From Pirellulales bacterium (GTDB lineage Bacteria; Planctomycetota; Planctomycetia; Pirellulales; JACPPG01): DNA of 54,177 nucleotides. Numbering within the stretch: the stretch's first letter is position 1; each line of letters opens with the position of its first letter. Positions 1-54,177 of the stretch are shown one piece after another. The notes under the pieces are model-generated. The model was not told the origin of the DNA, did no database searches, and was given only the letters and a program-made list of their open reading frames with translations. The DNA is taken from positions 1 through 54,177 of the forward strand of contig DASXEJ010000095.1 of assembly GCA_036490175.1 (NCBI GenBank). The letters are read 5' to 3'. A program made the translations under genes and the position numbers.

Positions 1-1962
1 ATCGTGCTGCTGACCTGCGGCACATGGCTGTTTCACTTCGGCACGTTTTTTCATGCTTATTTCGAATCGCTGGAGACGCCCTGGTCTGGCGAACTTCACT
101 GGTGGGCCATGAGCGTGATGGCGCTGGGCCTGATCATCATGCCTAGCGCCATGTTGCACCTGCTCCTAAGGCTCGCGCGCACGGGCGTGGTGGCGCATCC
201 GCCGTTTGCCCCTGTATTCGGACTCGCCTACGCGCCCCTGATGTTGGTTCCGATCGTGATCGCCCGCTTCGCGGCCGATCCTGAGGGAAGATTTCTCGAT
301 ATTTGTCGTCCGTGGGTGTGGCCTTACGTGGGCTGGACCGCGGCGGTGAACGTCACCGCGGCGGTCGTTTGCTTTCGGTTGAAGCTCGACGGGCAGGCGC
401 CGTTTTACCGCGTGCTTGGCGTGACCCTGCTCGGCATGACGCTGCTTGTCGGCATCGCGGCGCCGCTGGCGCTGGTATGGCCTGACGGACTGCCGGCGTT
501 ACAAACCGTGGCGGTTTTGGCGCCGCTGCTGCCCGTGGTGCTGTTCACTTATTTCGTCGTGCGCTTCAACTTCTTGCAATTGTTTGTCGAGCGGACGCTG
601 TTGTACGCGGCCGTCGCCATCGTCTTGCTGCTGGTCTATCAGTTGGCGCTACACGACGTGCATATGCGGATCGAAGATCGCTATGGGATTAACGTCGAGA
701 TTCTGCAGGGTGCCCTGGTATTCCTTCTGATACTGTTGCTGCCGCCATTGCGCCTTCGCATATTGGAATCGCTGCGGTATCTCGTGGCGGGGAAGAGGAT
801 CGTCGCGTTGCGCGATCAGATTCGCCGCATCGCGGTACATATCACGGAGCACGCGGGCGAGCCGCCCGCCGAACTATTTGCCAGCTTCGCCGTCGATTTG
901 CGCCAGGCGCTACGGCTGGCCTATGTCTCGGGCTGGTTGGTTGGTGATCGTGGCGAGCTTATCCCGGTTGGCGACGATATTCTGGCGATCGAACCGAGCC
1001 AGTTGAAACTTTTGTATGGCGAACTGGCGGCGCAGCCCCATATTCTCTTTACGCGGCGGGATGGCCCCAGCGGCGAGGCGCATAGTGCCATGCATGCGGC
1101 TAATGCCTCGGCCGCGATGGCGTTTGCCGCGAATCGCGTACACGGGCTGATCATGCTCGGCCGCCGCGAGCGCAATCGGGATTTTGGCGAGGAGGAAGCC
1201 AGCATTTTGATGGTCTTGGCAGAGCAATTGGCGGTTGCCATGGACAACAGTCAATTGCAGGCGCAACGACTGGCCGCCGAGCGCCGCGCGTTTCAGAACG
1301 AGCGGTTGACAACGCTGGGATTGCTGGCCGGTGCTGTGGCGCACGAGATCAAAAACCCGCTCTCTTCGATCAAAACCATTGCCACCGTCCTGGGCGAAGA
1401 CCTGGGGCCAGATAGCCCGCATGCGGACGATCTGCGCTTGATCGTCAACGAAACGCATCGCCTGGCGGTGACCACATCGCAACTTCTAGGCTTTGCCCGT
1501 CCCCCGGTAGACGCCGGCGCCGCGGGATCGGTTGTGGCGACTCTCAACGTTACATTGGCCGTCTTGCGGCACCTGGCGCGGCAAGAGGATATCGAACTGA
1601 TCGCGCATATACCGGCCGAGTTGCCGGCGGTACGCATTGTCGGACCGGCGTTGCAAGAGATATTCTTGAACCTGCTCAACAACGGTATCGAGGCCGCCGG
1701 CCGAGGCGGCCAAGTGTCGGTGATCTGTCATCACGAGAATGGTCATGTAATCACCGAGGTTCGTGACACCGGGCCAGGCATCGCCCCGGATATCCAGGAC
1801 CAACTGTTTCAACCTTTTATCACTACCAAGGAGTCCGGGACCGGTTTGGGGCTGTATATCGTTAGTTGTCGCGTGCGAGAAGCCGGCGGAGAGATCAGTT
1901 GTCAGAGCCGGGCCAACCAGGGAACAACTTTCGTGATTCGACTGCCGGTCGCCCACGTATGA
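1..1962 (+). CDS. Membrane sensor histidine kinase, 5'-partial
   Basis: The frame is open from base 1 and starts inside a hydrophobic segment, so the true start probably lies upstream; the first in-window start is GTG at 4. Numbering from that GTG, residues 1-260 hold several membrane segments, about 290-420 look like a GAF-type sensor region, and the rest is a HisKA/HATPase kinase. The phospho-acceptor is His447 in an AHEIKNPLSS H-box. The N-box lies near 552-563, the G1 box DTGPGI near 588 and the G2 box GTGLGL near 612. The order membrane block, GAF, kinase resembles PrsK-type kinases, but this is a resemblance only. The stop overlaps the start of the sigma-54 activator by 4 nt (ATGA), so the two are very likely a cognate pair. 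Confidence 0.9.
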   Translation: MVLLTCGTWLFHFGTFFHAYFESLETPWSGELHWWAMSVMALGLIIMPSAMLHLLLRLARTGVVAHPPFAPVFGLAYAPLMLVPIVIARFAADPEGRFLDICRPWVWPYVGWTAAVNVTAAVVCFRLKLDGQAPFYRVLGVTLLGMTLLVGIAAPLALVWPDGLPALQTVAVLAPLLPVVLFTYFVVRFNFLQLFVERTLLYAAVAIVLLLVYQLALHDVHMRIEDRYGINVEILQGALVFLLILLLPPLRLRILESLRYLVAGKRIVALRDQIRRIAVHITEHAGEPPAELFASFAVDLRQALRLAYVSGWLVGDRGELIPVGDDILAIEPSQLKLLYGELAAQPHILFTRRDGPSGEAHSAMHAANASAAMAFAANRVHGLIMLGRRERNRDFGEEEASILMVLAEQLAVAMDNSQLQAQRLAAERRAFQNERLTTLGLLAGAVAHEIKNPLSSIKTIATVLGEDLGPDSPHADDLRLIVNETHRLAVTTSQLLGFARPPVDAGAAGSVVATLNVTLAVLRHLARQEDIELIAHIPAELPAVRIVGPALQEIFLNLLNNGIEAAGRGGQVSVICHHENGHVITEVRDTGPGIAPDIQDQLFQPFITTKESGTGLGLYIVSCRVREAGGEISCQSRANQGTTFVIRLPVAHV

Positions 1963-3341
1963 AACTGCGGATTCTCATCGCCGACGACGAAGAAGCGGCA
2001 CGCCGCGGCATGGCCAAGGCGCTCGAACGGACAGGACATGAGATCTTGTTCGCCGCGGACGGACGCGCCGCCATCGACGTGCTCAAAGACGCGGCGCCCG
2101 ACCTGGTCTTTCTCGATCTGAACATGCCACAGGCGAATGGGCTCGACGTCTTGCGCACGATTGGTCCTACGACTGGTGAAATCATCGTCGTCACAGCCAA
2201 CGATACGGTGCAAGTGGCGGTCGAGTGCATCCGGCTCGGCGCCGCGGACTATATCACCAAGCCGTACGAAGTGGAGCAGTTGCGGGCGATCGTGCGGCGA
2301 TTAGAGCGGCGCCGTGAGCTGGAGCAGCGGATCGACTCGTTGGAATCACAACTCGCTACGAAGACGGCTTGCGGCGCTTTGGTGGGCGTCAGTCGACCGA
2401 TGCAACAGCTATTCGCGCAGATCGAACGCGCGGCCCGCGCTCCGTTGGACGTGCTGATCCGCGGAGAAACAGGAACGGGCAAGGAATTGATTGCCCGCGA
2501 GTTGCACCGCCTTAGCCCGCGCGCGGCAGGACCGTTTGTTGCCATCAACACTGCCGCGGTTACTGAATCACTGGCCGAAAGCGAGTTGTTCGGCCACGTG
2601 CGCGGCGCGTTTACCGGGGCCGCCACTGATCGGCAAGGCGTATTTCAGCAGGCGCACGGGGGCACGCTATTTCTTGATGAAATCGGCGACATGCCGCCAG
2701 CCATCCAGGTCAAGCTACTGCGGACCTTGCAAGAGCGGGTGGTTCAACCTGTCGGCTCGACCGGACAGATTTCCATTGATGTGCGCGTCGTCTGCGCGAC
2801 GCATCACGACCTGGCAACGGCCGTGCAAAGTGGCGGCTTTCGACAGGATTTGTATTATCGCGTGAAAGGAATCGAGCTAACGGTGCCGCCCTTGCGGCAG
2901 CGGCGCGAGGATATTCCGCTGCTGGCCGACTATTTTCTGGGTCGCCTGGCGAACAAGACTGGCGGGGCGCAGGGGACGCTTGCCGCCGCGGCGGTCGATC
3001 GCCTGCTCTCGTATCAATGGCCCGGCAATGTCCGCGAGCTGGAACACGTCATCATGGCGGCCGCCAGCATGGCCGCTGGACCAGAGGTTGCCGCGACAGA
3101 GCTGGCACTGCCCAGCCATGACCACGAGACGCACGATTGGGCCGACATGGGCGCGCTCGTGGATCTGCCGCTGACCGAGGCCAAGACGCGCTTGGTGGAC
3201 TCGTTCGAGCGAAAAATGATCACCGCGGCGCTCGAGAAGCACAATGGAAACGTGAGCGCGGCGGCCCGGCAACTAGGAATCTATCGCCAGAATTTGCAGC
3301 AAAAGATGGCACAACTTGGTATCGCAAGCGGTGCCGATTAA
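1959..3341 (+). CDS. NtrC-family sigma-54-dependent response regulator
   Basis: A 460-aa protein with three domains. The receiver domain (about 1-125) has Asp53 as predicted phosphorylation site and a conserved TKPYE segment. The AAA+ domain (about 140-375) has Walker A GETGTGKE at 169-176, the sigma-54 contact loop GAFTGA at 216-221 and a Walker [10 protein letters not shown] Fis-type helix-turn-helix ends the protein (about 425-455). ATG 1959 is chosen because it overlaps the kinase stop as ATGA and gives a normal receiver N-terminus; an upstream in-frame start would add 31 residues encoded inside the kinase gene. It should activate sigma-54 promoters when phosphorylated. The intact GAFTGA argues it is a true sigma-54 activator. 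Its targets are unknown; one sigma-54-like site is seen at 30691-30706. Confidence 0.93.
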
Positions 3342-3564
3342 TTTCGGGCGATGGACGGGCCATTTATTAACAACGGTGCAAGCTTCCTGCTGACGAGTGA
3401 CGTGACGGCTGCTGGTGCGATCGGGAATTGCCAATTCATTAAAATTTGCTGGCAAACCGTTCGGAAAGATTGCACAATGACGGTCCGGTGGGACATCCAT
3501 TATTGCTGTGGCTGGCAATCCCAAAACCACTCGGGCCCAAAAACACTCGGGATAGGGGAGCAGG

Positions 3565-5394
3565 ATGTTAGAGCGAGGGCAGAATCTCGTGCAGCAATCT
3601 CAGCGGATGATCTTCCGCACGAAACTTTGTCGAGAGGTTTGCACGGCAGCGGTTGCCTGCACTGTGCTTTTCGCGGGGATTTTTCCCGCCACGGCGGATC
3701 CGACGGCAGACGCCGGTAAATCCACGCCGCCAGAGGAACAAAAACAGCCCGCGCCGCCTCTTTCGCTGGCATACGTTCCCTCCGACGTCGTGGGATTGTT
3801 CGCGCTACGGCCCCAGGGTTTCTTTGGGCTGGGCGAATTCAAGGTGCTCGACCGCTGGTTGAACATTCCCGGGACGGATTTTCGGAATCCGATCGCGGTG
3901 ACACAGATCGAACAGATCACGATGGCGGTCATGCGGCCCAACGCCGATCGTCCGCCTCCCGCAGCGGGTATGCGTCTGGACTTCGACATCAACATCATCC
4001 GTTCACGTGAGCCGATCGACTGGGAACGGAAGAAGGAGGCGGTTCCGTTTCGGCTCGAGCCGGCCGAACATGCCGGAAAGCAATATTACACGATTCCGGA
4101 GCAACCCAACGTTTGCTTCTGGCCGGTCGACGCGCACACCTACGTCTTGGCCGATCAATGGACGCTCAAGCGAGTGATCGAACAGGCACCGGGCGATGCT
4201 GCGCAGCTTCCCTGGGGAGATGCCTGGTCCGAGGTGGCCAATGCCCCGCTGGGATTTGCGTTTGCCTCGGACTGGGCCGCGCAATCGATCACGCAGGGGC
4301 GGCGCGATTTGCCGGGCGCGGATACGCTTCTCAAGGACACCAAGGCCCTGCTGGCGTCGCTGGATGCTGAGCACGGCGTTCGCTGGCGCGTCATGCTCAA
4401 CTGCGCCGATGACGAATGGGCCAACAAGAAAACGCAGGCAGCCAAGGCGCTTATCGGTGCGGCGCGCCTGTTGATGAAGCCCAAGGCGGCTCCCGCACCT
4501 CAGCCGGACGGCAAGTTACCTCCCCCCTCGAGCGCCGAGCTGACGAACCAACTTTTAATGTCGGCCGAGTTTGCGCAGTCCGGGCACTGCGCGATCGTGA
4601 CCATGCGCAGCGAGATCGAAGTACCTGTCGCCATGCAGGTTGTCGTTGGCGCGGTAGGACAGTTTTTTGGTCGCGGCGTGAGTGCCTCTGCCGGTCGTGT
4701 GCAATTTGGACGACCTGTCGAAGCCGCGACGACAGCCGTACCGGCGGGCGTGGTCAACTCGCCTGCGATGGCCAAGCGGCGAGCGCTATCTAAGGAGAAT
4801 CTGGGTCGGGTGGCCGCGGCCCTGGCAAAATATCACGAACGAACCAGTACATTTCCCGCGCGGGCCAGCAAATCGGCCGACGGCAAACCGCTGCTAAGCT
4901 GGCGAGTTGAACTATTGCCCGACCTAGGGTACGAAGAACTCTATCGCGAATTCCATCTGGACGAAGCTTGGGATAGCGAGCACAACGCGCCGCTGGTGGC
5001 GAAGATGCCGCGCGAATACGGCGGCTCGTTGGCGGCCGACGCAAAGCCGGCCAACGGCAACACGCTGGTCGTGGCCGTGGTTGGGCCGGGAACCTGTTTT
5101 CCTGAGGAGGGCACGACGAGCGTGTCGCAGATCGCCGACGGCGTCGCCACGACCGAACTCATCGCTGAATCACGAAGCATTACACCCTGGACCAAGCCTG
5201 CTGACCTGGAATTGGATGCGTCCGGAAAATTAAAGGGGCGGCTCGGCGGTGTTCATCCTGGCGGCGTGGTGATTTGTACGGCTGACGGCAAGCCGCACTT
5301 TGTCCGCGATGCCAATTTGTCCGTGCTATTGCCAGGGCTAATTACCATCGCCGGAAACGAGACGATCGACCTCAAGGCCCTCGGCGAGGAATGA
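3565..5394 (+). CDS. Secreted protein with C-terminal DUF1559-like H-X9-DG region
   Basis: A 609-aa protein. GGGGAG at 3555-3560 supports ATG 3565; ATG 3607 would give a cleaner signal peptide, with a hydrophobic stretch ending in an ATA-type cleavage site. The N-terminal two thirds match no domain I know. The region after about residue 410 resembles DUF1559: a segment on stepwise samples and working volume (LLPDLGYEELYREFHLDEAW), then HPGGVVICTADG, an exact H-X9-DG motif, near the end. DUF1559 proteins usually begin with a prepilin leader; this one has an ordinary signal peptide instead. It lies upstream of the DUF1549 gene, 74 nt before its start, and may belong to that transcript. Function unknown; probably periplasmic or surface located. 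Confidence 0.8.
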   Translation: MLERGQNLVQQSQRMIFRTKLCREVCTAAVACTVLFAGIFPATADPTADAGKSTPPEEQKQPAPPLSLAYVPSDVVGLFALRPQGFFGLGEFKVLDRWLNIPGTDFRNPIAVTQIEQITMAVMRPNADRPPPAAGMRLDFDINIIRSREPIDWERKKEAVPFRLEPAEHAGKQYYTIPEQPNVCFWPVDAHTYVLADQWTLKRVIEQAPGDAAQLPWGDAWSEVANAPLGFAFASDWAAQSITQGRRDLPGADTLLKDTKALLASLDAEHGVRWRVMLNCADDEWANKKTQAAKALIGAARLLMKPKAAPAPQPDGKLPPPSSAELTNQLLMSAEFAQSGHCAIVTMRSEIEVPVAMQVVVGAVGQFFGRGVSASAGRVQFGRPVEAATTAVPAGVVNSPAMAKRRALSKENLGRVAAALAKYHERTSTFPARASKSADGKPLLSWRVELLPDLGYEELYREFHLDEAWDSEHNAPLVAKMPREYGGSLAADAKPANGNTLVVAVVGPGTCFPEEGTTSVSQIADGVATTELIAESRSITPWTKPADLELDASGKLKGRLGGVHPGGVVICTADGKPHFVRDANLSVLLPGLITIAGNETIDLKALGEE

Positions 5395-5468
5395 GGGTCA
5401 CCGCCGGTATGCCTGGGCGGCATGCGACGGAGAATTGCGGGAATGGGCAGCACAAAGGGGACAGGACG

Positions 5469-7115
5469 ATGCGCGAGGAGCATATTTCTCGGCCAGTGTG
5501 CCGTGGGGGCACGGCCTTGGTCGTGGCGGCTTTTTGCCTCGCGCAATGCTCGTGGCTTTCACACAGCGTCGCGGCGGAATCGGCGCCGGCAGCCGTCTCG
5601 TGGAGCGAGGCTAGCGCCCTCACGGCGACGATCGATGCGGAACTGGCCTCGCGCTGGAGCTTGCAAAACATCGTGCCGGCGGCTCCGGCCGGTGACGCCG
5701 AATTTCTTCGTCGAATATATTTGGACGTGGCTGGCCGCATCCCTTCGGTTTCCGAGGTCCGCGACTTCTTGGAAGACCAGTCGGCCGATCGGCGCGAACG
5801 GCTGGTCGATCGTTTGCTCGACGGCCCCGCGTTTACGAATCACTTTGCCCGCACGTGGCGCGCCGCGCTGATTCCGGAAGCGGATGCCAACATCCAACTG
5901 CGCTTTTCGTCACCATCGGTCGAGGGCTGGTTCCGCGGACAGCTGCGCGAGGGGCAAGGTTATGACGAGATCACGCGTCAGCTTCTGACGACACCCGTCA
6001 CACAAGGGGGCCGACCGATTGGCCCGTTTGAACGGCGTACAGCCAGTCCTGTGGGATTTTACTTTGCCAAAGAGGGCAAGCCGGAGAATCTGGCCGCGAC
6101 GACCGCGCGGACGTTTCTGGGGGTGCGGTTGGAGTGCGCGCAATGTCATGATCATCCGTTTGCCCATTGGAAGCGCGAACAGTTTTGGCAACTGGCCAGT
6201 TTTTTTGCCGGCATCGAGCGACAGCAAAAAGACGCCGACTATTCTCCGCTTAACGACGATGGGGTCCGTCACGAGCTGCGCATTCCGGATACCGAACGTG
6301 ATGTGACGGCCGCGTTTCTCGACGGCTCGGCACCTACCTGGGGCGAAGGAGCGACGGCCCGCGGCAAGCTGGCCGAATGGGTCACCAGCCGTGAGAACCG
6401 GTATTTCAGCCGTGCGCTGGCCAATCGGATGTGGGCGCACTTTTTTGGCATCGGCCTGGTCGACCCTGTGGACGACCTCGACGAAAACAACCCTCCCAGC
6501 CATCCGGCATTGCTGGACGTCTTGGCCGAACGATTCGCCGGTCATGGATTTCGCATTGAGTATCTGATTCGCGCTATCACGCTCAGCCGTGCCTATCAAT
6601 TCAGCAGCAGCGTAAGCGACGACAGCCAGCGCGACCCGCGCCGGTTTGCTGTGATGCCGGTGCGCGGTCTTTCGGGCGATCAGCTTTTCGACAGCCTGTC
6701 CGTGGCTGTCGGTTATCTGGACCAAAATTTACAGAACGGCCAGGAAGGGCTTGTGAACGGATCACCCCGCAGCATGTTCGTCGACTTGTTCAATAACCAA
6801 CGCGATAAGCCGATCGACTACGACACCTCGATCATTCAGGCCATGGCGATCATGAATGGGCCGTTTGTCGCCGAGGCTACTAAAGTTAAGGGGAGCGCTA
6901 TGCTCGCCGCCATTGCGCAATTTCCAGGGTTCGACGCCGCGCAGCGTTTGGAAACGATGTACCTGGCAAGCCTCTCACGGCTGCCCCGGCCAGACGAGGT
7001 CGAGCGCCTGACAAAGTACGTCGCCGAGGGGGGGCCGCGCCACAATACCGAGCAAGCGCTGGGGGACGTGTACTGGGCACTGCTGAACTCCAGTGAGTTT
7101 TTGTTCAACCATTAG
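5469..7115 (+). CDS. DUF1549/DUF1553 domain protein (planctomycete PSD family)
   Basis: A 548-aa protein. ATG 5469 is preceded by GGGGACAGG and starts a signal peptide; an in-frame ATG 78 nt upstream lacks such support. DUF1549 covers about residues 45-250 and DUF1553 about 300-545 (RYFSRALANRMWAHFFGIGL is a hallmark segment). A CAQCH motif at 223-227 has the CxxCH form used for covalent haem, followed by DHPFAHWK, which is conserved in this family. These proteins are abundant in Planctomycetes and are almost always paired with a DUF1501 gene, as here. Their biochemical role is unproven; a role in periplasmic polymer or sulfated-sugar breakdown has been guessed. Haem binding is inference from the motif only. 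Confidence 0.92.
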   Translation: MREEHISRPVCRGGTALVVAAFCLAQCSWLSHSVAAESAPAAVSWSEASALTATIDAELASRWSLQNIVPAAPAGDAEFLRRIYLDVAGRIPSVSEVRDFLEDQSADRRERLVDRLLDGPAFTNHFARTWRAALIPEADANIQLRFSSPSVEGWFRGQLREGQGYDEITRQLLTTPVTQGGRPIGPFERRTASPVGFYFAKEGKPENLAATTARTFLGVRLECAQCHDHPFAHWKREQFWQLASFFAGIERQQKDADYSPLNDDGVRHELRIPDTERDVTAAFLDGSAPTWGEGATARGKLAEWVTSRENRYFSRALANRMWAHFFGIGLVDPVDDLDENNPPSHPALLDVLAERFAGHGFRIEYLIRAITLSRAYQFSSSVSDDSQRDPRRFAVMPVRGLSGDQLFDSLSVAVGYLDQNLQNGQEGLVNGSPRSMFVDLFNNQRDKPIDYDTSIIQAMAIMNGPFVAEATKVKGSAMLAAIAQFPGFDAAQRLETMYLASLSRLPRPDEVERLTKYVAEGGPRHNTEQALGDVYWALLNSSEFLFNH

Positions 7116-7174
7116 ATCAGTCAGAGCGACGCGCGTTTCCGCTACAGTTGTGGAAAAATAATGCCAAAACGGAA

Positions 7175-7201
7175 CGAGGGCCGGTCGTCGTGCCGGCCTC
7201 G
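7175..7201 (+). other. GC-rich hairpin between DUF1549 and DUF1501 genes
   Basis: CGAGGGCCGG (7175-7184) pairs with CCGGCCTCG (7193-7201) around an 8-nt loop, with one bulged G. No T-tract follows, so it is not a standard terminator. It sits just before the purine-rich ribosome binding site of the DUF1501 gene and could tune mRNA stability or translation between the two genes. Confidence 0.45.
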
Positions 7202-7222
7202 CTGCCGAGGAGGGTGAGGGGA

Positions 7223-8602
7223 ATGGCGAACGAACGAATCAATATGTCAGGGTTCCCGCAACGCGAAGGACTATCGCGCCGCGAATGGCTGCGCAACTCG
7301 CTGGCCGGCGCCTTGGGCGTTTCGGCCAGCGGATGGTTCGAGGCTCTAGCCGCGAGGGCCGCCACGGACACCCGCCGCAAACGATCGTGCATTTTGTTGT
7401 GGATGCCGGGCGGGCCAAGCCAGACAGACACCTTCGATCCCAAGCCGGGGCATGAAAATGGTGGTCCGTTCAAGGCCATCCAGACGGCCGTGCCAGGCAT
7501 GTCGATTTGTGAGCATTTCCCGCGGTTGGCGCGGCTGGCGGAAAACCTGACATTGGTGCGCTCGATGAGCACGAAGGAAGGGGACCATTCGCGCGCCACG
7601 TACCTACTGCGTACCGGCTACGTTCCCGGCGGTCCCGTCGCTTATCCGGCGTTGGGGACTTTGCTAGGCAAAACGCTGGGTGATGAAACAGCCGAGTTGC
7701 CGAATTGCATCTCGATCGGCGCCATGCCGTTTCTCAGCCCGGCCGCCTTTGGACCGGGCTTTCTCGGTCCGCGGCACGCGGCGCTGATGGTGGGCGGCGG
7801 CCAGGTGATGGTTGGGCAGCCTGGCAATAATAGTTATGAACAGCAGCTCAAGGTTCCTAACCTCGCGCCTCCCGCCGGCATTGAGCCGTCGCAGGCCACG
7901 GCACGGTTGGAGTTGCTGGCAGACCTGGAGCGCGATTTTGCCCAGACGCATCCTGCGCATGCGCCCCAAAGCCATGTGGCCGCCTATCGGCAGGCCGATC
8001 GCCTGATGCGGTCGGCATCTACCGCGGCCTTTGAGCTGGGTCGCGAGCCTGCCTACCTGCGCGACGCCTACGGCCGCAACACTTTTGGGCAAGGCTGTCT
8101 GCTGGCCCGTCGTCTGATCGAGCGCGGCGTGCCGTTTGTCGAAGTGTCGCTCAATGGCGTGCAAAACTCGAACGCCTTCGGCTGGGACACGCATCAGAAC
8201 AATTTCGACGCGCTGAAGGCGATGCTCCCCGTGCTCGATAACGGCTGGTCGTCATTGCTCGAAGATCTAAAAATGCGCGGCCTGCTCGATTCGACGCTGG
8301 TGGTCTGGATGGGAGAATTCGGCCGCACGCCCAAGATCAACACCAACCAAGGACGCGATCACTTCGCGACGGCCTGGTCGACAGTTGTGTCCGGTGGAGG
8401 GATAGCTGGCGGCCACGTCATAGGCCGCACCACTGACGACGGGATGCAAGTCGCGGACAGACCGGTGACCGTGCCCGACCTGCTCGGCACCATCGTGCTG
8501 GCCCTGGGACTGGACCCGCTGGAACAGAATATGTCGAACGTCGGGCGGCCGATCCGCCTGGTCGATCCGAACGCCAAACCGCTGCACGAGTGCCTGGTAT
8601 GA
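7223..8602 (+). CDS. DUF1501 domain protein with Tat-type signal
   Basis: A 459-aa protein. ATG 7223 has a strong GAGGAGGGTGAGGGG ribosome binding region; in-frame codons upstream extend it by 25 residues without support. The N-terminus carries SRREWLRNSLAGALG, a twin-arginine (Tat) signal, so it is probably exported folded. The body shows DUF1501 landmarks: LLWMPGGPSQTDTFDPK near residue 50, GWDTHQNNF and GEFGRTP in the C-terminal half. DUF1501 proteins resemble the alkaline phosphatase/sulfatase superfamily fold; substrate unknown. The gene follows its usual DUF1549/DUF1553 partner by 107 nt, and its stop overlaps the EF-hand gene start, so all three are probably co-expressed. Confidence 0.93.
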   Translation: MANERINMSGFPQREGLSRREWLRNSLAGALGVSASGWFEALAARAATDTRRKRSCILLWMPGGPSQTDTFDPKPGHENGGPFKAIQTAVPGMSICEHFPRLARLAENLTLVRSMSTKEGDHSRATYLLRTGYVPGGPVAYPALGTLLGKTLGDETAELPNCISIGAMPFLSPAAFGPGFLGPRHAALMVGGGQVMVGQPGNNSYEQQLKVPNLAPPAGIEPSQATARLELLADLERDFAQTHPAHAPQSHVAAYRQADRLMRSASTAAFELGREPAYLRDAYGRNTFGQGCLLARRLIERGVPFVEVSLNGVQNSNAFGWDTHQNNFDALKAMLPVLDNGWSSLLEDLKMRGLLDSTLVVWMGEFGRTPKINTNQGRDHFATAWSTVVSGGGIAGGHVIGRTTDDGMQVADRPVTVPDLLGTIVLALGLDPLEQNMSNVGRPIRLVDPNAKPLHECLV

Positions 8603-10296
8603 ACAATCGTCTGATCGTGTTTTTTCTACTCTTGATCGTGGGCGCCGCCGTATCCTCGCCGGCGGTGGCGGACGAGCCCGCGGTGATGGCGCCCGCGGAC
8701 GATCCTACGAACGTGCAGGATCTGGTCCTGCTGCACATTGGCCGGCCGATCATTATTCGTCTGCACATCCGCCTGGCAGGGCAGGGGTATCAGGCCACTT
8801 GGGGCGATTGCCTGTGGGATCGCTTTCAAGAACTTGACGCGGATGCCAACGGGTCCCTGGACCACGACGAATTTCAGCGCGGCGACTGGTCCACGTTCAC
8901 AGAGCGGCGCACCAAGGCGGGCACCGTGCGCGGTGAGGCCATTACGTTTCTCGATTTGGATACCAATCCCCAGGACGACGTCATTTCGTTCACTGAGTTG
9001 GTCGAGCAGCTGGCCCAATGTTGCTTCGGGCTGAATCGCGCCGTTCAACGTCGTGCCACGGCCGCGGGCGATCCGCTGTTTGCGCTATTGGACCATGATC
9101 GTGATGGCCAGCTCGACAGTCAGGAAATGACAGCCGGGATCGAAACGCTCTACAGATTCGATCGGGACGAAGATGAGATGTTCAGTCAATTCGAGCTGCG
9201 CGCCGACGGGAATCCGTTTGCCGATTCCGTTTACGAGAACCCAGGCCAGGCGGGGCAGGCCAGCGGAGAGTTGATACTGGCGCCGATACCTGATCAAACG
9301 GCCGAGGCGGTTTGCCAGGCCATCATGGCGCGCTACGATCGGCCGGCCCAGGGTGAAACGCCGGCCGACCGCCGGCTCTCGCGCGAGGAATTGCGCCTGG
9401 CGGACGATCAGTTCGTCGCTGCCGACGCCAACGGCGATGGCGGAATCGACGCCGCCGAATTGCAAGCCTGGTATACGAGTCGACCCCCCGATGCAGAGCT
9501 CTCGGTCGTGCTCGATTCGGGCGTGCCGAACGACAAGCGGTTGCAAGTGATTAACTCGACCGGTGCCAGCGAATCAGGAATTGTGCAGAGTGCGGTCGCC
9601 GCGGACGGCTCGCTCGTGATTCGCGGAACCGCCTTCGAGCTGGACGTGCGGGCCAGCGGATCGGGCGAGCCGAAGCAGGTGGCAGAATCGGCGCGTCAGC
9701 TGTTTAAACGCGGCGACATGGACAAGAACGACTACCTGGACAAAAACGAACTGCGACGAGTGCGCGGCGGAGCCGAATTCTCGCGCATTGACAAGGACCA
9801 CGACGGCAAGATCTTCGTCGAGGAATACGTCGAGTACATCACGCGGCAAACCGAGATCGCGTCGCAACGTACGAGTGCCGTTTTCTCCGATCGTGGCAGC
9901 ACGTTGTTCGAGCTCATGGACACCAACCGTAATGGCCAACTGGCGACGCGCGAGCTGCGAACCTTGCCGCAGGTCGTCTCCGGCTGGGATAACGATCACG
10001 ATGGCAAGATCAAGCACGACGACATTCCGCGCCGCTATCAGTTGCAATTCGCGCCGGGGGCCGGAAACGCGACAGCAAACAACGTCGGTACGTTTACCGT
10101 TGCCGCGCGCAGCCCCAACAATGCGCGTCTCAGTGGTACCGGCCCGGAGTGGTTTCAGCGCATGGACCGTAATCGCGACGGCGATCTCTCACGACGCGAG
10201 TTCCTCGGAACGCGTGCCGATTTTCTCAGGCTCGACGCAGACCACGACGGACTGATGAACCCCAAGGAAGCCGAAGCCCTGGGCACGGCAAAGTAA
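8599..10296 (+). CDS. Secreted multi-EF-hand calcium-binding protein
   Basis: A 565-aa protein starting at ATG 8599, which overlaps the DUF1501 stop by 4 nt. Residues 1-25 form a signal peptide. I count eleven EF-hand-like loops along the chain. Canonical 12-residue loops include DADANGSLDHDE, DHDRDGQLDSQE, DANGDGGIDAAE, DKDHDGKIFVEE, DTNRNGQLATRE, DRNRDGDLSRRE and DADHDGLMNPKE. Loops such as DRDEDEMFSQFE and DMDKNDYLDKNE lack the central Gly but keep the ligand acids; one loop near 8960-8995 is a residue too long. The product is expected to bind many Ca2+ ions outside the cytoplasm. Translational coupling suggests it works with the DUF1501/DUF1549 proteins, perhaps as a calcium-stabilised partner. 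The gene ends 5 nt from a convergent gene. Confidence 0.9.
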   Translation: MNNRLIVFFLLLIVGAAVSSPAVADEPAVMAPADDPTNVQDLVLLHIGRPIIIRLHIRLAGQGYQATWGDCLWDRFQELDADANGSLDHDEFQRGDWSTFTERRTKAGTVRGEAITFLDLDTNPQDDVISFTELVEQLAQCCFGLNRAVQRRATAAGDPLFALLDHDRDGQLDSQEMTAGIETLYRFDRDEDEMFSQFELRADGNPFADSVYENPGQAGQASGELILAPIPDQTAEAVCQAIMARYDRPAQGETPADRRLSREELRLADDQFVAADANGDGGIDAAELQAWYTSRPPDAELSVVLDSGVPNDKRLQVINSTGASESGIVQSAVAADGSLVIRGTAFELDVRASGSGEPKQVAESARQLFKRGDMDKNDYLDKNELRRVRGGAEFSRIDKDHDGKIFVEEYVEYITRQTEIASQRTSAVFSDRGSTLFELMDTNRNGQLATRELRTLPQVVSGWDNDHDGKIKHDDIPRRYQLQFAPGAGNATANNVGTFTVAARSPNNARLSGTGPEWFQRMDRNRDGDLSRREFLGTRADFLRLDADHDGLMNPKEAEALGTAK

Positions 10297-10301
10297 ATCG
10301 C

Positions 10302-11717
10302 CTAACGCGGCACGCGTGGCAATCCGTCGGTGTTTGCCAGTCGCCGGGCAACCCGCTTTTTTGGGCTTTGCATTGGGGCAGCAGGTGCGAGGCCTTGGGG
10401 AAGCGGCTTTTCACCGTTAGGCCGGCGCAGCCATAGCGACGCCACGGCGATTTCCGCGGCCAGCGCCGCAAGCATCTGCTTGTTTTCGTTGAGCATGTCA
10501 GCGACGCCTTTTAACGATGCCCATTGATCGTCGGCCGGCATGGCCCGCTCGAGTGAAGACGACTCCTGCTGATCGACCGTAGCTTGGCCGCGTTGTGTCG
10601 CGTCCGCTATGGCGATACGCGCTGGCTGTTGAGTGCCATCCCATTCGAGAATCGCGGCATCGTGTACGGCCCAAGCGCCGGGCTGCGACGATCCGCCAGC
10701 TTGTGCGACGTGTCGGGCTGCAGCGCGATCCTGGGAAGCGATGCCGTGTTGTTGCACGGCCTGAAGTGCGTCTTGGTCCCCTGTGCCCTGGACGAGCGCG
10801 GCCAACTCGGGAAGCGCCACTACAAAGGCCTGAACACTGATACGCGTGGGCTCGAGCGCCGGGCGCGCCTGCGGATCGCGCGCCGCGAGGAACTGCGCAA
10901 AGTGGGATTCATCCGCTTGCGAATCCAGCTGATGTTCCTCGGCGGCAGAGAAGGTCGCCGACAACCAGCGCGGGCTATAACTACTGACGGCGCTAGTCGT
11001 GGCCGAGGTAGCATTGGCGGCAGTCGTGCTCGTGACAGCGCTCGCGACTGTGATCATGCCGGTGATTGCGCCTGGCGCTGGTGCGGCCAGCACCCTCGCC
11101 GCCGGCGCGGGAATGTCTGCCGAAATAGGCTCAATGATTTCGATTGGCCCTGAGCTCAGCAGCGTTGTCGGAGTTGACTTGCTTGCGCCGCTGGGATCAG
11201 GCGTTGAAACAGGATTCGTCGGTCCGTTCACCGCGATCGGATAAGACGGCGGTAAGGGCGACGCGATCGGCGCTGTTTCTGGTGGCGTAAGAGGATCGTG
11301 CCCGAGAATCGGATCGAGCTTTAGCGGCGCGAAAAGACCGGGCGGCTCGCCATCAAGGCCCCCATCCGACGCGGTGACGGGCGGCAGGCCACCAGACGTG
11401 ACTCCCGCGGTGGCGGCCCCGCCTGTGGCGGACACGGTTATGCCTGCCGGAGTGGTCGAGGTTCCCAAGTCGTTTGTGATACTGATCACAGGGAACCCGC
11501 CGAGCGCGGTGAGCTTCCCGAGGTCCGCGATGCTTGTGCGTAAGACGAAGTTGCCTGCGCCGGTCGCGGACAGGGGTGTCGCGACCTCGCCGAACGAGAT
11601 GCTTTGTGCCGAAGCAACCGGCAGGGCGCTCAGCATTTGGCGCGGTTCGCACAGCTCGAAACGGCAGCGGCGATGTCGAGATCGGCCCCGGTGGGATGTC
11701 TTGCCCATAGTTTGCAT
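10302..11717 (-). CDS. LEPR-like N-terminus hypothetical protein, Ala/Pro-rich
   Basis: A 471-aa protein of unknown function. The N-terminus is strongly basic and then carries FELCEPRQMLSA, close to the LEPR-XLL motif found at the start of many large planctomycete surface proteins. No classical signal peptide follows. The next part is rich in Ala, Pro, Thr and Ser, including a GGLPPVTASDGGLDGEPPG stretch. A short hydrophobic segment (AALAAEIAVASLWL) near the C-terminus could anchor it in the membrane. ATG 11717 is used; ATG 11708 is an alternative. It starts 44 nt after the stop of the TPR kinase and is probably in the same transcript, so it may be an output or partner of that signalling unit. 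Confidence 0.75.
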   Translation of the reverse strand: MQTMGKTSHRGRSRHRRCRFELCEPRQMLSALPVASAQSISFGEVATPLSATGAGNFVLRTSIADLGKLTALGGFPVISITNDLGTSTTPAGITVSATGGAATAGVTSGGLPPVTASDGGLDGEPPGLFAPLKLDPILGHDPLTPPETAPIASPLPPSYPIAVNGPTNPVSTPDPSGASKSTPTTLLSSGPIEIIEPISADIPAPAARVLAAPAPGAITGMITVASAVTSTTAANATSATTSAVSSYSPRWLSATFSAAEEHQLDSQADESHFAQFLAARDPQARPALEPTRISVQAFVVALPELAALVQGTGDQDALQAVQQHGIASQDRAAARHVAQAGGSSQPGAWAVHDAAILEWDGTQQPARIAIADATQRGQATVDQQESSSLERAMPADDQWASLKGVADMLNENKQMLAALAAEIAVASLWLRRPNGEKPLPQGLAPAAPMQSPKKRVARRLANTDGLPRVPR

Positions 11718-11761
11718 TCCGGTCTGAAGTGGATGGTCTTCCGGTCGGGTGAGTTACAGTT

Positions 11762-14521
11762 CTACTCGGCTACTCGAGGACGCACGACGCGCGGTACCTC
11801 GTCCGACAGAACGCGCGGCAGCAAAGGCAATGCCGTATCGATCGTCATATCAGCAAGCCGGCTGGCGGCTGCGGTTGGTTGGTCCAGAGATTGCTCCAGG
11901 GATTTCGATTGCTCCAGAATCTGGGCTGCGCGGCCGCTATGGGGGCTGGCGCTATCGCTCTGCTCACTGGCCTTGACCACTCGTTGCAGGTTGGCCTCGT
12001 GCGCCTCGAGGTACGACTGCGCTTGCTGCCAGTGGGGCGATAGATCAAGCGCCTTGCTCTGCCAATTGATAGCTTCGCGGTAGGCGGCCTGCGCGCGATC
12101 GAACGCGCGTCGGCTTTCGCAAGCCAGGCCAAGATTGTTGCAGATCGCGCCCAGACGGCTGGCATATTCAGGCGACTTCGAGTGCGCGCTGGCGAGGCGC
12201 GTGAGGTTAGCTCGCGCGCTGTCGAACTGTTCGATGGCGGCATCGTGGCACTCGCGTTGCGCGAGCAAATAGCCGAAGTTATTTTGCGATACGCCGAGGT
12301 CGCGTAGAAAGGCAACGACTTGAGGCGCCCGCTCGGCAAGTTGCTTCTGCAGGTCGATGGCGCGCTGGTAGGCGGCCGTGGCCTCGTCGAGGCGTCCGTC
12401 CCTCGTTGCCAGCGCCGCAAGATTGTTGAACGTGGTGGCCCATTCTGACTGCCACCGCAAGACTTGCGGCTCTTCATCAGCCAGTTGTTCGAATGCGACG
12501 GCTGCCTGACGATAGGCCGTCTTGGCGTCGGCCCCGGATGCCTGGCTGCACACGTATCCGAGTTGATTGTACGTGGCGGCCAGATCGCCGCGCTGCTGCG
12601 GAGACGCGACGCCCGCGCTTAACTGCATATCAATGGCCCGTTGCAGGTGTTCGCGGGCCGCGACCAACTGCCCCCCTAGCCCTAGCGCCGCGCCGAGATT
12701 GGCATAACTCAGCGCCAGCGACCGCTGCCCTGCGGCATTCTCCGGCTGGCGCTTTACCAGTTGGCTGTGCAGTTGGACCGCCGCACGCAAATGAGACTCT
12801 GCCTCACGGATTCTACCGGCGCGCAGGTAAATCAGCCCCAGATTGTTCTCGCACAGGCTAAGCGGCTGCGATTGATCTTCGCCGTCCTTTTCCGTTTGCA
12901 GAGCTAACCAGAGTTGTTTTGCCGCGCCGTATGCTGCGCACGCCGCTTCGTCATCGCCAAGCTGCTCGTTAATCTGCCCGGACCGATAATAGGCCGAAGC
13001 TGTCTCAGCGCGCACGGTCGCATCAGACGACGGCTGCGCGACGAACTTCCGATAGTACGAGAGAGCCTGGGTCAATAGCCGGTGGCGCACGCGTTCGGCA
13101 CCGGGAATGTTGGTGAGATCCGCCGCGATGCCGGTAAAAACCTCGTCAACGGCGTGCCGGGCATCTTGCAAGTGCTCCGCCGCGCGCTCGTGATTGTCGC
13201 TCGCCAACATGAGCGCGCGCTGCGTCGCTGTTTGCGCCCGCCACACCAAGGCGGCGCTGACCGCGGTGCAGATCATGATCAGCAATAGGGCAACGCCGGC
13301 CGCCGCCACCAGGCGGGCATGTCGGCGGATCCACTTGTCGCACTGGTCGATCAGGGTGGCTGGTCGGGCAATGGTGGGGCGGCCATCCAGAAACGCCCGC
13401 AAATCATCTGCCAGGTCGCGGGCCGAGGCGTATCGTCCGTCCGGCGCTTTCGCTGTCGCCATGGCAATGATGCTGTCTAAATCGCGTGGCACGCGCGCGT
13501 CGCAACGCGCGAGCGATGGCAGCTCGTCCTGCTCAATCTGGCGAATCAATTCCTGGTGCGACTGCCCGTCAAAACCCGGGCGACCCGCAATCAACTCGTA
13601 CAGCGTGAGGCCGAGCGAGTAGATATCCGTGCGATGGTCGACAATGCCCGGCTTGCTGCGCAGCTGTTCCGGGCTCATGTAGCGAAGCGTTCCCAGCAAC
13701 TCGCCGCTGGCCGTCTTTACGTTATCTCGTGCGGTGCGTGCCAGGCCAAAGTCTGTGACCCACAGCTCTCCTTCGCCGCAGATCATAAGGTTCGAGGGTT
13801 TGATGTCGCGGTGGACGATGCCCTGTTCGTGCGCGTGATCCAACGCATCGGCGGCTTGCACAATCCACTGCACCAGCTTATGGCAATCCGCAGCGAGCGC
13901 CGGGAAGCCGACGGGGATTTCCGCCGAGGCGCGAGTGAACGTCCCGTCGTTCCTCTGCGCAGGGCCGCCTGGCGTCGCACGATTATGAATCAACTGCTCG
14001 AGGGTCTGTCCCTCGATCAATTGCATCACGTAGAAGTGCAGGCCGCGCTCGCAGCCCACGGCAAAGACGGGCACGATATGGGGATGCTGCAATTGCGCGG
14101 CGGCGAGCCCCTCGTTTTTGAAGCGCGCCAATTGGCGCTCGTCGAGCATCGAGGCAAACGGCAGGACTTTCAGCGCCACCCGGCGCCGCAGCGAAAGCTG
14201 CTCGGCTTCGTAAACGACGCCCATCCCGCCGCGGCCGATCTCGCAAATGATGCGAAAGTCGCCCAGCCGGCTGGGCATGGGGGGATTGGCCGTCGTGTCG
14301 TCGCCGAGCGGCTGGGCCTGGCACAACATTTCAACCCAGGGCAGATAAGGCGCGAGGTGTGCCGCGTGTTGCGGATGCTGGGCCAGGAACGCCTCGCGGT
14401 CGGGACGCAGTCCCTGTTCAAGTCCCGACAAGTACGATTCGAGTCGTTCCGCCAGGTCGGGACCAATTTCGCCATCGGCCTCCAACATCAGACTCGCCTG
14501 CGACATTCGATCGGTGTTCAC
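11762..14521 (-). CDS. Serine/threonine protein kinase with TPR sensor region
   Basis: A 919-aa membrane kinase. The N-terminal 90 residues resemble the leader common to planctomycete kinases (DREAFLAQHP). The Pkn-type kinase domain (about 90-380) has the glycine loop GRGGMGVVYE, the lysine in VALKVL, the catalytic HRDIKPSN near 237 and DFGLAR. A membrane segment follows near 405-430, and the rest is a series of tetratricopeptide repeats, probably outside the membrane. The GTG start at 14521 overlaps the ECF sigma stop by 4 nt (GTGA), implying coupled translation. Planctomycete ECF groups linked to kinases are known; the kinase is thought to control the sigma factor by phosphorylation. An ATG five codons downstream is a possible alternative start. 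Confidence 0.93.
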   Translation of the reverse strand: MNTDRMSQASLMLEADGEIGPDLAERLESYLSGLEQGLRPDREAFLAQHPQHAAHLAPYLPWVEMLCQAQPLGDDTTANPPMPSRLGDFRIICEIGRGGMGVVYEAEQLSLRRRVALKVLPFASMLDERQLARFKNEGLAAAQLQHPHIVPVFAVGCERGLHFYVMQLIEGQTLEQLIHNRATPGGPAQRNDGTFTRASAEIPVGFPALAADCHKLVQWIVQAADALDHAHEQGIVHRDIKPSNLMICGEGELWVTDFGLARTARDNVKTASGELLGTLRYMSPEQLRSKPGIVDHRTDIYSLGLTLYELIAGRPGFDGQSHQELIRQIEQDELPSLARCDARVPRDLDSIIAMATAKAPDGRYASARDLADDLRAFLDGRPTIARPATLIDQCDKWIRRHARLVAAAGVALLLIMICTAVSAALVWRAQTATQRALMLASDNHERAAEHLQDARHAVDEVFTGIAADLTNIPGAERVRHRLLTQALSYYRKFVAQPSSDATVRAETASAYYRSGQINEQLGDDEAACAAYGAAKQLWLALQTEKDGEDQSQPLSLCENNLGLIYLRAGRIREAESHLRAAVQLHSQLVKRQPENAAGQRSLALSYANLGAALGLGGQLVAAREHLQRAIDMQLSAGVASPQQRGDLAATYNQLGYVCSQASGADAKTAYRQAAVAFEQLADEEPQVLRWQSEWATTFNNLAALATRDGRLDEATAAYQRAIDLQKQLAERAPQVVAFLRDLGVSQNNFGYLLAQRECHDAAIEQFDSARANLTRLASAHSKSPEYASRLGAICNNLGLACESRRAFDRAQAAYREAINWQSKALDLSPHWQQAQSYLEAHEANLQRVVKASEQSDSASPHSGRAAQILEQSKSLEQSLDQPTAAASRLADMTIDTALPLLPRVLSDEVPRVVRPRVAE

Positions 14522-15147
14522 GATAAACCCTCGTCGGTCAGTGATTGTCGTAGTCGGTCAATGGCCCTGACCCACAGCATTCTGGTGGCGGCGGCCGTTC
14601 GCCCCAAGCGCTGTGCAACCTCCTCGAAAGAGAGCTCTTCCAAGTGGCGCAGCACCAGAACGTCGCGGTATTGCGACGGTAGCTTTGCCAAATGGTCGGC
14701 CACGGTTGCCGCCCGTTCTGACGACTCGGCTCGATCGATCTGCGCAGGGACGGCGGCGCCGAACACCTGCTCTAGCCGGCAGGACGATTGATCGAAGGCC
14801 CGGGCGATGGCATCCAGCGAAACCTCTCTGCGCACATCCCGCTTTTGTGCGGCCAGATGGTGTTCGACAAGCCGGGCGATATTGCGGACCAGGATTTTGC
14901 GCAACCAGGCGACAAATTCCGCCAGAGTCGTTCCGCGGAATTGGACAAAGTCGCGATAGGCTTCGAGAAATGTGTCTTGCACGACGTCGGACGGCGTCGC
15001 ACGCGGCAACAACTCGGGCGTCAACTGCGAACGGGCAAGAATGCGCAAGTAGTTGCGGTACAGCTCCAGCAGGGAACCGAGCGCCCCGGGACCGGCATCT
15101 TTTGCCGACTTCAAGAGTTGCGCCGCCGAACGATCTGATACGGCCAT
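14518..15147 (-). CDS. ECF-type RNA polymerase sigma factor (kinase-linked)
   Basis: A 209-aa ECF sigma factor. Region 2 shows the promoter-melting segment VVQDTFLEAYRDFVQFRG and region 4 shows LPSQYRDVLVLRHLEELSFE followed by a helix-turn-helix (EVAQRLGRTAAATRMLWVRA). ATG 15147 gives the expected N-terminus; a TTG at 15198 would add 17 residues rich in Cys and Trp that are unlike the family. The stop overlaps the downstream kinase start. No separate anti-sigma gene is present, so the kinase probably takes that role. A TATACT sequence at 15183-15188 on this strand could be a -10 element but no good -35 is seen. Confidence 0.92.
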   Translation of the reverse strand: MAVSDRSAAQLLKSAKDAGPGALGSLLELYRNYLRILARSQLTPELLPRATPSDVVQDTFLEAYRDFVQFRGTTLAEFVAWLRKILVRNIARLVEHHLAAQKRDVRREVSLDAIARAFDQSSCRLEQVFGAAVPAQIDRAESSERAATVADHLAKLPSQYRDVLVLRHLEELSFEEVAQRLGRTAAATRMLWVRAIDRLRQSLTDEGLS

Positions 15148-15952
15148 GAGCGGCTCGATATTAAGGATCCATTCGCCGCTACAGTATAAGCATCTCAACG
15201 GGGAGTAGGCACTCGCGCGGGTCGACAGATTTTGACTACAGGGGCTGCCCCGGCAGGCGCTACTTTAGTAGGCCGGAAACGACCCGGAATTGTCACGCGG
15301 ATTTATCGCCGCGAGCAGGCGTTTTTTGCTACGAGAGGAGGCCCTGCGTCTGTAAATTCTGATCTGCAAGTAGGTTGCGGGGCGTGTGGCGACGGCGTGG
15401 CGGTAAAAAAGTAGCTCCCCGTTACGGTGTTTACTGCGAATGTTTGCTAACGATGCCAGAGACTTCGTTGCGCGTTAGTCTCGAAATCGGCCTCGTTACC
15501 TAGGGGCGTAAATAAGGTCATGGCGCGGCCAGGGGCAACGCGTTCGCGCTGGCGATGCTTCTAAATGAGCATCGTATGGCTGGTCCGATTTGAGGGAGGG
15601 AGTGCTCGGTGGCCAAATCGTCGATCCGGAATAATACCGGGGCGACTGCCGCAAGCGGGGCCGGAACAGAGGGAGGACGATCGCGAAGTTCAAGTTGAGT
15701 TTTCGTGACTGGGGTCGAGCGAGGCGAGCACCCAGATTGTCGCCAAAATCTGGCGGCGGCGAATACGCCGACCCCAGGCACCCATCGACTTTGCAATCCT
15801 CCTGGGAACAGAAGGTGCCGCCAGGTTGCATCGGGATACGCGTCGCGCACGCCCACCTCGTGCAACATTTGCCCGCCAGAGCATTTCCCCTCATGCGACC
15901 GGCGGCGGCTTGAAAGAAGGGCCTACTCCCGGCGGCTAATCGCACTTGACGC
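15148..15952. other. 0.8 kb intergenic stretch between ECF sigma and serpin genes
   Basis: No convincing gene. It contains the structured repeat at 15677-15804. An open frame across it on the minus strand (15496-15984) was judged non-coding. A small hairpin CGCGG/CCGCG with T6 about ten bases later lies near 15298-15330 and is too weak to call a terminator. The remainder is featureless to my reading. Confidence 0.5.
15677..15804 (-). repeat. Structured dispersed repeat, copy 1
   Basis: Read on the minus strand it starts CAGGAGGATTGCAAAGTCG and ends AACTTCGCGATCGT. A second copy lies at 30475-30606 on the plus strand. Three nested stems are visible here: CTGGGGTCG (15709-15717) with CGACCCCAG (15769-15777); CCAGATT (15732-15738) with AATCTGG (15747-15753); and CGGCG (15757-15761) with CGCCG (15766-15770) around loop AATA. 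The outer and third stems share two bases. The outer stem is a perfect 9 bp. It lies about 530 nt upstream of, and in the same direction as, the ECF sigma gene. Confidence 0.8.
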
Positions 15953-17809
15953 TTAGCTGCTGCGCCGTGCAGTCGTGGTCGCAAACCGGGCGACTGAGGC
16001 GATTGCCGATCGAGCGTATTGATTGACAGTATCTCCGTCGACGTCCGCCGCGCCAGACATCACCTGATCAACCGCTGCGGCATGGCTCTGATCCGATGGG
16101 CCGATAAAACTTGCCAGCGGAGCCGTGGCGCTCGACACAGACGGTGTCGCGGTCGAAGAAGCTATTTGTGCGGGCACTGCGGCCCACGACAGCGCTTCGG
16201 CAGCGTTATCGCTTCCCGAAAACCCGTTCGCAGCAGCAGAACGCAATGCCTGTTCAGCCGACAGGGGGCTGGCAGACGGACTTAAACCGGAGCTAGGAAA
16301 GGGTAATGGCCCCGTCCACACGTGGGTGCTAGAGACCGGCGGGGGCGCGTGTTCTGGTTGCGGTGTGTTGGCAGGCGGAACGATGGCCGGGGCCGACGGA
16401 TCCCCCTGATTGCTGAGCGGATCAGCTTCTTGTCCCATGAATAGCACGCTGCCGGATTGCGTGTCGCGGATCATGTACAAAAACGGATGATCGGCATCGA
16501 ATGCTATAGGTATCGTGGGATCCATTGTAACCACCGTGACGTGAACCAATCCCACTCCGGTGGCGGCCGCGGCCTCGGTGCCTGACTCGCCAACATCGAT
16601 AAATGCTTTGTGTACGACGGCCGTGATGTTCAACAAACTCGGGTTAGTCATGCCCGAGAAATCCGCGTTGCGTTGGAATGGATCGATCATTCCCAATGTC
16701 GTCAAGGGCGGGACCAGGTCGAATTGGGAGGTGAGCGTGAATTTGGGGAGTGAAACGGCCACGTCCTGCCGGCTGAGGCCCGCTAGCCAACCGTTGAGGT
16801 CGCTAGGGAGTTGGCTGACACTCAAGCCGGCTGCTCCGCTAGTGGTGGGGAGCATGATGTCCATGACCATCCGTCCACTGGCGTAGGGTAGTTCGACGAT
16901 TTGAAATCCGTCACTCTGCATGTACTTGAACGAGTCGGTCTGATGCATGGTCGAAACTTGCTCTGCCTCCCCTGAGCTGAGCGTAAAGTTGGCGCTATAA
17001 GTCATGGCCGCGTTGAATCCGCTCGACCATCCCCCCTGGAAGTACAGAGCATTGGCCAGCACGAGCTTGGTGAACTGGTTGATCGAGGCGTCGGAGAAAA
17101 GATTTTGGATCTTGCCGTTGGTCTGTTGGGAAACCCAATTATTGATCGTTTGTATGGCCGCATCAGGATTGCCCGCGAAGTTGGCCTGATTGAATGCGCC
17201 CCCGTAGGAGGTCTGCATGGTGTCAAGGAACTGCGTGAGGAATTGCAGCCCCTGTTGACCCCACAGCGCGTCGGCAACCGACAACGCGTATTGGCCTTGG
17301 CCGGCGCTATTCAAATCAGCCAGCAAGGTGCCAAACTCCTGGGCGGTGTCGGCCTGGCTCCCGCTTAGGTGCAGCACGCTGGCCATCTGCGCTGCGGTCT
17401 CGCCTTGGGCGCCGGCATAGGCCATGGCCAAAGCAGTCGAGATGCTCAGCGGCGAGAGGAGCATGTTCCCGCTGCCGCCGGGCGTTGTCTGCAACTCGTT
17501 GTAAAGATCGAGTCCGAGTGCATTGATCGACTGACCGGCTGCCGTCTCGTCGGCAATCTGCGCCGAGGTAAGAACCGGCGCGGCGGAGTTGGTATTGCCC
17601 GTCGTCGTCACGGGCGTTAGTACGGAGACTCCGGCAGGTGGCGCCGTACCGAACCGCAGCGGGCCGACAAAGGGGGCCACGGTCAGCAGATCGCGCGACT
17701 CGAGCGATTCGATCCGTAGCGGCCGCGACAGCTGCTTGCGATGGGGCCGACGCGATGCGGATCGGCCCCAAATGTTACTCAGTCGCTTGCGCTGCTCCTT
17801 CGCAAACAT
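15953..17809 (-). CDS. Serpin-family protease inhibitor with LEPR-like N-terminus
   Basis: A 618-aa protein. ATG 17809 follows GGAGAA at a good distance; an in-frame start nine codons upstream lacks support. The basic N-terminus carries RIESLESRDLLTVAP, close to the LEPR-XLL motif. The serpin domain runs from about residue 80 to 460: NMLLSPLSISTALAMAYAGA at the start and FDADHPFLYMIRD at the end. The hinge of the reactive loop, ESGTEAAAATGVG, has the small residues needed for loop insertion, so it is probably inhibitory. Counting from the hinge places P1 at a Val, but the loop is about seven residues longer than alpha-1-antitrypsin and a Met downstream is possible. A Pro-rich, then Ser/Ala-rich tail of ~150 residues follows. 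Likely extracellular; target unknown. Confidence 0.9.
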   Translation of the reverse strand: MFAKEQRKRLSNIWGRSASRRPHRKQLSRPLRIESLESRDLLTVAPFVGPLRFGTAPPAGVSVLTPVTTTGNTNSAAPVLTSAQIADETAAGQSINALGLDLYNELQTTPGGSGNMLLSPLSISTALAMAYAGAQGETAAQMASVLHLSGSQADTAQEFGTLLADLNSAGQGQYALSVADALWGQQGLQFLTQFLDTMQTSYGGAFNQANFAGNPDAAIQTINNWVSQQTNGKIQNLFSDASINQFTKLVLANALYFQGGWSSGFNAAMTYSANFTLSSGEAEQVSTMHQTDSFKYMQSDGFQIVELPYASGRMVMDIMLPTTSGAAGLSVSQLPSDLNGWLAGLSRQDVAVSLPKFTLTSQFDLVPPLTTLGMIDPFQRNADFSGMTNPSLLNITAVVHKAFIDVGESGTEAAAATGVGLVHVTVVTMDPTIPIAFDADHPFLYMIRDTQSGSVLFMGQEADPLSNQGDPSAPAIVPPANTPQPEHAPPPVSSTHVWTGPLPFPSSGLSPSASPLSAEQALRSAAANGFSGSDNAAEALSWAAVPAQIASSTATPSVSSATAPLASFIGPSDQSHAAAVDQVMSGAADVDGDTVNQYARSAIASVARFATTTARRSS

Positions 17810-18117
17810 AATTCTTCTCCAACAGATCGAAATCAAGGGAGGGCCAGGGCCGAACGGACAAACGCAAAAGTGGATTCATGTCCCCCATAGTCCTAAAGGG
17901 CCGACTTTAGTCGCAGATTGTCACGGTGGCTGCCACGAGTAGGGCGGCCGATTGAACGCGGCGGGCCGCCGAAACCCGCTGGGGGCAGAGACCATTCCAA
18001 GATTCCGGTGGTCGCCTGCCACGGGTGGAACTGAGTTGTTTTCTAGCGATTTTCGGGCGGCTTCCGACCAATTGGCCGGTCACCAGACAACCAGGGTGCA
18101 TGATTTTCGCCCATGAT

Positions 18118-18147
18118 TTGCATAGTGATCGCCCCCTTTCCTATATT
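18118..18147 (+). promoter_or_regulatory. Candidate sigma-70-type promoter of small RNA
   Basis: TTGCAT at 18118-18123 and TATATT at 18142-18147 are 18 nt apart, a good match to housekeeping -35/-10 elements in an otherwise GC-rich region. Initiation would fall near 18155. No gene start follows closely, but a terminator does at 18255-18296. Confidence 0.45.
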
Positions 18148-18154
18148 TCGCCTC

Positions 18155-18296
18155 AGCACAATGATCGACCCAGCCAGGTGATCCGTGTCGCAGCGGAAGT
18201 GTACCAGAGGCTGCCGTTGATACTCCATCGGAGCTGACCCGCTCCGTTATATGAGCCGTCAGGGCTTTGTGGATCGCCCTGGCGGCCTCTTTTTTG
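18155..18296 (+). ncRNA. Candidate small RNA, about 140 nt
   Basis: The interval lies between a promoter-like sequence and an intrinsic terminator and has no supported reading frame. It can fold: CAGCC (18171-18175) pairs with GGCTG (18209-18213), CGGAGC (18229-18234) pairs with GCTCCG (18241-18246) around a 6-nt loop, and the terminator hairpin closes the 3' end. I compared it by eye with SRP and 6S RNA and saw no match to their core motifs. The family is unknown. The 5' end is inferred from promoter spacing. Confidence 0.45.
18255..18296 (+). terminator. Intrinsic terminator
   Basis: GCCGTCAGGGC (18255-18265) pairs with GCCCTGGCGGC (18276-18286), 10 of 11 positions complementary plus a T-G wobble, and is followed by CTCTTTTTTG. 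This is a textbook rho-independent terminator on the plus strand. No plus-strand protein gene precedes it, which is the main evidence for the small RNA. Confidence 0.75.
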
Positions 18297-18409
18297 CGCA
18301 CGCTAAGTGGTCCGGAGTTTGCATTCAGGCGAGAAGTAGTCGCCCAGCCCTCTCACAGGCGTTTAGTGCGACCGCGTGCACGATTTGATTGGGAAGACAA
18401 GGTTCCAGG

Positions 18410-18580
18410 ATGAAGCCGACAGAACATCGCGAGCAGTCGTTACGGGCCTACGATGACCAATCGCTCATGGCCGCTTATAAGATCGCGGCCGGACTGCCGA
18501 TGGACGCCATTGTTAGCGGCAAAACACGCGATCAGATGATCGCCTTCATCTTGAAGTCGGAGCAGGCGAAACGGAAGTGA
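18410..18580 (+). CDS. Small hypothetical protein, 56 aa
   Basis: A 56-aa product from ATG 18410, with AAGG about 7 nt upstream. The sequence is charged and probably helical (SLRAYDDQSLMAAYKIAAGL, then IAFILKSEQAKRK), without signal peptide or membrane segment. I do not recognise a family. It lies 114 nt after the small-RNA terminator and about 200 nt before the ABM-type gene, all on the plus strand. Its short length makes the call uncertain, but composition and start context are like a real gene. A small cytosolic protein of unknown role is the most that can be said. Confidence 0.5.
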   Translation: MKPTEHREQSLRAYDDQSLMAAYKIAAGLPMDAIVSGKTRDQMIAFILKSEQAKRK

Positions 18581-18778
18581 TCGTGCGCGGGCTGGAATCT
18601 GGCCTCCGCCCTGGCTCTTGCGGCCTGATGATTGGCGAAGGCCGTCTCGCCGGGGGACCTTGTTGGGCAGCGTCAGGTTCTATACTCTCATGAGCAAGCA
18701 CGTAACGCCTTGATGGTTAAGTGGCGCCTCGATCATGAGGACGCCGCCGCACGACATTGCAAAGGGAGCCCAAGCTCG

Positions 18779-19063
18779 ATGATTACCGTTGGCATGAACT
18801 ACCACGTTATCGCCGGCAAGCAACAGGATTTCGAGGACAAGTTCAGCGCCGTCATTGCGGCACTGCGTGCTGCCGCGGGGCATACGAGCTCGACGCTTTG
18901 GAAGGACGTAGCCGACGACGCTTCGTACCTCATCACCAGTGAATGGTCTGACGAGCAAGCTTTTCAGGACTTCATCCGCAGCCAGGCTTTCAAAGACGTG
19001 ACGACCTGGGGCAAAGAACAAATCCTATCGGGCCGCCCCCAGCACAAGATCTATAAGCACTAA
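18779..19063 (+). CDS. Antibiotic biosynthesis monooxygenase (ABM) family protein
   Basis: A 94-aa ferredoxin-like-fold protein. The pattern MITVGMNYHVIAGKQQDFE, then TSSTLWKDVADDASYLITSE and AFQDFIRSQAF, fits the ABM/YgiN-type dimeric alpha-beta barrel family, whose members include small monooxygenases, haem-degrading enzymes and proteins without known activity. ATG 18779 is chosen because homologous folds start at this strand; GGGAG lies about 10 nt upstream. A longer in-frame version beginning near 18632 has no support. It is monocistronic here. The real substrate cannot be told from sequence. Confidence 0.8.
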   Translation: MITVGMNYHVIAGKQQDFEDKFSAVIAALRAAAGHTSSTLWKDVADDASYLITSEWSDEQAFQDFIRSQAFKDVTTWGKEQILSGRPQHKIYKH

Positions 19064-19285
19064 AAAAACAACTGCCCGAGTGCCCGGCGTCCAGATTATG
19101 AACACGCCAAGCGATCTCCTGAAATATCGAGCTGGTTATCGGCTGGTGCATGGGCGCACGGGGCAGAGCGCATGGGTCACAAACAGCGCAAAAAACTGCC
19201 GCGATATGAGCAGGCGTTAGGTCGCGCGTAAAATGCGATGAAAGTATTCTCGCTCGCTCATCGCTCGACGCGAAGTGCTAATCGA

Positions 19286-21478
19286 TTATTCGACCTTCCA
19301 GACCCTCACGGCACCATCGCGTCCGCCAGACGCCAGCAGCGTGCCATCGTCATTGAAGGCTAGGGATTGAATCCCCATCTTATGGTCGAGATAGCTCGTC
19401 AGCAGTTCTCCCGTCTCGGCGTTCCATAGTTTTACGGCGCCGTCCAGTCCGCCGGTGGCCAACGTCATGCTCTTGGGAGCAAAGACGACAGCCCAAATAT
19501 CAGCATCGTGACCGATCCAGGATTTAACGAGCTGGCCACTCTTGGCGTCCCAGATGCGCACCGTCTTATCCCAGCCGACCGAGGCCAGGCGCGTGCCGGT
19601 GGAATCGAACGACAATCCATAGATCGGCCCGGCGTGACCTTCCAGCGGGAGGCGTTGGCCGAGTGATTTGGCATTCCACAAGCGCACCACTTTGTCGCTA
19701 CCTCCGGTTGCCAACGTCTCGCCGTCGGATGAGACCGCCACCGCGTAAACGGCCCCGGGCTGCTGCGCCTCGACCACGGCTTGATCGGACTCTCGTGACC
19801 AGACGCGTAGCCCGCCGTCGCGATCTCCGGCGAAGAACGTTTGGCCATCGGGCGCGAACCCCAGAGCGCGCACTCCATTGGGATGTTTGAATATTTTAAG
19901 CGGCTCTGGCTGCGATGGTTTCCAGAGCTTGATCAGGCCATCGTCTCCGGCGGTTGCCAGTAGATCATCGCGTGGCGAAAACCGGGCAACCCAGGCATTG
20001 CCGCGATGCGCGTTCAGCGTTTCTTTGATGTTTTGTGTCGCTAAATCCCACAGGCGCACCAATCCATCTTCGACACCCATGGCTACCGTTTCTCCGGACC
20101 GGTCGAATGAGACCGACCAGATCGATCCGGCATTGGCGCTGAGGACTGCCACCGGCGCGGTCGTGGGAGATGCAGCCGTGCTCGCCTCGCGGCGGTTTGC
20201 CAGGAATGCGCCGCCAATGAGCCCGAGGGCCAGAAAGGCCGATCCCAGGCCCGCCGCGATCCAACGATTTCGCACGGTCCGTTTGCGGGCTTCGATTTTG
20301 CAAACCGTGGGCACGTCTTCCGACGTGGTTCTCATCATATTCCAATGAAATTCCAGCAGCTCGGCCAGCTGGCCAGCCGTCTGGATGCGATCGGCGGGCT
20401 TCTTCGCCAGCAGCCAATCGATCGTCTCGGCCAGCCAGTCCGGGACCGAGGGATTCAACTCGCGCAGCGGGCGATGCTTGGTATCGACGATCTGTTTGAG
20501 AATGGCCAGCGCAGAGTTGCCAGGGAAGGGGGGCTGGCCGGCGCACATCTCGTAGAGGATCGCCCCCAGGCTGAAAAGATCGGAGCGACTATCGGCCGAT
20601 TCGCCCATGGCTTGCTCGGGCGCCATGTAGAGTGGTGTCCCCGACACGAAGCCCGTGCTGGTCAGCTTCACGTCTTCGACGGCGCGGGCCAGCCCGAAAT
20701 CGGTCAGCTTCACTCGATCGTGCGGCGCTTCCAGCAGGATGTTGCCCGGCTTGATATCGCGGTGTATCAATCCCTGTTCGTGTGCCGCGGCGAGACCGTG
20801 GGCGGCCTGCATGCCGATCCGAACTATCTCGCGGAACGGCAACTTTTTGTCGCGTGCCAGCCGTTGCTCCAGTGACTCGCCCGCGATGACCTGCATAACG
20901 AGGAATGGCAAACTTCCCTCGGCAGCCTTCTCGACCTGATGTACGGCGACAACGTTTTCGTGCGTTATCGAGGCCGCGGCGCGGGCCTCGCGGCAGAAGC
21001 GCTGCTTGGCGATTTCATCGCCGGCCAGATCGGGATCGAGAACCTTGAGCGCCACGTTGCGATGGAGTCGCGAGTCGAACGCTTCCAACACCAGGCCCAT
21101 CCCACCGCGTCCCAAAATACGCATGACGTCGAAGTGAGCCAGTCGTCCCAAATAGACCGAGTCGGACGCCGGCTGCAGAAACGTCAACGATACGTCGCGC
21201 CGGGTAACGGGGGGCGCGGCCACCGCCGGCTGCTCTTTGGCCCCCAGTGCCTGTAACGCTGGCCAATAGGCAGAAGTCGCCATGGGCGCACTGGCTGGCA
21301 AATGCTTAACGAGTTCCGAAAGGTTGGTCCCCTCGGTGGCGATTTGTTCTAGTCTCGACTGGCAGCAAGGGCACGAGTCCATATGCTCGGTGCATTCTTG
21401 CTGGCGCTGGTCGGCCAGTGTGCCGCCGATAAGTTCGCGCAGTTCTTCCGTGGGGGGACAAGTCATGCCGATTTTCAT
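19286..21478 (-). CDS. Serine/threonine kinase with zinc-finger-like N-terminus and WD40 propeller
   Basis: A 730-aa membrane kinase. Residues 1-50 hold His32-x3-Cys36-x2-Cys39, the pattern of zinc-binding anti-sigma (zf-HC2/ZAS) domains. The kinase domain (about 110-375) has GRGGMGLVLE, VALKVLD, HRDIKPGN and DFGLAR. One membrane segment lies near 395-420. The C-terminal 300 residues form seven WD40 repeats ending in motifs such as VRLWDL, IKLWKP, VRIWDA, VKLWNA and VRVWKVE, enough for one closed propeller. ATG 21478 begins one base after the stop of the ECF sigma gene, which also supplies a GGAAGAGGTG ribosome site. I infer that the N-terminal domain holds the sigma factor and the kinase or propeller regulates release. 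Confidence 0.93.
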   Translation of the reverse strand: MKIGMTCPPTEELRELIGGTLADQRQQECTEHMDSCPCCQSRLEQIATEGTNLSELVKHLPASAPMATSAYWPALQALGAKEQPAVAAPPVTRRDVSLTFLQPASDSVYLGRLAHFDVMRILGRGGMGLVLEAFDSRLHRNVALKVLDPDLAGDEIAKQRFCREARAAASITHENVVAVHQVEKAAEGSLPFLVMQVIAGESLEQRLARDKKLPFREIVRIGMQAAHGLAAAHEQGLIHRDIKPGNILLEAPHDRVKLTDFGLARAVEDVKLTSTGFVSGTPLYMAPEQAMGESADSRSDLFSLGAILYEMCAGQPPFPGNSALAILKQIVDTKHRPLRELNPSVPDWLAETIDWLLAKKPADRIQTAGQLAELLEFHWNMMRTTSEDVPTVCKIEARKRTVRNRWIAAGLGSAFLALGLIGGAFLANRREASTAASPTTAPVAVLSANAGSIWSVSFDRSGETVAMGVEDGLVRLWDLATQNIKETLNAHRGNAWVARFSPRDDLLATAGDDGLIKLWKPSQPEPLKIFKHPNGVRALGFAPDGQTFFAGDRDGGLRVWSRESDQAVVEAQQPGAVYAVAVSSDGETLATGGSDKVVRLWNAKSLGQRLPLEGHAGPIYGLSFDSTGTRLASVGWDKTVRIWDAKSGQLVKSWIGHDADIWAVVFAPKSMTLATGGLDGAVKLWNAETGELLTSYLDHKMGIQSLAFNDDGTLLASGGRDGAVRVWKVE

Positions 21479-21479
21479 C

Positions 21480-22091
21480 TTACACCTCTTCCTGCCGACG
21501 CATCGATTCGACTTCTTCTTTGAGCCGGGCCAGAACGCGGCTCTTGGCAACGTAAATCGCCCCGGGTGAAATGCCCACCTGCTGGGCGGCCTCGGCCGCG
21601 CCGATCCCGTCGACCGCGGTCAGCCAGAAAGCCTGCCAGGTGGTTGCTTGAAATTCGCCTTTGACCCGCTCCATGGCGAGCGCCGCGAGCTGCCGCTGGT
21701 ACTCGATTTCCCAGAAGTCGGCCCCGTCGACAGTGTCGGGCTGGGCCGCCAACAGCTGGTTCGTCGTAGTGTCGCCCGAGCCTTGAGGGCGAATACGGCG
21801 CGCCGATAAGAAATTGAAGACTTTGTTGCGGGTGATCGTAAACAGCCAGCCGCGAAACGACCCTTGATTGCGATCGTACTCCCATCGGCCAATGGCGCTG
21901 GAGACTGAGCGCATGACCTCCTGCATGAGATCCGCCGCGTCGGCGTCCTGCAGGCCCCGCTTGCGCGCATAGCCGTAGACCACGGGGCCGTAGAGCTTCA
22001 TAAACTCTTGCCACGCGCTGTGGTTCTCGCCATCGCGGATTTGCACCAGCAAGCTGGCTCGGGTTAGCGGTGAATCGTCCGCGGTCATCAT
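21480..22091 (-). CDS. ECF-type sigma factor (WD40-kinase-linked)
   Basis: A 203-aa sigma factor. Region 2 includes DLMQEVMRSVSSAIGRWEYD and the core-binding/-10 segment GSFRGWLFTITRNKVFNFL; region 4 contains AAEAAQQVGISPGAIYVAKS, a helix-turn-helix. It is distinct from the ECF factor at 14518-15147: its region 2 is of the type often annotated as planctomycete sigma-70 family ECF with a WEYD segment. ATG 22091 is preceded by AGGTG; ATG 22088 and 22109 are alternatives. The downstream kinase gene follows after one base, so both are surely one transcript. Confidence 0.92.
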   Translation of the reverse strand: MMTADDSPLTRASLLVQIRDGENHSAWQEFMKLYGPVVYGYARKRGLQDADAADLMQEVMRSVSSAIGRWEYDRNQGSFRGWLFTITRNKVFNFLSARRIRPQGSGDTTTNQLLAAQPDTVDGADFWEIEYQRQLAALAMERVKGEFQATTWQAFWLTAVDGIGAAEAAQQVGISPGAIYVAKSRVLARLKEEVESMRRQEEV

Positions 22092-22442
22092 TGCACCTGA
22101 ACGTGCCATCTGCGGCTGACGAGTTGTGCGACGCCCTCCGCCAAGGTCGCGTCGCCCTCCATGATACGCCGCAAAGGCCATACGGACGAGGGGCAGCAGG
22201 CCGCAGAGTGAGTGTTTGGCAGACCCCAGAAGGTTTGGGCTGTGCGCGTTGGACCCTCGCAGGGCCTTGCGAACAACCGGGGGCAAGCTGCACGTGACCC
22301 CGCCTCTGCCCGCGCAAGCAGTCAAATTTGCAATCATCCGAACACCGATGCTCGCTGCTTTTGTTTTGTGGCGTGATGTACTTGCCATTACGGGACACGT
22401 CGTCGCAGGCGGTTCGTTTGTTCATCATCGCGGCAGCCGTGA
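22092..22442. other. 351-nt intergenic stretch upstream of ECF sigma
   Basis: It separates the ECF sigma start from the membrane-fusion gene stop, both on the minus strand, and must hold the sigma operon promoter. I see no clear -35/-10 pair. At 22318-22335 the minus strand reads GATTGCAAATTTGACTGC, which resembles the beginning of the structured repeat and could be a decayed relic. Confidence 0.4.
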
Positions 22443-23891
22443 TCAGCGCTGTGCCACTGTATCGGCGGCCTGGCCGCCGCGGCCGATTTGGATCTGCGTG
22501 CCGCTTACCAGATCGTCGCCCGGATTGACGACCAGCCGTTCGTCTCCGGCGATGCCCTCGGTGACGACGATGCGAGAGCCCAGGTCCCGCCCCAGGCTAA
22601 CGGGCTTGATTTCGATTTGATTGTGATCGTTGACGATTACGACGTGGGGACCTTCGACCCGCATCGATACGGCCGAAGCAGGTATCGACCACGAGCCGTT
22701 TCGTCGAGGTGTCGCCAGTGCGACCTGGGCATAGCTGCCGGGTTGCAAGTGATGGGTGGTATTTTCAAGTTCGATCTCGGCCAGCATCGATCGGTTGGAT
22801 GAATCGACCGATTGAGCAAACCGCGTAACGGTGCCCGCGATTGCCGGCGTGGCCGATTCCGGGACGCTGACCGTGGCCGAGGCGCCTGCGGCGACCTGCA
22901 TGGCATAGGTCTGTGGCACGTTGACCTGCACGCGGACACGGCTCATGTCCTCGACGACAAATAATTGTTCCTTGCCGGCTGTCACCAACATGCCGATCTC
23001 GGCAGCGCGTCGCGTGACGATCCCGTCGAAGGGGGCCACGATTTGTTTGAATCGTTGCAGCTCTTTTAATCGGTCGACATTCGCCTGACGGCTGTTCGCC
23101 GTCGCCTCACGTACTTCGATGATGGCGGCACGCGTTTCCAAGTTCGTGCGCCGGCGCGCCACATCGGCTTCGGCCGAGGTCACATCGGCCTCGCGAACTT
23201 CCAAATCTCGACGAAAGACTTCGTATTCTTCTTGCGAAATGGCCCGCTTGGCGACCAACTGCTCGCGACGTCCCAGTTGTAGCCTGGTCAATCCGACTTC
23301 CGAGTTCACCTTGATGAGCTGAGCTTCGGCAACTTGCAGATCGGCCTGAGCCTCGACGCGTTCTGCCTTCGCCTGCGCGACGGCCGCGGTGGCCTCTCGC
23401 GCGAGTGCCAGGCCTTCAGAGACTTCCTGGTCTAGCTCGGGGGTTTCTAGTTCGGCCAATAGTTCGCCCGCTTGGACCGGGGCGCCCAGATCTTTGTGCC
23501 AGGCCGACAGATAGCCGCTGGCCCGCGCGTGCAGGGCAGCCGTCTGCCAGGGACGAATCGTGGCCGGCAGTACAATGCTCGCCACGGTAGAAGGCGTGGG
23601 CCGATCGATGTTGACGACTTTCACTCCCTCTGTCGCTGCGTCCGCCGCCGTGCCCTCGTGAGACGTGAGCGATTCTCCCGATGGGTAAACCGCGGCCAGC
23701 GCGCCCGCGGCCAGTAGGAGAATCGAAGTAAACAGCAACCGTTTCCCCCACGAACGTCGCGGTGGCTGATCCTGAGGTGATCCCTCGTCGAGTTGCTGTG
23801 CCGACAAATCCGCGGCGTCGACGCGCGACCAGATTCCCTGGCCCGAGCTGTGGAAATCTGCGACGACCCGGTTGAGTGCGGTAGTGGACAT
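22443..23891 (-). CDS. RND efflux periplasmic adaptor (membrane-fusion protein)
   Basis: A 482-aa HlyD/AcrA-type adaptor. About 50 cytoplasmic residues precede a membrane segment (RLLFTSILLLAAGALAAVYP), so it is anchored by a transmembrane helix rather than a lipid. A split lipoyl/barrel-sandwich follows (HARASGYLSAWHKDLGAPV and, later, RFKQIVAPFDGIVTRRAAEI), separated by a long coiled coil between about residues 150 and 270, then beta-barrel and membrane-proximal domains. ATG 23891 has AGGAGA 7 nt upstream; the GTG just before is possible. It lies 74 nt after the RND permease gene and should bridge that pump to an outer membrane channel. No TolC gene is adjacent; the one at 52210 is the nearest. 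Confidence 0.92.
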   Translation of the reverse strand: MSTTALNRVVADFHSSGQGIWSRVDAADLSAQQLDEGSPQDQPPRRSWGKRLLFTSILLLAAGALAAVYPSGESLTSHEGTAADAATEGVKVVNIDRPTPSTVASIVLPATIRPWQTAALHARASGYLSAWHKDLGAPVQAGELLAELETPELDQEVSEGLALAREATAAVAQAKAERVEAQADLQVAEAQLIKVNSEVGLTRLQLGRREQLVAKRAISQEEYEVFRRDLEVREADVTSAEADVARRRTNLETRAAIIEVREATANSRQANVDRLKELQRFKQIVAPFDGIVTRRAAEIGMLVTAGKEQLFVVEDMSRVRVQVNVPQTYAMQVAAGASATVSVPESATPAIAGTVTRFAQSVDSSNRSMLAEIELENTTHHLQPGSYAQVALATPRRNGSWSIPASAVSMRVEGPHVVIVNDHNQIEIKPVSLGRDLGSRIVVTEGIAGDERLVVNPGDDLVSGTQIQIGRGGQAADTVAQR

Positions 23892-23965
23892 CACAATTCT
23901 CCTGGACCCTGACCTGGCTTGCCCGACACGGCTATATAAAGGAATACCGGTGGCAATTCCGGGCC

Positions 23966-26900
23966 TTACACCGTTTGGTGGGAATCGTGTTCAAGGCCCC
24001 GATTCACGATCTTTTCCCGACGCAAAACGCTGTACACGACAGGGACAAACAGCAACGTCGTGATGGTCGCCACGAAAAGTCCGCCAATCACGGCCCGCCC
24101 CAATGGGGCGTTCTGCTCTCCCCCTTCGCCAATGCCGAGCGACATGGGCAACATGCCAATGATCATGGCCGCGGCGGTCATCAGCACGGGTCGCATGCGG
24201 GTGCGTCCTGCCTCGAGAGCCGAGTCAAACGCCGATTTCCCCTCCAGGCGTTGCTCGTTGGCGAACGTCACCAACAGAATGCTATTGGCCGTGGCCACGC
24301 CGATGGACATGATCGCCCCCATCAGCGCCGGCACGCTGAAGGTCGTGTGCCAAAGGAATAACGACCAGACAATACCGACGAAAGCTCCTGGCAATGCCGT
24401 GATGATGATGAACGGATCGAGCCAGCTTTGAAAGTTCACCACCATCAGCAGGTACACCAGCACGGCGGCAAAAATCAAACCCAGGCCCAGTCGCAAGAAG
24501 GCCGACTCCATGCTCTCGACCTGGCCCCGCATGGTGATCGTGTTGCCCGGCGAGAGCTTGGCACGATACTCGGCCAGCACGCGGTCAATCTCACCGGCCA
24601 CGCTTCCCAAGTCGCGCCCTTGCACGTTGGCGTAGACATCGAAGGTGGGCTGGACGTTCGTATGATTGGCGACTTCGGGCGTAATACTGCGCTCGACCTT
24701 GGCGACGTTCGAAAGCAATTGCACGCCGGGCACGCCTTGTGAGGTCAGCGGCAAGCCGTTGATGGCGTCAACGCTGTCCAGTTTGTAGGTCGGCGTGCGC
24801 GTCTCGACGAGATACGAAATACCCATGCCCGGGTCGACCCAGTAGTTGGGCTGTACCTGCCCGCTTCCAGAAAGAGACACGAGCACGCTGTTGGCGACAT
24901 CCTGTTGCGTCAGACCCAACTCACGGGCGCGCGTTTGATCGACTTCGACGTGCAACTTTGGCACGTTCAGCACCTGGTGCAAATGCACGTCCTCGACACC
25001 GCGAATGTGACGTATCCGGGCTGCGATCTCGGTCGCCATGTGGTGGTTGTCGTCGCGATTCAATCCGGCGAGCTGAATATCGATAGGAGCGGGCAGGCCG
25101 AAGTTGAGAATCTGGCTGACGATGTCGGCCGGTTGAAAAAAGAAAACGAGCTGTGGAAACCGCTTCGGCAGCTCGCGCCGCAAAATCGCGATGTATTCCG
25201 GAGTCGAGTGTGCGCGAGCATGAGCGAGCGCGACGAGGATCTCGCCATCGGCCATGCCGGTCGTGGCGCTGTCGCCAAAGGCCATCGCATAGGTGCGATT
25301 CGGCAAGCCGATGTTATCGAGCACGAGCTCAATTTCTTCATGTGGGATGATTCCGCGGATGGCGGTTTCGACCTGGCTGAAGTAGCGCTCGGTCTGTTCG
25401 ACGCGCGTGCCGGCGGGCGCCCGCACGTGTAGGCGGAATTGCCCAGTGTCGACGGTCGGGAAAAAGTCGCGTCCCACAAAGGGTAATACCGCGAGGCCGC
25501 TGGCGACGATCAGTGCAAACGTGGCGAAGACTGCCGTGCGATGCTGCAAGTTCCATTTCAACAGCGACACGTAGGCATCGCGCCCTTGCTCAAAACGCCG
25601 CTCGAAGGCGCCGTGCAGGCGCGCGAACCATCCACCCCCCTGACCATGACCATGCGCCAACTCGGCCGGCAGCAGGAAATCGACCATGGTGGGGACGATC
25701 GTACGCGATAGCAAATACGACGCCAGCATGGCGAAGGCCACGGCCAACGCCAGCGGTGTGAACAAATATTTGGGAGGACCATCCAGGAATAGTACCGAAA
25801 CAAACACGATGCTGATTGTGAGCGTCGAGACAAAGGTCGGGCCGGCAATCTGCATGGCGCCGTCGAGAATCGCCTCGCGCAGTGGCTTGCCCAAGCCCAG
25901 GTTGCGATGGATGTTCTCGATCTCGACAGTGGCGTCATCGACGAGGATCCCCACGGCCAGCGCCAGTCCGCCCAGAGTCATGACGTTCAGCGAGTGGCCC
26001 AACAAGTACAGCATCACGATCGAAGACAGAATTGCCAGCGGAATCGAAACCGCCACGATCAGCGTGCTGCGCCAACTGCCAAGAAATATCAGGATCATCG
26101 TGGCTGTAAGCAATCCGGCGATGATACTTTCGGCCACAACGCCATCGATGGCCGCGGTGACGAACAATGATTGATCGAACAGCAGATCGATCCGCAGGTC
26201 GGCAGGCGCCGCGGCCCGAATCTGGGGCATGGCTTCTTTGACCTGCTTGACGATATCCAGCGTCGAGGCGTTGCCGTTCTTAAGCAAAGTGACCAATGCC
26301 CCGCGACTGCCATTGCGCCGCACGATCGTGGATTGCGACGTGCTGCCGTCACGGACCTGGGCGACGTCACGCATGTAAATCGTAGCGCCGCCGATGACCT
26401 TGATGGGAATGTCGTTGAACCGCTCGGGCGTGAGCGGCGTGTTGTTCAACGTTACTGGATATTCGTGCGTGTCGATCCGTGCCACGCCCGTCGGATAGGC
26501 CAGGTTGTAGGCATTGATCGCATCGGCGACTTCCTTGGGCGACAGTCCCTTGGCTTGCAATAATTGCGGGTCAACGTCCACCATCACTTGCCGTTCGCGT
26601 CCACCGTAGGGGGTGGGCATCGTGAGTCCCTGCACGGTTGAAAGCTGGGTTCGCAGCACGTACAGACCGTAGTCGTAGACCTCTTCTTCGGACATGCTTT
26701 CGCTGCTCAAACTGATTTGCAGAATCGGCACGCTCGACGCGTTGAAGCGAACCACCACGGGAGGTTGTATCCCCGGCGGCATCAAAGCCCGGATAGATTG
26801 CACAGTGGAAGTGACCTGAGACAGGGCGGTGCCGATCTCGACGCCCGGATGAAAATGAATGCGGATCACCGCCACGCCGTTGAGCGTTTGCGATTCCACG

Positions 26901-27139
26901 CGTTTGATGTCGGTCACGTTGGAAGTGATCGCGTATTCGCTGTAAGTCGTGATACGCCGCTCGACCTCGCTCGTCTCCATCCCCTTATAGGTCCAAATGA
27001 CGGTCACGACGGGGATGTCGATTTCGGGGAAAATATCGGTGCGCATTTGCGTGATCGAAGTCACACCTAAGACGACGATCAGCAGCGCCAGCACCACAAA
27101 CGTGTAAGGGCTTTTCAATGCAAGGCGTACGATCCACAT
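23966..27139 (-). CDS. RND efflux transporter permease (pump 1)
   Basis: A 1057-aa inner-membrane pump of the AcrB/HAE1 superfamily with 12 expected membrane helices and two large periplasmic loops. It begins MWIVRLALKSPYTFVVLALL, typical of the family; ATG 27169 would add ten residues. The TM4 proton-relay pair is present as LVDDATVEIENI. In TM10 the segment SIGVATANSILLVTFANE aligns with AcrB around Lys940, and an Ala replaces that Lys. The adaptor gene follows in the same transcript. Substrate is unknown; the lack of Met or acidic metal ligands in obvious places does not favour a heavy-metal pump, but this is weak evidence. Confidence 0.93.
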   Translation of the reverse strand: MWIVRLALKSPYTFVVLALLIVVLGVTSITQMRTDIFPEIDIPVVTVIWTYKGMETSEVERRITTYSEYAITSNVTDIKRVESQTLNGVAVIRIHFHPGVEIGTALSQVTSTVQSIRALMPPGIQPPVVVRFNASSVPILQISLSSESMSEEEVYDYGLYVLRTQLSTVQGLTMPTPYGGRERQVMVDVDPQLLQAKGLSPKEVADAINAYNLAYPTGVARIDTHEYPVTLNNTPLTPERFNDIPIKVIGGATIYMRDVAQVRDGSTSQSTIVRRNGSRGALVTLLKNGNASTLDIVKQVKEAMPQIRAAAPADLRIDLLFDQSLFVTAAIDGVVAESIIAGLLTATMILIFLGSWRSTLIVAVSIPLAILSSIVMLYLLGHSLNVMTLGGLALAVGILVDDATVEIENIHRNLGLGKPLREAILDGAMQIAGPTFVSTLTISIVFVSVLFLDGPPKYLFTPLALAVAFAMLASYLLSRTIVPTMVDFLLPAELAHGHGQGGGWFARLHGAFERRFEQGRDAYVSLLKWNLQHRTAVFATFALIVASGLAVLPFVGRDFFPTVDTGQFRLHVRAPAGTRVEQTERYFSQVETAIRGIIPHEEIELVLDNIGLPNRTYAMAFGDSATTGMADGEILVALAHARAHSTPEYIAILRRELPKRFPQLVFFFQPADIVSQILNFGLPAPIDIQLAGLNRDDNHHMATEIAARIRHIRGVEDVHLHQVLNVPKLHVEVDQTRARELGLTQQDVANSVLVSLSGSGQVQPNYWVDPGMGISYLVETRTPTYKLDSVDAINGLPLTSQGVPGVQLLSNVAKVERSITPEVANHTNVQPTFDVYANVQGRDLGSVAGEIDRVLAEYRAKLSPGNTITMRGQVESMESAFLRLGLGLIFAAVLVYLLMVVNFQSWLDPFIIITALPGAFVGIVWSLFLWHTTFSVPALMGAIMSIGVATANSILLVTFANEQRLEGKSAFDSALEAGRTRMRPVLMTAAAMIIGMLPMSLGIGEGGEQNAPLGRAVIGGLFVATITTLLFVPVVYSVLRREKIVNRGLEHDSHQTV

Positions 27140-27343
27140 GGCTGGCTCTCTGCTCGGGACAAGATTCATCCGCTGAGAGGAATACCAGCCGGCGGCAATG
27201 ACCTTACAGCCCGGGGTGGAATCGACGGGAAAGCCGATTCCGAGCGGCGGAATGCCGGGAGGGCAGCTGCCCTCTGAGAGGGGCGCTGGTAGTCTGCCCG
27301 TTACAGATGAGAGTGGACTGCGGTCGGACCTAAAGTCGATCCT

Positions 27344-30289
27344 TCAATTCTCGCAGGTCGGTACGGCCGGCGCAGCGGCTGCGGCCGGTTCTCCGGCAGA
27401 CAACTCGCGTAAGAGAACGTTGGCCAAGGTGCAATTCCATTTCGTGGTTTTCGTGGCCACGCATTTTTCCAAGAACTGGCGTGCCAGCTCCTGATGCGCG
27501 TGGTCCTGGAAGTATCGCGCGGCGAAGTACTCTAAATTCGCCTGCTCGCCCGCGTCGGTCGATTTAAGAATGTCGTTGAGTGCCTCCACGTCTAGTGTGG
27601 CGTCCGCCGGCAGGTGGCACACATTGTTCAACCATTTGGCGAACTCGATCGTGGCCTTTTGCACGCCGGAGGGGCTTTGATATTGCGGCCCGCGATCGAC
27701 CGCGCCCATGAGCGCCTTGTCGCGGGCCTCGGTGTCGCCGGCGGCGTCGGCGAGCAATCCCAGGTGCAACGCGGAGTACGGGTTTCCCGAACTCTCGAAC
27801 GAACGTGCAAAGGATTTCCGGGCCAGCTCGTTATTTCCTGCGAGCACATGATAGACACCCAGATGGTCCCAGTCGTACGGGTTCGGGCTGAGCGACAGCT
27901 GCGGGGCGTACTGCTTGGCCAGCGTGCGGGCCCCTTCCAAATCGCCGTGCGCTGTTCGGCGGCACCAGAAGTACCAATCGAGCGCTGAATTGGTATATCG
28001 TTCCGACGTGGCGCGGATCAGCTGCTCGGACTCGTCCCATTGCTGCAAGGATTCGTAACATTCAGCGGCGCACATCATGGCCCAGGCGGCTCCCGTCTGA
28101 GCGGCCGCGTGCGCGTAAGGAAGTGCCTGGTCCCAGTCTTTCTTCTCCATGAAGTAGCGGGCCAGCTTGACTTGTGTTTGGGCGTGCGAGAGGGCGAAAT
28201 CTTCGTGATTGAGCGACTCGTCGAGCGCCTCTTTCCATTTGTCCGGCTGTTTCTGCCTCCAGTAATTGTCGGCCAGATACTGATAACCCCACTGGTCAGG
28301 CGACAACTCGACGTATCGTTTCAAACATCGTTCTGCGTCGGCGAATTGTCCTAGCTGCGCGTATCTGATCGATAGCGCTTTGGAGACGACGGGCTGATTG
28401 CTGTAATCTTGCTCCCAGTCCTTCATCTTGGGGGGCGAGAATTCGTGATCATAGAGGACCAGCAGGGCAACGGCTTGCGGCGAATGGGGGCTGACGGCAA
28501 ATAGCTCGCGTGCCATACCACGGTTCTGCGAGTAGTAGGCCATTTGTTCCAAGTCTTCGGCAACCATGTCCGTGTGACGCCACATGGCACTCCATAGTCG
28601 CGTCCGTATGCTGTCGCGCGCCGCGCTGGCATAGTTGGCGCGTCTTTGAGTGGGGTAAAGAGTCAGCTCCACGTCGACCGGTTTTGCGCTTTCACAGAGA
28701 GCGACGATTTGCTCTACGTCGCGCTGCGGATTCAACACCGCGGTTTTGACGAGCGGCAAATAGGGATGATCGCCGACGGCTGCGTAAGCGGGTACTAGCT
28801 GGTCACGGTAGCTGGCTGATGGGAGGCCAAGCCCGTCGTGAAAGAATTCCAGACGTCGATAGACATGCACTAGCGTTACATCCTCGACCAGCCGTGCGAG
28901 CAATTCCCAGGACGGTTCCCTCGTGTCGTCGCCGGCGGCGCCAGCAGTCGCGAGGCGTTTGACCAGGGTTGCTCTTTTCGCGCCGCCGGCCCAGGCCGGC
29001 TCAGATTGGAGCCCGCCAAAATCTGGCGCGAGGTTGTCCAACGACTTGTTGACGCTCAGCGGCAGGTTGGGCATCTGGCGCAGCCTGGCGGCAATTGTCT
29101 GGCCGAGCACGAGCGGCCCTTGCACCGTTGTCTTGTGTCGACTGATGACGCCGGTATAGCGCGCCATCGAATCACAGATGCAATAGCATTCGGGTATTTC
29201 ATCGAGTGCTTTGCTGCCGGCGGTCAACGTCAGGCTTTCACAGTTCGAGTTCTCGACCACGAGAAACCGGCAGAGTGCTGCGAATTGCCTTAAATCAACC
29301 TCGGCAGGCTCCTTCCGAAGCGCCTGGGCATCGTAATGGCACAACGCCACGAGCAGCGTCTCCCACGCGGTCGATCGATCTTTCTTGCCGGCCTCGGCAG
29401 GGGGCGCGTCGGCGCCAGAATTAGCCGGATCGGTTGCTGCCTTCAGGTCCGACAGTGCCGTGGCGTGCAGCCCGGCCAGGCCCGCCGCGTAGGCACGATG
29501 TTTCAGCGACCAGGGACTTTTCTTCTCGGTCTCGACCAGCCGCTGTGCGTACAGTAGCGAACGGGCGTGGAACGCCTTGTGCGAGGCATTCCAATGAAAC
29601 TTGGTCAATTGTCCCAAATGGGCGTAGGCTCGGGCTAATGCGGCCAGCGTCTCGGGCGATTCTCCTTTTTCGCGTTGCAATTCGTGCAGCTCGCGCAGCG
29701 CGGCAAACTGCGAGAAAAAGTTCATCTCGGCCAGTTGCTCGTATACGCTGGCGGGCACTGTGACGGTCGGGTCCGCGCGATGGGCCTCTCCGCGAAAATC
29801 AGCCTTACGCAGGGCATCGGCAATCTCGCTGCGCGACAGCTCTTCGGCCGCCACGACGAGCGCGAGATAGTCGACCGTCTTGTCCGAGGCCAATGGCAGC
29901 GGGATTTCCTTTTCGTAGAGCACGGTCAGACCTTCGCCGCTGCCACGAGTCAACCGCATGCGCACGAACTTGTCGGCGCTTTCGGCGGTCGAGATGTTAA
30001 TGGTCTGCACCCGATCGGTGTCGGTCGAGGGCATCGTCTCGCGCAAGGTCATATCCCGCGTGGCCAGGCCAAGCTGGTCCCGCGCCGCGATCAAGACCGC
30101 TTGCCGTGCGATCTCGCGAACGAGCAACCTGCCAGCGGATTGCGGCACCTTAAAGTCGGGCTCGGCGGCCGTCAGGCAGATCGTGACGGGCGTGTCTTCA
30201 TTGCTTGCTGGGTCGGCGGCCGCGGCGTGTGCACAAAATGCCCAACTGAGAGCAACCATCAAGAATGGTTGCCAAGAAGCACTTCGCAT
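27344..30289 (-). CDS. Secreted helical-repeat (TPR-like) protein, unknown function
   Basis: A 981-aa protein from ATG 30289 with an ideal GGAGGT site 5 nt upstream. A signal peptide ends near residue 25 (FCAHAAAADP). Residues about 30-190 may form a compact N-terminal domain. The rest is a helical solenoid of TPR-like repeats, for example ALAYAHLGQLTKFHWN-type segments near 215 and WAMMCAAECYESLQQWDESE, AKQYAPQLSLSP and GVYHVLAGNNELARKSFARS toward the C-terminus. No catalytic motif is seen. It precedes the RND pump 1 genes by about 200 nt in the same direction and may share their transcript. A periplasmic scaffold or assembly factor is possible; function is unassigned. Confidence 0.82.
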   Translation of the reverse strand: MRSASWQPFLMVALSWAFCAHAAAADPASNEDTPVTICLTAAEPDFKVPQSAGRLLVREIARQAVLIAARDQLGLATRDMTLRETMPSTDTDRVQTINISTAESADKFVRMRLTRGSGEGLTVLYEKEIPLPLASDKTVDYLALVVAAEELSRSEIADALRKADFRGEAHRADPTVTVPASVYEQLAEMNFFSQFAALRELHELQREKGESPETLAALARAYAHLGQLTKFHWNASHKAFHARSLLYAQRLVETEKKSPWSLKHRAYAAGLAGLHATALSDLKAATDPANSGADAPPAEAGKKDRSTAWETLLVALCHYDAQALRKEPAEVDLRQFAALCRFLVVENSNCESLTLTAGSKALDEIPECYCICDSMARYTGVISRHKTTVQGPLVLGQTIAARLRQMPNLPLSVNKSLDNLAPDFGGLQSEPAWAGGAKRATLVKRLATAGAAGDDTREPSWELLARLVEDVTLVHVYRRLEFFHDGLGLPSASYRDQLVPAYAAVGDHPYLPLVKTAVLNPQRDVEQIVALCESAKPVDVELTLYPTQRRANYASAARDSIRTRLWSAMWRHTDMVAEDLEQMAYYSQNRGMARELFAVSPHSPQAVALLVLYDHEFSPPKMKDWEQDYSNQPVVSKALSIRYAQLGQFADAERCLKRYVELSPDQWGYQYLADNYWRQKQPDKWKEALDESLNHEDFALSHAQTQVKLARYFMEKKDWDQALPYAHAAAQTGAAWAMMCAAECYESLQQWDESEQLIRATSERYTNSALDWYFWCRRTAHGDLEGARTLAKQYAPQLSLSPNPYDWDHLGVYHVLAGNNELARKSFARSFESSGNPYSALHLGLLADAAGDTEARDKALMGAVDRGPQYQSPSGVQKATIEFAKWLNNVCHLPADATLDVEALNDILKSTDAGEQANLEYFAARYFQDHAHQELARQFLEKCVATKTTKWNCTLANVLLRELSAGEPAAAAAPAVPTCEN

Positions 30290-30474
30290 GGCGGACCTCC
30301 GTAGGAAAAGTCAGAGTCACCTGAGCGAGCACAATCGACCGGCACGACGGGCAACGAGCAGTGGTTGCCATCTCTGCGGACTCGAGCGCCAGCAAGATAT
30401 GCGGCGACGATCCACGCGCCATTAGCACTCTACTGCTGCAGGAACACGAAAACAAGGATTCGGCCCTCATGACT

Positions 30475-30606
30475 CAGGAGGATTGCAAAGTCGATGAGTG
30501 CCTGGGATCGGCGTATTCGCCGCCCCCAGAATGTCGCGAGAAACTGAGGGCTCGCTTCGCTCGAACCCAGACCATCCAAAAAGCAAAAATGGAACTTCGC
30601 GATCGT
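30475..30606 (+). repeat. Structured dispersed repeat, copy 2
   Basis: Homologous to 15677-15804 in inverse orientation over its whole length, with a 4-nt length difference near the 3' end. The first 55 nt are nearly identical. The loop hairpin CGGCGTATTCGCCG (30509-30522) is unchanged. The outer stem CTGGGATCG (30502-30510) with CGAACCCAG (30562-30570) keeps 8 of 9 pairs, with an A-A mismatch. The inner CCAGATT stem of copy 1 is not well kept. It ends about 190 nt before the first gene of the pilus-like cluster and has the same direction. Confidence 0.8.
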
Positions 30607-30690
30607 TCGGTCTTGATGACCGGTGTGGTCTGAAACTGACGATGCTGACGGCGTTTTTCCGCAGATCCGTGGCATGGCTTCCCGATTGCC

Positions 30691-30706
30691 TGGCGATTAA
30701 AGTGCA
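30691..30706 (+). promoter_or_regulatory. Candidate sigma-54 promoter of the pilus-like cluster
   Basis: TGGCGATTAAAGTGCA has the invariant GG and GC with exactly ten bases between them and keeps TGGC and TGCA of the consensus. The middle bases deviate. Transcription would start near 30717, 77 nt before the first gene. Pilin-type operons are often sigma-54 dependent, and a sigma-54 activator is encoded at 1959-3341. Support is from sequence alone. Confidence 0.3.
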
Positions 30707-30793
30707 TTGGTGCCGTCATCGGCATGACGCGAATTCCTGTTCAGCCGCCGGCAAGGTTGCCGGTCTGCCTGTTGGTGTTCTGGGAGCCAGCTC

Positions 30794-32020
30794 TTGACGA
30801 CCGATTACTCACTTGGCGGTTTTCGCAGCCGGCTCGCGAACCTCGATAGCACGACTGATGCCTATGCCACGCGATTCGTGGATGTGTTGCTAACGGCCGG
30901 CCGCAGCCTGGGCGCCAGCGACTTGCACCTGTTACCCACCGATGCGGGCATGGAAATTCGCCTCCGCATCGACGGCGTGCTAGAGCAGCTGGGAACGTTC
31001 CCGCCGGGAAAAACATCGGACGTCATATCGCGGCTGAAGGTTCTGGCGGAGTTGCTCACGTATCGCACAGATGTGCCGCAGGAGGGGCGCATTCGCGATC
31101 CGGACGCCGAGATTGAAATGCGCGTGAGCACGTTTCCCACACTGCACGGCGAAAAAGCAGTGGTGCGGCTGTTTGCCGCGGTTGCTTGTTATCCGTACCT
31201 TGCCGATCTTGGGTTGCCCGCCACGGTCGCAACGCAATTGAACCGACTGTTGGACGAAACTTCGGGTGCGATAATGATTGTCGGCCCGGCAGGCAGCGGC
31301 AAGACGACCACGGCCTATGCTTGCCTGCGCGAGTTAGTGCGGCGCTCGGGGGGACGAAGTATCGCGACGTTGGAAGACCCCGTCGAAGTGGCCCTGGCGG
31401 GCGTGGCACAGTCGCAGGTCAATGCACGCGCGGGCTTGGACCTGGCGACCGGCCTGCGATCGCTCTTACGGCAAGATCCGCAGGTGATCATGGTGGGCGA
31501 GATGCGCGATCCGGTCACGGCTGGCATCGCCTTGCAGGCCTCGCTTACCGGACAGTTGATGTTGACCACATTTCATGCCGGTAGCGCCGCCGGCGCGATC
31601 AGCCGGTTGGCGGATATGGGGGTCGAGCCGTATGTCTTGCGTTCGGGCATTCTGGCCGTCGTATGTCAGCGCCTGGTGCGCAAGCTTTGTTCGTGCGCGA
31701 TTGAGAGCGATGCGCCCGAGGCGCGGCTCGGTTTGCCCGTTGCCCAGGCACGCCTGGCGGGTTCTTGTCCGCAATGTCACGGGACGGGATATTGCGGACG
31801 CACGCTGCTGGCCGAAATGCTTGCGATGGAAATGGGGGAAGTCCCGGCCGGAGTCTTGTCACGTGCCGACATGGTCAAGCTCGAACGGGCAGCCCTCGAC
31901 GGCGGCATGTTGAGCCGTTGGCATTGGGCACTGCAGGCCGTCGAAACAGGGCTTACCAGTGCCGCCGAGGTCCGCCGAGTGCTCGGTTTTACCGATGCGT
32001 TGGGACCCACAGCCAGCTAG
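30794..32020 (+). CDS. GspE/PilB-type secretion ATPase
   Basis: A 408-aa hexameric ATPase of the type II secretion/type IV pilus family. TTG 30794 is used because GGGAG lies 7 nt upstream and the next ATG would remove conserved sequence. Landmarks: GASDLHLLP and IRLRIDGVLEQL of the N2 domain, Walker A GPAGSGKTTT, the Asp box ATLEDPVE, Walker B QVIMVGEMRDP and the His box TTFHAGS. A zinc-type knuckle CSC...CPQCHGTGYCGR follows, as in GspE/PilB. The MshEN/GspE N1 domain present in most family members is missing, so the protein is short. It heads a seven-gene cluster and stops one base before the first F gene. Confidence 0.92.
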   Translation: MTTDYSLGGFRSRLANLDSTTDAYATRFVDVLLTAGRSLGASDLHLLPTDAGMEIRLRIDGVLEQLGTFPPGKTSDVISRLKVLAELLTYRTDVPQEGRIRDPDAEIEMRVSTFPTLHGEKAVVRLFAAVACYPYLADLGLPATVATQLNRLLDETSGAIMIVGPAGSGKTTTAYACLRELVRRSGGRSIATLEDPVEVALAGVAQSQVNARAGLDLATGLRSLLRQDPQVIMVGEMRDPVTAGIALQASLTGQLMLTTFHAGSAAGAISRLADMGVEPYVLRSGILAVVCQRLVRKLCSCAIESDAPEARLGLPVAQARLAGSCPQCHGTGYCGRTLLAEMLAMEMGEVPAGVLSRADMVKLERAALDGGMLSRWHWALQAVETGLTSAAEVRRVLGFTDALGPTAS

Positions 32021-32021
32021 A

Positions 32022-33116
32022 ATGACGGGACAGGGAGAGGGGCCCGCCGTGTCGACCTTGCCATCATTGCACGCAGGAAGCATCTCGCTCGACGAGTTGA
32101 TCGCGCTCGCCGACGAAATGGCGGCATTGGCGCGCGCCGGTGTGCCGCTCGAACAAGGACTACTCGAAGCGGCCGGCGACCTCTCCAACCGCTCGGGTAA
32201 GTTGGCCACCGATGTCGCTCACCGCATGCGGACGGGCGAGAGTTTTCTGCACATCATTGCCAGCTCGCCGGGAATATTTCCTCCCGCCTATCGGGCCGTT
32301 GTCGAAGCGGGGGCCCGTACCGGACGACTATCGTCGGCGCTCGAGGGGTTGGCCAACTCGGCCCGCCGTGCTGCCGAGCTGCGCAGGCTTGCCAGGGCAG
32401 CCATTGTGTATCCGTTGTCGGTTGCCCTGCTGGCATACGTGCTTTTCATCCTTTCGATATTGCGGTTTCAGCCGCTTGTCTCCGAGGCGTATCAAACGCT
32501 GAACGCGCCGCCCAATCGGTTGAATCACGCGTTGGTAAACCTGGGACAGAGTGCGAGCATTTGGGGGCCGGCCTTGCCGTTGCTCGTTCTGCTACCGCTT
32601 GGCTTTTGGTGGTATCGATCCGGACGAACCGGACAACTGCAGGCTGTTCGCAGGGAAGGAATCCTTCCGACGGCACGACTCATTAAATATGGACAGATCG
32701 CCACGTTCGCCGATGTGCTCGGGCTGCTAGTCGAGCACGAGGTGCCGCTGGGAGAATCGATCGTATTGGCGGCCGATGCCAGTGGCGATCCGCAATTGGC
32801 ACGCGGCGCGCGAACGCTTGCCCAAAACATCGAGCGCGGTGGTAGGGCAGACGCGGCGCAAGCTACGATCGAGGGCTGCCCGCCGCTGTTGGCGTGGCTC
32901 CTGTCGCGCGGCAGTACGCAGCCTGGCCTGGCAGAAGCACTGCGCCGGACGGCCGAATCTTTTCGTGGCCGTGCCGTGCAACTTGACGATCGACTGCGGC
33001 TGTATTTGCCGTTGGCTCTTACGTTTTTGATCGGCGGCACCGCCGTTGCCGTTTATGCGCTGAGTGTGTTCGTGCCCTGGTACGATCTGCTTTTTAGCAT
33101 GTCGGGCAACTCTTGA
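32022..33116 (+). CDS. GspF/PilC-like inner-membrane protein 1
   Basis: A 364-aa type II secretion F protein from ATG 32022, one base after the ATPase stop. A GTG at 32049, behind AGGGAGAGG, is an equally good start and would give 355 aa. Two F domains are visible: ADEMAALARAGVPLEQGLLE with TGRLSSALEGLANSARRAAE in the first, and FADVLGLLVEHEVPLGESIV in the second, each followed by hydrophobic helices. It should form part of the membrane platform that couples ATPase motion to pseudopilus assembly. The short head domain of F2 is absent here. Confidence 0.9.
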   Translation: MTGQGEGPAVSTLPSLHAGSISLDELIALADEMAALARAGVPLEQGLLEAAGDLSNRSGKLATDVAHRMRTGESFLHIIASSPGIFPPAYRAVVEAGARTGRLSSALEGLANSARRAAELRRLARAAIVYPLSVALLAYVLFILSILRFQPLVSEAYQTLNAPPNRLNHALVNLGQSASIWGPALPLLVLLPLGFWWYRSGRTGQLQAVRREGILPTARLIKYGQIATFADVLGLLVEHEVPLGESIVLAADASGDPQLARGARTLAQNIERGGRADAAQATIEGCPPLLAWLLSRGSTQPGLAEALRRTAESFRGRAVQLDDRLRLYLPLALTFLIGGTAVAVYALSVFVPWYDLLFSMSGNS

Positions 33117-33161
33117 TCCTAAGGACGGTCGCGTGACGCGGCCTGTGTATCGATCCGGCGT

Positions 33162-34382
33162 ATGAGTGAAACGCAATTCCACTATTCGGCCGTCACGACC
33201 GACGGGCGGACGACGGCCGGCGAAATCGAGGCGACCGATCTCGACCATGCGCTGGCGCTGCTGACGGCGAGCGGCTTGCGTTCGGTGCAGGTTGTTGCCT
33301 TGCCAGCCACGAAAAAGCCTGGTGGCACATCGTCCGATCCGGCGCGGCCTCGGCCGGTTCCCTTATCTGCCGACGAGTTGCTGCGATTGGCCGAACATCT
33401 GGAAATGCTGGCGCGCTCCGGCCTGCCACTTTCGCCCGGCTTGCGGGCGGCGGCGGAGGAGCAGTCGCATCGTCATCTGGCCCAATCGCTGGTCGAGCTG
33501 GCTCGGCAATTGGAAATGGGGCGCTCACTGGATCAGGTCCTGGCATCGCAACCGCAAATGGTACCCGGCCACTTGAGCCGATTGATTGAAGCGGGATTGC
33601 AGTCAGGTACGCTGGCCGAGGTGCTTACCCAGTTGCTCGATATCGATCGATCGTCGCGCGACATGTGGCGCTCGGTCAGACTGGCGATTTCTTATCCCTT
33701 GGTATTGCTGGTCGGGTATGTGGCGTTAGTGGTATTTCTGGGAGTGTTTGTGTTGCCAGGGTTGTCTGACGTGTACGAAGGCGTCGGACCGCTTCCCATG
33801 TCGACAAGCGTGCTGCTGTGGTTTGCAGGTGATCGGCTGTTGGTCACCGTGGGCATTGCCGTAGCGGCCGTGCCGATGCTGATGCTGATGTTTCGGGCGT
33901 TGCTGTCGCCGGTGGGCCATTGGCGCTTGCTGACCAAGATTCCTTTCCTGGGACCGATGCTGCTGTGGCGTAGCGTGGCCACATGGACGCGCCTGCTAGG
34001 GCTGTTTTTGGAAAACGATATTCCCGCGCCCGAGGCCTTGCGATTTGCCGCAGACGGGATAAGCGATGCGAATGTGGCCGCCGAAAGCCGCAGAATCGCG
34101 CAATTGACGGCCGTCGGACGGCCATTGGCCGAAGCCGTGGCTGCGATGCGGCGCTTGCCGGCTTCGTTGGTTCCGATCGTGCGCTGGGGTGAAAATGCGG
34201 GTGCCTTGCCCGAAGCCCTGCGCGCCGCGGGTGAGATGTTCGAGAATCGCGTGCGTGTTCGCGCGACGTTTTTGCAATCGGCCTTGCCGCCGATCATGTT
34301 CATTTTCGTCGCTTTGGGCGTCCTGGCGTTACTGAATGCTTTGATTGCGCCCATGGTTAATATGGTCAGTACGTTCATGTAA
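33162..34382 (+). CDS. GspF/PilC-like inner-membrane protein 2
   Basis: A 406-aa protein, the most canonical of the three F proteins. It begins with the usual head strand FHYSAVTTDGRTTAGEIEA, then has two F domains: LAEHLEMLARSGLPLSPGLR with IEAGLQSGTLAEVLTQLL, and WTRLLGLFLENDIPAPEALR with VRWGENAGALPEALRAAG. Three membrane segments fit the PilC topology. Length matches normal GspF/PilC (about 400). ATG 33162 is the only sensible start. It follows F1 by 45 nt and precedes F3 by 42 nt. Confidence 0.92.
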   Translation: MSETQFHYSAVTTDGRTTAGEIEATDLDHALALLTASGLRSVQVVALPATKKPGGTSSDPARPRPVPLSADELLRLAEHLEMLARSGLPLSPGLRAAAEEQSHRHLAQSLVELARQLEMGRSLDQVLASQPQMVPGHLSRLIEAGLQSGTLAEVLTQLLDIDRSSRDMWRSVRLAISYPLVLLVGYVALVVFLGVFVLPGLSDVYEGVGPLPMSTSVLLWFAGDRLLVTVGIAVAAVPMLMLMFRALLSPVGHWRLLTKIPFLGPMLLWRSVATWTRLLGLFLENDIPAPEALRFAADGISDANVAAESRRIAQLTAVGRPLAEAVAAMRRLPASLVPIVRWGENAGALPEALRAAGEMFENRVRVRATFLQSALPPIMFIFVALGVLALLNALIAPMVNMVSTFM

Positions 34383-34424
34383 TGTGCTTGACAATGTGGC
34401 ACAACACTTTCGGAAATAAATGAT

Positions 34425-35666
34425 ATGCGGCCGTGGTTCGTAGATGTGGGCCTGATCCTCTTCCTGGTGTTCCTCCTGGTGAGGTTGCGCTGGCACGCGG
34501 ATTTGCACATCGCGGCGATGGCCCTACGGCTATTGAAGTTCTGCGCGTGGCTCGTGTTTTTCGCCGCGCTATTGGCCGGCATGGTGGTTTTGGGAGGAGT
34601 TCTTGGCTTTCTGTTGTGGCTGGCGACTTTGATCATCGCCATGATGATTGCCAGCCGTTACCGGGAAACCGAGCGCCGCATGCTCTTGTGGTCGTTAGGC
34701 TTGGCCGCCGAAAAAGGCATTCCGCTGCCTGCCGCGGCGCGGGCCTTTGCGGATGAACGGCACGACGGCATCGGCCAGCGAGCGCGGTACCTGGCCGAAG
34801 GTCTAGAGCAAGGCATGCCGCTGGACGCCGCCTTGCGAGCGTCGGGCACGCCATTGCCGCCCGACGCGTTGATGGCCGTGCGGATTGGCTGCGAAACAGG
34901 GCGACTGGGGGCTTGCTTGAAGGGAGCCGCGCGTGCCGCCGCGCAGATCGAAACGACAGCACGCGGCGCCGCGTCACAGGTAATCTACCTGACCATCCTT
35001 GTCTGCTTTTGTTGTGGCGTGATCGGTTTTATTCAATACAAAATCGTTCCTGAATTGGTCAAGATATGCTACAGCCACAACATGCGGCTGCCCGCGGTGA
35101 GCGTGTTTGTGATCAACGGGTGCAATTGGCTGTCGAGCCCTTTCTTGCTTTTCGGAATTCCACTGCTACTGGTTACGTTGTTGTTTGCCCTGGGGCGATA
35201 TGTGGGCCTGATACGATGGGATCCGCCGCTAGTGCGCCGTTTGACGCGTCGCCTCGACGAGGCCGTGGTGTTGCGCTCGCTGGGTCAGGCCGTCGAGCAG
35301 CAGCAGGCCCTGCCCGCCGCGGTTGCCTCCTTGGCGAAGCTCTATCCGAAGTCCTATGTTCGGGCGCGCCTGCGGCAAGCCCGGGATCTGATGCGGGGAG
35401 GAACCGATTGGTGCGACAGCTTGCAAGCCGCCGGACTGCTCGGATCGGTCGAGGCGTTGGTGCTGAAATCGGCAGAGCGCGTCGAAAATCTGGGCTGGGC
35501 CCTGGGGGAGATGGCCGACAGACAGGTCCGTCGTTTTACAGTACGCATCACTACGTTGAACGCGATCGGCTTTCCTGTGGCTTTGCTGGCGATTGCGTCG
35601 GTGGTGTTTGCCATAGCGCTCAGCGTGTTCCTGCCTCTGGTGGAGTTGATTGGGAATCTGTCATGA
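34425..35666 (+). CDS. GspF/PilC-like inner-membrane protein 3 (divergent)
   Basis: A 413-aa protein that starts with about 90 hydrophobic residues (two or three membrane helices) in place of the soluble head of F2. Two F domains follow, with LGLAAEKGIPLPAAARAFAD and IGCETGRLGACLKGAARAAA, then LGQAVEQQQALPAAVASLAK. Two Cys-rich membrane stretches (LTILVCFCCGVIGF) are unusual. It is the most divergent of the three F proteins and may have a distinct place in the platform. The stop overlaps the first pseudopilin gene by 4 nt (ATGA). Confidence 0.85.
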   Translation: MRPWFVDVGLILFLVFLLVRLRWHADLHIAAMALRLLKFCAWLVFFAALLAGMVVLGGVLGFLLWLATLIIAMMIASRYRETERRMLLWSLGLAAEKGIPLPAAARAFADERHDGIGQRARYLAEGLEQGMPLDAALRASGTPLPPDALMAVRIGCETGRLGACLKGAARAAAQIETTARGAASQVIYLTILVCFCCGVIGFIQYKIVPELVKICYSHNMRLPAVSVFVINGCNWLSSPFLLFGIPLLLVTLLFALGRYVGLIRWDPPLVRRLTRRLDEAVVLRSLGQAVEQQQALPAAVASLAKLYPKSYVRARLRQARDLMRGGTDWCDSLQAAGLLGSVEALVLKSAERVENLGWALGEMADRQVRRFTVRITTLNAIGFPVALLAIASVVFAIALSVFLPLVELIGNLS

Positions 35667-36070
35667 GAAAGCTAAGACGCGGCACCACACTGGTGGAAGT
35701 GTCACTGGCGTTGTGCCTGTTGGCCGTGGCCATTGTGGCGACGGCGCAAATACTGACCTTGTGCGCGCGGCAAAGGAAAGCGGCCGATCGTCAGTTCGCC
35801 GCACAGATGGAAGCCAGCAACGTCGCCGAGCGCATTGCCGCCATAGACTACGATGATGTTACGGCTGTGTCGCTGGCGGCCATGAAACTGTCGCCCGAGA
35901 CGCAGTCAGCGCTGGCAGGCGGAGAGTTGGCGATCGACTGCATCGACGCCGCTGAACCGCCGTTGCGTCAAAAACGAATCACGATCGAGGTTACCTGGCC
36001 GACACCCCAGGAGGGGAAACGCTCCGTACAGCTCACCACTTGGAAATTCGCAGCGCCAAGATCACCATGA
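35663..36070 (+). CDS. Type II/IV prepilin-like protein, GspI-like
   Basis: A 135-aa protein. The N-terminus is a class III leader: MRKLRRG then TTLVEVSLALCLLAVAIVA, with predicted cleavage after Gly7 and Glu at +5 of the mature chain. The long hydrophobic helix and short C-terminal domain fit a minor pseudopilin. Position first among I-J-K-ordered genes, and the V-E-V-S-L-A-L core, suggest a GspI-like role at the tip; homology is not proven. Start ATG 35663 overlaps the F3 stop, and its own stop overlaps the next gene by 4 nt. Confidence 0.85.
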   Translation: MRKLRRGTTLVEVSLALCLLAVAIVATAQILTLCARQRKAADRQFAAQMEASNVAERIAAIDYDDVTAVSLAAMKLSPETQSALAGGELAIDCIDAAEPPLRQKRITIEVTWPTPQEGKRSVQLTTWKFAAPRSP

Positions 36071-36642
36071 TCTACAAGTTGTCACACAACCGACACCCAG
36101 CACGTTCCCGCGGACGCACAATGCGGCGGCGTGGGTTCACGCTCGTCGAAATGACGGTTGTCGTTAGCCTGGCATCGATTGTGTTGGGAGGGGTGGCGGT
36201 GCTATTGCAAGGCGTTTGGCGCGCCGAGCGGTCGGTCGCGGATCATCGCGCCATAAGGGCCGCGATGTTTCGCCTGGGCGAGCTATTTCGCGCGGACGTC
36301 CATGCCGGAAAAGTTGCGGACGCGATGACGCCGCCTGACGGTGCTACGGCAGACAAGATCGCCCTGGCGTTGCCTGGGGATCGCACGGTGGAATACTCGT
36401 GGGCAAATGCCCAAATCGAACGCGTCGTAAGGGTCAACGGTGAGATCGTTCACCAGGACACATTCCCGCTCCCTGCGGGTGCGACAGCCGTTTGGCAGGT
36501 TGCTGACGCGGAGCCGCGACTGGTCACGCTGCTGATCACCATGCCGCTGGGCGTCAAGCAATTGGAACTGGCCGACAAACGCACGATGCGCATTGATGCC
36601 GTGATCGACAGACGCTCGCCGGCCATTGCCCGCGCGAAGTGA
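36067..36642 (+). CDS. Type II/IV prepilin-like protein, GspJ-like
   Basis: A 191-aa protein. The leader MRRRG precedes FTLVEMTVVVSLASIVLGG, a clear prepilin-peptidase site with Glu5. ATG 36067 is chosen for its ATGA overlap with the preceding stop; ATG 36121 would give the shorter leader MRRRG and is also plausible. The soluble part after the helix includes ERSVADHRAIRAAMFRLGEL and several strands, as in GspJ-type minor pseudopilins, which are larger than the GspI type. Placed between the I-like and K-like genes, it fits the T2SS tip order. Ordinary codon use, no sign of transfer. Confidence 0.85.
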   Translation: MIYKLSHNRHPARSRGRTMRRRGFTLVEMTVVVSLASIVLGGVAVLLQGVWRAERSVADHRAIRAAMFRLGELFRADVHAGKVADAMTPPDGATADKIALALPGDRTVEYSWANAQIERVVRVNGEIVHQDTFPLPAGATAVWQVADAEPRLVTLLITMPLGVKQLELADKRTMRIDAVIDRRSPAIARAK

Positions 36643-36649
36643 GAAACGC

Positions 36650-37093
36650 ATGAACCAGCCACGCCGAATTCATCGAACCACGCAGCGCGGCATCGCCCGG
36701 CGGCGCGTCGCGCGGCGTGGTGTTGCGCTGATCGCCGTGCTGTGCTGTCTGATGGTCGCAGCCGTGGTGGTTTTGAACATGCTGCGTTCGACGATTATGG
36801 AACAGCGGCAATTGCGCGGGCAACGTCAGCATTTGCAAGCAGAACGATTGGCCGAGGCCGGCCTGGAACGCGGTCTGGCGCAATTGCAGCAATCATCCAC
36901 GTACGCCGGCGAGATTTGGCGTATTACGGCCGTCGAGCTGGGTGGCGCCTCGGCAGGTGCGGTCACGATTCGCGTCGAGCCACTCAAAGATCGGCCCCAA
37001 GAGCGAACGATTCTGGTCCAAGCAGATTATCCCGATGATCCACTGCACCGGGTCCGTAAGACTCGTGAAGCGTCCTTCACACTTTCGCAATGA
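36650..37093 (+). CDS. GspK/PilX-like minor pseudopilin
   Basis: A 147-aa protein from ATG 36650, 7 nt after the preceding stop. After a basic leader comes RRG then VALIAVLCCLMVAAVVVLNM. Mature residue 5 is Ala, not Glu; GspK is the one T2SS pseudopilin that naturally lacks Glu5. The helix continues as ERLAEAGLERGLAQLQ, the amphipathic pattern of GspK/PilX. The soluble domain is much shorter than in classical GspK (about 300 aa), so only a minimal tip subunit is expected. Assignment rests on the leader and gene order. Confidence 0.8.
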   Translation: MNQPRRIHRTTQRGIARRRVARRGVALIAVLCCLMVAAVVVLNMLRSTIMEQRQLRGQRQHLQAERLAEAGLERGLAQLQQSSTYAGEIWRITAVELGGASAGAVTIRVEPLKDRPQERTILVQADYPDDPLHRVRKTREASFTLSQ

Positions 37094-37103
37094 GAGCGTC
37101 GTT

Positions 37104-38300
37104 ATGAAAACGCAACAGCGCGCCATGGTCTTGACCAGCATCCGTCGAACGACAGCGAACCCGTGCGGGCAGCGCTTTCATTGGTTGGATTGCCGGGTTC
37201 GGACGGCCCATCGTTCCCAGGCTTGGCGGAGCGGTTTTACTTTGGTCGAGCTGTTGGTGGTCATCGCGATCATTGGGATCCTGGTCAGCATGATGTTGCC
37301 AGCCGTACAAGCGGCTCGCGAATCTGCCCGACGATCGATGTGCACCAATAACCTGGCGCAATTGATCCTCGCGGTCCACAACTATGAGTCGGCACACGAG
37401 GTCTATCCGCCGGGGACGATTAACGACAAAGGCCCGATTCGCAACGAGCCGAAGGGTTATCACCACAACTGGATTGTGCAAATCCTGCCCTACGTTGACG
37501 AAGAAAACGCTTACCGGCAGATCGATCAGAGCGTGAGCGTCTATGCGCCGAAGAACGCCGCGGTTCGGCAGCATTCGATTGGGCTTTTGCAATGTCCTTC
37601 GGAGCCTGGACAAATGTGGAATGGCATTGGCGGCACCAATTATGCCGGTTCGCACCACGACGTCGAGGCGCCCATCGACGTTGATAATAACGGTGTCTTC
37701 TTCCTAAATAGTCGTCTTCGCTATGAAGACATTCGCGACGGTTCGTCGCATACGATCTTTCTTGCCGAAAAGCGACTTGATGGGAACGATCTGGGCTGGA
37801 TGAGCGGAACGCGCGCTGCGTTGCGCAACACGGGCACGCCGCTCAACAGCACCGTTCCCTCGGCAGTGGCCTTCGCAGCAGCGGCACCTGGCGCGCCGCC
37901 ACCGTCGCAGGCTGACGAAGAGGGGACTGTTCAGACTGAAGATGGTGCGCAACCGCCGCAAGCCGACAGCAGCGACAAGCCGGATGCCGGGGATGATCCT
38001 CAAAGTAATGAAACACCGGCAGCGCCTCCCACGCAGAGCGAACCTGTCGGCGATGCCGCCGAGCAGGCGAAGGCAACCGTCTCAGCCACGCCGGCGGTAC
38101 AGGCCAAGGCGCAGGCCAGCGCCGCCGGGTCGAAGTCGTTGCTTTTCGTAGGCGGCTTTGGCAGTTCGCACCCGTCGCTAACCAATGTGGCGTTCGGAGA
38201 TGGCAACGTGCGCGTGCTTTCCAACTCGATCGATGCGCAAGTTCTCCAGCAACTCGGGCACCGCGCCGATGGCAAGTTGCTCGACGCTGCCGGCTGGTGA
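37104..38300 (+). CDS. DUF1559 prepilin-like protein with disordered insertion
   Basis: A 398-aa protein from ATG 37104. A 37-residue leader precedes the prepilin site: G then FTLVELLVVIAIIGILVS. DUF1559 follows (AVHNYESAHEVYPPGTIND, YDDVDEENAY-type region, GLLQCPSEPG) and ends with HPSLTNVAFGDG, the H-X9-DG motif. Between about residues 255 and 345 there is a Pro/Ala/Gln/Glu-rich, probably disordered insertion with segments such as PPPSQADEEGTVQTEDG, which most DUF1559 proteins lack. It closes the pilus-like cluster, 10 nt after the K-like gene, suggesting that DUF1559 proteins here are substrates or subunits of this machinery. Confidence 0.9.
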   Translation: MKTQQRAMVLTSIRRTTANPCGQRFHWLDCRVRTAHRSQAWRSGFTLVELLVVIAIIGILVSMMLPAVQAARESARRSMCTNNLAQLILAVHNYESAHEVYPPGTINDKGPIRNEPKGYHHNWIVQILPYVDEENAYRQIDQSVSVYAPKNAAVRQHSIGLLQCPSEPGQMWNGIGGTNYAGSHHDVEAPIDVDNNGVFFLNSRLRYEDIRDGSSHTIFLAEKRLDGNDLGWMSGTRAALRNTGTPLNSTVPSAVAFAAAAPGAPPPSQADEEGTVQTEDGAQPPQADSSDKPDAGDDPQSNETPAAPPTQSEPVGDAAEQAKATVSATPAVQAKAQASAAGSKSLLFVGGFGSSHPSLTNVAFGDGNVRVLSNSIDAQVLQQLGHRADGKLLDAAGW

Positions 38301-38598
38301 TCGCCGCCGTGGGCTACGGTACCACGGCAATCCGCTTCCGCTGCGTCGTGATGGCACCGCGAGCATCGATGCACTCCAAGCGCATCATCGATCCATGGAG
38401 GGGAACGGCACGATGACTTTTTAGTAACGTTGTCAAACTGGGACGACGTATTGATCTGGGGACTGTGTGTTCGTCTTGTCGCCATTCGATTGGCGAGTAC
38501 ATTGGCGGCAGCATCCACGATCGAAGCGTTCCTCATCGATCTCTCGCACGCATTGTTGCCTGCCGTTTTGTGTCACTCCCACGTCGTGCGAGGTCCTG

Positions 38599-40056
38599 AT
38601 GATGTCTACCGCCAATGCCGGGCAGGCCGATGCGAAAGCCAAAACGAAAATCGTCGCCACGATCGGTCCCGCCTGTGAAGGCCCCGAGCGACTCACGGAA
38701 CTCGTGCTGGCCGGCGTCGACGTGTTTCGCCTGAATACGGCGCACGGCGACGTGGCCGAGCACACGGCTCGCGTGGCAGACATCAGGCGCGTGAGCCGGG
38801 AACTCGAACGGCCGATCGCAATTCTTGTCGATTTAGGCGGACCCAAGATCCGCTTGGGCGATCTGCCCGGCGACCTGCTCGATTGCCCACTGGGTGCTGA
38901 GTTCCGCTTTGTGCGTGGCCAGCGCGGCAATGAACCGAACGAGCTCGTGACTACTTACGCGCCATTGGTCGACGAGCTGCAACCCAATAATCGCGTGATG
39001 CTGGCCGACGGCACCGTGGTCATGCGCGTGATCGCGCGCGAGCCGAACGCTGCCGTCTGTCGCGTGGTGCAGCCTGGCATTGTGCGCAGCCGGCAGGGGG
39101 TGAATCTGCCCGGCGTGAAGCTCAGCACGCCGGCGCTGACCGATGCCGATCGTACTTTTGCCGCCTGGGCCGCCGAAGTCGACGCGGACTTTGTTGGCCT
39201 CAGCTTCGTGCGCGACGCGGCCGACGTACACGAGCTGAAGAGCCTGCTGAAATCCAAGGGATCGCACGGCCAGGTGATCGCCAAGATCGAAAAGCCCGAG
39301 GCGCTGGAGCAACTGACAGCCATCGTGCAGGCGGCCGACGGCCTGATGATTGCCCGCGGCGACTTGGGGGTGGAGATCGACGTGGCCCGGGTGCCGGTCG
39401 TGCAAAAACAGATCATCGCGCTCGCGAATGCCTATCAAAAGCCGGTGATAACCGCGACCCAGATGCTGGACAGCATGCAGCATTCGTCGCGTCCGACGCG
39501 GGCGGAAGCTAGCGACGTGGCCAACGCTATTTTCGATGGCACCGATGCCTGCATGCTGTCCGGCGAAACGGCGATCGGCAAGCATCCGCGCGAAGCGGTG
39601 GAAATGATGAATCGTATCGCCTTGGTGACTGAGGAAGCCTCGGTCACGGTCGAGCATCGCATCGCTACGCCGACCAAGAATGCCGAGGGCCTGCACCAGA
39701 TCACGGCCGCGGTAGTGGCCGGAGCCGGCTTAATGGCGCAGCAGATACACGCCCGGTTGATCGTGTGCGTGAGCCAAACGGGAGCGACGGCGCTAGCGCT
39801 CTCGAAGCAACGCAACTATGTGCCGACGGTCGGTGTGAGTCCAGTCGACGCCACGCTGCGCAAGATGTGCATGTACTGGGGTGTGAACCCGCTGCCCGGT
39901 ACGCACGCTTCCTCGCGGCCGGATCTAATTGCGCAAATCGCGCTGTGGGGACGCAGCGAAGGTTTGCTGGCCCACGGCGACCGCATCATTCTCGTGACCG
40001 GAACTCAGACCAATATTACCGGTCACAACCACGTCATGGTTTATGAAATGACGTAG
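38599..40056 (+). CDS. pyk: Pyruvate kinase
   Basis: A 485-aa glycolytic enzyme that converts phosphoenolpyruvate and ADP to pyruvate and ATP. ATG 38599 has GAGG 5 nt upstream; ATG 38602 is adjacent. Landmarks: KTKIVATIGPACEG at the start, the catalytic lysine in VIAKIEKPEALEQL, the Mg-binding ARGDLGVEID, and ATQMLDSM...RPTRAEASDVANAIFDG. Length fits. Unusual residues: the Glu117 position of rabbit enzyme is Lys in GGPKIRLG, with Leu at positions 113 and 120, and the K+ ligand Ser of NFSHG is Ala in NTAHG. This matches the signature of K+-independent pyruvate kinases. It is a single gene with about 300 nt of featureless DNA upstream. Confidence 0.97.
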   Translation: MMSTANAGQADAKAKTKIVATIGPACEGPERLTELVLAGVDVFRLNTAHGDVAEHTARVADIRRVSRELERPIAILVDLGGPKIRLGDLPGDLLDCPLGAEFRFVRGQRGNEPNELVTTYAPLVDELQPNNRVMLADGTVVMRVIAREPNAAVCRVVQPGIVRSRQGVNLPGVKLSTPALTDADRTFAAWAAEVDADFVGLSFVRDAADVHELKSLLKSKGSHGQVIAKIEKPEALEQLTAIVQAADGLMIARGDLGVEIDVARVPVVQKQIIALANAYQKPVITATQMLDSMQHSSRPTRAEASDVANAIFDGTDACMLSGETAIGKHPREAVEMMNRIALVTEEASVTVEHRIATPTKNAEGLHQITAAVVAGAGLMAQQIHARLIVCVSQTGATALALSKQRNYVPTVGVSPVDATLRKMCMYWGVNPLPGTHASSRPDLIAQIALWGRSEGLLAHGDRIILVTGTQTNITGHNHVMVYEMT

Positions 40057-40086
40057 GGATCGCCGTCGTCGCATGGTCGCATTCTT

Positions 40087-40125
40087 AAGTTCAGTGCCCT
40101 CAGTGATGCACTCGAACTTGAGTGC
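40087..40125. other. Mutually exclusive hairpins between convergent genes
   Basis: AAGTTCAGTGC (40087-40097) can pair with GCACTCGAACTT (40108-40119) with one bulge. The same second arm's GCACTC (40108-40113) can instead pair with GAGTGC (40120-40125). No T-tract is present. Placed between convergent pyruvate kinase and glycoside hydrolase genes, it may stop or stabilise transcripts from both sides. Confidence 0.4.
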
Positions 40126-40178
40126 AACGACGCAGCATGGCCGGAAGCTGGTGTGCTGGGCAATCACCAGGGCTCGCA

Positions 40179-41999
40179 TCATGGCGCCTTGTGATCCTTG
40201 CGGCGGATGAGCACGACCCAGTCTGATTCTGGATCAGCCGGTGGTGGACCAAGCGGTTGCTTCGCCCCGCCAGTTATTGCGACGGCGTCTCCTGCGAACT
40301 GGCCCGTGCGCGGGTTGTACCAGCGTTGCTCGGCCGCGCCAGAGAGAGTGGCCAGGTCCAACGTGCCTGTGGGGGATGCGGTCGGCAGATACACGGCGTA
40401 GATCTCGCCCTGTTTGGCAAAGACTTGCGGACCCAGCGGAATCGACTTGCCGCGTCCGACGCCGAGCGGAATCGTGCCGGCGTCTTGCGACAATTCGTCG
40501 GCAGGCTCCATTTCCCAAAACGGAAGTTGCTCCTCCATGAAACGCCGCGCATACCACAGGTATTGCCACAGCTTGTCGCGCTCGGGCGTTTTGAAGTTGT
40601 CGGTCTTTAACAAGTCGTCAAGGATGAACTCGATCATGCCGCCCGAGAAATAGGTGGGCCAGATCTTCTCGCGGCGGTGCCCCTCGGCGTCGTCGACAGG
40701 AATATGCGAGGCCCGCTGGCCACGATCCAACGTGAATTCGTCCAGGCTGACGGGCAGCGGCCGGCCGGCCGCCTCTGTCGCGCGACGAACGGCCTCGGTC
40801 ACCTCGTGGATGGGACGCTGGTTCAACTGGATCGACGTCATCGAGAAGCGCGGGTCGCCAAAGGTGAAACGCAATTTCTCGACCGGATCCCCCGCGCTGT
40901 GCACCGTGACCGGATGGTCGTAAGGATCGAGGGCGCAAACATAGTCAGCGAAGGCGCGCACGCGGTCGGCCCCAAAATCGAATTGCAGATTGTATTCCTC
41001 GCACAGATTCCATTGCAAAGCCACATGATGGCCGAAGCGGGCGATCATCTCCCGGTAAAACAGCTTGCGTTCGGGCCCGAGTTCGCCATCGTCGAGCTCC
41101 TTCTTATTGGCTTCTTCGGCCTCGTTGAATACGAAATGCAGAAAGATACCCAGGCGCTGGGCATGGCCAAAAACGATCTCCCATTGGCGCAGTTTTCCCA
41201 CGTCGTAATGCAAGTTGTTATTGCTCGCGTTACCACGCGGAGCCTGGGGGCTGGTAAAAGGCCAGGTGTTTTTACCGTCGCCGCCGATGTTCATCGGTAG
41301 AAAGTAGATGCTGTTCACATGGCGGCCGGCCAAATAGTTGAGCGCGCCGATGATTGCGCGCCCTTTGCCGTCCGCCCAATCCGGATCTCCGGGGCGCCAA
41401 TCTTCTACGTGAGCGGCATAGCGGTGCGACGGCGGGGTATTGTTAAAGCCGACATAGCCCAGGAAATCCTCGGGCTCGTCGGTGCCCCCGCGCAGCCAGT
41501 AGGGGCCGTCCTGAAATTTCAGATAGTGCTTGCCGACATAACGCAGCGCGCCCCATTTTAAGAATCCTGGCGCCTGCGGATCGCGCGGCGCGACGTCGAT
41601 GGTACCGGTCAGCGGGGGCGAGGTCCATGCTGCGCCTGCCTCGGGCTCGAGTTGAATGGCAACGCCCGCGCCCTGCCGGAAGCTGGCCGTGTATTGCCAG
41701 CGGCCCGCCGCCGCGGGAGTGAACCGCACGCGCCATACGTTTCCTTGCGGCCCTCCTTGTCCGTCGCCATCAAAAAAACCGGGCACGCTCAGCCGCTCGC
41801 CCGATGGCCCAACGAATGTCGCCTGCAAACGGAAGTCGAGAAAAGGATTGGGTGATGTATTGGTCTCGGCGGCCTGCGGACCTGGCATGGTCAGTGTGAT
41901 CGGATACCAAACGATCGGCTCTCCCTCGACGACGACCTGTGCCGAGGCGGCACCGGCCGTTAACAATAACGATGCGAGTATGAATCTTGCCACCAGCAC
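40179..41999 (-). CDS. DUF5060-type glycoside-hydrolase-like secreted protein
   Basis: A 606-aa protein. The GTG at 41999 is chosen because AGAGGAGA lies 5 nt upstream and the product then starts with a signal peptide (ARFILASLLLTAGAASA). Residues about 30-130 form a DUF5060-like beta domain (YPITLTMPGPQ, FFDGDGQGG). A TIM-barrel part follows with HVNSIYFLPMNIGGDG, FLHFVFNEAE and ALQWNLCEEYNLQF; the Glu in the last motif is a candidate catalytic acid, as in DUF4038/DUF5060 families. The last 100 residues resemble the putative collagen-binding domain often found with them (QRWYNPRTGQF). Substrate unknown. It is followed by a serine hydrolase and sulfatase gene upstream in the same direction. 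Confidence 0.85.
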   Translation of the reverse strand: MLVARFILASLLLTAGAASAQVVVEGEPIVWYPITLTMPGPQAAETNTSPNPFLDFRLQATFVGPSGERLSVPGFFDGDGQGGPQGNVWRVRFTPAAAGRWQYTASFRQGAGVAIQLEPEAGAAWTSPPLTGTIDVAPRDPQAPGFLKWGALRYVGKHYLKFQDGPYWLRGGTDEPEDFLGYVGFNNTPPSHRYAAHVEDWRPGDPDWADGKGRAIIGALNYLAGRHVNSIYFLPMNIGGDGKNTWPFTSPQAPRGNASNNNLHYDVGKLRQWEIVFGHAQRLGIFLHFVFNEAEEANKKELDDGELGPERKLFYREMIARFGHHVALQWNLCEEYNLQFDFGADRVRAFADYVCALDPYDHPVTVHSAGDPVEKLRFTFGDPRFSMTSIQLNQRPIHEVTEAVRRATEAAGRPLPVSLDEFTLDRGQRASHIPVDDAEGHRREKIWPTYFSGGMIEFILDDLLKTDNFKTPERDKLWQYLWYARRFMEEQLPFWEMEPADELSQDAGTIPLGVGRGKSIPLGPQVFAKQGEIYAVYLPTASPTGTLDLATLSGAAEQRWYNPRTGQFAGDAVAITGGAKQPLGPPPADPESDWVVLIRRKDHKAP

Positions 42000-42073
42000 A
42001 GGTTTCTCCTCTTTGCGATGCGGCCGGGCGGATTGCGCGAACTTCTCACGAGCGACCAAGGCGCGTGATGCTC

Positions 42074-43171
42074 TCATTGGTCGGGCGTCGCGGCGGGGGT
42101 TGCGGCAGCCACGATCAGTTTCAGCCGCTCGTTCATCACGCAGTCGGACTTGCCCGGTTCGATTTGCCCCCAATCCGCCTCGGCCGCCACGACGACCAGC
42201 TTCAGGCTGGGGATGATCAGCGAACAGTTGCCGCGATGCCCAAGTGACATGAAAGCGTCTGGCGGGGCGTCGGGCCAGGTGCGACGGTCCATATGGTCGC
42301 GACCGGTGTCGTTGAACCACCAATTGAATCCATAAATGCCGGCGCCGAAATTGCTGCCGTGCTTCGACTCGCCGCCGTAGCTGCCGATGCCCAGATAATC
42401 ATTCGTCGCTGCATCGACAGACACTGGCAGATCCTTCGGCACGCTGGGGTGCATGTACTCGTCAAAGTATGCGGCCGGCAAAAGCTGTTTGTCCCCCCAG
42501 CGCCCGTGGTTTAGCCACAACCATGCGATGCGGGCAAAATCGCGGACCGAGGCAATCATCCGGCGGTTGGATTTGCGGAACGAAAACCGATCCTCCAGCC
42601 CGAGAGCGCCAAACCGTTGTGGATCATGAAAGACCTCTTCCGGCACGCCTTGGAATACCTTGTCGAACAACGTCTTCTGATAAAGCTGAATGGCGTAGTC
42701 GTTATAGGCCCACGCCTGGCCGGGCTCTTCGGGGCGAGCATAGCCGCTGGTCATGCTGGCCAGGTGCCGGAACTTCATCGTGCGATCTTTGGGGAGCAGG
42801 TCCCAGCCGAAGTCGGCAATCGGCTGATCGACGCTGCGGACCTTGCCCTCCTGGATGGCGAAAAACAGCAGCGTGCTGAGCACCGGCTTGGCCGACGAGA
42901 AAACGTCGGACTTCTCCGATTGCGAACCCCAGGTCTTGACGACGTAACCATCTTTGATGACGCAGCCGCGACTGCCAAGTGCCGTGGCCACTTCATCGAG
43001 GAGAGCAGCAGAGAGCCCCAACTCGGCCGGTGCCTTTGTCTGCCAATGTTCTGCGGGGAAAACGGTTTCCGCGCCGCTGACCTCCACACTCAGGCAAGAA
43101 AGTTGGGCGGAGCAGATGAGTAACGCCATTGCGAAAGTTCGCGGACGGACTCGTTGACGATAAATATTCAT
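42074..43171 (-). CDS. Beta-lactamase-family serine hydrolase
   Basis: A 365-aa penicillin-binding-protein-like hydrolase with signal peptide (FAMALLICSAQLSCLSVEVS). The SxxK motif is SSAKPVLS near residue 95, with Ser as nucleophile. The second element is AYNDYAIQL, where the usual Y-x-N is Y-N-D, and the third is GHRGN, an H-x-G form as in class C/esterase members. Start ATG 43171 is chosen over 43186 because a weak GAG site precedes it. The family includes beta-lactamases, D-peptidases and esterases; antibiotic resistance cannot be assumed. It lies in a row with sulfatase and glycoside hydrolase genes, so an esterase of polysaccharide breakdown is equally likely. Confidence 0.88.
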   Translation of the reverse strand: MNIYRQRVRPRTFAMALLICSAQLSCLSVEVSGAETVFPAEHWQTKAPAELGLSAALLDEVATALGSRGCVIKDGYVVKTWGSQSEKSDVFSSAKPVLSTLLFFAIQEGKVRSVDQPIADFGWDLLPKDRTMKFRHLASMTSGYARPEEPGQAWAYNDYAIQLYQKTLFDKVFQGVPEEVFHDPQRFGALGLEDRFSFRKSNRRMIASVRDFARIAWLWLNHGRWGDKQLLPAAYFDEYMHPSVPKDLPVSVDAATNDYLGIGSYGGESKHGSNFGAGIYGFNWWFNDTGRDHMDRRTWPDAPPDAFMSLGHRGNCSLIIPSLKLVVVAAEADWGQIEPGKSDCVMNERLKLIVAAATPAATPDQ

Positions 43172-43257
43172 TGAAGGAGCTCTCATTGACGAAATCGTGC
43201 TTGTCGGTCCGAGAGAGGGAAGCTCGGGCAGCTTTTCACAGCCACCAGGCGAAGCGA

Positions 43258-44763
43258 TCATTGCTTAGCGGGCTGCGTCGCGAGCCACTCGTCATAACCT
43301 TTGTTCTTGCGATCGCCAAGGTACTTGTAGGCGTCGAAGATCGCTCCCTGCCCCAGCGTGCGAGGATCCTCTTCGGCGCGGAGCATCGTTTCCAGCCGGC
43401 TTCGCAGCGCGCGCAACGCGTCTTGATGCTTTGGATCCGTGGCAAGGTTGTGCAGGCATGCCGGATCGTCGGCGACGCGATACAACTCCTCGGCCGGACG
43501 TTTGCCGAATGCCAGGTCGTAGTAGCGTCCACGCGTTTCGACCAAGAGCGTCTTGGTCGGTCCGTCGTCGCAGTTGCCAAGCCCCGTCTCGGGATTACAG
43601 GCGGGCCAACGGTCGGGCTCGAAATTGTGGACAAACAAATATTCGGGTGTGCGAATGGCGCGGACCGGATAGCCCTCGTCATGAGGTCGGCCCAGATCGT
43701 GCCGCTCCTTGCCGATCAGCATCACGGTCCGCTGTGGATCGACCAGGCCGGATTTATCTGAAGTGAGAGTCTCCAAAAAACTACGGCCGCTCATCTGCGA
43801 CGATGGCGGCAATCCGGCTGCTGCCAGGAAGGTGGGAGCGAAATCGCGCACATTGATAAAGTCGTCGATCACGCGGCCGGCCGGCACACGTTTGCCCCAG
43901 CGAATGGCCAGCGGCAGGTGAAACCCATCTTCGTAGATTTGTCCTTTGACGCGCGGGAAGGGCATGCCGTGATCCGACGTGATCACAATCAGCGTGTTAT
44001 CTAATTCGCCCGCCGCCTCGAGCACCGCGATCGCGCGTCCGAACTGCTCGTCGCCCCATTCGACTTCTAGCGCGTAATCCAGCAGATCGCGTCGCACGAT
44101 ATCGTCGTCAGGCAAATACGCCGGGACGACGGCATCGCTCGGTTGTCGTCCAGCGCGCAGGCCCGCATCACGATCGTAGGCGCGATGGGGCTCAGTGGTC
44201 CCGAGCCAGAAGCAGAACGGTTGCCCTGCTTTCCGTTCGGCCAGAAAATCAGCAAAATTTTTGGCCAGGTCGCGGTTCGAAACATTTTTTAGCGGGGGCG
44301 TAAGCTGGCGGCGGTTGTATTCGTGGCCGGCCGGGTTGTGTGCGAAGCCGCCGTGCTTCCAATCACCGGGCCCCCAGCCTTTGCCGGTGCAGCCCACGTG
44401 ATAACCGGCCTCTTCGAGCAGCGAGGGATAAACCGCGAATTTGGAAGGGAACAGCCCAAAATGGCAACTCGCTTCTTCCAACTGCCAGGTACTACGGCCT
44501 GTCAGGATACTTGCGCGACAGGGACTGCACTTTGGATTGTTCGTGAAGCAGTTTCTGAATAGCACGCCCTCGCGTGCCATCCGGTCGAACGTAGGCGTTT
44601 TGACCCATGTGCAGCCAGACGCACCGGCATGCTGCCAGCCCCAATCATCGGCGATCATAAAGAGAATATTGGGGCGCTGCGGATGAGTGTCGTCCGCGCT
44701 GCAAGGGGGCGGCGTTAGGACCAACGACAAAAGCAGGCATGATAACAGGCGAAAGTCCGACAT
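43258..44763 (-). CDS. Cys-type sulfatase
   Basis: A 501-aa secreted sulfatase from ATG 44763, with a signal peptide ending in PPPCSADD. The active-site motif is CSPCR, a C-x-P-x-R sequence whose first Cys would be changed to formylglycine; the fourth residue is Cys where Ser or Ala is usual. The metal site DDWGW near residue 35, the GKGWGPGDW segment and TSDHGMPFPR complete the alkaline-phosphatase-like fold. Similar to heparan N-sulfatase-type enzymes, so it may remove sulfate from polysaccharides, but specificity is unclear. Planctomycetes carry many such genes. It starts 87 nt upstream of the serine hydrolase start and the two run in the same direction. A formylglycine-generating enzyme is not in this window. 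Confidence 0.93.
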   Translation of the reverse strand: MSDFRLLSCLLLSLVLTPPPCSADDTHPQRPNILFMIADDWGWQHAGASGCTWVKTPTFDRMAREGVLFRNCFTNNPKCSPCRASILTGRSTWQLEEASCHFGLFPSKFAVYPSLLEEAGYHVGCTGKGWGPGDWKHGGFAHNPAGHEYNRRQLTPPLKNVSNRDLAKNFADFLAERKAGQPFCFWLGTTEPHRAYDRDAGLRAGRQPSDAVVPAYLPDDDIVRRDLLDYALEVEWGDEQFGRAIAVLEAAGELDNTLIVITSDHGMPFPRVKGQIYEDGFHLPLAIRWGKRVPAGRVIDDFINVRDFAPTFLAAAGLPPSSQMSGRSFLETLTSDKSGLVDPQRTVMLIGKERHDLGRPHDEGYPVRAIRTPEYLFVHNFEPDRWPACNPETGLGNCDDGPTKTLLVETRGRYYDLAFGKRPAEELYRVADDPACLHNLATDPKHQDALRALRSRLETMLRAEEDPRTLGQGAIFDAYKYLGDRKNKGYDEWLATQPAKQ

Positions 44764-44937
44764 GGCGGAGAGCTGCCAGGGGCTGAGTTCTGCGAGACCC
44801 GTCGAGCCGAGTCGCACAATTATGACCTCGCCGCGGTGCCGCGTCGAGTTGGCCGACAGATCCCGCACGAAGCGCGATCAGATCGCGAAGCGACGTACGG
44901 AACATCAGAACCTGCGGGCAGGCACCATCTCAGGCCG

Positions 44938-47019
44938 TCACGCGTGCGGCAGAGCCGCGAACAACGCGGCCAGCTCGCGCTCATAATGTCTCCAACGCGC
45001 TACCGAGCGCGTGTAGATCGGCTCGCGGACCTGGGTGCTACTGGCAGTGCGGATCGGTCGTTGCGTGCGATGAAACGCCAGACAAGCCGGTTCCCAATCA
45101 ACGCCGCAGGCAGTCAACAACCGGCGCGCCACGGGCTCGAGATCAGCGACCGCGTCTTCGTAGTCGACTTCATGAATCGTCACGGGTAACGTGGCACGCC
45201 AATGTTCCATGATGCGGAGATATTGCCTAAAGCGCGAGGCGATGTCCCCGAAATCGTTGGCCCAACGGACGTCGACAAAATCGGTCATCCAGCACGAGAC
45301 CGCCACGTCGCGCAGCTCGCGGCGGCAATGGATGATCACGCTGTTGGGGAACATCGTCGCGATGAGCCCCAGGTGCAGGTAATTCTCGGGCATTTTGTCG
45401 ACCACGCGTTTAGCACGACCGCCGTCGAGTGCGCCGAGTCGCTCTAAGTAATGCCCTGCTAGCAGCCGCAAGCCCGGCGCATTGAGATGTTCGACACAGT
45501 CCAGCGGCAGCTCCTGGCGACAGAGAAGCGAAGGCACCGCGTCGAGCGTCTCTTGCGCCAAACGCAGTTCTCCGGCGCCGTGAATCTGTGAATGGCTGGC
45601 CAATACTTGTTCTAGCAAGGTTGTGCCCGAGCGTGGCAGCCCAACGATGAACACGGGCCGGCCAGTATCGAGCCCCGCGCCGGCCATGCGAGCGAAGAAC
45701 GGTCGATCGAAGGTCCGCATGATATGGTCGACGAATTGCGCATGGTCGGCCGGGCGATAGGCGGCGTGATCAGGACGTGAATTCCGTCGCAGAGCATTGG
45801 CCTGTTGCGCCAAATCCGCAGCGCGTTCGTACTTGTTCTGAGCATCGTAGACATGTGCCAAGGCAAACGACAATTCAGCGCGCGAATCATCAGAGAGCTG
45901 CAAACCAGCCAATAGATTCTCTAGATCCGTGCGATCCGCGTCCGGCAAGCGGCCACGCAGCAAAGTTGCCAGGCGGGCGTGGGGCAGCGGGGAGGTGGGT
46001 TGCAATTCACGGGCGGCGCGGAATGCCTGTTCCGCCGCAGACAGCTCGCCCAGTTGCTCGTGCATGCCGCCGAGATTCACTTTTGCTTCGGTGAATTCGG
46101 GGCGCAGTTCCAAGACGCGCCGGTAGCAGGCCGCCGCTTCCTGGAGCCGGTCTTGGTCCCGCAAGACATTTCCCAAGTTGTTATGCGCCTCGGCGAAGTC
46201 CGGCTTGATCTGCAAGGCGCGATGAAAGCAATCGACTGCTTCCGGCAACTGTCCCTGTTCGCGCAAGGTGTTGCCCAAGTTGCTGTGTGCCTCGGCAAAG
46301 TCCGGTTTGATTGCGACGGCCCGGCGGTAGCAGGCGATCGCTTCCTGCTGGCGCCCTTGTGATTTGAGGCAATCCGCCAGGTTGTAAAGTGCGTCGACGT
46401 AGTCAGGTTGAAGGGCGAGCGCCTGGCGATAGCAAGCCTCGGCCTCGGCCAGCTTGCCTTGAGTGTACAGGGTGACACCGAGATTGTTGTGCGCCTCGGC
46501 ATAGGCTGGTTTGATTGCCAGCGCGCGGCGGTAACAAGCTACCGCATCGTCGAGCTTGGCTTGGATTTTGAATGCGTTGCCCAGGTTGTTATGCGCCTCT
46601 GCGAATTCAGGCCGCAGTTGCAAGGCCCGACGGTAGCAAGCCACTGCGTCGTCCACCTTTCCCTGCGCCTTATAGAGGTTTCCCAGGTTGCTATGCGCCT
46701 CGACCAAGTCGGGCTGAAGCGCAAGCGCGCGCTGGTAGCTGGCGGCCGCTTCGTCCCCATGGCCGAGCGATTGCAGGGCATTACCGAGATTGATGTAGAA
46801 AGGGGCCGCGGTGGCACGGAGGCCAATGGCGCGCGAAATATATTCGACGGCCCGCTCGTGTTGGCCCGATTCGTGCGATAGCACTCCCAGCAGGTGCAAC
46901 GCGTCGGGCTGATCCGGGTCGGCGTCGAGAACCTGCCGATAAAGCTGCTCGGCCTCGGCTCGACGCCCGGCCAGGTGATGTTGGAGCGCTATCGAGAGCG
47001 CTTCCAAGATTGTGGCCAT
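44938..47019 (-). CDS. TPR-repeat sulfotransferase
   Basis: A 693-aa protein with two parts. Residues about 1-350 are at least nine tetratricopeptide repeats of 34 residues with very similar wording (AEAHNNLGN, AVACYRRAL), encoded by a DNA repeat of 102-nt period. Residues about 435-690 are a PAPS-dependent sulfotransferase: the 5'-phosphosulfate loop FIVGLPRSGTTLLEQ near 453, and KMPENYLHLGLI and HCRRELRDVAVS for the 3'-phosphate site. ATG 47019 with AAAGAG upstream is preferred to a TTG six codons earlier. TPRs may recognise the acceptor. No signal peptide is seen. The sulfatase lies 174 nt downstream in the same direction, pairing sulfate addition and removal. Confidence 0.92.
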   Translation of the reverse strand: MATILEALSIALQHHLAGRRAEAEQLYRQVLDADPDQPDALHLLGVLSHESGQHERAVEYISRAIGLRATAAPFYINLGNALQSLGHGDEAAASYQRALALQPDLVEAHSNLGNLYKAQGKVDDAVACYRRALQLRPEFAEAHNNLGNAFKIQAKLDDAVACYRRALAIKPAYAEAHNNLGVTLYTQGKLAEAEACYRQALALQPDYVDALYNLADCLKSQGRQQEAIACYRRAVAIKPDFAEAHSNLGNTLREQGQLPEAVDCFHRALQIKPDFAEAHNNLGNVLRDQDRLQEAAACYRRVLELRPEFTEAKVNLGGMHEQLGELSAAEQAFRAARELQPTSPLPHARLATLLRGRLPDADRTDLENLLAGLQLSDDSRAELSFALAHVYDAQNKYERAADLAQQANALRRNSRPDHAAYRPADHAQFVDHIMRTFDRPFFARMAGAGLDTGRPVFIVGLPRSGTTLLEQVLASHSQIHGAGELRLAQETLDAVPSLLCRQELPLDCVEHLNAPGLRLLAGHYLERLGALDGGRAKRVVDKMPENYLHLGLIATMFPNSVIIHCRRELRDVAVSCWMTDFVDVRWANDFGDIASRFRQYLRIMEHWRATLPVTIHEVDYEDAVADLEPVARRLLTACGVDWEPACLAFHRTQRPIRTASSTQVREPIYTRSVARWRHYERELAALFAALPHA
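46100..46790 (-). repeat. Tandem 102-nt DNA repeats coding for TPRs
   Basis: Successive 102-nt units share long identical runs, for example GCGCCTCGGC followed by GAAGTC or AAAGTC. These are coding repeats of the TPR region, not a CRISPR array. Such identity suggests recent duplication or gene conversion and can change repeat number. Confidence 0.7.
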
Positions 47020-47209
47020 AGACTCTTTCTGACGCAAAAACGGTTTCGGCTACTCCGCTTATGGCCACGATACCCCGCATGGTCGATTCGATGAAGTCCC
47101 CGCCTTAGGACCATGTAGGGCGGTGGCATGTCGCGCGCCGGCGACGATCAGGATTGCCAATGGTGCCGCATGGCTGCGCGAGCAACACATGGCGGCGCGG
47201 TGGGGGCCT

Positions 47210-48604
47210 TTACTTTTCCACGACCTTGACGTCCCCCGCGTCGTTCAACTCAGACAGATCGCACTGGATCACGTCCTCTTGCCCAGTGAAGTCGACCCAC
47301 GCACCATCCTGCTTCTTTTTCAGCACCTGGATCCAGCCGTCGGCGCGTAGTCCGGTTTGTACGGCGGTCTTGATCGACTTGCCGTTTTCGTACAGGTAGC
47401 AAGAAATCTGATTGCCTAGTTCGACGACGGTCGCTTGCGGTATGGCGAGCGCGCCCGGCCGCTCGATGACCACCGTGCCATAGGCGTACATTCCCGGCAG
47501 CAACTTGGCGTTGGGATTCGACAGATCGATTTCAGCCCGCAATGTGCGGCTTTTCATGTTCAAGGCCCACGACGATCTGGTCACGGTCGCGGGGATATCG
47601 TCATTTTGAAACGCCGCCACACGTACCGTGGCCTTGGTGACTGGGCGGTCGTCGCCCGCTTTGCTGTCGACCTCGCTGACGATGTAGTTCGCTTCGGATT
47701 CGGGGACGTCGACGTAGATCCGCACGATGTCCGTTCTGGCCAAGACGTAAATCGGAGTGGCGCGGCTGGCCGCTTGATCGGGCGAGCGGCCCGATGCCGA
47801 TGGATCGCCGGTAGCCGGCAGCACGAAGTCGCCTGTATTGGCGTTACGCAACACGACGATACTGTCGTAGGGCGCCGTGAGCTTGGTGTATCCATAGAGG
47901 GCGCCCACGCGTTTTTCATCGGCATCGGCGACCTTCAGCCGAGCCAGGGCGACGTCGACGTCGACCTTGGACTTGTCCAAGTCGGCGCCCCGGGCGAGCT
48001 GCAGAGCTTCGGCGGTTTTTACGGCCGCATCGGCGGCATCCTTCGACGCGCGGCTCGATTCTAGTTGCCGGCGCGACTCGCCGAGGATTTGCTGATCGAT
48101 GACCCGCTCGGCCACCATCGTGGCTTGTCGGTCGACCTCGGAATCCCAACGCCTGACGAGCGCCTCGAACTTGCCGACGTCGGCTTGGGTCTCAGACACC
48201 TTGGCCACCGCCGCCTTGAGATTGCCATCGGCCACGTCGACCAGCTTGTTCGCTTGCGCGATGAGGGCCTGGTCCATTACGACTTGGGCCTTCTTCAGGT
48301 TGTATTCCTGTTCCAACTCGGGGATGAACAGCGTCGCCAGCAGCTCATCTTTCTTGGTGCGATCCCCGATATCCACGTTCCATTTCAGCACGTAGCCTGG
48401 CAGCTTGGCATAAATCGCCGTCTGTTCATACGAATCAATGAACGACGGCTGTCCAACCTGGCGCGTCAGATCGCGCTTCTCGGGCTTGACGAGATGGACC
48501 GAGGGAATGTCGCTGACGGTGGGCGTGGCGTCGGGCGCTTTTTTGGCGCAACCGATCGTGAGCAGCATCAGCAGCAAGGCGAGGTCATTTTGCTTCCGGA
48601 TCAT
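47210..48604 (-). CDS. RND efflux adaptor lipoprotein (pump 2)
   Basis: A 464-aa membrane-fusion protein. It begins [19 protein letters not shown], a lipoprotein signal with Cys19 of the lipobox, so the adaptor is lipid-anchored. The lipoyl halves (AKLPGYVLKWNVDIGDR and LTAPYDSIVVLRNANTG) are joined by a long Lys/Ala/Asp-rich coiled coil at about 100-220, and a beta barrel follows. ATG 48604 has GGAAAG upstream; ATG 48625 is an alternative. The gene starts inside the last 20 nt of the RND permease gene, showing tight coupling. With the permease and the TolC at 52210 it makes a full tripartite pump. Confidence 0.93.
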   Translation of the reverse strand: MIRKQNDLALLLMLLTIGCAKKAPDATPTVSDIPSVHLVKPEKRDLTRQVGQPSFIDSYEQTAIYAKLPGYVLKWNVDIGDRTKKDELLATLFIPELEQEYNLKKAQVVMDQALIAQANKLVDVADGNLKAAVAKVSETQADVGKFEALVRRWDSEVDRQATMVAERVIDQQILGESRRQLESSRASKDAADAAVKTAEALQLARGADLDKSKVDVDVALARLKVADADEKRVGALYGYTKLTAPYDSIVVLRNANTGDFVLPATGDPSASGRSPDQAASRATPIYVLARTDIVRIYVDVPESEANYIVSEVDSKAGDDRPVTKATVRVAAFQNDDIPATVTRSSWALNMKSRTLRAEIDLSNPNAKLLPGMYAYGTVVIERPGALAIPQATVVELGNQISCYLYENGKSIKTAVQTGLRADGWIQVLKKKQDGAWVDFTGQEDVIQCDLSELNDAGDVKVVEK

Positions 48605-51600
48605 AGTGCGGGCTTTCCGGGTCATCGGGGTGTACGGACAACGAATGCGGCGTCAAGCGGCCCATGACAACCACAAAGATCGAAGGAACAATCAACAACG
48701 TGGCAATGGTCGAACAGACAAGTCCGCCGATCACCGCCCGGCCCAAGGGGGCCTGCATTTGGCTGCCGGCCTCTAAGGCGAGCGACATCGGCACCATGCC
48801 CACGGTCATGGCGCAGGCCGTCATGATAATCGGTCGCAGTCGTTCGGTGGCGCCGCGCACCGCGGCATCGACCGAGGACAGCCCGCCGCGCCAATGCTCG
48901 TGGACAAATGTCACGAGCATCACCGAGTTCGAGACCGATACGCCGATGCACATGATGGTGCCCATGAACGACTCGAGATTCAACGTCGTGCGCGTCATCA
49001 ACAGCATGAGGATCACACCCGACAAAACGCCGGGGACGGCGCTGATCGAGATCAGCGCCAATCGTGGCGATTCGAAATACGCCGTGAGCAAGATCAGGAT
49101 CACCACCACAGCAATGCACAAACCGCTGGCCAAACCGGTGAACATCTCGACCATCGGCGGGAACTGGCCGCGCGTCATCACACGAACACCGCGCGGAGGC
49201 GTGCCGGCCGCCTTGATCGCTGCCGAGACCTGTCGCGACGCCCGGCCCATGTCTTCTCCCTCGACATTGGCCGTGATGCTCACGTAGCGTTGCGACGAAA
49301 TGCGATCGATCTGCTCCATCATGGTGGTTTCGTGAATACTGGCTACGTCGCGCACCATCAAGTTGACAGAGTCGGTTACTTGTTCGATCGGCAGGGTCGC
49401 CACCTGGTCTGACGAGGTCATCTGCTGCGTCGGCACCAGGACTTCCACCTGGTAGTCAAAGCCCGTCTTGGGATTTTGCCAATAGTTCAGCGCAATGAAC
49501 CGGCTGGATGAAGTAGCCACGATGGCCGCGTTGCCAACCTGTTGCGCCGTCACGCCCGAAAGTCCGGCCTTCTCTCGGTCGATGTCGATTTCGACCGAGG
49601 GATAATCCAGCGACTCGTTGAATTGCACATCGCGCAGCCAGGGTATCTTCCGCATCTCGGCGCGAATCCGATCGGCATGCTTCACGGCATCGGGAATGTT
49701 AGGGCTGGCCACGACAATTTCGATCGGCGTCGGCGACCCAAAGCTCATCACCTCGCTGACAATATCCCCTGGCTCGAAGCCGAAGGTGCATGTTTTGGCT
49801 CGATGGGCCGCGACCTCAGGTGGCACGCCATACTCAAGCAACAGTTTGTTCATGAACGGCGCGATCCGCTCAGGGAGGATTTTGCGCATTTTTTCGCGGA
49901 AGGCGTCCAGTTTAATCCCGCCTTCCTCGCGAAACTTGACACGCAGCCAACCGTCGTCAGGACCGCGCATGAAGAGCACGATGTTGTTCATGCCGAAGTT
50001 GGGCGCGATCTGGCCGGCGTAGCCCAGGCAGATGTCGATGTTCTCGGCGCCGACTTCTTCTTGCATGATTTGCAGAATCTTGACCCCCATCTGACGGGTG
50101 ATCTCGAAGTTCGATCCGGAAGGGGGCCGGTAGCGCAGCACGAACTCGCCCGAGTCGATCTGCGGAAACAACTCGGTGCCCAATTGCATTCCACCCAGCG
50201 ACAACACCAGGCCGCAGGCGGCGAAATAGCCAATCACAATCCAGCGTCGCCAGGCCACGAGCAACGTCACGACGGTTTGGAACTTAGCCTGAACGCGGTC
50301 GAACAGGCCCTCTTTTTCCGACTCGTCGTGCTCATGCGGTTTGAGCAGCCACACGCAAACGATCGGCACCAAGGTGCTCGATAGCAGGTACGACGAGATC
50401 ATGGCGAAGCCGACAGCGATTGCTAGCGGCATGAACAGGGCGCGCATCGGGTCTTTCATTACGAAGGCCGGAATGAAAACCGACAGAATGCACAACATCG
50501 CTAGCAAACGCGGTACTGCGGTCTGCACGCTACCGCGCTCCACGGCCCGCGCCAGCCGTTTTGTTTTAGTCATTTGGACGTGAATATTTTCGATCGAAAC
50601 CGTGGCCTCGTCGACGAGCATGCCGATCGACAGCGCCATGCCGCCCAACGACATAATGTTGATCGTATTGCCGGTCAGCCACAGTCCGGCCAGTGACCCG
50701 GTCAACGCCAACGGAATGTTGAGCACGACCACGACCACGCTACGCAAGTCGCGGAGAAAGAGCAGGATCATCAAGCCGGTCAATGCGGCGCCGATGAACC
50801 CTTCGGTGACGACGCTCTTGATGGCCGCCCGGACAGTTGGCGATTCGTCAAACTCGAAACGCACCTGCACGTCTTCCGGCACCGCGTCCTTGAAGATCTG
50901 CATGGACTTGTAGATGTCGGCGACGACAGTCAACGTCGAGGCCGTGTCCTTCTTGATGATGGGCAAGTACACAGACTTGTGCCCATCGACTAGCGCGTAG
51001 CCGTAGTTGACGTCGGTGCTGTCCTGGATGTTGGCGACGTCACGGATGTACAAATTGCGGCCCAGCCGCACCGGAATCTTGCCAATGTCCTGGATGTCGT
51101 CGACCAGTGCGTTGTTTGGCACCAACGGCATCTGGTCTTTGATATATAAATTGCCCGCCGGCACGATCGCATTGCCGGCCATCAACGAATTGACGATATC
51201 CTGCGGCTTCAGGTTGTAGCTTTGCAGCTTCTGGGGATCGATGTTCACCAGGATGGTGCGGACGTTCGGACCAAACGGCGAGACCGCGACCGTGCCTGGC
51301 ACGTTGGATTGCACCAGTGGTCGGATGATGTTCTGGGCAATATCGCCGACGAGCCCCAGCGGCGTTTTCTCGCTTGTCAGCACGAGGTAGCCGACCGGCA
51401 CGCTGCCTTCGTCCATGCGCATGATCATGGGAGGCAAGGTGCCTGGAGGCATGCGTGCCATGGCGCGATTGGCCATGGCCACGACTTCGCCTTCGGCCGA
51501 GCCCATGTCCGTTCCGGGAAAGAACGACAGTTTGATCAGTGCCACCTGCTGAATGCTGTGCGACTCGATGTCCTTGACGCCATCGACGTACTGGAACAGC

Positions 51601-51806
51601 AATTCGAACTGGTTGACGATCAAGCCCTCCATCTGCGCAGGGCTCATGCCGCCGTACTGCAAGAAGACGTAAATGCGCGGCTCGTTGAGCGGTGGAAAGA
51701 TATCCACGCGCATGCGATTGAGCGCCATCGCACCACCGCAAATCAGTCCCACCACCAGCATCAGTGTGGTGACCGGGTGCTTCATCGCAAAGAAGACGGG
51801 ATTCAC
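48585..51806 (-). CDS. RND efflux transporter permease (pump 2)
   Basis: A 1073-aa permease of the AcrB/HAE1 superfamily. GTG 51806 is used: the product then starts [19 protein letters not shown], the usual family opening; ATG 51785 is the alternative. In TM4 the relay pair reads DE ([13 protein letters not shown]) instead of DD. In TM10, [18 protein letters not shown] has Ser where AcrB has Lys940. Both changes weaken the classical proton-relay model and are partly shared with pump 1. The two permeases are alike in layout but clearly diverged, so they are paralogues rather than a recent duplication. The adaptor gene overlaps the 3' end. Confidence 0.93.
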
Positions 51807-52209
51807 GCAACAGACCTTTCTCGACCGGCAGGTATCTCTCGCGGCAGCGGGGGGCCGCATTTGGGGCAGGCAACGGATGGCAGGCAGCAGGCAGTATCGG
51901 CGCGCACGCAGGGCCTCAACAATCGCGCGCGAGCAATGCTCACGCTCGATGCGCAAGGCGCTACGGCCGGAAGCACTTCATGTGCAGGGCCTTAGGAACG
52001 TAACACGCACCTAAGGGCCGCGTCGCGAGACCGGGTAAGATGGGCCGGAAATACCGAAAAGTCGTGTCGTATCGCCTGCTTTTATCGGCTCAAGCGGCAC
52101 GCGCGCAACTTCCGATTCCAACAGCACAGGCCGCATAACCGGTCTGACCGCCCCCCCTCGTTTTTCGGAAGGCGATCCTGTCGTAGCAGGCACGTGTAAA
52201 GGTTCCCTA
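51807..52209. other. 403-nt divergent promoter region of pump 2
   Basis: It separates the divergent permease (minus) and TolC (plus) genes and should contain both promoters. I do not see a convincing -35/-10 pair, operator repeat or gene. A run of C7 lies near 52149-52156. Confidence 0.4.
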
Positions 52210-53982
52210 ATGGCAGAGACCGCCTCGAAACGCTGCGAGGCGAGGCTGCCGTGCCTATCGGTCTGGCGAGTGCCCAAGTTCCGTCTCTGGCGGCAGGTGG
52301 CGCTGGCGACGCTAGCTCTCGTTGGCATGGCACGCATCCCGGTCGGCGCCCTGGCCCAGGTTGTGACTCAGGCGCCGCCGCGCATTCCCGCCGAGGCTGT
52401 GCCCAGGCCCCCGCTCGGCCCCCCGGCAGCCGCGCCAGCACCGAGGCCGGCGCAGCCCCCCGCACAGTCAGGGGTTCGCACTGAACAATTTGCCGTGCCC
52501 ATGACACGCCTGCCCCAAGTGCGCGGCGCGCTTTTGCCGGCGCCAACGATGTCGGATAGCGGTGCCGTGGGCAGCCTGCCGCCGGGTGCTGTGGGCCCCA
52601 CTGATCGTCCGCTGCCAATCAACCTGGCCACGGCCTTGCGCCTCTCGAACGGACGGCCGCTGATGATCGCCGCGGCGCAAGCGCGCGTGCAGATTGCCGC
52701 TGCGCAGGCTCAGAAAGCCAGCGTTCTGTGGTTACCCAGCGCGAATGTAGGCACGGATTACATTCGGCATACCGGCGGACTGCAAGATACGTCGGGCAAT
52801 CTGCTGGTCGAGAACACGAACTCGTTCATCGCCGGCGGCAGTGCGGTGTTGCGCGTCGCCACGACGGATGCGATATTCGAGCCGTTGGCTGCGCGGCAGG
52901 TACTCGCCTCGCGACGCATAGATACCCAAACCGCTCGCAACGAAATGCTGCGGGCGACGGCCGAGTCGTATTTCCAAGTGCAATTGTCGCGTGGCACGTA
53001 CGCGGCGATGACTGATGCCGATGTCAAAGCCGTGGACCTGGTGCGGCGCGTGCAATCCTTGGCTGGGGGCCTGGTAGCACCGGACGAAATCGATCGCGCG
53101 CAGACCCTGCACGCCGAGTTGGAACAATCCGTGCAGGTGGCGCGCCAGCAATGGCGCGTGACTAGCGCCACGTTGACTCGCGTGCTACGGTTGGACCCGG
53201 GGGCCGTCATTGTGCCTCTGGAGCCAGATCATTTACAAGTCACGATTGTTTCGCCGGATTGGCACGTCGACGATCTGATCGTCGTCGGACTCAGCAACCG
53301 GCCGGAATTGGCTTCGAATCGCGCGCTCGTGCGTGCGACTTTGATACGTCTGAAGAAAGAAAGGCTCCGCCCGCTAACGCCCAGTATCCTCATCACAGGC
53401 AATGGGACGCCGGACTTTTATTTTCAGGGTGGCATTTTCGGCACGGGTTCCGGCAATAGCCTGGATCAATGGGCCGGCCGCGGTGACGTCAGTGCGCAGG
53501 CCATCTGGCAGTTGGACAACCTTGGGTTTGGCTACGCGGCCAAAGTCCGCGAACAGCGCGGCGAGGTGCAGTTGGCGACGATCGAACTGTTCAACGTTCA
53601 AGACCACGTGGCGGCCGAAGTCGCGCAAGCCAAGGCCGATGTCGATTCGGCCACTATCCGCGTCACGCAGGCGGAAACCGGTCTGCAAAAATCGCTGGTC
53701 ACGTATACCGGCAACCTCAAGGGGCTCGGCCAAACCCAGAGATTTGGCGACGTGTTGACGCTGATCAATCGGCCACAGGAAGTAGTCGCGGCGCTACAGC
53801 AGTTGCAGCAAGCGTATGTGAACTATTACCGCACCGTGGCCGAGGCCAACCAGGCGCAATTCCGCCTGTATTACGCGCTGGGCTTTCCGGCCGAACAACT
53901 GGCCTGTGTCCGTCCGCTCGGTCCGTTGGAGCCTGTCGATTCGTACCGTGGGCCGGCGCTACCCAACGTGCCAATCCAATAA
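52210..53982 (+). CDS. TolC-family outer membrane efflux protein
   Basis: A 590-aa protein. A signal region (RQVALATLALVGMARIPVGALA) after about 25 extra N-terminal residues leads into a Pro-rich linker of roughly 70 residues (RIPAEAVPRPPLGPP). Then come the two duplicated OEP halves: NLATALRLSNGRPLMIAAAQ at the start of the helical barrel, LSRGTYAAMTDADVK and ATIRVTQAETGLQKSLVTY in the coiled coil, with beta-barrel stretches between. It should form the trimeric outer membrane duct. Divergent from pump 2, it probably serves that pump and perhaps pump 1, which has no own channel here. ATG 52210 lacks a strong ribosome site; a later start near the signal is possible. Confidence 0.9.
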   Translation: MAETASKRCEARLPCLSVWRVPKFRLWRQVALATLALVGMARIPVGALAQVVTQAPPRIPAEAVPRPPLGPPAAAPAPRPAQPPAQSGVRTEQFAVPMTRLPQVRGALLPAPTMSDSGAVGSLPPGAVGPTDRPLPINLATALRLSNGRPLMIAAAQARVQIAAAQAQKASVLWLPSANVGTDYIRHTGGLQDTSGNLLVENTNSFIAGGSAVLRVATTDAIFEPLAARQVLASRRIDTQTARNEMLRATAESYFQVQLSRGTYAAMTDADVKAVDLVRRVQSLAGGLVAPDEIDRAQTLHAELEQSVQVARQQWRVTSATLTRVLRLDPGAVIVPLEPDHLQVTIVSPDWHVDDLIVVGLSNRPELASNRALVRATLIRLKKERLRPLTPSILITGNGTPDFYFQGGIFGTGSGNSLDQWAGRGDVSAQAIWQLDNLGFGYAAKVREQRGEVQLATIELFNVQDHVAAEVAQAKADVDSATIRVTQAETGLQKSLVTYTGNLKGLGQTQRFGDVLTLINRPQEVVAALQQLQQAYVNYYRTVAEANQAQFRLYYALGFPAEQLACVRPLGPLEPVDSYRGPALPNVPIQ

Positions 53983-54077
53983 AACGGCACAGCCCGATGG
54001 CGCCGCGCAATGATTGCCTCGGCGTCTGCACGACGGACTAAGAACAAGTCTTCAAATTGCCTGAATCGATGAAAAAC

Positions 54078-54128
54078 GTTACGACTCCGCCCTCTTGGTT
54101 CTCAAGTCAAGGAAGACGGAGCCGTAAC
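54078..54128 (+). other. Imperfect inverted repeat before transposase start
   Basis: GTTACGACTCCG (54078-54089) and CGGAGCCGTAAC (54117-54128) are complementary at 11 of 12 positions and end one base before the transposase ATG. It may be part of the insertion sequence and could restrain read-through translation of the transposase. Confidence 0.45.
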
Positions 54129-54129
54129 A

Positions 54130-54177
54130 ATGAGTGCGAATTATCCCAGCGATTTGACGGACGGACAATGGCAATGG
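54130..54177 (+). CDS. IS5-type transposase, 3'-partial at window edge
   Basis: The last 48 bases encode MSANYPSDLTDGQWQW, the characteristic opening of IS5/IS4-type DDE transposases (YPSDLTD-x-x-W). Only 16 codons are in the window, so completeness, group and terminal repeats cannot be judged. It starts about 150 nt after the TolC gene in the same direction. It shows that an insertion sequence lies immediately beyond the right edge. Confidence 0.75.
   Translation, partial: MSANYPSDLTDGQWQW

Follow-up and report, generated by a model that had tools for sequence, protein, structure and literature searches.

What is the hairpin-rich repeat of about 130 nt that lies at two places in this DNA, and how did it come to be there? 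The window, meaning the whole stretch of DNA that was analysed (54,177 nucleotides from a Pirellulales bacterium), had been read in the original prediction as holding two copies of either a non-autonomous element or an RNA-structured regulatory element. The match between the two sites of roughly 130 nt was real: within the window, copy 1 and copy 2 aligned over 132 nt (82% identity, E = 1e-32), and the alignment showed both the nearly identical stretch of about 55 nt at one end and AACTTCGCGATCGT at the opposite end. The tetraloop-like hairpin CGGCGTATTCGCCG was identical between the copies, and the 9-bp outer stem (CTGGGGTCG/CGACCCCAG in copy 1) was retained at 8 of 9 positions in copy 2 (CTGGGATCG/CGAACCCAG). 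Both sites had been located correctly, but the true limits fall a few bases further out than first given, at 15673-15804 and 30475-30610. We assigned the following features around them.

14518-15198, minus strand: gene for a sigma-70 region 4 protein (PF04545), downstream of copy 1
15663-15673, minus strand: copy 1 target-site duplication, right copy CCCTCTGTTCC, overlapping the final base of the element
15673-15804, minus strand: copy 1, a 132-bp element (very probably an ISAs1-type MITE with a REPIN core), one of 16 aligned genomic copies
15673-15690, plus strand: copy 1 right terminal inverted repeat, GAGGACGATCGCGAAGTT on the plus strand, 15/18 against the right-end consensus GACTTCGCAATCGTCCTG
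15703-15782, minus strand: copy 1 REPIN core, GGGTGCCTGGGGTCGG..CAG, spacer, CTGGG..CGACCCCAGTCAC, a core common to REPINs of other genera
15787-15804, minus strand: copy 1 left terminal inverted repeat CAGGAGGATTGCAAAGTC, matching the ends of ISAs1-family insertion sequences (ISs) in other genomes
15805-15815, minus strand: copy 1 target-site duplication, left copy CCTTCTGTTCC, 10/11 identical to the right copy
15953-17836, minus strand: serpin gene (PF00079), ending about 150 bp before copy 1
27344-30289, minus strand: gene for a TPR protein (PF07719), divergent, upstream of copy 2
30462-30473, plus strand: copy 2, possible decayed target duplication GGCCCTCATGAC, weak, 9/12 against GGTCTTGATGAC at 30609-30620
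30475-30610, plus strand: copy 2 of the element, 136 bp
30475-30492, plus strand: copy 2 left terminal inverted repeat
30497-30577, plus strand: copy 2 REPIN core
30593-30610, minus strand: copy 2 right terminal inverted repeat, degenerate, 14/18
30794-32020, plus strand: gene for a type II/IV secretion ATPase (PF00437), downstream of copy 2

Both copies lie between genes, as had been claimed, and flanking genes were identified on each side: copy 1 has the stop of the serpin gene about 150 bp away on one side and the start of the sigma-70-like gene about 475 bp away on the other, and copy 2 lies between the divergent TPR protein and type II secretion ATPase genes. The serpin gene itself scored 365 bits; serpins are a family of protease inhibitors that is uncommon in bacteria.

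The repeat proved to be far more widespread than two copies. In the source genome (7.58 Mb, 393 contigs, 95.8% complete), blastn found 16 copies and a covariance model recovered the same 16 and none further; with 16 genomic copies, the case of a repeat limited to the two in the window therefore does not apply. Pairwise identity between the copies ranged from 66 to 92% (median = 0.77) and their length from 124 to 147 bp, the majority being 130 to 136 bp long. Aligning all 16 gave a consensus that begins with an 18-bp left end, CAGGAGGATTGCAAAGTC, and runs over about 4 nt to one arm, GGGTGCCTGGGGTCGGCGTATTCGCCGCCCCCAG, then across a spacer of roughly 13 nt to the other arm, CTGGGGGCTCGCTTCGCTCGACCCCAGCCACCC, and over about 12 nt more to the right end GACTTCGCAATCGTCCTG, the two ends being inverted repeats of each other (CAGGASGATTGCRAAGTC). 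Duplicated targets were found directly outside the ends (for example GGCCGTCCCCC, TAGCARGTCATT and TGCGCRCCAC, and CCTTCTGTTCC / CCCTCTGTTCC at copy 1), with a length of about 9 to 11 bp for the set as a whole. Using mismatched left-right flank pairs as the null for the duplication score, we found that flank similarity was 5.7 for the true pairs versus 1.8 for the mismatched ones (Mann-Whitney test, P value = 5e-8), and that 7/16 copies reached a score of at least 7, compared with 0.8% of the null. Not every copy is clear-cut: the duplication is weak at window copy 2, and elsewhere in the set several copies have a weak duplication or ends that are damaged. The end pattern, with two mismatches allowed, occurred 57 times in the source genome versus 11 times for the reversed control. 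Inverted ends together with target duplications are the mark of a DDE-type transposable element.

We then compared these ends with those of known elements by searching GTDB genomes, one for each species, for exact matches to the 18-bp end pattern. At least 119 stretches carried the pattern, and among the matches listed they were mostly from Planctomycetota and Chloroflexota, some of them with two facing ends 1,224 to 1,243 bp apart. Three stretches from Dehalococcoidia (L181, L183 and L214) enclosed a transposase between matching ends; the two transposase halves of L181 and L183 scored 95 and 43 bits against NCBIfam NF033564, the ISAs1 family, and the first of them also matched Pfam PF13808. 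Because the same ends surround an ISAs1 transposase in other genomes, we identify those of the window element as ISAs1 ends. Target duplications in the ISAs1 family are 8 to 10 bp long (ISfinder), and the duplications of the element (about 9 to 11 bp by the scoring used) fit that length. The likeness is confined to the 18-bp ends, however: the ISAs1 members seen in Chloroflexota and Planctomycetota, among the matches listed, are 1,224 to 1,243 bp long with a DDE transposase, whereas the window element lacks a gene for one and its core bears no resemblance to the IS interior, so that it was not derived from such an IS by internal deletion. The three Dehalococcoidia copies look recent, and in all of them the transposase is split into two reading frames, which suggests either a lesion common to them or programmed frameshifting.

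The source assembly (95.8% complete, 393 contigs) yielded no intact ISAs1 transposase. The one trace of ISAs1 in it is a decayed gene at C303:82131-82520, which contains an in-frame stop and scores 27.8 bits, less than the family cut-off. A lone cognate end lies at C303:81964, about 150 nt beyond the last aligned residue of the relic and in the position that the full-length ISs predict. With this decayed gene abutting a cognate end as the only trace here, the likely partner of the element is thus a relic in this genome. The DDE_Tnp_1 ISs of the source genome (L140 to L142) were considered as partners and rejected, as matching ends were not found. Two of them, which are different DDE_Tnp_1 matches, adjoin each other on one contig (C391:1525-4600), and at least one of the two is an entire insertion sequence, whose 16-bp ends read AGCAGGCTGCTGAAAA.

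Since ISs elsewhere combine the same ends with an ISAs1 transposase, and a decayed copy is present here, we conclude that the 132-bp element is a gene-less MITE mobilised by ISAs1, with two ISAs1 ends around a REPIN core (probability of roughly 0.88). The non-autonomous element of the original prediction is thus borne out by the inverted ends, the target duplications, the 16 dispersed copies, and a partner that is present elsewhere and a relic here. An ISAs1 transposase acting in trans would have bound the 18-bp ends, cut the target with a stagger of 9 to 11 bp and spread the 132-bp unit; amplification in the source lineage would then have been followed by loss of the transposase. Because the ISAs1 partner has decayed, the family is probably immobile now.

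The core of the element consists of two REP hairpins in inverted orientation (GTGG/GTGC-CTGGGG..CCCCCAG), with a tetranucleotide foot of GTGG on the right arm and GTGC on the left. Of 396 genomes sampled across the order, at least 22 had a matching core (E 1e-6); with no more than two candidates scored per genome, this count is a lower bound. Other families of the order contained tens of copies that were about 74 to 95% identical over the matched part. In most other genera sampled the core stood alone: the flanks of their REPINs, which served as a control, mostly had no inverted repeats. The 132-bp element was not present in the genomes of the same genus. One of these, G004, carried naked REPINs as several doublets and several singlets, as expected of a REP/REPIN population, and neither the window type nor the G004 type of REPIN was found in the other three (G001 to G003). 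Several of the genomes compared here are draft metagenome bins.

These observations raise the alternative that the family is an ordinary REPIN population moved by a RAYT, with the flanking inverted repeats and duplications being incidental. The core is indeed a REPIN, naked copies occur in related genera, one of them beside a RAYT, and the source genome has two RAYT-like genes (L108 and L109). The case beside a RAYT is in G018, where a 178-aa gene matches the REP-associated tyrosine transposase model NF047646 (87 bits, cut-off of 80) and is flanked on each side by a window-type REP, the sole cognate RAYT that we found; among the loci inspected from a PF01797 scan of six relatives, just one had this REP beside it. 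The copies in the source genome, however, have outer ends in a fixed register, with a few decayed, and neither blastn nor the covariance model found a naked core copy there. RAYT-type enzymes, which belong to the HUH family, act on single-stranded DNA, and target duplications of 9 to 11 bp (P value = 5e-8) are not expected of HUH single-strand transposition. Neither source-genome RAYT adjoins the element; both were rejected as partners, being bracketed by other palindromes or by none, and in the case of L109 by a different hairpin, CATGCCCACG. We therefore regard movement by a RAYT as an extremely improbable account of the source-genome family, and ISAs1-mediated mobilisation as the better one.

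Two of these loci are of interest in themselves. The G018 locus (L137, contig C374, 134-974) is a complete REPtron in which the 178-aa RAYT gene lies between CTGGGGTCGA REPs, with a near-perfect REPIN downstream. L109 (source genome, C272, 1158-1829) is a RAYT homologue that shares 38% identity with the one in G018, and the hairpin that brackets it (CATGCCCACG..CGTGGGCATG) represents a second REP family.

The palindromes also bear on the other half of the original prediction, a structured RNA with a regulatory role (small RNA or terminator-like) that selection would preserve for its fold. Strong hairpins had been described, and this holds for the consensus core of the family (DNA-fold z = -6.8) but only unevenly for single copies (z = -2.1 and -0.5 in the window), with window copy 2 folding no better than shuffles (z = -0.5). 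Strong palindromes and an intergenic position would suit such an RNA. On the other side, the element had no Rfam match at the gathering threshold, and no terminator-like or promoter-like site was found at copy 1. The covariation check that had been proposed gave no support for a conserved RNA fold across the 16 copies, with an unfavourable covariation term (RNAalifold, +1.38) and a two-sided change in 2 of 21 pairs. Furthermore, the same-genus genomes are without the element, bar the naked REPINs in one of them. A regulatory RNA is thus unsupported and very improbable. The view that a conserved peptide is unlikely agrees with our data, since at most 12 of the 16 copies are free of stops in any one frame, their lengths vary from 124 to 147 bp and the sequence is nearly palindromic.

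Returning to the reading of the element as an ISAs1-mobilised MITE, we evaluated whether its pairing of ends and core is a single case. When every end match in the listed GTDB loci was paired, at least 74 distinct short elements (80 to 420 bp) emerged, from Planctomycetota and Chloroflexota, and these showed target duplications as well (score of 6.6 versus 0.4, P value = 4e-26). Their cores fell into about 16 groups, mostly palindromic, between which no similarity was detected; core types within ISAs1 ends include CGCCAAGGACGCCAAG.., CCACAGAGGACACGGAG.., GTCATTCTGAGCGAAGCGAAG.., CTCATCCTGAGCTTGTCGAAGG.. and TAGGGTCCGCTGTGCGGACC.., and a few matches to some of these cores were seen outside ISAs1 ends. 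Compared with shuffles, 84% of the 74 cores folded with a z below -3, versus 8% of neighbouring DNA of equal length (median z of -5.6 and -0.4, respectively). Some ISAs1-ended MITEs are nested or in tandem, and some of their cores differ (L213, 5607-5986; L287, 1973-2286; L200, 184-531).

The excess of strongly palindromic cores among these non-autonomous elements (among the matches listed) would be explained if short ISAs1 elements functionally required such a core, for instance because it prevents two short ends from clashing or favours cruciform extrusion, so that any palindrome would suffice. Yet four short elements (L206, L227, L232 and L257) have cores that are not palindromic, and the autonomous ISs have a transposase gene where the core would be; we consider a required core unlikely.

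The converse combination, one REPIN in several kinds of ends, was seen as well. Reading by eye, we found in G038 a REPIN inside ends GGTAGTGGGCCARTTTGAT with 8-bp duplications (CAGCAGTC, GTC[C/G]AGGC and GAATTTTG), and the same REPIN inside ends GGTAGTGATGCATTTTGC and inside TCGCCTAATTTGA with the duplication AAAAGGGCCG. G220 and G330, which belong to different families, have this REPIN between CAGTAGTTCC.. ends, with what look like 5-bp duplications (L330 and L338). Further REPIN end types in G018 are less certain, and a paired-flank test there gave no excess over mismatched pairs because the ends are common to the copies. In addition, one locus of G038 (L163, contig C165) is a hybrid, with a left end of the GTGATGCA family, a right end of the GGGCCAATTTGAT family and one REPIN core between them. 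Ends and core thus appear to recombine both ways, the same ends with many cores and the same REPIN with several end types.

The route by which the palindromes entered the transposon is one that we infer from such arrangements. A RAYT may have inserted a REPIN, as single-stranded DNA, into the centre of a short ISAs1 MITE that already existed, after which the REPIN would have been copied as cargo; the exposed loop between the inverted ends would be a natural target for it. This order of events is supported by two loci, L329 (G220, C232) and L343 (G252, C259), in which REPINs lie between the arms of near-perfect inverted repeats of 26 bp and 20 bp, respectively, and by the use of single-stranded DNA by RAYT-type enzymes; we put it forward tentatively, at somewhat less than even odds. 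Alternatively, ISAs1 and other transposases may capture REP-like hairpins between pseudo-ends, or aberrant gap repair or template switching at the hairpins may place ends around them. The many unrelated palindromic cores in the same ends would fit such capture, as would the REPINs inside 20- to 26-bp inverted repeats at L329 and L343, and the hybrid L163 favours this order, being the outcome expected of template switching at a core. Capture by itself leaves the commonness of naked REPINs in related genera unexplained, and no intermediate was seen; we consider it less likely than not.

The window element may be one instance of a general, modular class of bacterial mobile DNA, in which REP/REPIN palindromes, moved as single strands by RAYTs, are repeatedly taken up as cargo between ends that belong to DDE transposases of unrelated IS families, so that two different enzymes would spread the palindrome and the ends could swap across the core. 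We place the existence of this class just short of an even bet. Among the source-genome copies, the REP arms were better conserved (0.94 and 0.88) than the ends (0.85 and 0.81), a comparison that is biased because the copies were detected via the core. A pure transposase-cargo view does not explain the higher conservation of the arms, which could reflect later use of the hairpins by the cell.

Among known systems, REPINs and REPs with their RAYTs likewise have two inverted hairpins and a GTGG-type foot, and a RAYT is flanked in this way in G018, but in the source genome no free copy was found and the REPIN lies within ends of a transposase type that are accompanied by target duplications; its foot, moreover, is GTGG/GTGC and not GTAG (PMC3116915, PMC3733652). 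QMITE2 of Coxiella burnetii is a MITE of 150 to 190 bp with inverted ends, direct repeats of 7 to 11 bp and a GTAG REP in its core, and its small copies resemble bare REPs (PMC5896051). It is like the window element in being a MITE with inverted ends, direct repeats and a REP inside the core, but a single REP is described in its core (PMC5896051), whereas the core of the window element is a REPIN built from a different REP family and bounded by known ISAs1 ends, and ends and cores occur in many combinations. The TIRtrons of Pseudomonas, degenerate REP units joined to unrelated stem-loops and called "bizarre structures," flank tyrosine transposase genes (PMC3733652), whereas the outer ends in the window are those of a DDE transposase family. 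The SMR-A repeats of Haloquadratum (about 110 bp) insert into palindromes of other mobile elements such as IS605/PATE, but unlike the window element they do not duplicate their target, and no known transposon has ends like theirs (PMC3119063). The open-access papers searched gave no description of ISAs1 ends enclosing a variety of palindromic cores, or of a single REPIN core in several IS-type ends, and a text search of the literature with the core sequences found no related paper. QMITE2 was the one precedent that we found for a REP inside the core of a MITE, and the scale on which ends and cores are combined here appears to be new.

Few unexplained repeats in bacteria are as common as short intergenic palindromes, and here one such palindrome has been traced to two distinct mobility systems within 132 bp. 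If the modular class exists, it would explain how several orphan intergenic hairpins, CGCCAAGGACGCCAAG, ATTCTGAGCGAAGCGAAG and CCACAGAGGACACGGAG among them, ended up between IS ends in distant phyla, where we found them. If repeated capture makes these combinations, REPs would have a second route of spreading, including into genomes without a cognate RAYT, and how REP-like repeats originate and outlive their transposase, a long-standing question, would become testable by transposition assays.

Follow-up and report, generated by a model that had tools for sequence, protein, structure and literature searches.

A candidate intergenic small RNA gene ending in a strong intrinsic terminator in a Pirellulales bacterium

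A short intergenic unit of a Pirellulales bacterium is tentatively regarded here as an independently transcribed, lineage-specific small RNA gene roughly 140 nt long. It lies in a window of 54,177 nucleotides, the whole stretch of DNA analysed, which corresponds to contig C95 of a genome assembled into 393 contigs totalling 7.58 Mb. A small RNA gene is the most economical explanation using all features, and it is favoured because the unit combines a strong terminator of a recurring type, an orphan position, no coding signal, a folding excess confined to the plus strand and no antiterminator seen in the nascent folds. Against it stand a promoter no better than chance, the lack of any homologue in the genomes searched, a modest folding excess and the lack of a target signal among eight gene starts of the window, and at present the unit is a single candidate, unproven and not conserved, of a kind that is nothing unusual. 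If transcribed, it would represent a small RNA candidate from planctomycetes, a group on whose small RNAs no paper was found by title in the literature searched, and it would point to searches for strong orphan terminators as a way of finding small RNA genes in these bacteria.

In the proposed scheme, RNA polymerase would start near position 18155 on the plus strand and would release an RNA of some 140 nt with three hairpins after stopping at the intrinsic terminator at 18255-18295. The function of this RNA, if any, would most likely consist of base pairing in trans through the ACUCCAU linker between its first two hairpins, whose CUCC would be able to cover GGAG ribosome-binding sites. The bolder version of this scheme, a new and very young small RNA gene of one planctomycete lineage, formed when an intergenic stretch was joined to a terminator module that recurs in this genome, and with CUCC acting on ribosome-binding sites, is considered unlikely.

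The terminator and the promoter-like site

The intrinsic terminator (18255-18295, plus strand) is the feature established at the sequence level; transcription, start site and function are inferences. Its stem (18255-18265/18276-18286) holds 11 pairs without mismatch, comprising 9 G-C, 1 A-T and 1 G-U, and encloses a 10-nt loop; CTC, a run of six T at 18290-18295 and GCGC follow. The sequence-only reading, which had singled out this terminator for its quality, was right in this regard: 10 of the 11 pairs are Watson-Crick, and the score of 27.0 exceeded the highest value (23.1) in ten Markov shuffles of the window, none of which did as well, these shuffles, like those of the promoter, C60-body and target tests described below, keeping dinucleotide frequencies on average only. 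In a scan of both strands it ranked second of 18 plus-strand candidates, beside 12 on the minus strand, and the sole candidate scoring higher, at 336-366, has a poor T-run. The standard scan, which accepts loops of 3-8 nt only, omits it.

A 19-base pattern made of the 3′ arm and tail of the terminator, with one mismatch allowed, occurs at 36 places in the genome compared to 2 for the mirrored control. Thirty of these places were given loci, of which 22 fold below -14 kcal/mol, and in a by-eye reading about 17 of the 30, including that of the window itself, have the stem abutting the T-run, while some of the others, such as L028, resemble coding sequence. Since the module recurs across the genome, the terminator of the window is one of the ordinary terminators of this bacterium.

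Many terminators of this genome show, as a separate observation, TGCGC or GCGC after the T-run, either directly or after 1-2 bases (18290-18299 in the window). The sequence TTTTTTGCGC is present in 66 copies in the genome compared to 20 of its mirror, which is an imperfect control, and its excess is found in all five members of the genus (61/25, 43/10, 79/33 and 32/14 in the other four). Some other genomes of the order do not have this excess, e.g., 7/19 in G009. Three copies of TTTTTTGCGC with an exact spacing of 24 bases and the look of a short tandem repeat occur at G001:C155:1410-1467.

Upstream of the terminator, a putative weak sigma-70-like promoter can be read on the plus strand at 18118-18147, where the letters claimed earlier are indeed present: TTGCAT at 18118-18123, a spacer of 18 nt and TATATT at 18142-18147. 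These boxes match the consensus at 3/6 positions (TTGCAT compared to TTGACA) and 5/6 positions, respectively, for a total of 8/12. The window holds 21 sites of the same grade on its plus strand and 27 on its minus strand, ten plus-strand shuffles gave 15-30, and a standard, stricter promoter scan of the window does not list this one. By itself, the TTGCAT-18-TATATT site is not promoter evidence, and what speaks for it is solely its position relative to the terminator. The description of the unit as an orphan promoter-RNA-terminator arrangement is thus upheld in part, with a terminator lacking an upstream plus-strand gene and a plausible transcript on the one hand and a promoter not above chance on the other. 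With a promoter match that does not rise above chance, the suggestion of an abundant RNA is left unsupported.

The heptamer TTTGCAT has four plus-strand copies in the window (10367, 11711, 18117 and 18318) and none on the minus strand. Two of them, 201 bases apart, flank the unit on either side (18117 and 18318), and another copy precedes, at about position 526 of locus L026, a paralogue of the small protein gene ORF56 discussed below.

RNA body, coding potential and known families

The putative RNA would span 18155-18293, its start being placed from the position of the −10 box. Two hairpins before the terminator had been proposed, and both are recovered by folding: a long imperfect hairpin 1 of about 20 pairs (18164-18221), identical in every nascent length folded, and hairpin 2 (18229-18246), with six pairs between CGGAGC and GCTCCG. 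The linker ACUCCAU (18222-18228) between them is unpaired in both the minimum-energy and the centroid structures. The whole segment 18155-18296, terminator included, reaches a minimum free energy of -56.9 kcal/mol (z -2.95), as good as which none of 200 shuffles was found. For the body alone (18155-18250), the plus strand gives a z of -2.24, with 4/200 shuffles as good, versus -0.58 and 56/200 for the minus strand. The predicted folding excess of the body is therefore modest and restricted to the plus strand.

In minimum-energy folds of nascent RNAs, hairpins 1 and 2 form in all lengths containing them whole, and the terminator arm, which adds 24 kcal/mol, is never committed to either of them. 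No antiterminator mutually exclusive with the terminator was seen in these minimum-energy nascent folds. With regard to a possible target, the CUCC of the linker matches, as its complement, a ribosome-binding site of the sequence GGAG and may serve as a seed; duplex energies against eight gene starts of the window gave no signal (z from -0.68 to 1.13).

The earlier observation that some 140 nt lack a supported reading frame agrees with the codon score, which is positive in none of the tested frames of the unit and positive for the downstream ORF56 and monooxygenase genes. Known families do not explain the unit either: a scan against 4227 Rfam families, SRP RNA (RF00169) and 6S RNA included, gave no match in the window at the gathering threshold, and ARAGORN found no tmRNA or tRNA gene, in line with the failure of the sequence-only reading to match the unit to SRP, 6S or tmRNA. 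The SRP RNA of the genome itself lies away from the unit, on contig C152 (57.6 bits). At a permissive threshold the lone match was to sX14 (RF02233), a small RNA of Xanthomonas, with 13.8 bits compared to a gathering threshold of 80 and an E value of 3.9. Membership in this family was rejected on a score at chance level and far under the gathering threshold; the likeness lies in the rough order of elements, two successive hairpins and then a terminator.

Trans-acting intergenic bacterial small RNAs, the class sought by screens such as sRNAscanner and sRNAPredict, share with the unit an orphan position, a length of about 140 nt, hairpins, an intrinsic terminator and an unpaired CUCC linker. The unit differs from that class in its weak promoter, in its lack of conservation and in being known here from sequence alone.

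Search for relatives

Relatives of the unit were sought at several levels. A DNA query of 541 bases gave no match in any other of 57 genomes, four of them from the same genus, and in these four (one of which, G002, is 77% complete) a search at E values up to 10 returned short matches only, with a best E of 0.017. Among 396 genomes of the order, the only DNA match of the unit was its own genome. Exact 20-mers of the unit revealed no homologue in genome_contigs, a scan that may omit records near the own genome. A single-sequence covariance model of the body, run on 20 genomes, found nothing in the 19 others at E values up to 1, recovering the window itself and one place in its own genome at an E of 0.73, and the same model gave weak matches only (E of 0.32 and 0.46) on five loci.

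The proposal of a novel family is not borne out by these results: neither the DNA searches nor the structure model detected a second member in the genomes covered. Conservation in related genomes, by which the sequence-only reading had itself proposed to be judged, was not found, and its claim is thereby weakened, although many small RNAs are lineage-specific. The gene neighbourhood is not conserved within the genus either (see below). The unit therefore accompanies no particular gene family and, among the genomes searched, occurs in its own genome only.

Flanking genes and competing explanations

The unit sits in a divergent gap. On one side, the serpin gene occupies the minus strand (15953-17836, with a likely ATG near 17809), its serpin-like product showing a Planc_extracel motif that scores below the Pfam cut-off and is in keeping with a planctomycete. 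On the other side, ORF56 (18410-18580), a gene for a small protein of 56 residues that lies outside the unit, pairs on the plus strand with a gene for an antibiotic-biosynthesis-monooxygenase-like protein (18779-19063). In a greedy gene map, every ORF of at least 150 codons between 10302 and 30289 is on the minus strand, and the terminator is considered an orphan because the nearest upstream plus-strand ORF of that size ends at 10296, 7.8 kb before the unit.

This setting would also suit a punctuation terminator that halts stray divergent transcription from the serpin promoter region ahead of ORF56 and the monooxygenase gene, leaving a functionless RNA. Such an explanation, which is somewhat unlikely, draws on the position of the element between the serpin ATG and that of ORF56, on the contrast between a strong terminator and a weak promoter, and on the unconserved body, but it does not account for a body that folds better than shuffles on the plus strand only, and no bidirectional promoter was identified. 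The flanking genes are not kept together within the genus, and the serpin of G004 is just 42% identical to that of the window; a simple scan of the 1.5 kb on its 5′ side showed no plus-strand terminator and, on the minus strand, one weak hairpin followed by five T.

Improbable, in turn, is an attenuator or riboswitch leader of ORF56 and the monooxygenase gene with a conditionally bypassed terminator. Like such leaders, the unit presents a structured region and then a terminator, 5′ of ORF56 and on the same strand as the genes that follow; unlike them, it shows no antiterminator in the folds examined, and no such element was found ahead of the homologues of ORF56 and the monooxygenase gene. The free terminator arm, without competition from hairpins 1 and 2, disfavours this reading, and the gap of 114 nt from the T-run to the ORF56 ATG is long. 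Moreover, the monooxygenase orthologue of the same-genus genome G003 is 93% identical, but the DNA match is confined to the gene (18777-19062), and the DNA upstream of it is not similar. ORF56 has one paralogue in its own genome (contig C270) and one homologue in G003, and this family keeps 42-43% identity and 16 invariant columns (18410-18580 in the window, 581-757 in L026 and 1501-1644 on the minus strand of L025); it has no Pfam match, and no relative was found in genome_contigs. In the 5′ region of the C270 paralogue, a simple scan found no terminator.

A chance arrangement, in which a terminator-like module landed untranscribed in an intergenic gap, is quite improbable: closely similar modules do exist elsewhere, contig C60 included, but strand-specific folding is unlikely to coincide in one gap with both a strong hairpin and a T-run. 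Least probable is a mini-mRNA encoding a short peptide, for instance in the 19-codon frame that begins with GTG (18178-18237). The peptide of this frame resembles by eye one upstream of the similar terminator on C60, but the frame has a negative codon score and its peptide finds no match in its own genome beyond itself. Contig C60, reached through its terminator, was also tried as a paralogue of the small RNA gene candidate and rejected, the module being alike (local score of 46) and the upstream body at chance. The alignment of both bodies scored 18, a value equalled by 167/500 shuffles and 317/995 pieces of the window, and the by-eye likeness of the peptides was dropped because the bodies align no better than shuffles.

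Contig C60 (locus L058, 4.8 kb) contains, at about 790-1850, 3540-3600 and 3980-4035, many short ORFs and dense terminator-like hairpins. Several of these hairpins, and likewise one in L050, carry by eye a common apical loop like GGTTCCTGCCCCACC, and a looser version of this loop also occurs in one hairpin of the same-genus genome G002 (L012).
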